37,859 nt of DNA, taken from the IMG/VR virus record IMGVR_UViG_3300026484_000284, positions 64,001 through 101,859 of that record. One strand, 5' to 3'. The notes below the pieces were generated by a model, which was not told where the DNA came from, did not search any database, and worked only from the letters and a program-made list of their open reading frames with translations. Made by a program: the position numbers and the translations under genes. Below, one piece after another: positions 1-37,859 of the stretch (positions are counted from its first letter, which is position 1; each line of letters starts with the position of its first letter). This stretch comes from a virus.

Positions 1-72
1 ATCCTTCAAAAATGATTTTGAATTTACTTTTTTTAATCTAAGATCTGATTCAAAGTTATTGATTTTTTTCAT
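1..72 (-). CDS. N-terminus of a gene running off the left edge
   Basis: The first 24 codons of a minus-strand gene are visible. It starts with ATG at 70-72, preceded by an AAAGGATG ribosome binding site. The visible peptide begins MKKINNFESDLRLKKV and is rich in Lys and Asn. Too little is present to assign a family. It lies 30 bases downstream of the 187-residue gene and is probably transcribed with it. Confidence 0.6.
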   Translation of the reverse strand, partial: MKKINNFESDLRLKKVNSKSFLKD

Positions 73-102
73 GCGACATCCTTTATTGATTTGAATTAAA
101 AA

Positions 103-666
103 TTAAAGTGCTGTTCTAAGCACTTCATTCGTTCTTTTAAGTGTTTTTCTTAACTCATTTACATCTAATACAACTTCATTTTTTGAAATATATTCTTCTA
201 ATAAGTCAATTGCTTTTTTAGTTTTTTCGTCTTTTCTGTAACTCATTCTTTCTCTTAATTGAGTTACCATATCAAGTGTTACTTTTACAGGTTTATATGA
301 TGTTATTCTTTTTTCAAAACCATCTGTTCCCCAAGCAATTTCTGAAAGATATTCAACGGCATACTTTAATTCATAACTATCATTTTCTTCTAGTAAATCT
401 GCGAATGCTACTAACCCAGTCATTCTCGCACCGATGTGTTTTAATAGTTCTCTATTTTCAACATTATACATAGAGTATTTTGCTCTTCTAACCATAAAAT
501 CTTGACCTTCTAATCCGTTTTCATTTTCAGTTAAAACCACTTTATCTAAATGTTTCCATAATTGATTTCTACTATTTTCCCAATAACCATCGCTAAATTG
601 ACCCATTAACTCGTTTTCTAAAATACTTTTTACTTTTTTGTCATTTGTTTTGATTGTTAATTTCAT
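103..666 (-). CDS. Hypothetical protein, 187 aa
   Basis: Not recognised. The protein is soluble, mostly helical and highly charged. It has an aromatic patch near residues 25-40 (GYWENSRNQLW) and a long basic/acidic C-terminal helix region. There is no signal peptide or membrane segment. The ATG follows AAGGAAGCAC, the same leader pattern seen after several other promoters here. It is first in its transcript, behind a near-perfect promoter at 718-746. Early phage genes in such positions often encode small host-takeover factors, but nothing in the sequence shows that role. Confidence 0.8.
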   Translation of the reverse strand: MKLTIKTNDKKVKSILENELMGQFSDGYWENSRNQLWKHLDKVVLTENENGLEGQDFMVRRAKYSMYNVENRELLKHIGARMTGLVAFADLLEENDSYELKYAVEYLSEIAWGTDGFEKRITSYKPVKVTLDMVTQLRERMSYRKDEKTKKAIDLLEEYISKNEVVLDVNELRKTLKRTNEVLRTAL

Positions 667-717
667 GTGCTTCCTTTTTGTTTTATTTTGTTTCTTTTTG
701 TTTCTTTTTACATTATA

Positions 718-746
718 ATTATAACTTATTTTTTTTAATTTGTCAA
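718..746 (-). promoter_or_regulatory. Consensus sigma70-type promoter (TTGACA class)
   Basis: On the minus strand, TTGACA (741-746), a 17-base spacer and TATAAT (718-723) match the bacterial sigma70 consensus at every position. A second overlapping TATAAT lies at 712-717. The leader to the ATG at 666 is about 45 bases. Confidence 0.8.
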
Positions 747-788
747 GTGTTTTTAAAAATTTTTAAAAAATTTTACCACAATTAACAA

Positions 789-1295
789 CTAAACCCTATT
801 AATATCTGTGTCAGTTATTGTAATTTGCCCATATTTTTCAATATCAAAAATATAATTGGTCGTGCTTACACTCGCACTTGTAGATATTGAAATGTATTCA
901 TCAAAAGTTTTTTCCATTTTAGTGATTTTTAGACCATTGTCATAAACATCCTCTAAATTATGATAAAATAATCTTGATAATTCTTCTTCAAGTTTTGGAA
1001 TAATTGAATCAGGTACTTCAAAATCAATATCAAAATATGGATATGATAAACCTTCATCAATGCTTCTTTTATATTCTTTATAAAATTTTTCATAATCTTT
1101 AAATTTTGTTTTTGAAATTACTTTCCCAATTCTGTTTTTAATTATTTTTAAATCTCTATTTTCATAATATAAACAATCATCTGCTTCAACAATAAGTGAA
1201 AATAAGTCATAAGATACATAACCACCCAAAAAACTCATTACCATTTGTTTAGTGATTTTATCATATTCAATTTCTTTTAGTGTTTTAAATTTCAT
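789..1295 (-). CDS. Hypothetical protein, 168 aa
   Basis: Not recognised. It is a soluble acidic protein with a charged helical N-terminal two-thirds, rich in Tyr, Lys and Glu. The last 40 residues are rich in Ser, Thr and Ile and probably form beta strands (SISTSASVSTT). There is no signal peptide. It is monocistronic between its own promoter at 1322-1350 and the promoter of the next gene. The ATG follows an AAAAGGAACCAC leader like those of other early-type units. Confidence 0.8.
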   Translation of the reverse strand: MKFKTLKEIEYDKITKQMVMSFLGGYVSYDLFSLIVEADDCLYYENRDLKIIKNRIGKVISKTKFKDYEKFYKEYKRSIDEGLSYPYFDIDFEVPDSIIPKLEEELSRLFYHNLEDVYDNGLKITKMEKTFDEYISISTSASVSTTNYIFDIEKYGQITITDTDINRV

Positions 1296-1321
1296 GTGGT
1301 TCCTTTTTGTTTTATATCATA

Positions 1322-1350
1322 ATTATAACTAAAATTTAATTAAAAGTCAA
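1322..1350 (-). promoter_or_regulatory. Sigma70-type promoter (TTGACT class)
   Basis: TTGACT (1345-1350), a 17-base spacer and TATAAT (1322-1327) on the minus strand precede the 168-residue gene. Confidence 0.75.
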
Positions 1351-1370
1351 GTGTTTTTTAATGTTTTTTA

Positions 1371-1571
1371 TTATAAATTCAATAAAGTTACATAAGTATA
1401 ATCTTCGCTTTCACATTCAATTTCTGAAATATGGAATAATTGATTTAAAATATCATCATAAACATAACTTGCTTTCTCATCTAGTGTTTCACTTAATCTA
1501 ATATCATAAAAATGTTCTACATATTTTAAGTCTTCATAAATTTCTTCTTTTAATTCTTTTATGCTTTTCAT
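1371..1571 (-). CDS. Hypothetical small acidic protein, 66 aa
   Basis: Not recognised. It is a small acidic protein, mostly helical at the N-terminus (MKSIKELKEEIYEDL) and rich in Glu, Tyr and Asp. It has no Cys motif beyond a single Cys and no membrane segment. It stands alone behind its own promoter (1601-1629), with a ribosome binding site AAAGGAGACACG before the ATG. Small acidic single-gene units like this are typical of phage accessory genes. Confidence 0.75.
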   Translation of the reverse strand: MKSIKELKEEIYEDLKYVEHFYDIRLSETLDEKASYVYDDILNQLFHISEIECESEDYTYVTLLNL

Positions 1572-1600
1572 CGTGTCTCCTTTTGTTAATTTATATTATA

Positions 1601-1629
1601 ATTATAACAGAAAGAAATAGATTTGTCAA
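1601..1629 (-). promoter_or_regulatory. Sigma70-type promoter (TTGACA class)
   Basis: TTGACA (1624-1629), a 17-base spacer and TATAAT (1601-1606) on the minus strand precede the 66-residue gene at 1371-1571. Confidence 0.75.
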
Positions 1630-1653
1630 GTAAAATCTATAAAAATTTTAAAT

Positions 1654-1854
1654 TTATCTATAAATTTTTATTCCATATGGGTGTTTTAAAGTAGTATTTA
1701 TCTCACTTCCTTTAAATGTACCACTACCAATGGGAAGTGGATTAAAGTGAAAGCAGGTTTTAGCAGTTGAACCTTCAAGAGAAAGTTTTGAATTTTCACA
1801 ATATAATTTTTCTGAAGCAGACAAAAAAGAAAGAAGAAGTAAAATTAAAACCAT
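1654..1854 (-). CDS. Small putative exported protein, 66 aa
   Basis: Residues 1-13 (MVLILLLLSFLSA) form a hydrophobic segment that looks like a signal peptide, followed by a short polar domain with two Cys (positions 19 and 34 or nearby) that could pair. The gene overlaps the end of the upstream exported-protein gene by 10 bases and has only a weak ribosome binding site, so translational coupling is likely. No family is recognised. The compact layout and the paired-exported-gene context support it, but the lack of a positive charge before the hydrophobic stretch is atypical. Confidence 0.55.
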   Translation of the reverse strand: MVLILLLLSFLSASEKLYCENSKLSLEGSTAKTCFHFNPLPIGSGTFKGSEINTTLKHPYGIKIYR

Positions 1855-2372
1855 CCTGAATACCCATCGTCATCGTTGTCTTCATCATTTGTATCTTTCT
1901 TTCTAATTAAAATGTATATATTACTTTTTTCTTTAATCATTTTTTCATTATTGACTGCTTCTAATTGAATTATGAATCCCCTATTCTGACCTGTATTACC
2001 ATCTGATTTTATTTCAATATCAACTGTCGTTCCTGTTCCATCTGAATTTATAGTGATGTTTTTATCTAACTCGGTATAGTCAATTCCATCCTCAGCAGAT
2101 AAAGAATAAGTTTTACAATTTATAGTTATATCGTCAGGTAATTTTTTTGAAATGTTTATATCTATCGTTATATTGGTATCTTCGTCAGGTGTATCTGTTT
2201 TGACTTGACTTGAAAGAATTGAAGAACGGTCAGTGGAAATGAAGTACGAAGTCATTGTTCCGGGAATTTCTAAGTTGCCATTATTGTCAAGGTTGAGGGT
2301 GGTAAATCCATTATACTCAACCCTATAACCAAATAATAAAGTGAAACAGAAGAGAACAGGTAAAAGTTTCAT
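1845..2372 (-). CDS. Putative exported protein with weak Calx-beta-like repeat, 175 aa
   Basis: The N-terminus (MKLLPVLFCFTLLFGYR) looks like a signal peptide, so the protein is probably exported or assembled outside the cytoplasm. Residues of about 85-140 read as beta strands with a DGIDYTEL motif and a following D-rich turn, which resembles Calx-beta domains found in bacterial and phage adhesion proteins. The C-terminus is an Asp-rich tail (about residues 160-170) that could bind calcium. The family assignment is weak. It lies 16 bases downstream of the phosphatase-like gene, in the same operon. Confidence 0.65.
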   Translation of the reverse strand: MKLLPVLFCFTLLFGYRVEYNGFTTLNLDNNGNLEIPGTMTSYFISTDRSSILSSQVKTDTPDEDTNITIDINISKKLPDDITINCKTYSLSAEDGIDYTELDKNITINSDGTGTTVDIEIKSDGNTGQNRGFIIQLEAVNNEKMIKEKSNIYILIRKKDTNDEDNDDDGYSGWF

Positions 2373-2387
2373 TTTTACATCCTTATA

Positions 2388-2852
2388 TTATATCTTTATG
2401 TAATGCTGTTTGTAATAATTAACTATTTTTTTAAAAACTTCCATATTGGGAGTATATCTTACATTTTGTAAAATTGAGCATTCTTTTGAAAACTTTTCAA
2501 AATTATACTCATCTAATTTTTTTAAACATTTATTATAAGTTATTGCCATTGCTACAGTAGCACTTCTGCTTTCGCCTGCATCACAATGAATAATAAGATT
2601 ATCTTTACTTGAAAATTTTATGATTTTTTTAATAGTTTCATTATCAATATCATCCCAAAAATGAATTCTAAGAACACTATTAAATTTCTTATATTCATCT
2701 TGGGTAATAAAATTGTCATTTGATATTGAAATAAGATTATAACTTGAAAAATCATTTGAATTTTTATTTATCATTAGCAAAGATTTCAATTCAAATTTTG
2801 AAATAATTGCCTTAATATGTTTATTAGAAGAGGTGTTAATATGTCTAACCAT
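2388..2852 (-). CDS. Tyrosine/dual-specificity phosphatase-like protein, 154 aa
   Basis: The motif IIHCDAGESRSA (about residues 87-98) is the C-x5-R phosphate-binding loop of protein tyrosine and dual-specificity phosphatases. Cys90 would be the nucleophile, Arg96 would bind phosphate and the following Ser fits the family. A WDD sequence at residues 66-68 sits where the general-acid Asp is usual. The length suits a compact single-domain enzyme. Substrate is unknown; it could act on host phosphoproteins, phosphorylated nucleotides or RNA 5' ends. It is flanked by exported-protein genes but has no signal peptide itself, so it should act in the cytoplasm. Confidence 0.75.
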   Translation of the reverse strand: MVRHINTSSNKHIKAIISKFELKSLLMINKNSNDFSSYNLISISNDNFITQDEYKKFNSVLRIHFWDDIDNETIKKIIKFSSKDNLIIHCDAGESRSATVAMAITYNKCLKKLDEYNFEKFSKECSILQNVRYTPNMEVFKKIVNYYKQHYIKI

Positions 2853-2891
2853 TTTTAAAAACCTTAATTTTTAAATTATTTAATTATAAAT

Positions 2892-2914
2892 ACTGCTTCA
2901 AACACTGCTTCAAA
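2892..2914. repeat. 11-base direct repeat, 12-base period
   Basis: The sequence ACTGCTTCAAA occurs at 2892-2902 and again at 2904-2914. The stop codon of the upstream gene lies inside the second copy as written on the plus strand. It may be a short local duplication; no function is evident. Confidence 0.6.
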
Positions 2915-3275
2915 TGTTTGATTTCGTGCAAGCAAATCCCTCCATTGTGCCTGGTGTCTTAATCGTTATTAAATAAATGCCATTTTTGATTTCGTCTTCA
3001 CTCACATAAACTGTCACATCACTATTTTTGAACTTTTTATAATTGTTTTTTCCAACTTTTAACTTTTCACCTGTATTGTAACAAGTTCCTGTAGCATTTT
3101 CTGTCCCATCAGTGATAGCAATTTTAACTTTATATTTATCTTCTATTACAAGCAGTTTATCTTTAAATTTCCAACTAAGCATTACTCCATTTTCTTGTTT
3201 TTGAGTTGAAACACATTTATACTCAGCACCAAATAACCCTGCCACAACCATAACTAATAATAACATTTTTTTCAT
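2910..3275 (-). CDS. Small exported protein, 121 aa
   Basis: Residues 1-17 (MKKMLLLVMVVAGLFGA) are a textbook signal peptide with Lys residues, a hydrophobic core and a small-residue cleavage site at GA-EY. The mature part has three Cys and alternates Lys-rich loops with probable beta strands, fitting a small periplasmic or surface domain. No family is recognised. The ATG overlaps the upstream stop (ATGA), so it is coupled to the 192-residue gene. Confidence 0.75.
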   Translation of the reverse strand: MKKMLLLVMVVAGLFGAEYKCVSTQKQENGVMLSWKFKDKLLVIEDKYKVKIAITDGTENATGTCYNTGEKLKVGKNNYKKFKNSDVTVYVSEDEIKNGIYLITIKTPGTMEGFACTKSNI

Positions 3276-3850
3276 TTTACATCCTTTTTACTTTTATTTT
3301 TATTTTTCGTCTTTTTTGTTTTTATACAAACTAATCCATTGAATTCGTTTATCTTGAATTCATAAAAGGTTTTATTGCCTTTTAAATTATAATCACTTTT
3401 AATTTTTACTTCTATGCCGTTATCAATTTGTTCCTCAAACCCTAACTCTTTTAATAAAGTTTCAAAAATAACTCTTGCCCCGTCTATTGAAAAATCGTCA
3501 ATTACATTTCTTGTTAAGAAACAATCTTCCTCATCTATCATCATTTCTGTAATAATGTTCATCAAGGCAACATTCACTAAAAATTCAAATTCATTCGTTT
3601 TTACTGAATAATAACAAAAATATCTTTCGATTGGTGTTCTATCAAACCCTTTATCTTCTTCTTTATAAGTTACATTTTCAATACCACACATAAATTTACA
3701 GATATTATTAAATGTTTTAACTATATCTTTTTTAAGTATTGGTGTCTTCTTTTTTGTCTTTTTTGCTTTTAAGTCATCTTCATTAACAACTTCAAGTAAA
3801 GCATTAACAATATCCTTTGAAACTAAATTCTCATCATTAGGATAACTCAT
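3272..3850 (-). CDS. Hypothetical protein, 192 aa
   Basis: Not recognised. It is a cytoplasmic protein with acidic N-terminus, Lys-rich stretches (about residues 29-45) and a very basic C-terminal tail of repeated Lys, Asn and Thr (last 15 residues) that could contact nucleic acid. It overlaps the next gene by ATGA and the previous gene by 14 bases, so it lies inside a tightly coupled operon. Confidence 0.75.
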   Translation of the reverse strand: MSYPNDENLVSKDIVNALLEVVNEDDLKAKKTKKKTPILKKDIVKTFNNICKFMCGIENVTYKEEDKGFDRTPIERYFCYYSVKTNEFEFLVNVALMNIITEMMIDEEDCFLTRNVIDDFSIDGARVIFETLLKELGFEEQIDNGIEVKIKSDYNLKGNKTFYEFKINEFNGLVCIKTKKTKNKNKSKKDVK

Positions 3851-4133
3851 TTCGTAACTCCTTAATCATTTTTTCTCTAAACATATATTTTATCTCATTC
3901 TTTCTTCTATGATGTTTATTTTTGTAATGAAGATTTTGTATTTTATTCATTTTATTACAGTCAAAATTTGACTGTCCCAAATTTAATATCTTCCAGACTT
4001 CATACTTTGTCATAATTGACTTTTTTAATTTTCTTCTATACACTCTAAAAGAATGCAAGTCGTCATAAAACGACGAACCATCACTTCGCATAAGTGATAA
4101 CTCTCTCCACTCTTTAAATTTCCACTCAACCAT
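3837..4133 (-). CDS. Hypothetical basic protein, 98 aa
   Basis: Not recognised. It is strongly basic and rich in Arg, Lys, His and Trp (for example HYKNKHHRRKNEIKYMF near residue 70), which suggests nucleic-acid binding. It has no membrane segment. It overlaps the downstream gene by 14 bases and starts two bases after the upstream stop. Confidence 0.65.
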   Translation of the reverse strand: MVEWKFKEWRELSLMRSDGSSFYDDLHSFRVYRRKLKKSIMTKYEVWKILNLGQSNFDCNKMNKIQNLHYKNKHHRRKNEIKYMFREKMIKELRNELS

Positions 4134-4135
4134 TA

Positions 4136-4363
4136 CTAATCCTCATATTTATAATCTTTAAGATTTACTAATGTGATTTTATCACTAATATCTATCTTTC
4201 CAGCATCAATATCTTTAATGGTTTTATTTTTTGTATCGACCTTTCTAATAATACAAAATACACTCATTCCAAAATCAAAATCCGTCTGTGGGTTTGCTAT
4301 GATGAATTCATTCGGTTCATTTGAAACTATTTTATCTAAAAGTATATTCACTTCTTTTGTCAT
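4136..4363 (-). CDS. Hypothetical protein, 75 aa
   Basis: Not recognised. The frame is open further upstream to 4399, but the ATG at 4361-4363 is preferred because AAAGGAGAAGAA lies directly before it. The longer start would also overlap the upstream gene. The protein is acidic, begins MTKEVNILLDKIVSN and seems to be a small alpha/beta domain. It is probably in the operon of the TerD-like gene. Confidence 0.7.
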   Translation of the reverse strand: MTKEVNILLDKIVSNEPNEFIIANPQTDFDFGMSVFCIIRKVDTKNKTIKDIDAGKIDISDKITLVNLKDYKYED

Positions 4364-4388
4364 TTCTTCTCCTTTAAAGTTAATTTGA

Positions 4389-6218
4389 TTAAGAAACAAG
4401 TTCTAATAATAGTCCCATTTCTGGGTTTCTTAAATCTAACACTCTTGTTTCTTCATCTTCTTCAATCTCTTCAAGTTCTAAGTCGTTGAAATATAGATAT
4501 GAGTCAAGTTGTCTTCTTAACATATCTTCTACCCCTAATGGATCTTGTCCTGAAACTTGTGTCATTTTATTGTTTGCTAAAAAATAAAATGTATCACTAT
4601 CAATAATACCAATCGTTTCTTCTCTATCTTTAGGTTTGATGTTTGTCTCGAAAACTATTTGACTCTTCTCTAACATTCTGTTATTGACTATATCTTCAGC
4701 ATCACCTATGAAAAATTTGTAATTCAAATCAGGATGAGTTCCAGTATATAGATTCACCTTAACATTAAACAAATTTTTTGTTTTGAATTTCAATAATTCT
4801 GTTGCTCCATTTGGTCTTGGTGCATTTGTAATATCTCCTGAATAAGTGGCATTACCTGTCCAATTACTATTCCACCCGATTTTGGCAACACTATTTGTGG
4901 CACTTAAATCCAAATCAACCCTACTCGATAAAGTATCTTCTAAGTCAAGATTGAACCAATGAATTCCTACAACAGGATTATTGCTTATTTCAATTTTACT
5001 TCCAAAAGGAAAATTACCTACAAACTTTTTACCACTCTCAGGTAATGCGACTTTTATGTTACTATCAAACCCTATGATTTTGATATTACTTTCTTTAAGT
5101 TTTTTGTTTAACTTTTTAGAAAGTCTTTTGATGATAACTTTTTTAACCATTTTAAGATATTCATTGCTTACTTTTTTGTTATAACTGTCTAAAAATGTTT
5201 TACCATTTCTAACTTGATATTGTATCAAGTCGCCATCATTTGTTAGAAGTCTTGTATTAACTGCTCTATAAAGTTTTAAAATGTAACTAATATCCATTTC
5301 TTTAATGATTGACTTGATTTCACTTTTTGAATGTTCTTTAGAAGTTACCATTAAATATTCTGCTGTTTTAACAGGTTTATGGTATTTTTTAGATAATCTT
5401 GAAATTTTGTTTATAATACTTCTATTATATAAGTTTTTCATCATTACAAAAATTTCTTTATATCTATTGAAAATTTCAGCAAAGGGTTTATAACCATATA
5501 ACTCGATATGTCTTTCAAGGTCATTTGAAAAATCTTTTCTCGACACTAACTCTTGGAATTCTATATTTTTAACAAATGGCATTTGATATCTGTTAGCAAT
5601 CATTCTGAAGAAGTCTTCACCTTTTGCAGGAATACCTACTTTGTCTAATACCGACATTTTTAAGTCTTTGCTACCGATATCCCATTTTTGAATTAGATTG
5701 TATTTATCTTTAATTGAACCCTCAATCTTTTCAGATAAAATATCAGCAATTTCATATACTAAATCATTATCTAATGCGATGTTTTGTCTAATAACTTGAA
5801 ATAGTTTTTCAAAAAATTCATTTTCACTCATTACTTCGATTGTTTTAATCTCATAACCATTTAAGAATTCTACAACACCTTCATCCTCTTCAAAATCCGT
5901 GGGTTTTACTCCTGTCAAGTAATGGAGAATTTGATAAAATATTCTTGTTCCTTCAACTTCACTATTGACAACATCTTCCCATCTTCTAAAAAATGTTTCT
6001 TTCAACTCATTATTTGAAATATAATACTTTGAAACAACATCAAAAGCAGCACTTAAACATTTATCGCTCATTCCTGAAAAATCAAAATAAACACCTTTTG
6101 AGAATAAATCCATAGAATATCTTTGTAAATTCTTTTCTTTTAAGTCTGTTTCGTCATCCTTAACTAAACCATTAAACAATTTCATTGCTACATTTTGTTT
6201 TATCATACAATTTTTCAT
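4389..6218 (-). CDS. Large protein with C-terminal TerD-like domain, 609 aa
   Basis: The N-terminal ~390 residues are helical and not recognised. About residues 395-560 resemble the TerD fold as found at the C-terminus of MXAN_6230/SCO0854-type proteins: RVDLDLSA (433-440), a GW strand (448-449) and GDITNAPRPNGATELL (461-476) match the acidic, calcium-binding TerD motifs and the following SGD-T-AP-GA-E signature. The last 45 residues are acidic. TerD proteins bind calcium and belong to stress and phage-resistance modules in bacteria; a phage copy might mimic or disrupt these. The role is inferred only from the domain. It is the first gene behind the promoter at 6253-6281. Confidence 0.7.
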   Translation of the reverse strand: MKNCMIKQNVAMKLFNGLVKDDETDLKEKNLQRYSMDLFSKGVYFDFSGMSDKCLSAAFDVVSKYYISNNELKETFFRRWEDVVNSEVEGTRIFYQILHYLTGVKPTDFEEDEGVVEFLNGYEIKTIEVMSENEFFEKLFQVIRQNIALDNDLVYEIADILSEKIEGSIKDKYNLIQKWDIGSKDLKMSVLDKVGIPAKGEDFFRMIANRYQMPFVKNIEFQELVSRKDFSNDLERHIELYGYKPFAEIFNRYKEIFVMMKNLYNRSIINKISRLSKKYHKPVKTAEYLMVTSKEHSKSEIKSIIKEMDISYILKLYRAVNTRLLTNDGDLIQYQVRNGKTFLDSYNKKVSNEYLKMVKKVIIKRLSKKLNKKLKESNIKIIGFDSNIKVALPESGKKFVGNFPFGSKIEISNNPVVGIHWFNLDLEDTLSSRVDLDLSATNSVAKIGWNSNWTGNATYSGDITNAPRPNGATELLKFKTKNLFNVKVNLYTGTHPDLNYKFFIGDAEDIVNNRMLEKSQIVFETNIKPKDREETIGIIDSDTFYFLANNKMTQVSGQDPLGVEDMLRRQLDSYLYFNDLELEEIEEDEETRVLDLRNPEMGLLLELVS

Positions 6219-6252
6219 TTATGCTCCTTTTTATTTATCATGTGATGTTATA

Positions 6253-6281
6253 ATTATAATATAAAAATTTGAAAAAGTCAA
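6253..6281 (-). promoter_or_regulatory. Sigma70-type promoter (TTGACT class)
   Basis: TTGACT (6276-6281), a 17-base spacer and TATAAT (6253-6258) on the minus strand start the transcript for the TerD-like gene and probably the small genes after it. Confidence 0.75.
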
Positions 6282-6289
6282 GGACTTTT

Positions 6290-6718
6290 TCATCTTTTCT
6301 TAAAAAAGTTTATAAGTTTTGAAGGTATCGCTTTCAAACCACCTTTAATAGGTTCATCTTTCTTATTAGTTTCGCAACTAACCCTATTACTAACCTCATT
6401 TTCTTCAACTTGTTCCACTTTTTCTTTTGGTACTTCGTAAAGTGCTACTTCTTTGTCTGGTATGGTGGTATTTTTAGTTGGGTTCTCCTCAAAAAATTTC
6501 ACATTAAACTTTTTGGTTACTTTTAACCATTCATTATGCACTTCTAGAACATCTATTTTTTCATCAAGTTCTTTCCATTTAATACTTGAAAAAACAAATT
6601 TCTGAGGTTCTATTTTTTGAAGTTTCTCCTTAAGATTATTTTTTTCAATATAATCTAACAATTTACTTTCTTTGATGATTTTCTTTTTTTCTAACCATCT
6701 TGTAAAAATTACATCCAT
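6290..6718 (-). CDS. Hypothetical protein, 142 aa
   Basis: Not recognised. The N-terminal 100 residues are predicted to be helical and charged, with aromatic WL and KW pairs. A linker of about 35 residues rich in Glu, Val and Asn follows, then a basic amphipathic tail (PSKLINFFKKR) that might bind membrane or nucleic acid. The last codons come right up to the promoter at 6253-6281. Confidence 0.7.
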   Translation of the reverse strand: MDVIFTRWLEKKKIIKESKLLDYIEKNNLKEKLQKIEPQKFVFSSIKWKELDEKIDVLEVHNEWLKVTKKFNVKFFEENPTKNTTIPDKEVALYEVPKEKVEQVEENEVSNRVSCETNKKDEPIKGGLKAIPSKLINFFKKR

Positions 6719-6792
6719 AATTATTCCTTTTAAATTTATTTAAACAATTTTTATGAATAATTATAAATTAGACTTAAAAAACCACGAAAATT

Positions 6793-7389
6793 CTAAACAT
6801 TGCCAAGGTCAGAAAATTCTTGGCAATCAAAAAACTCGACATTTACTTCTATTTCGCTCTTGTAAATTCTACCATCACATTCTTCAACCCGTGTCGATTT
6901 ACAAACATAAGCATCATCTTCTTTTTTGAATACTTCGTTTTCCTCAACTTCACTGTCATTAATGATAAATGTTTCTTTGGTTGTTCTTCTGGCAATCGTT
7001 TTCAATTCATTACTTGAACTTTTTAACTCCGTAATAGATTCAAAACTCATTTCATTTGTTTTTGGACTCACATATCTTCTTGTAGTTTCAATACTCAAAT
7101 GTCCTTCCTCTAAATCGAAAAATCTACTTTCTGCCAAGTCAAATCTATCTCTCATACTCGTAAGTGTATCAATATCAGAATTATTGTTTTCACATTCTTC
7201 ACATTCTTCATACTCGTTACATTCTTCACATTCTTCACAATCGTTACATTCTTCACATTCTTCACAATCGTTACACTCTTGTTCTTCTTTTAAAACTTCA
7301 TCAATGTGGATCAAATTGATATCCACTCCTAAAATTTTTGAAAAGACATCACCTAAAACCTCTTCGAAATTTTCAACATTATTTTTCAT
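6793..7389 (-). CDS. Cys/Glu-repeat protein, 198 aa
   Basis: The start at 7387-7389 is chosen because GAGGAG stands seven bases before it; an in-frame ATG at 7404 is also possible. Shortly after the N-terminus there is a block of three 9-residue repeats with the pattern ECNDCEECE (the third carries Tyr for one Cys), giving closely spaced Cys within Glu and Asp. Such a block could bind soft metals or form redox-sensitive clusters. The rest is acidic and has three more Cys. No family is recognised. The gene overlaps the GroES-like gene by 11 bases and is probably co-translated. Confidence 0.7.
   Translation of the reverse strand: MKNNVENFEEVLGDVFSKILGVDINLIHIDEVLKEEQECNDCEECEECNDCEECEECNEYEECEECENNNSDIDTLTSMRDRFDLAESRFFDLEEGHLSIETTRRYVSPKTNEMSFESITELKSSSNELKTIARRTTKETFIINDSEVEENEVFKKEDDAYVCKSTRVEECDGRIYKSEIEVNVEFFDCQEFSDLGNV
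7189..7278 (-). repeat. 27-base coding tandem repeat
   Basis: About 3.3 copies of a 27-base unit encode the ECNDCEECE repeats of the overlapping gene. The first two copies are nearly identical at the DNA level, which suggests recent expansion by slippage. Confidence 0.8.
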
Positions 7390-7726
7390 TTTCATTCTCC
7401 TCATCTTCTTTATCTTCGTTTATATTATCCAATTTTTCATTGAACTCTGCTTCATTATTAATACCTAAAACAATTTCATCTGGGATTAATATATATCTTT
7501 CACTATTGACAATAATAGGAATCCCTTCACCTTTTTTGATAGTGATAATATCATCTTCACAATACTCTAACCCTTTTGCTATTCTTGCCACTTTAACATT
7601 TTCAGTAAATGAAACTGTTTTTGTAGTTGCTAAAATAATACCTGATTCAGATTTAACTTCATCTTCTTTTTCTGCTTCGCGGATGCAAAGTAACATTTTA
7701 TTTTTTGGAATGAAATTAGGTTTCAT
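7379..7726 (-). CDS. GroES/gp31-like co-chaperonin, 115 aa
   Basis: The first ~88 residues follow the Cpn10 pattern: a leading Pro-x3-Lys-x-LLCIRE strand, a middle stretch EDEVKSESGIIL at the place of the GroES mobile loop, a VARIAKG strand, a DIITIKKG turn corresponding to the VGD-V-F region, and a final ERYILIPDEIVLGI strand. GroES caps GroEL; T4 gp31 replaces it to fold the phage capsid protein, and this protein may do the same. The last 25 residues form an acidic Glu/Asn/Asp tail absent from typical Cpn10 proteins. The mobile loop lacks an obvious Ile-Val-Leu anchor apart from GIIL. Confidence 0.75.
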   Translation of the reverse strand: MKPNFIPKNKMLLCIREAEKEDEVKSESGIILATTKTVSFTENVKVARIAKGLEYCEDDIITIKKGEGIPIIVNSERYILIPDEIVLGINNEAEFNEKLDNINEDKEDEENENEK

Positions 7727-7751
7727 CTTTATCCTTTTTTTTGAATTTTTA

Positions 7752-7859
7752 TTTTATAATCTATTTTATAATTATACTTTTTTTGAAAAGAAAAATTAAC
7801 TAAAAATAAATTTTTTATAATCTTTTTTATAATTATACTTTTTTTGAAAAGAAAATAAT
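7752..7859. repeat. Tandem duplication of a ~47-base promoter segment
   Basis: Segments 7752-7798 and 7813-7859 are nearly identical (two or three differences) with a period of 61 bases. Each carries the TATAATTATA core and the TTTTTTTGAAAAGAAAA stretch. Only the first copy keeps the GTTAAT -35 box. Confidence 0.8.
7771..7799 (-). promoter_or_regulatory. Promoter of the GTTAAT class
   Basis: TATAAT (7771-7776), a 17-base spacer and TTAATT (7794-7799), preceded by G, stand before the GroES-like gene on the minus strand. Confidence 0.6.
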
Positions 7860-7861
7860 TT

Positions 7862-8845
7862 TTAAAAAATATATTCTATTTCATAAACACTATTATCTTC
7901 TCCCAGTAAAGGCAACTCAAAATTTTTACCCATAACTTTCCACAAGTGAAATAAATTTTTATCTTCTCTTGTCTCATTTCTTTTTTTCAATTCATTCAAC
8001 CCTATAAGTGACACATAAATTTTAGTATTAAAATTTTTATTGAACCATTTTTTTCTACTCTTGATTGAAAGATTTGTTAGGTCTATAACAAAATCTTTTC
8101 TTGCTCTCAACAATTCACTATTCTTTTTTTGTAGTAATTTATCTATTTCTTTTTGGTCTTCACTCGTTAAATTTTTCCAGATTTCATTATAGTTGTCTGT
8201 GTTATATTTTTCTTTACCATATTCAACTAAAATACTGTCTCTACTTAACACTTCAAGTTCATTTAAGTTTTCATTTATGTAAGTAGATTTTCCACAACCA
8301 GGTAACCCAACCATTAAATGGATAGTAGGTTTATTACTATCTTTTTTAGGTAAATCAATTTCTTCTAATTCAACTTTTACATCCCTTCCTTCTTGGTATT
8401 CAAAACATATATTTCCAGCAATATCATACTTTCTGAACTCATATAAATTTTTTAATAGTTTAATGTTATGTTTAAAGTATTGTTTAATTTGTCTTTCACT
8501 TTTTTGCCATAAAACTCCGTGATAGTTTATAGTGTAAAGCATATCTATATCTTCAGGACTCAAATGACCTTTATCTCCCATTAAGTAGTCAATAGCAATT
8601 AAAGTCGATAAATGCTCGTGTCCTGAATATAATGTTCTTCCTTTATCATTTATGAATTTTGCCGCAGGTTTTCCTAAGTCGTGTAATAATCCAACTTTTT
8701 TCATAAAGTCTGTTTTTGCTAAAGCAAATACCAAACAAGTATGTGTCCAAGTGTCATCTTCAAAATGATATGTTTCACTTGGAACGATTGTTTCTTTTAA
8801 TACATTCATATAATCATTTTTTATTTTTATAAATAAATCTTTCAT
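7862..8845 (-). CDS. HD-Pnk: end-healing phosphoesterase / 5'-OH polynucleotide kinase, 327 aa
   Basis: The N-terminal half is an HD phosphohydrolase: His35 (WTHTCLVF), HD at 55-56 (LLHDLGKP), His76/78 (GHEHLS), His109 and Asp141. The C-terminal half is a P-loop kinase with GLPGCGKST at 180-188, an SRDS motif at 201-204, a DLTN strand at 255-258 and an Arg-rich lid near 289-293. This domain order matches the bacterial HD-Pnk family (characterised from Runella), which removes 2',3'-cyclic phosphates and phosphorylates 5'-OH ends. It would prepare broken RNA or DNA ends for sealing, the job done by Pnkp in T4, but with an HD domain in place of the HAD phosphatase and in the opposite domain order. 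No RNA ligase lies in the window. Confidence 0.85.
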   Translation of the reverse strand: MKDLFIKIKNDYMNVLKETIVPSETYHFEDDTWTHTCLVFALAKTDFMKKVGLLHDLGKPAAKFINDKGRTLYSGHEHLSTLIAIDYLMGDKGHLSPEDIDMLYTINYHGVLWQKSERQIKQYFKHNIKLLKNLYEFRKYDIAGNICFEYQEGRDVKVELEEIDLPKKDSNKPTIHLMVGLPGCGKSTYINENLNELEVLSRDSILVEYGKEKYNTDNYNEIWKNLTSEDQKEIDKLLQKKNSELLRARKDFVIDLTNLSIKSRKKWFNKNFNTKIYVSLIGLNELKKRNETREDKNLFHLWKVMGKNFELPLLGEDNSVYEIEYIF

Positions 8846-8871
8846 GTGCTATCCTTTTGTTTTATATTATA

Positions 8872-8900
8872 ATTATAACAAAAAAGATGAAAAAAGTCAA
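8872..8900 (-). promoter_or_regulatory. Sigma70-type promoter (TTGACT class)
   Basis: TTGACT (8895-8900), a 17-base spacer and TATAAT (8872-8877) on the minus strand precede the HD-Pnk gene. The leader ends in AAAAGGATAGCAC before the ATG. Confidence 0.8.
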
Positions 8901-8917
8901 TAGTTTTTAAAACTTTT

Positions 8918-10060
8918 TTATACTTTTTTCAAAATAAAACAAGATTCATACCTTTCAAAAGATTGATTAGAAACTCTTCTCAATTCAATAGTTTTGTAAA
9001 AAATTTTAATTTCCCTAATGAATTCAAATTTCTCTTTTGCTATTTCAAGTAAATCTTGTCCTATTTCTTTTCCATCAATTTGTTTCGATATTACGAAAGA
9101 ATATATTCCACCTTTGTTTAGTGAATTGAATGAATTTTCAACTGTTTTTCTCCAATACTTATCTAACCATTCTTCATAAGTAGGATAAAGATTTATACTT
9201 TGTAAATTCCCATCATATGATTCCAAGTCAAAATAAGGTGGGCAAAAGAAAACAATATCATAATCGTTATCTATAACCTTATCCATTTTTTCAGATGGTA
9301 TGCAAAAAGTTTTAAGTTCTGGCAACTCATCAAACACATTCTCAAGTTTATGTAGTTCAATACAATTTTTTAAAACATTTTCTTGGACATCTATTATGTG
9401 GTATTTATTGGTCTTACCCCTTAAAGGTGATTTATCAATTGCTATCACAGGAGAACACCAACTTGCTGTGGGAATTAAAACATTGACCTTTTCCTTATTA
9501 ACCATTTTATACACTTCATCTAAAAGAGTGTAATAAGTATTAGGTGAAAAAATTGATGGGAGCATTATAACAGTTTTTAAAGTTACAGCAAAAGATCTAT
9601 AAATCCCTTTAATGCTGTTTGAAAAAACAGAAGGCATTGTAATTGACCTCATATTTTTACCCGTTTCAAGTGCTGCTTTGTATTTATCAAAAATTGTAGG
9701 ATTGTTTTTTGATGAACTTTTTAAAATATCTTCAAGATTTATATTCCTTAAAGTGCTGGGTGAATTAGGTTTAATAATTACAATATCGTCTTTAATTTCA
9801 AGTTTTTCAATGGGTTTAAATTCTTTATAACTAAAATAAGTGTTATAAAATACTCTTAAAGTTTCATTATCATTTAGGAAATTATAAAACCATTCATAAA
9901 AGGCATCTAAATCATTTTTAAAACACACTTTTCTAATATCATCCTCTTTTAACCTTTCCCATAGTTTTGCTAAATTTGGTGTCTTTTTAAATTCATCAAG
10001 TGGTAAAGGAGTGATGTCTTTTCTCAAGACACCACAAAAATCCTCAAATGAGTGTTTCAT
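8918..10060 (-). CDS. DNA methyltransferase-like protein, 380 aa
   Basis: The C-terminal half has the layout of a class I SAM-dependent methyltransferase. DIVFFCPPYFDLESY is a (D/N/S)PPY-type catalytic motif IV with Cys in the first place, and the surrounding strands (VLIPTASW, KYHIIDVQ, GGIYSFVIS) fit a Rossmann core. The usual glycine-rich SAM motif I is poorly conserved, so activity or substrate may differ. The motif and the replication context suggest an amino-DNA (adenine N6 or cytosine N4) methylase, but the target is unknown. No restriction partner is nearby, as expected for a phage self-protection methylase. Confidence 0.7.
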   Translation of the reverse strand: MKHSFEDFCGVLRKDITPLPLDEFKKTPNLAKLWERLKEDDIRKVCFKNDLDAFYEWFYNFLNDNETLRVFYNTYFSYKEFKPIEKLEIKDDIVIIKPNSPSTLRNINLEDILKSSSKNNPTIFDKYKAALETGKNMRSITMPSVFSNSIKGIYRSFAVTLKTVIMLPSIFSPNTYYTLLDEVYKMVNKEKVNVLIPTASWCSPVIAIDKSPLRGKTNKYHIIDVQENVLKNCIELHKLENVFDELPELKTFCIPSEKMDKVIDNDYDIVFFCPPYFDLESYDGNLQSINLYPTYEEWLDKYWRKTVENSFNSLNKGGIYSFVISKQIDGKEIGQDLLEIAKEKFEFIREIKIFYKTIELRRVSNQSFERYESCFILKKV

Positions 10061-10070
10061 TTTTTAACCT

Positions 10071-10364
10071 TTATTTTTTACAATTTGCTTTATGATATAT
10101 TTCTATTTGCTGTGGATAATGTTTTTGTAATTCATACATCATAAAATCTTTTTGAGGTATTAAAATAACAAATAAAACACCCACTATTAAAATAACAAAT
10201 AACGATTTTCTTCGTTCGAATGCTTTTTTGATGTTACCACCCTCATAAACAATAAAATCGTATGATTCAAAAAACATAAAACCACCGAACAGAACAACAG
10301 CAAAAAAGACAAGCATAACCGAAACATTTAAAGCACCTATTAACCATAATGATAATTCAAACAT
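10071..10364 (-). CDS. Small inner-membrane protein, 97 aa
   Basis: Two hydrophobic segments are evident, roughly residues 4-32 and 52-71, separated by a loop with KKAFERRKS just before the second segment. The C-terminus is polar and His/Lys rich (HYPQQIEIYHKANCKK). No family is recognised. Membrane proteins of this size in T4-like phages include lysis-timing and superinfection-exclusion factors, but nothing here points to either. It starts directly after the stop of the next upstream gene. Confidence 0.75.
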   Translation of the reverse strand: MFELSLWLIGALNVSVMLVFFAVVLFGGFMFFESYDFIVYEGGNIKKAFERRKSLFVILIVGVLFVILIPQKDFMMYELQKHYPQQIEIYHKANCKK

Positions 10365-10685
10365 TTATTCTCCTTTTAAATTTTCAATTATAACATTATA
10401 TCTTTGTAAATTGACACTTTTACCTATCTTTGCTGTCATTCTCAAACACTTAACAAAAATAATCATATATTTAGTATCTATTTTGCCATTTATTTTTAAG
10501 TCATTATCAAAAACTTTTATAATTCTGTTTTTAAAAGTTTTTAAAGTTGCTCCTTCAAAATAAACAGGGTAAGATTTATAAAACATTTCTAAAACATTAT
10601 CAAAACTTCCTAATGTTTCTGAAAGCATTTCTTTGACAACGAGCAGAAAGTCTATTTGGTCTTCGGTCAAGTTGTGTTTTTTCAT
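10365..10685 (-). CDS. Hypothetical protein, 106 aa
   Basis: Not recognised. It is a small, helical, basic protein (MKKHNLTEDQIDFLLVV start) that could contain a helix-turn-helix around residues 45-75 (TLKTFKNRIIKVFDNDLK). It overlaps the YqeY-like gene by ATGA and abuts the membrane-protein gene, so all three are co-transcribed. Confidence 0.7.
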   Translation of the reverse strand: MKKHNLTEDQIDFLLVVKEMLSETLGSFDNVLEMFYKSYPVYFEGATLKTFKNRIIKVFDNDLKINGKIDTKYMIIFVKCLRMTAKIGKSVNLQRYNVIIENLKGE

Positions 10686-11095
10686 TTTTGTTCCTTTAAA
10701 CTTACAAAAATTTCTTTAAGCATTGCACTCGCTTTTTTCATATCAATGTCTTGTCTGACTTTTAACTCTTTCATACACTCGCCGAAGTTTTTGCCACTTG
10801 AAACCAAATCGTGTAAAACAGTTGTCAATTCATCACTTGATAATTGTTTAGGTAAAACTTTTTCTGCTAATTTTTTTAGAAAATTCAACTCTTTTTCAAC
10901 ATCCACCCCATTTTTGATTGAGTCTTCAACTTGCTTAATAGATTTTTTTAATCCATCAATGATAAACAAGTCTGGATTTGGGTCAGTTGGGTTTTTGTCT
11001 TTTGCTAATTTCTCTATCGTGTCAATTAACATCATAATGAAATTTTTATTTTCTTTATCTTTCATTCTCATAATTTTCAATTCTTTAAAATTCAT
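10682..11095 (-). CDS. YqeY/GatB-tail-like protein, 137 aa
   Basis: The region from about residue 68 to the end (ELNFLKKLAEKVLPKQL, then SSDELTTVLHDLV, then KNFGECMKELK, then DMKKASAMLKEI) follows the YqeY pattern, a helical domain shared with the GatB tail that binds tRNA in amidotransferases. YqeY function alone is unclear. The first 60 residues are a helical extension. The ribosome binding site AAGGAGAAGG precedes the ATG. Assignment is from pattern only. Confidence 0.65.
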   Translation of the reverse strand: MNFKELKIMRMKDKENKNFIMMLIDTIEKLAKDKNPTDPNPDLFIIDGLKKSIKQVEDSIKNGVDVEKELNFLKKLAEKVLPKQLSSDELTTVLHDLVSSGKNFGECMKELKVRQDIDMKKASAMLKEIFVSLKEQK

Positions 11096-11112
11096 TTCCT
11101 TCTCCTTTTAAT

Positions 11113-11361
11113 TTAATATGGGTGAATTTCATTTAAAACATCTTGAAATTTTTTAACCATTGTATTGACTTTTGATTTCACTTGATATTCATCTTCAAAT
11201 TCCTGAGCATCGAATAAATAACGATTATACCCATCTACTTCAAAATGACTGTCTTTTAAATTATTCAATAATTTTTCCATTGCTTTTTTCAATAAAAATA
11301 TCTCTTGATGATTTGCTTTTATTTTAAAAGTATTCATCTCATCTTTAACTTTTATTTTCAT
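11113..11361 (-). CDS. Hypothetical protein, 82 aa
   Basis: Not recognised. It is a helical protein with a short beta start (MKIKVKDEMNTFKIKA), acidic middle and basic helices. The ATG is preceded by AAAGGAGGTCTA, one of the strongest ribosome binding sites in the window. It follows the inverted repeat at 11382-11421 and likely starts the operon 11361-8918. Confidence 0.7.
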   Translation of the reverse strand: MKIKVKDEMNTFKIKANHQEIFLLKKAMEKLLNNLKDSHFEVDGYNRYLFDAQEFEDEYQVKSKVNTMVKKFQDVLNEIHPY

Positions 11362-11381
11362 TAGACCTCCTTTGTCAATTT

Positions 11382-11421
11382 CACTTTACGATTTACGATT
11401 TTTGAACCGATTTGTAAAGTG
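11382..11421. repeat. Inverted repeat CACTTTAC...GTAAAGTG
   Basis: An 8-base perfect inverted repeat at 11382-11389 and 11414-11421 flanks a 24-base loop. Further GTAAA/TTTAC copies lie within and beside it. There is no T-run typical of a terminator. It sits between the ligase stop and the 82-residue gene, so it may be an operator or RNA structure. Confidence 0.5.
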
Positions 11422-11436
11422 GATTTTACAATAATT

Positions 11437-12789
11437 TCAATTTAATTCTTTAGCACTTTCTTCAATTTCAAAACATTCATTCAATGTATTTGATGTATCC
11501 TTATCTTCTCTAACTTCTATAAATCTTGGATGTAAAACACTATAAGTTCCATTTGAATTTTCACTTATCCCAGAACATTTAATAGTTACCACTTTACCAA
11601 CTAAACTATCTTTATTCTCCGTTAAGTAATTCATCATTGCTTCAGGAATACCACCAGCAGTAGTTTTTAATTTTCCATCTGCTGTTTCACATACAATTCT
11701 ATTAACAAAATTTTCATATTTTGTTCCGGAATTTCCATTTAATAAATCGGTTATGATGAGGTCTAATTCAATTTCTAATTTGAACTTCATTTGACTATTA
11801 GGTTTTCCGTCTTCCCAAACACTATCAGTATCTTTCAAAATGATACCTTCTTCTCCATTGTCTTTTGCTTCTAAATAACTATTCATAATTTCTTCATAAG
11901 TTGAAACCTCTTTATATTCAACTAAACCAATTTTAGAATTGATTTTATGGAATTCAATTAAATCTTTTCTTCTTTCATATAAAGGTTTTTCATATCTACC
12001 TTCTTGCCATTTATCAAGTGGTATAATATCCCAAGCAACCATATGAATTTTATTAAGTGCTTCGTTAGGAGTAATATCATAATTTTTTATAAAATTTTCA
12101 ACATCTTTTTGTCTTGAACCTTTTTCTATAAGTTGTTTTAATGAATTCACTAACCCATTAGCAATATATCTATGAAAACCTTCAACCAATATCTCACCTG
12201 TAACTACAAGATTTTTTGATTCAATTCCTTCAAATGCTTTTTCTAAAAATAATTTTTTACCACTTCTCGCAAGTGTTTCAACTCTTCCGTTCTCATCAAA
12301 AATCAAATTACAAAATAATCCATCATATTTTATTTCTGAATATAATTTTTTACCAATCATTTTTTGTAGTTTTTTCTTATTGAAACTTATCGCACCCATA
12401 TAATTGATAGTAGGTATTAAATTTTTATAAACTTTATTTATAAGTTTAGTGTTTATACCAACCTTCATATCTTTTGCTAAAATTTTGTCAAGCACTATCG
12501 CATCTCTCTCATTTAATTTACTTCTTAAAATAGTTACCATATCAATTGCTGCATTACCTGTAACTTCTCTATTTCTTAACTTGTCTAAATAGTCGAATAC
12601 TGCTTCAAGTTGGAACTCTCCTGAAAAACTTTTACCCTTTGGGTACTTTTTAATGTTAAAGGTATAAAATGGATTGTAAGTGTAAAATAACACTTTTCTA
12701 AATAATTCATTATCATTTTCTTTTAACATAACTTGCTTTTGATTAGTTGAATTTTCACCTTTTAATTTTTCTAAAATTGATAATATCAT
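11437..12789 (-). CDS. 30: ATP-dependent DNA ligase, T4 gp30-like, 450 aa
   Basis: The active-site motif EIKYDGLF places the AMP-accepting lysine at 154. Downstream are ARSGK (motif III region), EGIILKD (about residues 324-330, motif IV) and QMKFKLEIELDL (motif V). The length is close to T4 ligase. The enzyme seals nicks with ATP during replication and repair. The helical N-terminal 140 residues correspond to the DNA-binding domain. Its ATG overlaps the stop of a 45-codon gene. Confidence 0.92.
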   Translation of the reverse strand: MILSILEKLKGENSTNQKQVMLKENDNELFRKVLFYTYNPFYTFNIKKYPKGKSFSGEFQLEAVFDYLDKLRNREVTGNAAIDMVTILRSKLNERDAIVLDKILAKDMKVGINTKLINKVYKNLIPTINYMGAISFNKKKLQKMIGKKLYSEIKYDGLFCNLIFDENGRVETLARSGKKLFLEKAFEGIESKNLVVTGEILVEGFHRYIANGLVNSLKQLIEKGSRQKDVENFIKNYDITPNEALNKIHMVAWDIIPLDKWQEGRYEKPLYERRKDLIEFHKINSKIGLVEYKEVSTYEEIMNSYLEAKDNGEEGIILKDTDSVWEDGKPNSQMKFKLEIELDLIITDLLNGNSGTKYENFVNRIVCETADGKLKTTAGGIPEAMMNYLTENKDSLVGKVVTIKCSGISENSNGTYSVLHPRFIEVREDKDTSNTLNECFEIEESAKELN

Positions 12790-12923
12790 TTTAACTCCTC
12801 TAAAATTTTTTTAAGTCTTATAACTTCACTATGTATATATACTTGCTCATTAAAATTTAATGATGTGTTTAAATCCACCTTTAACTTTTTTATCATTAAT
12901 TCAATTCTTTGTCTTTCTGTCAT
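12786..12923 (-). CDS. Small hypothetical protein upstream of ligase, 45 aa
   Basis: An ATG at 12921-12923 with AAAAGGAATTCGC before it opens a 45-codon frame that ends in TGA overlapping the ligase ATG (ATGA). The peptide begins MTERQRIELMIKKL and looks like two amphipathic helices. It is the first gene after the promoter at 12954-12982. The overlap and leader make a real gene likely. Confidence 0.75.
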   Translation of the reverse strand: MTERQRIELMIKKLKVDLNTSLNFNEQVYIHSEVIRLKKILEELK

Positions 12924-12953
12924 GCGAATTCCTTTTCGTTTATTTACATTATA

Positions 12954-12982
12954 ATTATAACAAAATAAAAATAAAAAGTCAA
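12954..12982 (-). promoter_or_regulatory. Sigma70-type promoter (TTGACT class)
   Basis: TTGACT (12977-12982), a 17-base spacer and TATAAT (12954-12959) on the minus strand start the small gene plus ligase transcript. Confidence 0.78.
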
Positions 12983-13000
12983 GTAAATTTTAAAATAAAA

Positions 13001-13300
13001 TTACAAACTTTTACTCATTTGTTTATCAAAAGCACAAATAAGTTTATCATTTATTTCATTTAATTCTTCAAGTGTCAATTCTTTATCGAATAATTCTTTC
13101 ATTAAAATTATAACATCGGCATTATCTGAACCAAATAATATCATTTTACAAACTTTTACATTCATAATAGTTTCCATTTCATACTCATCTGCTTCAAGAA
13201 ATTCAATTTTTTCTTTAAGTCCAAAATTCATAATCGAAACTATTTCTGCTAAATCTTTAACTTTTATATTTATTATTTCATTTGTTAAATTTATTTTCAA
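13001..13300 (-). CDS. Hypothetical protein with TTG start, 99 aa
   Basis: The start is TTG at 13298-13300 (next ATG is well inside), supported by AAAAAAGGAATACAC, which is the same leader pattern that precedes ATG in sister units. The protein is acidic and helical, with a beta start (KINLTNEIINIKVKDL). It is not recognised. It is a single-gene unit between two promoters. Confidence 0.72.
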   Translation of the reverse strand: MKINLTNEIINIKVKDLAEIVSIMNFGLKEKIEFLEADEYEMETIMNVKVCKMILFGSDNADVIILMKELFDKELTLEELNEINDKLICAFDKQMSKSL

Positions 13301-13329
13301 GTGTATTCCTTTTTTGAATTTATAATATA

Positions 13330-13358
13330 ATTATAACAAAAAAGAAAGAAGAAGTCAA
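13330..13358 (-). promoter_or_regulatory. Sigma70-type promoter (TTGACT class)
   Basis: TTGACT (13353-13358), a 17-base spacer and TATAAT (13330-13335) on the minus strand precede the TTG-start gene. Confidence 0.78.
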
Positions 13359-13374
13359 GTAAAAATTATAAAAA

Positions 13375-13575
13375 TTAAAAATTTACTTGAATAAATTTAT
13401 ACCCATTTAATAAATTATCTCTTTTATTGACACTATAAATTTTATATTCTTCATCGTCAATTATTTCAAAGTCATAACCCTTTTGATATAACTCCTTAGC
13501 AGTTTCAAGTGCATCTTCAAAAACTTCAAATTCTTCTTTGAATTGTGCTATATCATTCTTGTATTTTAAAACCAA
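13375..13575 (-). CDS. Hypothetical protein, 66 aa
   Basis: Not recognised. It is a small alpha/beta protein: a charged helix (QFKEEFEVFEDALETAKEL) followed by short strands (DFEIIDDEEYKIY) and a Tyr-Lys-Phe tail. It starts one base after the stop of the P-loop gene, so it belongs to that operon. Its end lies just beyond the next promoter. Confidence 0.65.
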   Translation of the reverse strand: MVLKYKNDIAQFKEEFEVFEDALETAKELYQKGYDFEIIDDEEYKIYSVNKRDNLLNGYKFIQVNF

Positions 13576-13576
13576 T

Positions 13577-14101
13577 TTATTCTCCTATAAAATTTTCCAG
13601 AAGTTCTATCACTTCATTTTCGTTATCACAAACATAATAATCACTTAATCTTCCTAGAATGTCATTTCTTATAATAGTGTCCAATTTTATTGCCTCTTCT
13701 TCACATTGTAGTCTCCCAAGTGGATTGAATTGACAACTTCTTCTTATTAAAATATCAATCGTCATAAATTTATCGTGTTTGTGAAATAAGTACTCTTTCA
13801 AAAATAAATCATCTGTATAAACACAACCAAGTAAAAATGGACTATCTGTGATTATAACATATTCATCTTCTTTTAAACCCTTATCTTTATAATACTTATC
13901 AACTCTCCATATCCTATGATATTGACTTGCAGAAATAAAGAATTGGTCTTGTAATTTTTTGTGTGATTCTTCATAAACTAAATCTTTGGCATATTCTGTA
14001 ACCAATTCAATTTGCTTATTTAGTTTTTTAAAATGGTTAAACACTCCTGCGGCAATGGTCGATTTTCTACAACCAGGACCCCCATACAAATTTACAATCA
14101 T
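13577..14101 (-). CDS. P-loop NTPase, nucleotide-kinase-like (AAA_28 type), 174 aa
   Basis: The N-terminus has MIVNLYGGPGCRKST as the Walker A loop (residues 7-15), followed by VTEYAKDLVYEE near 40-50 and VIITDSPFLL near 83-92, the order seen in AAA_28/NadR-like kinases of phages. Normal loops have Gly-Lys-Ser/Thr; here the residue before Lys is Arg, confirmed by the codon AGA, which may weaken ATP binding. It could phosphorylate a nucleotide or nucleoside, but the substrate is not deducible. It follows the 136-residue gene by nine bases. Confidence 0.75.
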   Translation of the reverse strand: MIVNLYGGPGCRKSTIAAGVFNHFKKLNKQIELVTEYAKDLVYEESHKKLQDQFFISASQYHRIWRVDKYYKDKGLKEDEYVIITDSPFLLGCVYTDDLFLKEYLFHKHDKFMTIDILIRRSCQFNPLGRLQCEEEAIKLDTIIRNDILGRLSDYYVCDNENEVIELLENFIGE

Positions 14102-14110
14102 TTTTATTCC

Positions 14111-14521
14111 TTAACTTTTTACTTCAACTAAACAATTTTTTCCATATTTATTTATTGCTTCTTTAACAGATTTAACATTTATTTCATTCTTAAGATTTTT
14201 AAACCTTACAGGTTTTTCAAGTGATTCCAACTCTAACCTTGTCGCTTTTTTAAGATTAAGTGGTAACTCAATTTCGATATAAAACGAACCTTTAACTCTT
14301 AAAGTAAAATTCAATTCCGTTAAGTAGTTAGGTAAAACTTTTTCAACTTGTAAGTTCGGATAAATGTGTTTTAATGAAGCAGCATAATTTTTTTTAACTT
14401 TTTTTAGTGCTGCTTCCATCCTCTCCTGGAAATTTGGAATGGTATTATCTAACATTCCCAAAAACTCATCTGATTTTATTTCTTTTGAATTATCTAATTC
14501 ATAAGTCAATTTTAATATCAT
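14111..14521 (-). CDS. Hypothetical protein, 136 aa
   Basis: Not recognised. It has a mixed alpha/beta pattern: a beta start (MILKLTYEL), amphipathic helices, two strong strands (LNFTLRVKGSFYIEIELPL) and a short helical end. It is probably soluble and basic. Its ATG overlaps the TAA of the small upstream gene (TAATG), so the two are translationally coupled. Confidence 0.72.
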   Translation of the reverse strand: MILKLTYELDNSKEIKSDEFLGMLDNTIPNFQERMEAALKKVKKNYAASLKHIYPNLQVEKVLPNYLTELNFTLRVKGSFYIEIELPLNLKKATRLELESLEKPVRFKNLKNEINVKSVKEAINKYGKNCLVEVKS

Positions 14522-14676
14522 TACTCTTCCTTTTTCTCAAAACGGGGTTGAAACGAAGTTAAAAAGTTTTCGATATTCTTAACCCCTTCTTTAACATCTT
14601 TTAACTCGCAAGCAACTTTTTTGGCAATTTCTTCAACCAATGACTTTAATAGTTCCTCGTTATTTTCGTATTTCAT
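14521..14676 (-). CDS. Small coiled-coil-like protein, 51 aa
   Basis: This 52-codon frame starts at ATG 14674-14676 and ends in TAA at 14521-14523. It overlaps both neighbours by one base in TAATG arrangements, a strong sign of a real gene. The peptide (start MKYENNEELLKSLVEEI) is one long charged helix. It is not recognised. Confidence 0.72.
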   Translation of the reverse strand: MKYENNEELLKSLVEEIAKKVACELKDVKEGVKNIENFLTSFQPRFEKKEE

Positions 14677-14873
14677 TAACTATCCACATTCTTCGTGAAT
14701 TCTGAATCAATGTTATTGAAAGCAGTATCTCTTTTATCTGTATTTTCATATTCCTCTATTGAAGATTGCCCATTTGAGAAAGTGAATTTTATTTTATTAT
14801 CATCTGATTTCTCATATCTTGATATTAAAGTCATTGGATAAAGTTTATCATTTGTTCTAGCATAAATTATCAT
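14676..14873 (-). CDS. Hypothetical protein, 65 aa
   Basis: Not recognised. It looks like a small beta domain: MIIYARTNDKLYPMTLIS, then IKFTFSNGQSSIEEY, with a charged helical tail. Its stop overlaps the next ATG as TAATG. AAAGGAACGATA precedes its start. It may share transcription with the phosphoesterase gene, whose stop is 36 bases upstream. Confidence 0.68.
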   Translation of the reverse strand: MIIYARTNDKLYPMTLISRYEKSDDNKIKFTFSNGQSSIEEYENTDKRDTAFNNIDSEFTKNVDS

Positions 14874-14909
14874 TATCGTTCCTTTTGTTTTTATTTAATT
14901 AAGATTTAA

Positions 14910-15440
14910 TTAAAATTTTTGAGGTGTATAGTCGTGTAACTCAACACTAAAATTTTTATGATTTGGCAAATTGACTACCCTATTATGTGTATGTCCGTGA
15001 AGAACTAAATCATAATCATTTTCTTTAAGTCTTGATATATATTCATTCAATTCTTTACTATTTTGTTTCTTTATTTCAAGTGGATAGTGAGTAAATAAAA
15101 TTTTTTTATTATTGATTGTTAAAATCATATTATCTAAAACTTTTTCAAAACCAATATCTAAATAGAATTGATTTGACTCTTTATCGTGATTACCCTTAAT
15201 AAGGACTTTCTTACCATTCAATCTATCCATAATTGACTTATAAGAATCTTTTTTTGTTTTGTATGACTTATCCCAACCAATAGCAAAATCACCTAAATGC
15301 ACTATAAGGTCGTCTTCTTTTACAACCTCATTCCACTTTTTTATAATGTACTCATTCATTTCGTATGTGTTATTAAAGGGCCTATCACAATAATTGATGA
15401 TATTATCGTGATAGAAGTGTGTATCTGAAATTAAAAGCAT
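14910..15440 (-). CDS. Calcineurin-like metallophosphoesterase, 176 aa
   Basis: All five metal-binding motifs are present in order: SDTHFYH (residues 5-11), HLGDFAIG (about 48-55), KGNHD (about 80-84), FTHYPL (about 114-119) and LHGHTHNR (about 145-152). This small single-domain type is widespread in phages and bacteria. It hydrolyses phosphoesters with two metal ions; substrates range from cyclic nucleotides to dinucleotides and are not deducible here. It is separate from the larger gp47 nuclease, which has similar motifs. It overlaps the upstream small gene by one base. Confidence 0.88.
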   Translation of the reverse strand: MLLISDTHFYHDNIINYCDRPFNNTYEMNEYIIKKWNEVVKEDDLIVHLGDFAIGWDKSYKTKKDSYKSIMDRLNGKKVLIKGNHDKESNQFYLDIGFEKVLDNMILTINNKKILFTHYPLEIKKQNSKELNEYISRLKENDYDLVLHGHTHNRVVNLPNHKNFSVELHDYTPQKF

Positions 15441-15697
15441 TACATACTCTTATAAATTTTATAATGATTTCCATTATTTGTGGCGTTATCGATTATGAAC
15501 TTAACAACTTCAAGGACTGTATTGAATTCTCTATCTGGTATATGGTAATTCCAAGTTGTGTCATTTGAGTATCTAAACTTCACTACATACTTTCCACTTT
15601 GATTTTGTAGATTGACTTTTCTTGAAATTTTAATATAACATCTTAAACCGTCAGGTGTAACAAATTCAGTATAACCTTTCTTACATTTTTCAATCAT
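15440..15697 (-). CDS. Hypothetical protein, 85 aa
   Basis: Not recognised. It is basic and predicted mostly beta (GYTEFVTPDGLRCYIKIS, GKYVVKFRYSN), ending in a helix. The AAGGAGATAAA before its ATG is strong. It is the first gene behind the promoter at 15734-15762 and overlaps the phosphoesterase ATG by one base. Confidence 0.72.
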   Translation of the reverse strand: MIEKCKKGYTEFVTPDGLRCYIKISRKVNLQNQSGKYVVKFRYSNDTTWNYHIPDREFNTVLEVVKFIIDNATNNGNHYKIYKSM

Positions 15698-15733
15698 TTT
15701 ATCTCCTTATTTTATTTTTATATATTTTTTATA

Positions 15734-15762
15734 ATTATAATTTATTTTTAATAAAAAATTAA
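15734..15762 (-). promoter_or_regulatory. Promoter of the GTTAAT class
   Basis: TATAAT (15734-15739), a 17-base spacer and TTAATT (15757-15762), preceded by G, on the minus strand precede the 85-residue gene. Confidence 0.6.
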
Positions 15763-15763
15763 C

Positions 15764-16612
15764 TTATTCTGGACATTCAAACTTAAACATCTCTTTCCAT
15801 TTCACTTCTGGGTCTATTGCTTTTCCATCAGCAAAATAGCAAGTCACGATTCCTGTGTCTGGGTCAAGTTTCGCATATTTTTGATTAAATCTCTTTTCTG
15901 TAAATAACCCTAAACTATCATTATGGATAATTATCTTAATCTTAAATTTCTTTGATGATTTAATCGTAAATTTAAAATCTTCATTATACCTATCTATAAA
16001 AACTTTATAAAAAGGATAGTCAGGTAAAGTCGGTAAAACAACCTCAACAGGTGGTGGGGGTGGTAACAATGGATCTGGTGGAACGGGATTTGGGTCAGGG
16101 ACGATACCTAATAAAATCAAAATATCGTCTTCCACTCCTTTTGCTTCAGGTAAAAATTTATTATAGAATGCTTCAATATCTCTTATTTTAACTTTTGAAG
16201 TGAAATTGACAGTTACTTCTTTTTCGATGTAACCCTTAGGAGGAACATATTGTGAATAATCTTTATCATAAGGCATAGGGAAAGCACTTATTGGTGGGAA
16301 TTTCGCTTCTTTTTTGATGATTGGGTCACCTTCAACTTTACCACCGATTTCTCCTGTCTTAGTGTCGTTGAATTGTAGGCCTTCTACATCAATTTGAGCA
16401 TTGTACTCGTGAGAAACTTCCTCAAAGTATTCTTCCATTCCATCTTCAAATATAGTTTTACAATAATTTATAAATGACTTAAAATTACACCCAGTCATAA
16501 TGTTTTTACCACTTGGGGATTGAATGTATTCATTATCAATCCATTTATGATGTGCAACTTTTAAAGGAGTTTTAAAGAATTGATTTAATACCATTTTATC
16601 CATTATTAACAT
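15764..16612 (-). CDS. PAAR-linked protein with proline-rich linker, up to 282 aa
   Basis: Not recognised. The N-terminal half is aromatic and acidic, the middle holds a proline-rich linker (about residues 175-190, with repeated PDP and PPPP), and the C-terminal ~90 residues look like a beta domain. The start is uncertain: ATGs at 16612, 16603 and 16594 are all in frame around the PAAR stop, and the last directly follows it. The close link to the PAAR tip gene suggests a baseplate or spike-associated part or cargo. Confidence 0.7.
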   Translation of the reverse strand: MLIMDKMVLNQFFKTPLKVAHHKWIDNEYIQSPSGKNIMTGCNFKSFINYCKTIFEDGMEEYFEEVSHEYNAQIDVEGLQFNDTKTGEIGGKVEGDPIIKKEAKFPPISAFPMPYDKDYSQYVPPKGYIEKEVTVNFTSKVKIRDIEAFYNKFLPEAKGVEDDILILLGIVPDPNPVPPDPLLPPPPPVEVVLPTLPDYPFYKVFIDRYNEDFKFTIKSSKKFKIKIIIHNDSLGLFTEKRFNQKYAKLDPDTGIVTCYFADGKAIDPEVKWKEMFKFECPE

Positions 16613-16886
16613 TAGGACTACCTTTTGCTAAAGCACCACCACAATCTATTGGGTCTCCAATTCTTGCGACAGGTTTCCCTTCTACAAACAAGTTACCACT
16701 ACCAGCAGCAATTTTTCTTGGGTGTTTTTTAGCAGGACAAGAACCAGCGTGAGGTTCTAAGTCGTCACCTAATCTGGCAACAGGTTTTCCATTTATGAAA
16801 ACACTCCCTGCTCCTGAAATTACATTCGTTGTGGGAAAACATCCGTGCCCTGTACCTGCATCCCCAATGGTTGAAATTGGTGGCAT
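16596..16886 (-). CDS. 5.4: PAAR-motif spike-tip protein (gp5.4-like), 96 aa
   Basis: The protein begins PPISTIGDAGTGHGCFP and contains two PAAR-type repeats, GSVFINGKPVARLGD and GNLFVEGKPVARIGD, with conserved His and Cys residues (HGC, HAGSC, DCGG) that bind a metal at the cone tip. PAAR proteins cap the central spike of T4-like baseplates and type VI secretion systems and sharpen the puncture point. The length is typical. Its start directly touches the stop of the upstream gene. The gp5 spike itself is not in this window. Confidence 0.88.
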   Translation of the reverse strand: MPPISTIGDAGTGHGCFPTTNVISGAGSVFINGKPVARLGDDLEPHAGSCPAKKHPRKIAAGSGNLFVEGKPVARIGDPIDCGGALAKGSPNVNNG

Positions 16887-17245
16887 TACACTTCCACAAA
16901 CCCAATGTGCTCAAACACATTGATTTTTTCAACTTTACCATCTTTTTCAATTTCTTTACTAACTCTTTTGCTGAATGAATACACAGGTTTTAAGTCGTGT
17001 CTTTTTAATTCCTTTTCCAAAACACCCATAAAGTATGGTGCTCCACCGATTAGGACTTTATCTATCCCATAAGTAATTGCTAAAACAGATAAGTACTCTG
17101 CTCTTTTTGTCATTTCTTCAAGTGTAGGGGCATCTTCAAAAGTCAATAATGATTTAACAGTTTCTTTTTCTGTCGGTTCGAAAACCCCTGCTGCTTTTTG
17201 TGATTCAGTCGCATTATGCTGTGTAAGGTTTAAAATGTTTTTCAT
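16886..17245 (-). CDS. Conserved NLTQH-type protein, 119 aa
   Basis: The ATG at 17243-17245 is chosen because it follows AAAGGAGTTTTT and the promoter at 17285-17313; the frame is open further but that would cross the promoter. The protein starts MKNILNLTQHNATESQKAAG and later has a GGAPYFMGVLE stretch and a FEHIGFVEV end. I have the impression of a widespread phage/bacterial small family with this start, but cannot name its function. A compact alpha/beta fold with a nucleotide-like binding loop (LIGGAPY) is possible. Confidence 0.75.
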   Translation of the reverse strand: MKNILNLTQHNATESQKAAGVFEPTEKETVKSLLTFEDAPTLEEMTKRAEYLSVLAITYGIDKVLIGGAPYFMGVLEKELKRHDLKPVYSFSKRVSKEIEKDGKVEKINVFEHIGFVEV

Positions 17246-17284
17246 AAAAACTCCTTTTTTATATTCATGTGATTTTGTATTATA

Positions 17285-17313
17285 ATTATAACTAAAAGAA
17301 AATAAAAAGTCAA
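17285..17313 (-). promoter_or_regulatory. Sigma70-type promoter (TTGACT class)
   Basis: TTGACT (17308-17313), a 17-base spacer and TATAAT (17285-17290) on the minus strand precede the NLTQH-type gene, fixing its start at 17245. Confidence 0.78.
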
Positions 17314-17328
17314 GTAAAATTAGACTTT

Positions 17329-17589
17329 TTATAAAAATTTTATTGGGATGCCTATCTCTTTTTCTAATTCGTGTTTTTTGATAATTGACCACAATTTATT
17401 TGACTTTTTTAAAAAATCGTAACTTCTAATTTTCGGGGCATTTACTTCAATTCCTTCAGCAACTTTTTTTTCAATTTCTTCAAGTGATTTTATATTTTGA
17501 TGAAAATAATCAATTTGTAAAAAATTTTTAATGAAAGCACCTTTGGATTCATTTTCCGGGCAAACTAAATAATCTAATTTTAACATCAT
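17329..17589 (-). CDS. Hypothetical protein, 86 aa
   Basis: Not recognised. It is a small helical basic protein (MMLKLDYLVCPENESKG start), mostly charged helices in the C-terminal two-thirds. Its ATG overlaps the upstream TGA (ATGA). It closes the 21642-17329 operon just before the next promoter. Confidence 0.68.
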   Translation of the reverse strand: MMLKLDYLVCPENESKGAFIKNFLQIDYFHQNIKSLEEIEKKVAEGIEVNAPKIRSYDFLKKSNKLWSIIKKHELEKEIGIPIKFL

Positions 17590-18059
17590 TTATCCTTGAA
17601 ATACTTACAAATTTCATCTTTAAGGTTTTTATAATCCTTATCACTCAATTTAATTGACTTGCTTTTTTTATCATAATTTTTGGGTTTTGAAATTATTATC
17701 GAGGAAATGTATCCATTGTCTTTTGTAACGACTACATTTTCAAAGAACACTTTATAACCTATGTCGAATAAAAATTCTGTATTCCCAAATAATTTTGCTT
17801 CAAGTAACCCTTGGAATTTATCATCTATTTTACAATCACTCAAATCCATTGTCATTACGGACATTTCACTTTCTGTAAATCCAAGAGTATCTTGAACATT
17901 TTTTAAGAATCTTTTATTTACCATAAAGGCAGTATAAGTGTTTTTATCACTTTCCTTGTTTGTAACAATTTGCATAACTTCAAATCCTCTTCTAATATAC
18001 GAAGCAACTAAATTCGCCAATGCCCTTGACGACTTTGCTTGAAGGTCATAGATTAACAT
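17586..18059 (-). CDS. Hypothetical protein, 157 aa
   Basis: The start is placed at ATG 18057-18059, seven bases after AAAAGGA; an in-frame TTG two codons earlier overlaps the upstream gene. It begins MLIYDLQAKSSRALANLV and seems to be an alpha/beta domain with a C-terminal Lys-rich tail. It is not recognised. It is translationally coupled to its neighbours on both sides. Confidence 0.7.
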   Translation of the reverse strand: MLIYDLQAKSSRALANLVASYIRRGFEVMQIVTNKESDKNTYTAFMVNKRFLKNVQDTLGFTESEMSVMTMDLSDCKIDDKFQGLLEAKLFGNTEFLFDIGYKVFFENVVVTKDNGYISSIIISKPKNYDKKSKSIKLSDKDYKNLKDEICKYFKDK

Positions 18060-18061
18060 TT

Positions 18062-20578
18062 TCAATCCTTTTTTAATTTATTAAAAAATTTCATTATTGA
18101 AGAATTCAACTTATAAGATTTACCGTATCGTTTATAACCTATCAACCTTAAAAATTTCTTAAATCTTTCATTCTTTAATTCTTTTTCAGAATATTTATCT
18201 TTAAGTTGTATTGACTTAAATTGACTTATCAACTCTAAGTTATGTATATAACTTTTATTGAGATTGTTTGCTAAACTATAAGCAATTAAGTTTTTGATAT
18301 TATCATTTAAGAACATTTTAAGGTAATTGAATTTCATAAGAATTTTTTTATCTCTTTTACTTATATTTAATAATTCAATTATCTCTTCTTTATTAAGTTC
18401 TATAAAAATCTTGTTTATTGATTTATAAAATTCATTATAATCTGTTTCAAGTTTTAAATCAAATTCAAAAGTCGATAAATCTTTTAAGACTTCAATTTTT
18501 TCTTTAAATTCTTTTTCTTCTTCTTGTTTTAAAGTTTCCCTAATTTGTTTCAAGTCATATTTTTTAGATATGGTATCAATTTCAATAGTTTTATTTTCAA
18601 ATTGTTCTTTTAGCAAAATTTCAAAAGTTAAAAGTGGGTTGGTATTGAATAAATTTTCCATATAAATTTTTTTAAGTGTCCATTTACCAAACTTGCTTAG
18701 TTTTAAATTCGCATAAGAATCAAACTCAACGAATAATGAATTCTTAACAAGGTACTTGTCAAGTTTTTTAATAATATCACTTTCCAATTCCTCGTAATCT
18801 ATTATCCTATTAAATCGTTTATTCTTTAAGTAAAAATGAATATTCTTTGCTTGTCTATTTCTTTTGACTTGCTGTAATGAATTTATAACACTACCTGTCC
18901 CATCCGAAAAATGAAAATGATGATAAGAGTGGTTCAATATATTTATCCCAACTGTTATTGTAGGAGTATATATTAACAAATCCCACTCACTATGTTTGTC
19001 TTTTTTGAAAAACTCACTATAATCCTTATCCGTTTCACTTGTTATGCAAACAACATTAAAGTCCTTTTCAAAAATTTTTTTAATGATTTTAGCATAACTT
19101 TTATTTGTAGTTGATAAGGTGACTTTTCCATTTTTATTTTTTAAAGTGGATTCAATGGTATAGATGAACTCATCTAACTCCTTATAAACATAAAGGTTTG
19201 TTTTATCTCTATAAAAATTCTCATAATACTCTATATTTTTTCTGTTAATAAATTCAACTTCTATACCCGTTAAAAATGCATCCATAATCAATAAAGGTTT
19301 TTTAAATTTTTGTAATATATAAAAAAATTTTAGATTATTATAACTACCATAATCCCCCAAATTAGATTGACTATGTTCCACAAGTGATAAAAATTCATCA
19401 ACTATAAAAAAATCAAACTGCTTTAAATCATACTTATATAAAGATTCAAATTGGCATATTAAACTATCTCCTTCAAAATACTTATCTTGATTATATAGTT
19501 TAAAATGAGGAAATTTTTCTTTATATTCTTTCGCAAGTGTTACCCTATTTGTAATTATTAAACATTTTTTATCTTTTTCCAAGTGTTTTATAAAATTAGT
19601 TTTACCCGTCCCCATTGCTGATTTTACAAAAATAACTTTATCTTCTTCCAACTCAATTTTCCCAAAAGTGTTTTCGAGAGTTTCAATATCTATATACCTT
19701 TGATTAAACACTTTTTTATTTTGAATAGGTGAAAAAATTTTATCTTGAAATTCATTTAAAATTCTTTTTTGATTATATTCTTTAAACTCTTTTGTGTTTT
19801 TTATCAAATCAAAAATTGAGAATGACTTTGACTTGTTAAAATGGTGGCAAAATTGTGGAGAATTTTTATAAATAAAGTATCCACCTTTTGTTTTTTCTTT
19901 TGGATGCTGTAAATTTATCAAGTCTTCTTTTTCTGATTTTATATTATAACCTAAATTTTCATATGTCCTTAAACATAAAGATAAGAGTGAATTATCGAAA
20001 TTTGAAACTTCAATCTTACTTTCTTCATAATAAAAATCTAAAACATTTCCACCCTTAAATGTAATTATTTCATTCTCTTTAAATGTCGGTGCTTGAACGG
20101 AACTTATTCTTATTGAAGAATAATCGACTTTACAATAATCATTAATCAAGTGTTTAACATAATCTAATGCTTTTGTTCTACTAATAAAATTATTGTTACC
20201 AATAAATTCTATAACACCTTTCATATTAAAATTATCTACACCATTATAACTTCTACTCTCCCATAATGAAAAATTAAAATTATTTTTTTGTAAAATTTCA
20301 ATAATATAATCACGATTGAAAGCATTTTTAACTTCATCAAAATCTACAATTATGAAACTGAATTCCTTACATAAAAACTTTTCCATTTCATAATTGTTCC
20401 TTTTTGAAATTGTTCCGTCTTCGGAAAAATTAAAACAACCATTTAACATCCAAAATTCTGAATTGACTTTATAAAAGTACTCTAATGGAATGTCTTTTGT
20501 ATAAAATAAAAATTCGTTGTCTTCATTACCTAACGGATGTTTGCCTATGCCTTCAGACCTGAAAAATGATAATAACAT
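18062..20578 (-). CDS. Putative primase-helicase: SF2 helicase of UL9/origin-binding type, 838 aa
   Basis: The N-terminal ~280 residues may hold an archaeo-eukaryotic-primase-like domain: an IIVDFDEV strand at 76-83 (the hydrophobic-Asp-x-Asp type) and a basic, Cys/His-containing segment near 232-255. The helicase part has a Walker A loop KSAMGTGKT (319-327), an IVDEF motif II (392-396), a motif TVGINILNHSYHHFHFSDG and QQVKRNRQ in the motif V/VI region. The GTGKT and VDEF pattern resembles the herpesvirus UL9/origin-binding group found in phages. The protein likely unwinds DNA at replication start and may prime synthesis. It is in an operon with a Cas4-like nuclease and precedes small genes. 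The primase assignment is weak. Confidence 0.65.
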   Translation of the reverse strand: MLLSFFRSEGIGKHPLGNEDNEFLFYTKDIPLEYFYKVNSEFWMLNGCFNFSEDGTISKRNNYEMEKFLCKEFSFIIVDFDEVKNAFNRDYIIEILQKNNFNFSLWESRSYNGVDNFNMKGVIEFIGNNNFISRTKALDYVKHLINDYCKVDYSSIRISSVQAPTFKENEIITFKGGNVLDFYYEESKIEVSNFDNSLLSLCLRTYENLGYNIKSEKEDLINLQHPKEKTKGGYFIYKNSPQFCHHFNKSKSFSIFDLIKNTKEFKEYNQKRILNEFQDKIFSPIQNKKVFNQRYIDIETLENTFGKIELEEDKVIFVKSAMGTGKTNFIKHLEKDKKCLIITNRVTLAKEYKEKFPHFKLYNQDKYFEGDSLICQFESLYKYDLKQFDFFIVDEFLSLVEHSQSNLGDYGSYNNLKFFYILQKFKKPLLIMDAFLTGIEVEFINRKNIEYYENFYRDKTNLYVYKELDEFIYTIESTLKNKNGKVTLSTTNKSYAKIIKKIFEKDFNVVCITSETDKDYSEFFKKDKHSEWDLLIYTPTITVGINILNHSYHHFHFSDGTGSVINSLQQVKRNRQAKNIHFYLKNKRFNRIIDYEELESDIIKKLDKYLVKNSLFVEFDSYANLKLSKFGKWTLKKIYMENLFNTNPLLTFEILLKEQFENKTIEIDTISKKYDLKQIRETLKQEEEKEFKEKIEVLKDLSTFEFDLKLETDYNEFYKSINKIFIELNKEEIIELLNISKRDKKILMKFNYLKMFLNDNIKNLIAYSLANNLNKSYIHNLELISQFKSIQLKDKYSEKELKNERFKKFLRLIGYKRYGKSYKLNSSIMKFFNKLKKD

Positions 20579-20587
20579 TTTTTCTCC

Positions 20588-21343
20588 TTAAAATATATCC
20601 AACTCCATTATAGGAGTGTCAGCATTTCCATCGCATAAATTATGCTCAAAATAAGGACACCAATTACAAAATGTATCCTTCTTAGGAAAAGATTTTGTAG
20701 TTTCAATGGTATTTATAACCTTTTTAACTTCATCTTGAATTTTTTGTTTTTCTGATTTATCAAATTCAAATATTATATTCTTATTATGCTCAATAAATTC
20801 AAAATAAAGTTTTGCTTTTCCAGCAGGAAATAATGATAATGCCACAAGATAATAAATATACAATTGGATCTTATCTTGATTTTCATTAAATCTCCCTGTT
20901 TTGTGGTCTGTAATATAAACAATTTTTTCGTTTTTATCATAATACATTAAATCTATGAACCCTATTATATCAGACTCATAATTGTAATCTTTCACTTCTA
21001 AGGTATCAATATCAAGTCCAAACCCCATTTCTATAAATAATTCATTTCTTGATTTATAGTCTTGAATAGTATTGTTTTTTAAAATTTTTTTAAGTTGCTT
21101 AAATAACATTGACTTTTCTTCGCCTTGATAAACCTTAAATTCAAAATCAGCAATTTTTTTGATTTCGTCTTTCAAATAAAGTTCTATTCCTTTATGTAAA
21201 AATGACCCCTTTTCTAAACTCCTATTCATTACGAATGGAGTTTTGATTTTATCAATGTATTGGAGTTTGAACCTATGAGGACAATTCTTATAGGTGTTTA
21301 TTTTTGAATAACTATAAGGCGAAAATTTTAAGTCCATTTTCAT
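20588..21343 (-). CDS. Cas4/RecB-family PD-(D/E)XK nuclease with Fe-S site, 251 aa
   Basis: The start motif YSKINTYKNCPHRFKL has Cys21, and the C-terminal FCNWCPYFEHNLC carries Cys226, Cys229 and Cys237, the four ligands expected for a 4Fe-4S cluster as in Cas4 and AddB. Nuclease motifs lie between: His in LHKG near 50, the Asp of FIDLMYYD near 131, DHKTG near 146 (Asp-His-Lys in place of Glu-x-Lys) and a QxxxY motif (QLYIYYL) near 160. This is a PDDEXK_1-type exonuclease. It likely processes DNA ends in replication, recombination or host DNA degradation. No CRISPR array or other cas gene is near, so a CRISPR role is unlikely. Confidence 0.85.
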   Translation of the reverse strand: MKMDLKFSPYSYSKINTYKNCPHRFKLQYIDKIKTPFVMNRSLEKGSFLHKGIELYLKDEIKKIADFEFKVYQGEEKSMLFKQLKKILKNNTIQDYKSRNELFIEMGFGLDIDTLEVKDYNYESDIIGFIDLMYYDKNEKIVYITDHKTGRFNENQDKIQLYIYYLVALSLFPAGKAKLYFEFIEHNKNIIFEFDKSEKQKIQDEVKKVINTIETTKSFPKKDTFCNWCPYFEHNLCDGNADTPIMELDIF

Positions 21344-21642
21344 TCGCCTAAAAGTTTATTTGCTAAATTTTGCACATTGTCATCCTCTTCAAATCTTCTC
21401 GCAAATAACTCTGCTTCACTATCAATAGGTTTTAGTTGTTCTTTAATTTTTTGTTTAATCATTGACAATGCTTTATTAAAATTTTTAACTGTTATACCTT
21501 CGTCTTTTAGTTCATCTTTAATTGCTTTAATGTCCATTTTTAAGTCTTTTATTTCATTTTCAAGACTTAAAACCCTAATAGCACCACTTATTGCTTTTTG
21601 AATGTCTTCTTCTTCTGTTGAAACGATTTTTTCTTTAATCAT
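21340..21642 (-). CDS. dsbA: DsbA-like double-stranded-DNA-binding protein, 100 aa
   Basis: The middle (LENEIKDLKMDIKAIKDEL, then TVKNFNKALSMIKQ) is a helical pair resembling T4 DsbA, a small DNA-binding protein linked to late promoters, and also broadly resembling the GapR/DUF2312 helical fold. The Glu-rich C-terminal part (EAELFARRFEED) fits DsbA too. The match is from memory of the pattern only. It is the first gene after the promoter at 21681-21709 and overlaps the nuclease gene by ATGA. Confidence 0.55.
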   Translation of the reverse strand: MIKEKIVSTEEEDIQKAISGAIRVLSLENEIKDLKMDIKAIKDELKDEGITVKNFNKALSMIKQKIKEQLKPIDSEAELFARRFEEDDNVQNLANKLLGE

Positions 21643-21664
21643 CTTATCTCCTTGTTTTTTAATT

Positions 21665-21672
21665 TATAAATG
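21665..21672 (+). promoter_or_regulatory. Possible T4-late-type promoter for gp4
   Basis: TATAAATG on the plus strand matches the T4 late -10 sequence TATAAATA at seven of eight bases and lies 67 bases before the gp4 ATG. Late expression would suit a head protein. In DNA this AT-rich the match could be chance. Confidence 0.3.
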
Positions 21673-21680
21673 ATTTTATA

Positions 21681-21709
21681 ATTATAATAAAAAATCACTT
21701 GTAAATTAA
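21681..21709 (-). promoter_or_regulatory. Promoter of the GTTAAT class
   Basis: TATAAT (21681-21686), a 17-base spacer and TTAATT (21704-21709), preceded by G, drive the 21642-17329 operon. The site lies in the short region divergent from gp4. Confidence 0.6.
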
Positions 21710-21738
21710 CATTGTTAAATAATTTAAAAGGACTTAAA

Positions 21739-22230
21739 ATGTCTTATGGGAACATTTATTTAAAACTTAAAAATCAATATAAACATTTAAGCACTTCTTC
21801 AAAAGTGAAGAATCATCATACAACTACAAAAAAAACTAAACGAGGTCACCTTTATGGCGATTTTGTTCCTGTAAATGAAGATAAATTTATCATAGTTAAA
21901 AACAAACAAAATGGTGGTAAAATAAAATATCGTTCTTCTTGGGAAAAGAAATTTCTCGAATGGTGTGATTCAAATCCCAATGTTACCAAAATAATTTCTG
22001 AAGGTGTAAAAATACCTTATTATTTTGATGGAAAAGATAGAAATTACTATCCAGATTTTGTTATAAATTTTAAAAATGAAGTTTTACTTCTTGAAATAAA
22101 ACCAGCAAGTCAAGTTGATGACCCTATAAACATTGCTAAATTTGAAGCAGCAAAAAAATTTGCTGAAACAAGAAAAATAAAGTTTTTAATTCTTACAGAA
22201 AACGAATTAAAAAACCTTATTAAATCATAA
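21739..22230 (+). CDS. 4: Head-completion nuclease-like protein gp4, 163 aa
   Basis: The ATG at 21739 follows AAAAGGACTTAAA. The protein has YRSSWEKKFLEWCDSNPNV, PYYFDGKDRNYYPDF and LLLEIKP in order, which is the TnsA-like nuclease core of T4 gp4: a Glu in the WE-K helix, Asp in PDF and Glu-x-Lys in LEIKP. The C-terminal FEAAKKFAETRKIKFLILTE also fits gp4. In T4, gp4 finishes packaged heads before tail joining. It is one of only two plus-strand genes here, flanked by minus-strand operons, and overlaps the zinc-ribbon gene tail to tail by six bases. Confidence 0.88.
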   Translation: MSYGNIYLKLKNQYKHLSTSSKVKNHHTTTKKTKRGHLYGDFVPVNEDKFIIVKNKQNGGKIKYRSSWEKKFLEWCDSNPNVTKIISEGVKIPYYFDGKDRNYYPDFVINFKNEVLLLEIKPASQVDDPINIAKFEAAKKFAETRKIKFLILTENELKNLIKS

Positions 22231-22419
22231 CATCGCCATATTCCCTTCAACCATAACATCTAACGATTGAGTTGAACTTTGAGCATCGTTCAATGATGTT
22301 AGATTAGGTGTTCTTTGTTTTCCATTTTCTGTTGTTTTTGTTATATTCAACCCACACTTTGGACAAACCATTGCTTTACCCATATCATTCATTGTAGATT
22401 TACATCTTGGACAAGTCAT
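22225..22419 (-). CDS. Zinc-ribbon protein, 64 aa
   Basis: CPRC near the N-terminus and CPKC near residue 19 form a four-Cys zinc ribbon, followed by a polar Ser/Thr/Gln-rich tail. Such mini-ribbons occur in transcription or RNA-binding factors. A second, related ribbon is encoded two genes upstream at 22693-22872. The ATG overlaps the upstream stop (ATGA) and the 3' end overlaps gp4 convergently. Confidence 0.75.
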   Translation of the reverse strand: MTCPRCKSTMNDMGKAMVCPKCGLNITKTTENGKQRTPNLTSLNDAQSSTQSLDVMVEGNMAML

Positions 22420-22658
22420 TTAATCTCCTTTATAAAATTTTTAATTTTGTCTTTAAATTCACTTTTTTTAACACTTGAAACTGTATCAATCGAAAACCCT
22501 ATAATTTCGTTTTCATAAGTTTTTAATCTACAATCATACACTTCTTCAAAATGTTCAGAAATCTTATCTGCCATTTCAAACATTCTATCTTCGTCATCAT
22601 TGAAACCTATAAAAACTTCTGATATATTCATTCTTTCTAAGATATTTTTTAAAGACAT
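22416..22658 (-). CDS. Hypothetical protein, 80 aa
   Basis: Not recognised. It is acidic at the start (MSLKNILERMNISEVFIGF, then DDEDR), then basic, ending in a helical Lys-rich tail. It lies between the two zinc-ribbon genes and overlaps the second by ATGA, so the three may act together. Confidence 0.7.
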   Translation of the reverse strand: MSLKNILERMNISEVFIGFNDDEDRMFEMADKISEHFEEVYDCRLKTYENEIIGFSIDTVSSVKKSEFKDKIKNFIKEIK

Positions 22659-22692
22659 ATTCTTCCTTTTTTAAGTGGTAACTATATCATAA

Positions 22693-22872
22693 TTAGGCAA
22701 AAGAACCTAATTCAAACTTTTTACCTTGTCTAAGATTATCAACCTTTTCATTTTTTATTTTTTTCTTTTTAAGGTCAATCTCGGCACCAACATTGAAACC
22801 ACAAGCAGGACAGGTCATAATGCTACCATTTGAGAACATTTCTGTCTTACATTTCGGGCATTTTAAATTCAT
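22693..22872 (-). CDS. Zinc-ribbon protein, 59 aa
   Basis: The ATG at 22870-22872 follows AAAAAGGATTCAT. The protein starts MNLKCPKCKTEMFSNG and continues MTCPACGFNVG, giving two CPxC pairs of a zinc ribbon, then a Lys-rich basic tail. It is a relative of the protein at 22225-22419. It lies 19 bases downstream of the repeat protein, in the same transcript. Confidence 0.78.
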   Translation of the reverse strand: MNLKCPKCKTEMFSNGSIMTCPACGFNVGAEIDLKKKKIKNEKVDNLRQGKKFELGSFA

Positions 22873-22891
22873 ATGAATCCTTTTTAAGTAT

Positions 22892-23668
22892 TTAACTACT
22901 CAAAATCTTTTCAATTTCTTTAATACTTGTTTGTGAGCAATCACATTTCACAAATTCCGTAGAAATAACTTTTTTTCCACCAAGCATTTTTGAAATGTTA
23001 CTCGTGAAATTGAAGAACACTGTATTGTCTTCTTTGTTTAATTTAATGTTATAAACATTTTCAAGATTTACAAATCTATTACCAACTTTTATCCATTTAC
23101 ACTCACTTGTCAATTCAGTAATAAAATCATATAACTCTTTTGAATCTTTGAAATTTTCAATTTCAAAAGAAGGCCTAACATTTTCAACATTATCTTTATT
23201 AGATTCTGTATTTTTAAAATTTAAAATAACACTCAATTTCTCAATATCATACACTATATTATTGATGTTTTTTGAATTATAAAAATTATTACTTCTTTCT
23301 ACCCACATTTTTGCTCCTTTTAAGTATTTATGGATTCTTTCATTTTGTCCAGAAACTTTGATATTATAGTTTAAAAACTTACTATATATTCTTTTCTTTG
23401 ATAGACTTGTCATAAAACAATAATCGCCGTTGTCCCCATAAAATGTTATTTTTATGATTTTATCTAAATTTACATATAATTTATCATCAATTTTAAAAAA
23501 TTGTGATAACTCATCTTCATTAAATTCATTAAATTGTTTTTGAATATAAATATCCTCTCCATTAATGTTTATCATTACATCAAGTGTCGCAGACCATTTG
23601 TTCCCAAAATGTGTAATTTTGAGAATTTTGTCTTTACTATAAAATTCGTTATCCGTCGCTAATTTCAT
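22892..23668 (-). CDS. Protein with three similar beta repeats, 258 aa
   Basis: Three segments share the pattern strand-turn-strand: FYSKDKILKITHFGNKW (about 9-25), FKIDDKLYVNLDKIIKITFYG (about 57-77, shortened here in part) and VGNRFVNLENVYNIKL (about 196-212). This suggests an internally triplicated domain. It is soluble, acidic to neutral and not recognised. It has its own promoter at 23748-23776 and starts the operon 23668-22225. Confidence 0.72.
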   Translation of the reverse strand: MKLATDNEFYSKDKILKITHFGNKWSATLDVMININGEDIYIQKQFNEFNEDELSQFFKIDDKLYVNLDKIIKITFYGDNGDYCFMTSLSKKRIYSKFLNYNIKVSGQNERIHKYLKGAKMWVERSNNFYNSKNINNIVYDIEKLSVILNFKNTESNKDNVENVRPSFEIENFKDSKELYDFITELTSECKWIKVGNRFVNLENVYNIKLNKEDNTVFFNFTSNISKMLGGKKVISTEFVKCDCSQTSIKEIEKILSS

Positions 23669-23747
23669 TTAATCTCTCCTTATTTTTACTCGTTATTATT
23701 TAATTTTAAAATAATCTGTTATAAGTCTTGATTAAATGAACTATATA

Positions 23748-23776
23748 ATTATAACAGATTTATTTTAAATTGTCAA
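23748..23776 (-). promoter_or_regulatory. Sigma70-type promoter (TTGACA class)
   Basis: TTGACA (23771-23776), a 17-base spacer and TATAAT (23748-23753) on the minus strand precede the repeat-protein operon. Confidence 0.8.
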
Positions 23777-23802
23777 GTGTTTTTTGAATGATTTTAAAAA
23801 TT

Positions 23803-25059
23803 TTATTCAAAATCTCCAAAATCAAAATCCCCACTCGATTCTTCAAACTTCAAATCACCTGCTGAGTCTTCAGGTACCCCAAAACTCGCATTTAATTGAC
23901 TTGTCAAATCCGGTAAATTATTGTTATCTACCTCATTAACTTTTTGATTCATTTGTTTAATTCCTGCTTGCTCATCAACGATACCTTTAAAGGCCATCCT
24001 TGAAAAATCAACTTCTAATAAAACCTTTTCAAGTTTCCCCGTGTATCTATTTTTGTCTGCTTTTAATATAATTTGCTTTTGCTGTCTCAATTCTTCATTC
24101 GATAACATACTTGCGGCAAAATCTGCTGTAGCAATAACACCGATTGACTCTGAAATGTTCTCCATTCCTGCTTCCGTATTGTTATAAGAACTTCTATTCA
24201 TTTGCGAACTTGAAATTATTATAATATCGTTTTGTTTTGCAAACCCGTGCAATTCTTCTGCTATACTTTTAAAATATGTATAAGAACCTTGACTTAATTT
24301 TGCTCTCGTTGATTTCATTAGGTTAAGATAATCAACCACGATATAATCCAACTTGATATTATGCTCATTTTCAATCTCATCTTTTAGGAATTGTAAATCA
24401 AATACACTAAAACCTCCAGCAGGATATTCCTTTACAAAAAATTTACCTGTGTAATCTTTAACTTTATCATATTTTGCCTTATACACTTCCCAACTCATAT
24501 TGTCGAATTCGTGTAGTTGAGTGTAAAGTAGATTAGCATCAAATCTTTTTAGTATTTCTGCTTCTTCCATTTCAAGTGAAACATATAAACCATTTTTCTT
24601 CTGTAAAGACATACCTGCAGCAGTTGCTATTTTTAGTGCCGTGTTATGATGTAAAATTCCATTAGCATCATAATATAAATGTGGTGCATCTAATGATAAA
24701 CCATATAAAAACTCATCTGTATTTTCTTTTATATTTAAGTGTTTAATTTTAACTAATCCTTCAACTGTTTCTAAATAATCTCCAACTTTTAAATCTTTAG
24801 CATAAATAATGTTTCCATTTATTACGAACCTGTGATTTAATGAAACCACAACTTCAATTCCGTTTTCAAGTGTAACTTCAACCCAATCCTCAGGTGTTTT
24901 TTTAACTAATTGTCTAATAGGCACAATACCATCTGGAGATTCAATATAACACTCATATTTTAAATCTGAAAATATATCACACTCATAACTCTCTTCTAAA
25001 AATTCATTGAATTCAAATAATTCACTTATTTCCATTGTTATTTTTTTTAAATCACTCAT
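23803..25059 (-). CDS. 41: gp41 replicative helicase, C-terminal half with split C-intein, 418 aa
   Basis: Residues 1-139 are a C-intein: the block B-like sequence SLNHRFVI (73-80), block F AKDLKVGDYL (87-96) and block G ANGILHHN (132-139, ending in His-Asn). From Thr140 onward it is a DnaB-type helicase: TALKIATAAG completes the Walker A loop, YVSLEMEEAEIL is motif 1a, YIVVDYLNLM is Walker B, and IIISSSQMNRSSY is motif 3. Extein length is 279 residues. With the N-half's 204 residues it makes 483, close to T4 gp41 (475). The helicase unwinds DNA at the fork. The C-terminus is acidic. The gene has its own AAAGGAG site and a weak promoter candidate upstream. Confidence 0.9.
   Translation of the reverse strand: MSDLKKITMEISELFEFNEFLEESYECDIFSDLKYECYIESPDGIVPIRQLVKKTPEDWVEVTLENGIEVVVSLNHRFVINGNIIYAKDLKVGDYLETVEGLVKIKHLNIKENTDEFLYGLSLDAPHLYYDANGILHHNTALKIATAAGMSLQKKNGLYVSLEMEEAEILKRFDANLLYTQLHEFDNMSWEVYKAKYDKVKDYTGKFFVKEYPAGGFSVFDLQFLKDEIENEHNIKLDYIVVDYLNLMKSTRAKLSQGSYTYFKSIAEELHGFAKQNDIIIISSSQMNRSSYNNTEAGMENISESIGVIATADFAASMLSNEELRQQKQIILKADKNRYTGKLEKVLLEVDFSRMAFKGIVDEQAGIKQMNQKVNEVDNNNLPDLTSQLNASFGVPEDSAGDLKFEESSGDFDFGDFE
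24643..25059 (-). other. C-intein of gp41 (long C-part, 139 residues)
   Basis: The segment contains the intein blocks B, F and G and the terminal HHN, followed by Thr as the +1 residue. Block B normally lies on the N-part; its presence here means the split is near the intein's N-end, as in the AceL/VidaL-type inteins. Confidence 0.85.
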
Positions 25060-25082
25060 TATTTTCTCCTTTAAGTGTCCCT

Positions 25083-25111
25083 ATTATATTAAAATACTTT
25101 ATAAATTTAAT
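25083..25111 (-). promoter_or_regulatory. Weak promoter candidate for gp41-C
   Basis: TATAAT (25083-25088) with a 17-base spacer and a poor ATTAAA -35 box (25106-25111) lies 24 bases before the gp41-C ATG. It would explain expression past the terminator upstream. Confidence 0.35.
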
Positions 25112-25175
25112 GTTATGTTTTTCAATAGTTTTTTTGAATTTATAATTTTTTATTATAAACATCTTTATCCATTAA

Positions 25176-25206
25176 AAAAGAAATAGATTTCAGGTCTATT
25201 TCTTTT
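25176..25206 (-). terminator. Hairpin terminator between the two gp41 halves
   Basis: A perfect 12-base stem (25176-25187 with 25195-25206) and 7-base loop lies 20 bases after the gp41-N stop. On the minus strand it ends in a run of six T (overlapping the stem base). It resembles a rho-independent terminator, although the stem is AU-rich. It could act in both directions. Confidence 0.7.
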
Positions 25207-25225
25207 ATGTATGTTATGCTTTTTT

Positions 25226-25933
25226 TTAAGAATTCAATTTTTTATTTCTTTTCCACTCTTCGAACTTTTTTCGTGTTTTTTCATCTACATATATATTCAA
25301 TTTTGTATCTTTTCTTAAACATTTACCTCCGTGCGATGGCGCCAAAAATAAATTTAATGTTTTACTTCTGAAACCACCACCTAATAAATCGTCAAGAACA
25401 TTTATTCCAGTTGAAATTTTTCTAAATTCTTCTTGATATTTTTTAAATCTATTTTCCAAGTCATTATGGAACTCTAAACCTAAATCCGTATCAAAATTAT
25501 AATTTAGTGCCTTTTCAAATTTTACGATTATATCATTTTCAATATCGTCTTTTTGTTTTAATTCATCGACACTTTCCAAGATAGCATCCATCAATGAAAT
25601 CTTTTTTAAGTGCCTTTGAGTGAATTGTATTAAAAAGTCAAAATTTTTTATATCTTGCTCATTTTTTAATTCTGTTTTAATGTAATTAAAAACATTCTGT
25701 TTTAAATTTTTGTCTAATCCACTTTCCATAACAAAAAGCGCCAATTCTTTAATTGACGGAGATTTCTCAAATTTTTTATGAAATTTTTCAATATATTGAT
25801 ATATCGTCTTAGTTTCAACTTTTTTAAAATTATTGCCTTCTAATTTTGAAAATACTCTGGCAAAATAAGCAGGATTCTTCATAAGGTGAAAAATTATAAT
25901 TTTTTCTCCATCGAGATTGTCTAATTCATTCAT
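25226..25933 (-). CDS. 41: gp41 replicative helicase, N-terminal half with split N-intein, 235 aa
   Basis: Residues 1-204 are the N-terminal and linker domain of a DnaB/gp41-like helicase, reading ISTGINVLDDLLGGG (about 170-184) and then LFLAPSHGGK, the first part of the Walker A loop. The loop stops at Gly-Lys and residue 205 is Cys, the first residue of a 31-residue N-intein (CLRKDTKLNIYV start). The intein's block A lies here and block B is in the other gene. The remaining Walker A Thr is found at the start of the C-extein. The gene has a GTTAAT-class promoter (25993-26021). Confidence 0.88.
   Translation of the reverse strand: MNELDNLDGEKIIIFHLMKNPAYFARVFSKLEGNNFKKVETKTIYQYIEKFHKKFEKSPSIKELALFVMESGLDKNLKQNVFNYIKTELKNEQDIKNFDFLIQFTQRHLKKISLMDAILESVDELKQKDDIENDIIVKFEKALNYNFDTDLGLEFHNDLENRFKKYQEEFRKISTGINVLDDLLGGGFRSKTLNLFLAPSHGGKCLRKDTKLNIYVDEKTRKKFEEWKRNKKLNS
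25229..25321 (-). other. N-intein of gp41 (31 residues)
   Basis: From Cys205 to the stop of gp41-N there are 31 residues, starting CLRKDT, resembling the short N-parts (about 25 residues) known for atypically split inteins. It is inserted between Lys and Thr of the Walker A loop. Confidence 0.85.
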
Positions 25934-25992
25934 ATTGTTTCTCCTTTAAATATATTAAAAATGATTGTATTTGTATTTATAGTCATAATATA

Positions 25993-26021
25993 ATTATAAT
26001 ATAATTGAAATTTAAAATTAA
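25993..26021 (-). promoter_or_regulatory. Promoter of the GTTAAT class
   Basis: TATAAT (25993-25998), a 17-base spacer and TTAATT (26016-26021), preceded by G, on the minus strand precede gp41-N. A TATAAATA, like a T4 late -10, also lies on the minus strand at 25975-25982. Confidence 0.6.
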
Positions 26022-26037
26022 CCTTAAGGATTTTATA

Positions 26038-27060
26038 ATGTGTGTAATAATAGCAAAAAAAATAAAAAATATAAACGATGAGTTAGAATGGAACCTTTTT
26101 AAATTTAGGGACAGAGCATATGACCCAAAATATGTTCTTAAATCATTCATCTATAAAAATGTAGAAGTGTTATACCTTAAAGACAAAAAATCAGAATGGA
26201 TTGAAGGGATAAATTCTTTTGGAATAACACTTGTATCTGCTGCCCTTGATAATCATTCAGATGCTTCAATAGGTGGTGGAAGTAACACCTCACAACTTTT
26301 TAGAGATTACTTAAAAACTGCCAATGAAAGAAATAGTATCATCATAAAAAGGGTATTAAGACAAACATCTATTGAAGATGCTCTTGAAGTTCTTGTGGAT
26401 TCAAAATTTATTGGTAATACTTTCTTAACAGATGGTAAAAAACTTTTTAGTATTGAAATATCTATACCTCAAAAAAAATTATTAAATTACAGAAATTCTT
26501 CTGAAGATTTAGCAAATTTAAAATGGTCTGACTTCAAAGCAAAAATTATGAGCAATCTTGAAGAAACCGATTTTAAAGTTTCTGTTAAAGAAGCATCAAC
26601 TGAAAGATTACTTATTAAAACCAACCACTCTATACAAATGAAAAATTTAGGATATCGTCCAGAACATAAAGGTTATAAGTCAAGTGTTAAAAGAAGAGAA
26701 ATTGTTAAAAATTTTACGAAAAGCATTAAAACAGATTCTATTGAGAACATAATGTATCTTTTAACAAATCTTGACAACCCAAAACATTCAAAAAATCCTG
26801 AATTAAGACCACTAAGAACAAAAGAAAAAACTTCATTATCAAAAAAAGAAAAAGAAAAACAAAATATAACTGATTATTATACAACTGATATTTTTGGATT
26901 TTCACCTTCAAAAAGAACAATGTATTTATTACCTATTCATTCAAAAACAGAAAAAGGTAGTTTTGATAATAAAGAAACTCAATGCCATTTTATCACATTA
27001 AGTAGGAGTTTCCTTAAAGAAAACTTATGTGAAATTCTTTATACGGATATTAACGATTAA
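26038..27060 (+). CDS. Ntn-hydrolase-like protein, 340 aa
   Basis: The ATG at 26038 follows AAGGATTTTATA. The protein starts MCVIIAKK, so Cys2 would become the N-terminal nucleophile after Met removal, as in class II amidotransferase, NRDE/TANGO2 and penicillin-acylase-like Ntn hydrolases. GINSFGITLVSAAL (about 56-70) and the TNHSIQM near 200 match strands of that fold. The C-terminal third is basic. Substrate is unknown. It is one of two plus-strand genes, overlaps the gp62-like gene tail to tail, and may be expressed at a different time. Confidence 0.65.
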   Translation: MCVIIAKKIKNINDELEWNLFKFRDRAYDPKYVLKSFIYKNVEVLYLKDKKSEWIEGINSFGITLVSAALDNHSDASIGGGSNTSQLFRDYLKTANERNSIIIKRVLRQTSIEDALEVLVDSKFIGNTFLTDGKKLFSIEISIPQKKLLNYRNSSEDLANLKWSDFKAKIMSNLEETDFKVSVKEASTERLLIKTNHSIQMKNLGYRPEHKGYKSSVKRREIVKNFTKSIKTDSIENIMYLLTNLDNPKHSKNPELRPLRTKEKTSLSKKEKEKQNITDYYTTDIFGFSPSKRTMYLLPIHSKTEKGSFDNKETQCHFITLSRSFLKENLCEILYTDIND

Positions 27061-27475
27061 ATTCGTTGAAATTTTCCTGAATTTCTTTTAGTGTCGAATT
27101 TTTAAGATATTTCAAATATTTATATGCCATTTCGTCATTTATTTTGAAATACCACTTTACTGCTTCTAAATAAACCGATTTTTTAATTTTAGGTTTTGAA
27201 GGATATCTAACAAACCCAACTTTCCCAAAAAGCAGTTGTATCAATTCAATAGATTTTTCTTGTGGTATTGCCATAACATTAAACTGATTTAATGTTTCTA
27301 TAAACTTAGGTTCTGAACTTAAATGCTGTAAAAGCATATATTCGCTCACTTTCTTAAACTCTTCTTTGGGTAATTTACCATTAAAAAGTTTTTTGTGATA
27401 GTCAAACATACCTAATTTCTTCTCTTTTTTAACTTCACTTTCTTTTTTATGTTCTTCATCAAAAAATAATCCCAT
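27050..27475 (-). CDS. 62: gp62-like clamp-loader small subunit, 141 aa
   Basis: The start at 27473-27475 follows AAGGAGAACAAA; an upstream in-frame ATG overlaps the neighbouring gene. The central part, YMLLQHLSSEPKFIETLNQFN (split here by position) and KVGFVRYPSKPKI, with a C-terminal EAVKWYFKIN, follows the layout of gp62 in T4-like phages, and its place a few genes after gp44 is also right. gp62 joins gp44 to load the sliding clamp. The family match is from pattern and context. Confidence 0.5.
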   Translation of the reverse strand: MGLFFDEEHKKESEVKKEKKLGMFDYHKKLFNGKLPKEEFKKVSEYMLLQHLSSEPKFIETLNQFNVMAIPQEKSIELIQLLFGKVGFVRYPSKPKIKKSVYLEAVKWYFKINDEMAYKYLKYLKNSTLKEIQENFNEFNR

Positions 27476-27485
27476 TTTGTTCTCC

Positions 27486-28025
27486 TTAAAATAGACTCCC
27501 GTCTTCAATAATTATATTTTTAAAAATTTTTTCATCTAATTTCCATCGCATAAATTTCATTAAATAATCTATCTTATTATAAATTATTTTTTGAAAGGTG
27601 TTTAGTTTTTTATTTTTAGATAAAAAGTATAAAGTATAAAAACTTATTTTCCCGTTTTGATATAATTGGAATATCTCATCAATTTCAATTTTTAAACTAT
27701 TTTCCATTAAAAATTCAATGTCTGCCTGTATATATTTTAATGGATTTTTCATAATGTCTTTAAATTTATAATAATTGCTTCTATCTTTTAAATTATCGTG
27801 GCAATAATTCAAAAAGGTTTCAAAGTTACTTGCTGAGTATTTATAAGTTACAAAAATAGCAAGTAAAGCAATGAATTTCTTTTCGTAATTTTTAAAAGGT
27901 AATAAATAACTACTATAATGCTCAATAGTGTTTTTTGTATATTTTACACTTTTTAATCTTTTATTTATTTTCGAACCTTCATATATTCTTCTGAGTAATA
28001 CATATAATTCTAAATCATCGTTCAT
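27486..28025 (-). CDS. Hypothetical basic protein, 179 aa
   Basis: Not recognised. It is mostly helical and strongly basic, with many Tyr, Phe and Lys, and no signal peptide. It lies between the gp33-like and gp62-like genes and overlaps the second in its alternative start. A replisome or late-transcription role is only suggested by its neighbours. Confidence 0.7.
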   Translation of the reverse strand: MNDDLELYVLLRRIYEGSKINKRLKSVKYTKNTIEHYSSYLLPFKNYEKKFIALLAIFVTYKYSASNFETFLNYCHDNLKDRSNYYKFKDIMKNPLKYIQADIEFLMENSLKIEIDEIFQLYQNGKISFYTLYFLSKNKKLNTFQKIIYNKIDYLMKFMRWKLDEKIFKNIIIEDGSLF

Positions 28026-28033
28026 AATTTCTC

Positions 28034-28309
28034 CTAAAAGAATCCTAATCCACTTAACTTGTTATCTTTTTGAACTTTTTTGCTCATTGCTAAATTTTTA
28101 ATCACTTCACTTGCCTCGATATAATCTTCAATGTCTTCAACTCGAAAATTGTTTTTTTCGCAAAATCCAAGAATCCCATCTATTAAATCAAGTTGAGGAT
28201 TCTTATTGAGGAACGAAACTATATTATTTTCTAATATAGTAATAATTTGTTCCTTATTTTCAGGAGTTGGGATTATAAATGGTATATCTTTTAATTTTAT
28301 ATTTTTCAT
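28034..28309 (-). CDS. 33: gp33-like late-transcription adaptor, 91 aa
   Basis: The middle (DLIDGILGFCEKNN, then EDIEDYIEASEVIK) matches the helical pattern of T4 gp33, which links RNA polymerase to the sliding clamp at late promoters. The C-terminus ends SGLGFF, a hydrophobic tail like the clamp-binding ends of gp33, gp55 and gp43. It lies directly after gp44-C in the clamp-loader operon. Assignment is by pattern and context. Confidence 0.5.
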   Translation of the reverse strand: MKNIKLKDIPFIIPTPENKEQIITILENNIVSFLNKNPQLDLIDGILGFCEKNNFRVEDIEDYIEASEVIKNLAMSKKVQKDNKLSGLGFF

Positions 28310-28316
28310 CTTAACC

Positions 28317-29468
28317 TCAATATACCGACATCAATTTTAATAAAAATGCCATTAAAGTAATTTCTTTGTTTTTAGCAATTTTATCCATTTCTTGATACCT
28401 TGCCAATTCCCCAACTATCCCAGGTTGTTTTTGTGCTGGTAAAAATTCGTCCATTTTTTTCCAAAACCAAGTGTAAAAATTTGAAGGGTTATTGAGTAAC
28501 ATAACCATTCCTCTTGTCGTACTATAATTTTTTTCTTTAACTTTTTCCATTAAGTCGGTAAAAATATCATCTACATCCAAATTTTGGAGTTTTAGTTTTC
28601 CATTGACTACATTATCTTGTAATGAAATTGTCATATTTCTCATAGAAGGATAGTGCTTTTTAACTATTTCACCTATATCCTTTTTATCGTACTCAACACC
28701 TTCAATTTCGCAAATATCTATAAGTCTTTTATACATTTTTTTGGCAATTTCGTTTTTATGTTCTTGAAAAATAATATCAAAATCAAAAACAATAAATCTA
28801 CTCAATAAAGGTTCTATGAATCTATCTTTATAGTTTCCTGTTAGAAAAAATCTAACATTACCAGCATATTGCTCAATCACTCCCCTTAAAATATCTTGTG
28901 CTCCTGCACTTCCTTGACTTGAAGTCGTTAGGTTATCTGCTTCGTCTAAAACCAATAGTTTTCTTTTACCTTGTGCTGACATAGTACTTGCAAAACTCAC
29001 GATTTCATTTCTAATGGTCGAAACCGAATTATCCTGAGAAGCATTTATCCATTTTACATCTGAATCTAACTCGTGAATTAAAGCATTTAACATACTTCCC
29101 TTACCTGTATTATGAGATGAAACTTCATTTAGGAAGTATTGGTGCTTTTCACTATCAACAGTTAAGTCATAAACCGGTTTCACTTCATTTGTTTCTTCAA
29201 TAAATAAAACCTCAATAATTCCTTTTTCACTTAAAATTTCTTGACCTATTTTTAAATCTTTTGAATAAACCCATCCGTTTTCAATTTCAAAAAGATGATT
29301 TTCGGCGACCTCCATAAAGTCAAGTTCTTCATTATATTCATAATATACTATAATAGTTTTCTCTTTTTTTGTTACGGATGCTATAACATTTTCAAATCCT
29401 GTATCTGTTTTAATTTTTAAAGTTGAATTATTGAAATAATAATCCAAATTTTTTACATCAATTAACAT
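28317..29468 (-). CDS. 44: gp44 clamp-loader ATPase, C-terminal half with split C-intein, 383 aa
   Basis: Residues 1-120 are a C-intein with block B (AENHLFEI, 55-62), block F (SKDLKIGQEIL, about 69-79) and block G ending SSHN (117-120). Thr121 starts the C-extein TGKGSMLNALI, completing the Walker A loop, followed by LLVLDEADNL (Walker B), FLTGNYKDR and SRF (sensor/arginine region) typical of AAA+ clamp loaders. The C-extein is 263 residues; with the 56-residue N-extein it gives 319, equal to T4 gp44. gp44 opens and loads the gp45 clamp. It has its own AAGGAGAT site, and its ATG overlaps the end of the endonuclease gene. Confidence 0.9.
   Translation of the reverse strand: MLIDVKNLDYYFNNSTLKIKTDTGFENVIASVTKKEKTIIVYYEYNEELDFMEVAENHLFEIENGWVYSKDLKIGQEILSEKGIIEVLFIEETNEVKPVYDLTVDSEKHQYFLNEVSSHNTGKGSMLNALIHELDSDVKWINASQDNSVSTIRNEIVSFASTMSAQGKRKLLVLDEADNLTTSSQGSAGAQDILRGVIEQYAGNVRFFLTGNYKDRFIEPLLSRFIVFDFDIIFQEHKNEIAKKMYKRLIDICEIEGVEYDKKDIGEIVKKHYPSMRNMTISLQDNVVNGKLKLQNLDVDDIFTDLMEKVKEKNYSTTRGMVMLLNNPSNFYTWFWKKMDEFLPAQKQPGIVGELARYQEMDKIAKNKEITLMAFLLKLMSVY
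29109..29468 (-). other. C-intein of gp44 (120 residues)
   Basis: It begins at the gene start and ends in Ser-Ser-His-Asn, then Thr. Like the gp41 C-intein it includes block B, so the split lies close to the N-end of the intein. Residues 91-120 (PVYDLTVDSEKHQYFLNEV region) form the C-terminal blocks. Confidence 0.85.
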
Positions 29469-30187
29469 TTTATCTCCTTAATAAATTTTTCAAATTCTTG
29501 TGGTAACAAAATAATGGCACCAAATTTGAATTCTTTGTAAATCATTTTAGCATCATATTCATAATTACCTTTCAAACCAGCAATTTCTATATACATATTT
29601 TTTGAAGGAATATAAAAATCACATCGCATTCTTGAATTAGTATAATGTTTTTCCAATTCAAATTTTATATCATTTTCTTTCAATAAATCATAAAAATTTA
29701 TTTCATAACTACTTCTCAATAAACCTTCACTGACTTTTTTTGTATATCCATATCTTGATTTATGATTTTCAATGGGATTATATAAAACCCCAATCTTATT
29801 TTCAATATCACTTTTAAAAAATTTTATGGGCTTAATAAATTCTTTAGGCACCACGAAATTACAATAATTTTTATATTTTTCAACATAAAAATCAATATAA
29901 CTATTTTTTGAAGAATATTTTTTGAGAATTATATCATTTAATTGTTTGTTTTTTGAAATTGATTCTTTCGTATATTTTTTTAAATAACATTCACAATATT
30001 CTTCAAAATCCTTCGAATAAGTCCAATCCATTTTTATTCTATCAAAGTATTTTTGAATCGTGCTTCTGTTTTGTAATGATTCTTTCCATTTGTTTTGTCT
30101 TGACTTCCAAATCTGAAACGCCACACCAATAGGATATTTTTTAATTAGTTTTTCAAGTGAAAAGGTTGTTTGTCTTTCTTTCAACAT
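29462..30187 (-). CDS. Vsr/DUF559-like homing endonuclease between the gp44 halves, 241+ aa
   Basis: The C-terminal part has SSYEINFYDLLKENDIKF, SRMRCDFYIPSKNMYIEIAG, an order typical of PD-(D/E)XK Vsr/DUF559-type nucleases: Glu in a first helix, Arg-x-Asp strand and a Glu-x-Ala strand. Free-standing nucleases like this lie between split-intein halves in the described fractured genes, where they promote spread by DNA cutting. The frame continues open upstream of the ATG to about 30278; the ATG has no ribosome binding site and falls inside a repeated helical module, so the protein may be made as a frameshifted extension of gp44-N. The last codons overlap the ATG of gp44-C. Confidence 0.8.
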   Translation of the reverse strand: MLKERQTTFSLEKLIKKYPIGVAFQIWKSRQNKWKESLQNRSTIQKYFDRIKMDWTYSKDFEEYCECYLKKYTKESISKNKQLNDIILKKYSSKNSYIDFYVEKYKNYCNFVVPKEFIKPIKFFKSDIENKIGVLYNPIENHKSRYGYTKKVSEGLLRSSYEINFYDLLKENDIKFELEKHYTNSRMRCDFYIPSKNMYIEIAGLKGNYEYDAKMIYKEFKFGAIILLPQEFEKFIKEIKC

Positions 30188-30263
30188 TTTTTTAGCAGTT
30201 CCCTCATCATATCCTTTTTCTAAATAGTATTCAATTCTTGTCGTAAAAGTTTTTTTATATTTT

Positions 30264-30269
30264 TCAGGG
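30264..30269 (-). other. CCC-TGA possible +1 frameshift site
   Basis: gp44-N ends with CCC TGA at 30264-30269. Shifting +1 (skipping the T) gives CCC-GAA-AAA and continues without a stop through the endonuclease to 29462, producing a 511-residue fusion. The continuing peptide KYKKTFTTRIEYYLEKGYDE fits the repeated helical module of the tail before it. CCC-TGA is a known shift-prone type of site; here it could also be a simple one-base mutation. Confidence 0.55.
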
Positions 30270-30998
30270 GTGTTCCTTTACTAACTTTGATTTGATTTTC
30301 CCGTTTTTTGATTGTATCATAAATACTTGTTTTTGTGCTTCTTCAATACTAAATCCTCTATTAACCCAAAATGAAACGGTTGAAGGTTGCTGCTTTTCAA
30401 AAAAATCCATCTCTTTATTGTCAATAATCGCTTTTCTAAGTTTTAATAAAGTAACTTTTCCGTCTATATTTTGTTTAAAATTCAAATCTTTAAAATCATT
30501 CTCAAAGTATTTTTTTCTTCTTCTAATTCTTTTAGTTGTCTCGACTGCTTCTTCAAAAGTTTTAAAATTTAACCAATAAATGAATTTAGGATATTTACTT
30601 TTGAATTTCTTATCTTCTTTAATTAAATTTATTATACGACTTTTATTTTTATCCCAATTTTCTGAAATTTTTTTATATGCTATTTCATTTACTTCAAAAG
30701 TATCTTTTGAAACTTCATAGGTTAAGTTTTCAAATAATGTTTTTGATTTTAACAACGGGAATTTCTTCAATAATTCTTTTTTATGTAAAGAATCAACTCT
30801 AACTTCCACATTATTACCTTCAACACTACACCCTGGAGTGCTACTTACAAACATAATATTCGGAATATTACTTTTATCTATATACTCTTGAAATTTTTCC
30901 ATAAGATAATCTGGTAAAACCACATCCTTTAATCTTTGGGGGCGATATTTCTCAACCCATAAGTCGTTAAACTTTTCATTATACACTAAATCTGGCAT
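30264..30998 (-). CDS. 44: gp44 clamp-loader ATPase, N-terminal half with split N-intein and module tail, 244 aa
   Basis: Residues 1-56 are the gp44 N-end: LWVEKYRPQRLKDVVLP is the start typical of clamp loaders and FVSSTPG is the first part of Walker A. Cys57 begins an N-intein (CSVEGNNVEVRVDSL start) of about 30 residues. The rest (to 244) is not intein-like: it contains helical repeats such as YPKFIYWLNFKTFEEAV and STVSFWVNRGFSIEEAQKQV, which continue in the +1 frame in the next ORF. The tail is basic and may bind DNA. The promoter at 31051-31079 starts the transcript, with AAAGGAGAACAA before the ATG. Confidence 0.88.
   Translation of the reverse strand: MPDLVYNEKFNDLWVEKYRPQRLKDVVLPDYLMEKFQEYIDKSNIPNIMFVSSTPGCSVEGNNVEVRVDSLHKKELLKKFPLLKSKTLFENLTYEVSKDTFEVNEIAYKKISENWDKNKSRIINLIKEDKKFKSKYPKFIYWLNFKTFEEAVETTKRIRRRKKYFENDFKDLNFKQNIDGKVTLLKLRKAIIDNKEMDFFEKQQPSTVSFWVNRGFSIEEAQKQVFMIQSKNGKIKSKLVKEHP
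30741..30830 (-). other. N-intein of gp44 (about 30 residues)
   Basis: It starts at Cys57 and its right end is not defined by sequence; the span of 30 residues is set by analogy with gp41. It splits the loop between Gly and Thr of Gly-Thr-Gly-Lys. Confidence 0.7.
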
Positions 30999-31050
30999 TT
31001 GTTCTCCTTTGTTTAATAAACTTCATGTGCCATTCACTTTTTGTTTTATA

Positions 31051-31079
31051 ATTATACCATAAATAAAAACAAAAGTCAA
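31051..31079 (-). promoter_or_regulatory. Sigma70-type promoter (TTGACT class)
   Basis: TTGACT (31074-31079), a 17-base spacer and TATAAT (31051-31056) on the minus strand start the gp44-N transcript. The leader holds an additional ATG at 31024-31026 opening a 15-codon frame that overlaps the gp44-N start. Confidence 0.78.
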
Positions 31080-31087
31080 GTAGATTT

Positions 31088-32086
31088 TTAATAATCTACT
31101 CGTTGAAACCTTAAATCTTTCATAACATTTTGTCTGATATCTACTTCAATGCTATTTTTTGAAGGGTCGTTTTCTTTTTCACCTGTTCCCATACCACTCC
31201 AACCTTTTGAACCAGCAGAAATATCGAATTCATCACTTACAAACGATGTCATTCTACATTCATTATTCGTATCATCTTCATCTATTTTGGCAAATTCATT
31301 TTTACATTCTTTAAGTGCCATAACTACATCGTTTTCTGCACTATTAAAATGTGCTCGGAATGTTCCTTTACCATTTACTAAATAAAAATTATACTGAATT
31401 TTTATAGGTTTATTAAATGAAATTTCATATGAAGTGCCCGATGAATTATAATCCACTATATCGTTATCATCATTTAAGGCATAAGCATTCAATAAATCTA
31501 AGGTACTTTGTTTGATTTTTTCGGGAATTTCAATTAAAAATTTCTTTGGTCGAATAGCAAAATTGTCAGTACTATATTCTATATAATGACTTGTTTCTTT
31601 CTTTAAAGTAACATTATAACATCTATAATATGGTTCTGTACTTGAATAAATATAATATAAACCTGACTCCAAATCATCAGTAATTTCTTTAACTTTTTTG
31701 AAAGAATTTAAAGTAATTGGGCACTCAACCTCATTAGAAACAAATTCAACTTCATCCTTATCATAATCAAATCTTACTTTTACATTTTTAAAAGTGTTAT
31801 TCACTTCAAAAGGTAAAATAGGTAAAAAAAATTTACTTGAAGTTATATTCTCATCATTAGCATATAACGATATTTTAACATTTTCTATCTCTGGACATTT
31901 ATTTTTGAATTTTAATAAAAAAATTTGACCTGATATTTTTGTAGTTATACTATATGACGATTCTAAATCAAAAGCATTTAAGCATTGATTTGAGTCTTTC
32001 ACTAATTTTTTATCAGATTCGCTTGTTTTTAGACAAGACCCGTTTAACCCTAATATCAATAAAGGTATTAGAAATAGTTTTTTCAT
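31088..32086 (-). CDS. Exported Cys-rich protein, 332 aa
   Basis: Residues 1-18 (MKKLFLIPLLILGLNGSC) are a signal peptide, with Cys18 at a weak lipobox-like position (LNGSC). The mature protein has about eight further Cys in paired spacing, a beta-rich look and a polar C-terminus. It may be periplasmic, lipid-anchored or part of a structural or host-surface exclusion function. No family is recognised. It follows gp46 in the same transcript by 40 bases and has AAAAAGGATAAATT before the ATG. Confidence 0.72.
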   Translation of the reverse strand: MKKLFLIPLLILGLNGSCLKTSESDKKLVKDSNQCLNAFDLESSYSITTKISGQIFLLKFKNKCPEIENVKISLYANDENITSSKFFLPILPFEVNNTFKNVKVRFDYDKDEVEFVSNEVECPITLNSFKKVKEITDDLESGLYYIYSSTEPYYRCYNVTLKKETSHYIEYSTDNFAIRPKKFLIEIPEKIKQSTLDLLNAYALNDDNDIVDYNSSGTSYEISFNKPIKIQYNFYLVNGKGTFRAHFNSAENDVVMALKECKNEFAKIDEDDTNNECRMTSFVSDEFDISAGSKGWSGMGTGEKENDPSKNSIEVDIRQNVMKDLRFQRVDY

Positions 32087-32125
32087 AATTTATCCTTTTT
32101 TATGATTGCATAATTATTTAACAAT

Positions 32126-33811
32126 CTAATTTTTTACGATTTTACTATAACCCTTATTTTCAATTGTATAAATCTTATTGAAAATATCTTTATTTTTTAT
32201 ATCTTTATTATGGGTTATAAGAATTATCTCTTTTTCTATAAAATTTTTATGCAATAATTCCAGAATTTCATCAACACCATCCTCATCTAAACTGCCATTT
32301 ATGAACTCATCTAAAAATAATATATTAAATGAAATTTTACTTTTTATTTCACTCAATTTCAAAAAAGCAAATAAAATAGCAATTATAACTCTCATTTTTT
32401 GTCCATTACTTAATGAGTTGAAACTATAATCTTTATTCCTATATATGATTCTTTCTTTGAAAAATTTATCTAAAATAAAATTATAAGACATTCCTAATTT
32501 TTCTAAATATAAATTTATGTGATAATTCAAAATTGGTATCTGCTCATCTATCAACTCACCTTTAAGGTTATCTTCACTTAACAAGATTTCAAGTTCTTTT
32601 AGGTCATTTATTTTTTGTGATAAATCGATATATTCATCTTTAAATTTTTTTAACGATTCTTTTTTCTCATCGATTAGTAAAGTATTTACCTCAATTTCTT
32701 TAAGATTTTTTATTTCATTTATTTTATTTTTTAAATCTATTATCTTTTTTTCTGCTTCAATTTGTTTAAATTGTTCCATTTTCAACTCAGAAATTTTATG
32801 TTTTTCAACATCAATATCTCTTAAAATGATTTCAAGATTTTTTTCAAAAGAAGATATATCCTCTTTTATCTTTTTAGCAGTTTCAACTTCATTTTTATAA
32901 TCAAAATCAAATTTTGCCATTATTTCGTTACCACATTTCTCGCAGATTATTTTTTCATTTTCTGCTTTTTTAAATGCCTTTATATTTATGATATGCTTTT
33001 GTATATTGTTTTTAAAACTTTTTAGTTGATTTTCAATCATACTTTTTCTAGATAGTAATTTTTCAAGTGTAGTATTATCAATTTCTATCTTTTTTTCTAG
33101 CAATTTTTCAAGTGTTTTAATTTCATTTTCATAATTAGAGATTAGTTCTTGTTTTTTATCAATTATTTCTTGCTTTTGTTTTTTTGCTTTATTATATTCA
33201 TTTTGTAAAGTTATAATATCACTTTTTAAAGTAGAAGTTTTAAACTCATTTTCTTTCATCAAGTCCTGAATATGTTTTTTATAGTTTTTAACTTTTTCTT
33301 TAATCTCGTTAAAAATAGAAGTATCTAAAAGTATTTGAAAAACTTGTTCTTTTTCTTTGGGGGATAATTCCATAAAATTTTTGCTATTAGTAACATTCGC
33401 TCCCAGATATAATAATTGCCCAAAAATCAATTCATTAAACCCAATCATTTCTTCGAATTTCTTCTGGTAATCTTTAGACTTAGCATCCAAGTCTAAAATT
33501 TTACCATTTACATATATTTCAAAAATGTTAGGTTTCATTCCTCTTTTAATAAAATATAAATCATCATTTATCATAAATTCAAGGGTAACTAATAATTTTT
33601 TACCTGCTGTGTCATTTATCATTTCTGCTAATTTAACTTTATTGAGTGATTTACCAAATAAAGCAAAGTATATTGCTGTCCCAATGGTTGATTTTCCTTG
33701 CCCATTTTTGCCTGACAATAAAGTCAATCCTGTCTCAGAAAATTCAATTGATTGTTCTTTTGAGTAAGACATAAAATTTTGTAGTGTCAATTTTTTGAAA
33801 TGAATTTTCAT
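32126..33811 (-). CDS. 46: Recombination nuclease subunit gp46 (SbcC/Rad50-like), 561 aa
   Basis: GKNGQGKST (34-42) is Walker A, followed by long coiled coils with a CEKCGNE zinc hook (Cys290 and Cys293) between them. LSNGQKMR is the ABC signature and NILFLDEF the Walker B, with an ITHNKD His at the end. The coiled coils are shorter than in cellular Rad50, as in T4. gp46 and gp47 form the nuclease that resects DNA ends for recombination-dependent replication. The gene lies 18 bases after a small acidic protein gene and 300 bases after gp47. Confidence 0.93.
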   Translation of the reverse strand: MKIHFKKLTLQNFMSYSKEQSIEFSETGLTLLSGKNGQGKSTIGTAIYFALFGKSLNKVKLAEMINDTAGKKLLVTLEFMINDDLYFIKRGMKPNIFEIYVNGKILDLDAKSKDYQKKFEEMIGFNELIFGQLLYLGANVTNSKNFMELSPKEKEQVFQILLDTSIFNEIKEKVKNYKKHIQDLMKENEFKTSTLKSDIITLQNEYNKAKKQKQEIIDKKQELISNYENEIKTLEKLLEKKIEIDNTTLEKLLSRKSMIENQLKSFKNNIQKHIINIKAFKKAENEKIICEKCGNEIMAKFDFDYKNEVETAKKIKEDISSFEKNLEIILRDIDVEKHKISELKMEQFKQIEAEKKIIDLKNKINEIKNLKEIEVNTLLIDEKKESLKKFKDEYIDLSQKINDLKELEILLSEDNLKGELIDEQIPILNYHINLYLEKLGMSYNFILDKFFKERIIYRNKDYSFNSLSNGQKMRVIIAILFAFLKLSEIKSKISFNILFLDEFINGSLDEDGVDEILELLHKNFIEKEIILITHNKDIKNKDIFNKIYTIENKGYSKIVKN

Positions 33812-33829
33812 ATTTACTCCTGTATAATT

Positions 33830-34108
33830 TTACTTACTGTCATCTTCTTTTTCTTTGTCTTCTTTATCTGTTTTATCTTCTTCAGGTTCTTCCTCAATGA
33901 CTTTATACCTTATAATTTCTGTTAAAGGAAACGAAGTTCTATCCCCGTGGTCGTCAAATACCCAGAAAGTATTGTCATCGTCATCTATAGAATCTAATTT
34001 ATACCATTTTGTATCTATTAAAACTTTTAATGATTTTTCATCAATAAGTAATTGTTTTAACTTTTTTAAATTATCACTATTTATTTCCTCTAAAATTTGT
34101 CTAAGCAT
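33830..34108 (-). CDS. Small acidic protein between gp47 and gp46, 92 aa
   Basis: Not recognised. A helical N-terminal part (MLRQILEEINSDNLKKL) is followed by a compact beta segment (DTKWYKLDSIDD, then TFWVFDDHGDRTSF) and a highly acidic tail of Asp, Glu and Lys. T4 also has small genes between 46 and 47 (46.1, 46.2). It starts three bases after the gp47 stop and shares its transcript. Confidence 0.72.
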   Translation of the reverse strand: MLRQILEEINSDNLKKLKQLLIDEKSLKVLIDTKWYKLDSIDDDDNTFWVFDDHGDRTSFPLTEIIRYKVIEEEPEEDKTDKEDKEKEDDSK

Positions 34109-34111
34109 TTC

Positions 34112-35158
34112 TCACCCTTCATTATTAAATTTTAATACCTCATTTAAAATAGTATTAAGTTTTGAATCCAATCTTTTTTTGATGTATTCTAACCCCTTTA
34201 CTTGAATATCTTCTTCAAGAATTTCTTTTTCTTTTGGGTCATATTTAATGTCTATCAACTCACTCAATTCCACATTATTCAAAACTTCAAATTCAAAATT
34301 CTTCTGTTTTAAGTCATATAAAATTTCATTATATTTACTATCTTTTGCTACATTGATATAGACATTGAATATATTTTTTTGGAGTATCTTTAGAATATCT
34401 TCATTCAATTCATCAAAATAAATGTCTTCGCCCAATCCACTTATTGTCCAAGGTTTTTTGTTATTGTCATCGTATTTTAACTTTATATGCATTGGAGAAG
34501 TTTCATTTTTTATAAATTCAATGTTCTTATCTGTATCAAGTATATAAAAACCTTTTACTTCTTCATAATCTCCCCATTCAAGTTGATATGGGGTACCAAT
34601 ATACATAACATTATCCTTTAACGATTTGTTATGATAATGTCCACTGAAAACCATTTTTGCTTTTGAAAATGTTTTAATGTCTATTTCTCCTGCGATATAT
34701 TTATCAATATCTTTAAATTCAAAATGACCTAAAACAAAATCATTATATTCTTTTGGGATGTCATTTTTACTATCTATAATCCAGGGAACAAGAGTTAAAT
34801 TTTCCAAATGAGTAACTTCATCTATATTGATAAACCCATCATAAAACTTGTTTAAATGTTTTACCAAACTTACATCACTCCTATTTCTAAAATATAAATC
34901 GTGATTTCCTTGAATGTTATAAAAAGTAATACTAAATTCTTTCAATAATTCTATAAATTCATTCACAAAATCATTAAAAAAATTTATATCAATTATAGAC
35001 CTATTATCAAATAAGTCTCCCATTGAAATACATATCTTTATCTCTTTCTCTTGCATGACCTTAAACATTTCACGAAAAAATTCAATTTGAATATCAAAAA
35101 TTTTTTTACTAAAATTCTTTTTTCCGAAATGTGGGTCACCCACTAAAACACATTTCAA
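34112..35158 (-). CDS. 47: Recombination nuclease subunit gp47 (Mre11-like), 348 aa
   Basis: The metal-binding motifs of the Mre11/SbcD calcineurin fold appear in order: VGDPHFGK (6-13), MGDLFDNR (about 46-53), QGNHD (about 80-84), GHFEF (about 144-148) and FSGHYHNK (about 171-178). The C-terminal ~150 residues are the capping and gp46-binding part. Together with gp46 it makes DNA end-resection possible. It is first in its operon behind a GTTAAT-class promoter (35187-35215). Confidence 0.93.
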   Translation of the reverse strand: MKCVLVGDPHFGKKNFSKKIFDIQIEFFREMFKVMQEKEIKICISMGDLFDNRSIIDINFFNDFVNEFIELLKEFSITFYNIQGNHDLYFRNRSDVSLVKHLNKFYDGFINIDEVTHLENLTLVPWIIDSKNDIPKEYNDFVLGHFEFKDIDKYIAGEIDIKTFSKAKMVFSGHYHNKSLKDNVMYIGTPYQLEWGDYEEVKGFYILDTDKNIEFIKNETSPMHIKLKYDDNNKKPWTISGLGEDIYFDELNEDILKILQKNIFNVYINVAKDSKYNEILYDLKQKNFEFEVLNNVELSELIDIKYDPKEKEILEEDIQVKGLEYIKKRLDSKLNTILNEVLKFNNEG

Positions 35159-35186
35159 TCCAATCTCCTTGATATAATTTTTTATA

Positions 35187-35215
35187 ATTATATCAAATGA
35201 TTAAATTTTTATTAA
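35187..35215 (-). promoter_or_regulatory. Promoter of the GTTAAT class
   Basis: TATAAT (35187-35192), a 17-base spacer and TTAATA (35210-35215), preceded by G, on the minus strand precede the gp47/gp46 operon. Confidence 0.55.
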
Positions 35216-35224
35216 CTTCAATTT

Positions 35225-35464
35225 TTATTTCATATAAATTTTTTGTAATTCGTCCAATGTTTTATTTGTGATTGCTTCAACAGTATTTTTTGCGATTTTT
35301 CTTGCTGTTTGTCTTGGGCACCCTTGCGCCATTAAATCAAAAACAAATTGGGGTCTGTATGTTTCTTTAACTTCTTCAATGTTTCCGTTTCCACTTATAA
35401 CTTTAACTGCTTCAACTTTAATTGCATCTACTAATTTTATTCTTAATGTTTCATTTACTATCAT
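35225..35464 (-). CDS. Hypothetical protein, 79 aa
   Basis: Not recognised. It is a helical basic protein (MIVNETLRIKLVDAIKVEAV start) with a GCPRQTARKIAKNTVEAI stretch that could be a helix-turn-helix-like segment. It has its own promoter and leader ending AAAAAGGAATCAC, and is followed by the promoter of the gp47 operon. Confidence 0.73.
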   Translation of the reverse strand: MIVNETLRIKLVDAIKVEAVKVISGNGNIEEVKETYRPQFVFDLMAQGCPRQTARKIAKNTVEAITNKTLDELQKIYMK

Positions 35465-35516
35465 GTGATTCCTTTTTGTTTGAATTTATTTCGTAACTTC
35501 ATCTTGTTACATTATA

Positions 35517-35545
35517 ATTATAACAAAAAAGATTTTAAAAGTCAA
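35517..35545 (-). promoter_or_regulatory. Sigma70-type promoter (TTGACT class)
   Basis: TTGACT (35540-35545), a 17-base spacer and TATAAT (35517-35522) on the minus strand precede the 79-residue gene. A second TATAAT lies at 35511-35516. Confidence 0.8.
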
Positions 35546-35573
35546 GTGTTTTTATACAAAAATCCAAAAAAAT

Positions 35574-35861
35574 TTAAAAAAATTCTGGATTTTGTATAAA
35601 ATTTGAATTTTTTAGGATTGAACCTATTTTGTCAGGATCCAAATCCAACTTTTGAATTAAAGAAAGAGTCTTCTCAAGATTTGTTACTCCTTCTAAAAAG
35701 TTGATAATTGATAATTTTTCGATAATACCAATAAGTTTTTCACTATCAATTTTACCTTTATCTATTTCAAGAAAAGTTGAAAAGGGCAAAATATCCTTAA
35801 CATCTTTTTCAAGACTTAGATAAAATTTTTTATCAAATATCATTTTAGTTTTAACTGACAA
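35574..35861 (-). CDS. Hypothetical protein, 95 aa
   Basis: Not recognised. It is helical, with alternating charged and hydrophobic residues (EKLIGIIEKLSIINFLEGV) and an Asn/Phe tail. It overlaps the upstream gene by 11 bases, so it is translationally coupled to it. Its end lies just inside the following promoter region. Confidence 0.68.
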   Translation of the reverse strand: MSVKTKMIFDKKFYLSLEKDVKDILPFSTFLEIDKGKIDSEKLIGIIEKLSIINFLEGVTNLEKTLSLIQKLDLDPDKIGSILKNSNFIQNPEFF

Positions 35862-36330
35862 AGTTACCTCTTAAAATTGTTTCAATCTTATGCTTTTTCA
35901 TAAGTTCCACATCATCTTGAGATAATCTTTCTTTATCTAATTCTTTATCAAATTCAATTTTTATAATTTGTCTAAAAACTTCTTTACCACCAACTTCTTT
36001 AACGAATTTTCTCAATTCCTTAATTTTTTCTGGATTGTCATTGATATATTTAAGCGCTTCTGCTCTTGAAGTTCTTCCTCTATGCCCAACTGGACTCTCC
36101 CCGAGGTATTGTTCTTTAATTTTTTGAGTTAAAGATTCCGTTTTTATGTCAATTTGTTTAGGGTCTTTTTTAGGACCTTTTCCATTTTCCCACCATTTAT
36201 TGATAACATCGAAAAATTCAGATTTTTGCTCATCTGTTAAATCCGCAGGTGATTCTGCATCAAATTTTTTTAGCATATCAGCAAAAAATTTTCTATAATC
36301 TTTTTGTAATTGACTTAATTCTTGTGCCAT
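35851..36330 (-). CDS. Hypothetical, possibly virion-related protein, 159 aa
   Basis: It starts MAQELSQLQKDYRKFFADML, then DLTDEQKSEFFDVINKWWENG, a helical motif pattern I associate with small scaffold or core proteins of T4-like phages, followed by a KKDPKQIDIK linker and a basic C-terminal domain (EALKYINDN to LRKFVKEVGG). No firm family. It lies in the gene group that includes 36358-37785. Confidence 0.65.
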   Translation of the reverse strand: MAQELSQLQKDYRKFFADMLKKFDAESPADLTDEQKSEFFDVINKWWENGKGPKKDPKQIDIKTESLTQKIKEQYLGESPVGHRGRTSRAEALKYINDNPEKIKELRKFVKEVGGKEVFRQIIKIEFDKELDKERLSQDDVELMKKHKIETILRGNFVS

Positions 36331-36357
36331 TATGTTCCTTTTTATATTATTTAAAAA

Positions 36358-37188
36358 TTAGTTATGATAAATTACTTTTATTGATTTAATACTATACCGA
36401 TCCGCTGACCCAAAAACAATTTTATGTGATTTGTTTTTTAAGTCAAATAGCATTTGTAATGAAAGGCATTCATCAATTATATTCTTATTTGTATTATATT
36501 CCGTGCCATCTATCGAAAACTTCATATTTTTTTCGACACTACTATCCCCAGAATGTAAATCGTGTAAGACAATAAACACATCCATTTTATCAAAATTATT
36601 TTTTGATTGTGGTATAGTTACAGTCCACCCGTGTAAAAGATCTTTTACAATCGCAATATCAATTTTCTCATATAATTTTTTAGTTATTTCTGGATCTTTA
36701 GGAAAATCATAAACTTCGTATTTCGGGTAGAATCTATGTTTAAATAATACCATTGCTTCATCATCTGGATCTTGATTTAAAGTCGTTTCCAAATATAAGG
36801 TAGGTGTAGTTTCAAAAAATGAAACATATAAACAAGTCCCAGCATTAGAATATGTATTCACATACCATTTTTTTGAAGGAGAATCAATATGTATTGGTTC
36901 TGGTAAATCTAAGATACAGAATTCATTCTTCCCAATAACTTCATATCCATCTGTAGAATTATTATTGATATTATATTTTTTAATAATTCTATCATCAGAT
37001 GAAATTATATAATCTTCTGCATCCGGAGACCCATAGATACCCCAAAATAAAAAATGTAACCCTTTATCTTTACATTCGGGTATTGATATTGTTTGTTTAT
37101 CCGTAAAAAATAACATTTTATCAGTTATTCCTTCCACCCATTCAACATTTCGTAACTTTGCATCACCTGTGGGTTTGAAACTTGCCAT
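36358..37188 (-). CDS. Hypothetical protein, 276 aa
   Basis: Not recognised. It is beta-rich and aromatic, with several Asp/Asn turns and few charged clusters, so a virion or binding domain is possible (for example GLHFLFWGIYGSPDAEDYI and KWYVNTYSNAGTCLYVSFF). There is no signal peptide. It is preceded by GTAAAGGATTGTA and lies nine bases after the upstream gene. Confidence 0.7.
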   Translation of the reverse strand: MASFKPTGDAKLRNVEWVEGITDKMLFFTDKQTISIPECKDKGLHFLFWGIYGSPDAEDYIISSDDRIIKKYNINNNSTDGYEVIGKNEFCILDLPEPIHIDSPSKKWYVNTYSNAGTCLYVSFFETTPTLYLETTLNQDPDDEAMVLFKHRFYPKYEVYDFPKDPEITKKLYEKIDIAIVKDLLHGWTVTIPQSKNNFDKMDVFIVLHDLHSGDSSVEKNMKFSIDGTEYNTNKNIIDECLSLQMLFDLKNKSHKIVFGSADRYSIKSIKVIYHN

Positions 37189-37197
37189 TACAATCCT

Positions 37198-37785
37198 TTA
37201 TAAATCACTTGTATTTTTTTCTTGTGCTTTTTTTCTTTTTGTCTGAGCAATCATTTGAAGTATCTCATCAAGATTCTCTTCATCATAGTCTTCTATTTCT
37301 TCATTTTTTTCAACTTCATTTTTAGTGTGTAGTGCTTTGAGTGTCATTTCAATACTATCCATATCAATTTTTTCTTGAATTTTCATAAGCATATCTTCTG
37401 TTCTTTCAAATAGTATTCTCGTTGATTGGTAAAGTTGTAACATCTCTCCTGTTTCAAGTTTATCTATCATTCTATCGTCGAATAACCTATCTTCTAATTT
37501 TGATAAATAGTCTTCAAGAACATTTAGTTTTGCACTTAACTTTTTGGCAAGTTGTATTAATTGAAGCGAAACTCCTAGACCTGATAATTTAACTCTTTTA
37601 ATAAAGTCTTTGTCTGGGATTTTACCTTTGAAGAGTAACTCTTCAATAATAGCATCATCTTCTTTTGTTAAAAGATTTAACGATTTAAAAGTGTCTTGGG
37701 TTTCATATTTTTCTTCTTCAAAAGTACTTAATTCATCGAAGAAGTCATCCTCGATGACTTCTGCTTTAACAACATTATTAGACAT
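37198..37785 (-). CDS. Hypothetical helical acidic protein, 195 aa
   Basis: Not recognised. Residues 70-150 are long charged helices (KKLSAKLNVLEDYLSKLEDR) that could form a coiled coil or helical bundle; both ends are acidic or polar, and the C-terminus has a basic KRKKAQEK. The shape would suit a terminase small subunit or scaffold, but no motif proves it. The ATG follows AAAGGGTCAAA. Confidence 0.68.
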   Translation of the reverse strand: MSNNVVKAEVIEDDFFDELSTFEEEKYETQDTFKSLNLLTKEDDAIIEELLFKGKIPDKDFIKRVKLSGLGVSLQLIQLAKKLSAKLNVLEDYLSKLEDRLFDDRMIDKLETGEMLQLYQSTRILFERTEDMLMKIQEKIDMDSIEMTLKALHTKNEVEKNEEIEDYDEENLDEILQMIAQTKRKKAQEKNTSDL

Positions 37786-37823
37786 TTTGACCCTTTGCTC
37801 GTTTTAAAAGTATTTAAAAAGTT

Positions 37824-37859
37824 TTAGTTAGGTAAAATGTTTTTAAGTTCTTCAAGTTC
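37824..37859 (-). CDS. C-terminal end of a gene running off the right edge
   Basis: Eleven codons and a TAA stop are visible in one minus-strand frame (end peptide ELEELKNILPN). Another frame is also open over part of this stretch, so the assignment is tentative. Confidence 0.4.
   Translation of the reverse strand, partial: ELEELKNILPN

What the first reader, a model, noticed from the sequence alone, without database searches (positions are those of the whole stretch)
28317..30998. Fractured gp44 clamp-loader gene: split intein plus endonuclease inside one locus
Seen: gp44 is encoded in two ORFs joined by an intein start (Cys57 after FVSSTPG) and an intein end (SSHN before TGKGSMLN), with a Vsr-like endonuclease between. 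In-silico joining gives 56 + 263 = 319 residues, the length of T4 gp44, and restores the Walker A loop GTGKGS. Known: this arrangement was described from metagenomic data as fractured genes (Dassa et al. 2009). Inference: gp44 is made only after trans-splicing. The N-part is short and block B lies on the C-part, so the intein is of the AceL/VidaL-type atypical split.
Basis: partly seen in the sequence, partly recalled or inferred. Interest (0 to 1): 0.9.

Follow-up and report, generated by a model that had tools for sequence, protein, structure and literature searches.

The report
Split intein inside phage clamp-loader gene
A phage's clamp-loader gene has been cut in two by a selfish element carrying two intein halves, which should glue the protein back together, and a DNA-cutting enzyme; the kind is known, but this host gene, a clean 'before' copy in a sister phage and a second cut helicase gene in the same phage are new.

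Summary
The fracture is real. gp44 (T4-type clamp loader) is encoded as an N part (56 residues, SSTPG|) and a C part (263 residues, |TGKGS), separated by exactly 1722 nt. A sister phage (L002) lacks those 1722 nt and has an intact 319-residue gp44. The C part begins with a 120-residue intein C-half carrying the expected catalytic residues; its modelled fold matches VidaL best. The middle encodes an I-Bth0305I/Vsr-like homing endonuclease. This is a 'fractured gene' with an atypical split intein: a new member of a known kind. 67 related loci follow the same plan in terminase, gp46, Clp, PhoH and other genes; one more (L025) is gp44 cut at another point.

None of 43 relatives shows this. It is a broken endonuclease, a sequence error, or RF2-like programmed frameshifting. 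(2) The N-half fails the N-half profile; it rests on position and Cys1. (3) The Walker A motif is non-canonical (GKG), also in the sister. A second, endonuclease-free split intein cuts the gp41 helicase. Trans-splicing itself is inferred.

The parts
30831..30998 (-). gp44 N-extein, 56 codons, ends ...FVSSTPG
   Evidence: PHROG_168 profile 8-53; same residues in the intact sister gp44
29109..30830 (-). whole inserted element, 1722 nt
   Evidence: absent from L002, flanks collinear
30741..30830 (-). putative intein N-half from Cys57 (CSVEGNNVEVRV...); its end is uncertain (12 to about 30 residues)
   Evidence: position at the empty-site junction and Cys1; fails N-half profile and scoring matrix
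30264..30740 (-). first part of the homing endonuclease, in frame with the intein N-half
   Evidence: endonuclease profile E 3e-8, read-through aligns as one piece; coding signal in frame 0
30264..30278 (-). frame break: AAG GAA CAC CCC TGA, +1 shift into the next ORF; SD-like AAGGA four bases before CCC_TGA
   Evidence: direct reading; junction fits relatives; rarity estimate
29462..30277 (-). second part of the homing endonuclease, Vsr/I-Bth0305I-like nuclease domain at its C-terminus
   Evidence: relatives; fold match 3r3p; Glu192, Asp220, Glu231, Lys248 invariant in eight sequences
29474..29479 (-). Shine-Dalgarno AAGGAG, 5 bases before the ATG of the C ORF; that ATG overlaps the endonuclease end by 7 bases
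   Evidence: direct reading; similar small overlaps or gaps in most relatives
29109..29468 (-). intein C-half, 120 residues, ends SSHN
   Evidence: PT-HINT 2.1e-6, VidaL by sequence and fold, invariant His58, His119, Asn120 in 45 sequences
28317..29108 (-). gp44 C-extein, 263 codons, begins TGKGSML
   Evidence: PHROG_168 50-308; 99% identical to sister
25226..25933 (-). second fractured gene: gp41-type helicase N part (204 codons) plus 31-residue intein N-half CLRKDTKLNIYV...
   Evidence: N-half score 19.8; intact in sister
23803..25059 (-). gp41-type helicase C part behind a 139-residue intein C-half ending GILHHN; 166-base gap to the N part without an endonuclease
   Evidence: intact in sister

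Best explanation
A mobile split-intein element of the 'fractured gene' kind has inserted between the Gly and Thr codons of the gp44 P-loop. Two polypeptides are made: gp44 residues 1-56 with the intein N-half (here followed by an endonuclease tail), and the 120-residue intein C-half followed by gp44 residues 57-319, started from its own Shine-Dalgarno. The halves bind, form one HINT fold and trans-splice, releasing full-length 319-residue gp44. The endonuclease between them is, or was, the mobility enzyme that cuts intein-less gp44 so that the element is copied in. Shown here: insertion, exact empty site, exteins, intein C-half, nuclease family, frame break. Inferred: splicing, DNA cutting, homing. 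The endonuclease is most likely inactivated, or the contig has a one-base error; programmed +1 frameshifting is the main alternative for that detail.
For: Empty site in a collinear sister phage and exact 1722-nt insert. Clamp-loader profile continues across the junction. C-half: PT-HINT, VidaL as only PDB sequence match and best fold match, E 9.5e-7, TM 0.77, catalytic His, His-Asn and +1 Thr kept. Endonuclease: homologous to those of 67 other loci with the same order of parts, fold match to I-Bth0305I. C ORF has its own SD and start. Both extein halves strongly constrained, dN/dS 0.035 and 0.009. gp41 in the same genome carries a second, complete split intein, also absent from the sister.
Against: The N-half does not match the N-half profile; score -4.0 against 13-28 for others, reached by 4% of random Cys-led 12-mers. 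No splicing data. dN/dS includes time before insertion. The frame break shows that at least part of the element may be damaged.
Confidence: 0.85

Rival explanations
1. Same element, but the endonuclease is made on purpose by RF2-like +1 programmed frameshifting at AAGGA-ACAC-CCC_TGA: most ribosomes stop and give the gp44 N part, a few give a gp44N-IntN-endonuclease fusion.
For: SD-like AAGGA four bases before CCC_TGA; frames overlap only in that stretch. About 430 codons of endonuclease kept open on both sides with good coding signal. The +1 product fits relatives at the junction. Random one-base duplications in 58 related genes give this motif 1 time in 60,576; any homopolymer slip codon with an SD-like in 0.6%. 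No other good start for the second part was seen.
Against: Single copy, so no conservation test. No downstream stimulatory structure (z 0.49). Two related endonucleases (L022, L057) have plain frame breaks. One extra base in a C run gives the same picture.
Confidence: 0.22
2. The split gene is a dead relic: the intein can no longer splice (degenerate N-half, broken endonuclease) and gp44 function is lost or supplied elsewhere.
For: Poor N-half match; broken endonuclease; non-canonical Walker A.
Against: All C-half catalytic residues and Cys1 kept; strong constraint on both exteins; intact SD and start of the C part; Walker A change is shared by the uncut sister, so it is not decay after insertion.
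Confidence: 0.08
3. The insert is a self-splicing intron with an endonuclease gene rather than an intein.
For: An endonuclease inside a phage gene with a clean empty site.
Against: No Rfam match up to E 1; the 120 residues before the C-extein are an intein fold with their own start codon.
Confidence: 0.02

Closest known systems
Fractured genes with split inteins and a free-standing endonuclease (Dassa et al. 2009, PMC2677866; not held here, known from citations and memory)
   Same: Host gene in two ORFs, each with an intein half; endonuclease gene between; phage replication genes as hosts.
   Different: Host gene gp44 is not one I recall from that paper (not checked); N-half runs on into the endonuclease and the endonuclease is frame-broken.
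VidaL / AceL-TerL / Cat atypical split inteins
   Same: Short N-half, C-half over 100 residues holding block B; VidaL 6vgv is the best match by sequence and fold; Cat 6dsl also matched. AceL-TerL has 25 + 104 residues (PMC11766414).
   Different: N-half very divergent; host is the clamp loader; +1 residue Thr (Cys in AceL-TerL).
L025 fractured gp44 (IMGVR_UViG_3300035698_006294)
   Same: gp44 host gene, same order of parts.
   Different: Inserted after GVGK (|TT), not after PG; N-half stops normally, endonuclease is a separate intact ORF.
I-Bth0305I homing endonuclease (Vsr-like)
   Same: Best PDB fold match of the nuclease domain, 3r3p, prob 1.00.
   Different: Foldseek E only 5e-3 and TMt 0.53; sequence far apart; sits in an intein locus here.

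Membership tests
Fractured gene (split-intein locus) | Two separate ORFs encode the two parts of one conserved protein | tested here: met
   PHROG_168 8-53 and 50-308; intact allele in L002
Fractured gene (split-intein locus) | Each part carries an intein half at the junction | tested here: inconclusive
   C-half met; N-half only Cys1 and position
Fractured gene (split-intein locus) | Homing endonuclease ORF between the parts | tested here: met
   but spread over two frames
Fractured gene (split-intein locus) | Separate stop of the N part before an independent endonuclease ORF (seen in all 43 relatives with a recognised N-half) | tested here: not met
   A feature of the relatives surveyed here, not of the published definition as I know it
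Fractured gene (split-intein locus) | Protein trans-splicing restores the host protein | not testable with these tools
   in-silico joining equals the sister's 319-residue gp44
Atypical split intein (VidaL/AceL type) | Split before block B; C-half over 100 residues with blocks B, F, G | tested here: met
Class 1 intein | Cys/Ser1, block-B His, penultimate His, terminal Asn, Cys/Ser/Thr+1 | tested here: met
   Cys57; His58, His119, Asn120 of the C-half; Thr+1
I-Bth0305I / Vsr-like homing endonuclease | Nuclease fold with conserved acidic and Lys residues | tested here: met
   3r3p prob 1.00, E 5e-3; Glu192, Asp220, Glu231, Lys248 invariant
I-Bth0305I / Vsr-like homing endonuclease | Cuts the intein-less allele | not testable with these tools
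   empty allele exists (L002); no cleavage data
Programmed +1 frameshift (RF2 type) | Slippery codon before a stop, SD-like element a few bases upstream | tested here: met
   AAGGA-ACAC-CCC_TGA
Programmed +1 frameshift (RF2 type) | Site conserved among relatives, or +1 product measured | not testable with these tools
   single copy of this insert found

The most novel reading that the evidence does not exclude
A split intein whose N-half is continued into its homing endonuclease, with the endonuclease dosed by +1 programmed ribosomal frameshifting, so that the host-protein fragment and the mobility enzyme come from one start codon at a set ratio.
Probability: 0.22. Interest if true: 0.75.

Novelty: new member of a known kind. 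Interest (0 to 1): 0.5.

Why it matters
It adds the clamp loader, and in the same genome the replicative helicase, to the genes carrying atypical split inteins, each with an exact empty site in a close relative, which makes splicing and homing directly testable. Two unlike split inteins in one replisome (C-halves 23% identical) ought to be an orthogonal pair, useful for protein engineering. The 67 loci gathered here (48 distinct exteins) show that many of these elements sit in P-loop codons of ATPase genes.

Tried and rejected
Intron: no Rfam match. N-half by HMM and scoring matrix: failed. Close relatives of the N-ORF tail or of the C-half alone in viral contigs: none. Copies of the N-ORF tail or endonuclease in the sister G001: none. 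Further gp44 inteins among 80 viral gp44 loci: none (the ranking favours intact genes). A gradient of identity beside the insertion site as a sign of recent homing: none. The idea that the endonuclease came from Clp-gene elements inserted at the same P-loop point (PG|[TC]GK) was dropped as a firm claim, because its nearest relative (L175) sits in a terminase gene.

Full report
What is there. On the minus strand the window encodes a T4-type replication module. gp44 lies in two ORFs, 30998-30264 and 29468-28317, with a third ORF between them. PHROG_168 (clamp loader) is matched by the first ORF at profile positions 8-53 and by the second at 50-308. The record is an IMG/VR virus contig of 101,859 bases.

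The empty site. A search with the C ORF found one near relative, L002 (IMGVR_UViG_3300026521_000463), collinear at 81-88% nucleotide identity, in which gp44 is a single 319-residue ORF reading ...FVSSTPG|TGKGSML.... The window differs by an insert of exactly 1722 nt, 29109-30830, between the Gly and Thr codons. Extein identity is 89% and 91% with no gradient near the site. dN/dS is 0.035 and 0.009 for the two halves, so the protein is strongly constrained, although this includes time before the insertion.

The intein. The first 120 residues of the C ORF match Pfam PT-HINT at 2e-6, and VidaL (6vgv) at 1.7e-6 as the only PDB chain. Aligned with 44 other C-halves, the invariant columns are the block-B His and the terminal His-Asn. 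The model (pLDDT 85.7) has VidaL as its best PDB match, E 9.5e-7, TM 0.77, and all leading matches are inteins or intein-like domains. The next residue is Thr, allowed for class 1. The N-half must begin at Cys57, because the empty site shows where the extein ends. By sequence it is poor: Pfam and NCBIfam do not find it, it scores -4.0 on a matrix where 15 other N-halves score 13-28, and 4% of random Cys-led 12-mers do as well. Cys1 and hydrophobic residues at 8 and 10 are kept. This is the weakest link.

The endonuclease. The frame open from 30277 to 29462 is about 27-36% identical to its nearest relatives, the endonucleases of other fractured genes. Its model is confident only in the N-terminal repeats and the C-terminal domain; the best PDB match is the I-Bth0305I catalytic domain (3r3p, prob 1.00, E 5e-3), which supports 'Vsr-like'. 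Glu192, Asp220, Glu231 and Lys248 are invariant in eight sequences.

The N ORF does not stop after a short N-half. It runs on into the first part of the endonuclease (profile E 3e-8), which continues in the +1 frame; the read-through protein aligns as one piece, and the junction residues fit relatives (LKKDNP-EHY in L022, LVKEHP-EKY here). A codon-usage scan puts the switch at about 30275 with good coding signal on both sides. The two frames overlap only in AGGAACACCCCTGA. In 43 relatives with a recognised N-half, the N-half always ends at its own stop after 24-62 residues and the endonuclease is a separate ORF. So either one base was gained (mutation or sequence error) or the phage uses +1 frameshifting. 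The site has an SD-like AAGGA four bases before CCC_TGA, the plan of the bacterial RF2 gene; CCC_TGA also serves +1 frameshifting in Listeria phage PSA (both from memory). Random one-base duplications in 58 related genes give this motif 1 time in 60,576, and any homopolymer slip codon with an SD-like in 0.6%. Against it, there is no downstream structure, and two related endonucleases have plain breaks. I put programmed frameshifting at about one in five.

Expression of the C part. AAGGAG stands 5 bases before its ATG, which overlaps the endonuclease end by 7 bases. Most relatives show a similar small overlap or gap. So the C part is made as its own protein.

How common it is. A scan with an alignment of four endonucleases gave 80 viral loci. 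In 67 loci (one of them, L004, from the phage collection) the endonuclease is followed by an intein C-half ending in His-Asn; these have 48 distinct exteins, among them terminase, gp46/SbcC, Clp-like protease, PhoH and a UvsW-like helicase. UvsX of phage PA5oct (L007) and PhoH of a 462-kb phage (L004) show the plan too. L025 has gp44 cut at GVGK|TT. A set of 80 gp44 loci showed no other gp44 intein.

Second fractured gene in the window. The gp41-type helicase is cut at ...LAPSHGGK|TALKIA...: N part 25933-25226 with a 31-residue N-half that scores 19.8, C part 25059-23803 with a 139-residue C-half, and a gap of 166 bases with no endonuclease. The sister's gp41 is intact (484 aa). The sister instead has a cut terminase-like gene with no match in G000. 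So related phages carry split inteins in different P-loop genes.

Verdict. Trans-splicing is the best explanation (0.85) but is not shown. The more novel open point is the run-on, frame-shifted endonuclease. In the held literature no paper links split inteins with gp44; the founding paper could not be read, so a mention of gp44 there cannot be excluded.

Noticed in passing
window 23803-25933 (-): Second fractured gene: gp41-type helicase split by an atypical split intein without endonuclease; intact in the sister phage.
   Followed up: yes
L093:819-3905 (sister record G001): Terminase-like gene cut at a P-loop (GATGVGK|TKIS) with a 27-residue N-half, a 211-aa ORF of unknown kind between, and a C-half ending EIHHN; no match to its C part in G000.
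   Followed up: partly
window 29108-29085; L002:5013-5036: gp44 Walker A reads GTGKGS in both phages, with Gly where 48 of 48 other gp44-type loci have Thr or Ser after the Lys.
   Followed up: no
L025:4394-6807: Another fractured gp44, cut at GVGK|TT, with separate intact endonuclease: independent invasion of the same gene.
   Followed up: partly
L193:4067-4744: Intein C-half in front of a clamp-loader-like stretch (CNSTQPSLRNFMEEFALNCRFILTANY), a third insertion point in this protein family.
   Followed up: no
L007:1218-4224 (Pseudomonas phage PA5oct): UvsX-like recombinase fractured at GESG|SGKS with a 17-residue N-half and an endonuclease-like ORF between; annotated as hypothetical proteins and UvsX.
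   Followed up: partly
L004:1883-5145 (uncultured phage LR756500): PhoH-like gene fractured at GKAG|TGKT, the same point of the P-loop as in the window's gp44.
   Followed up: partly
L022:4709-5927; L057:4589-5546: Two other fractured-gene endonucleases with +1 frame breaks, one in a run of seven G, one in an A run.
   Followed up: partly
L005:3015-5733 (Caulobacter phage Cr30): The same endonuclease kind stands free just before a terminase gene in which no intein was seen.
   Followed up: no
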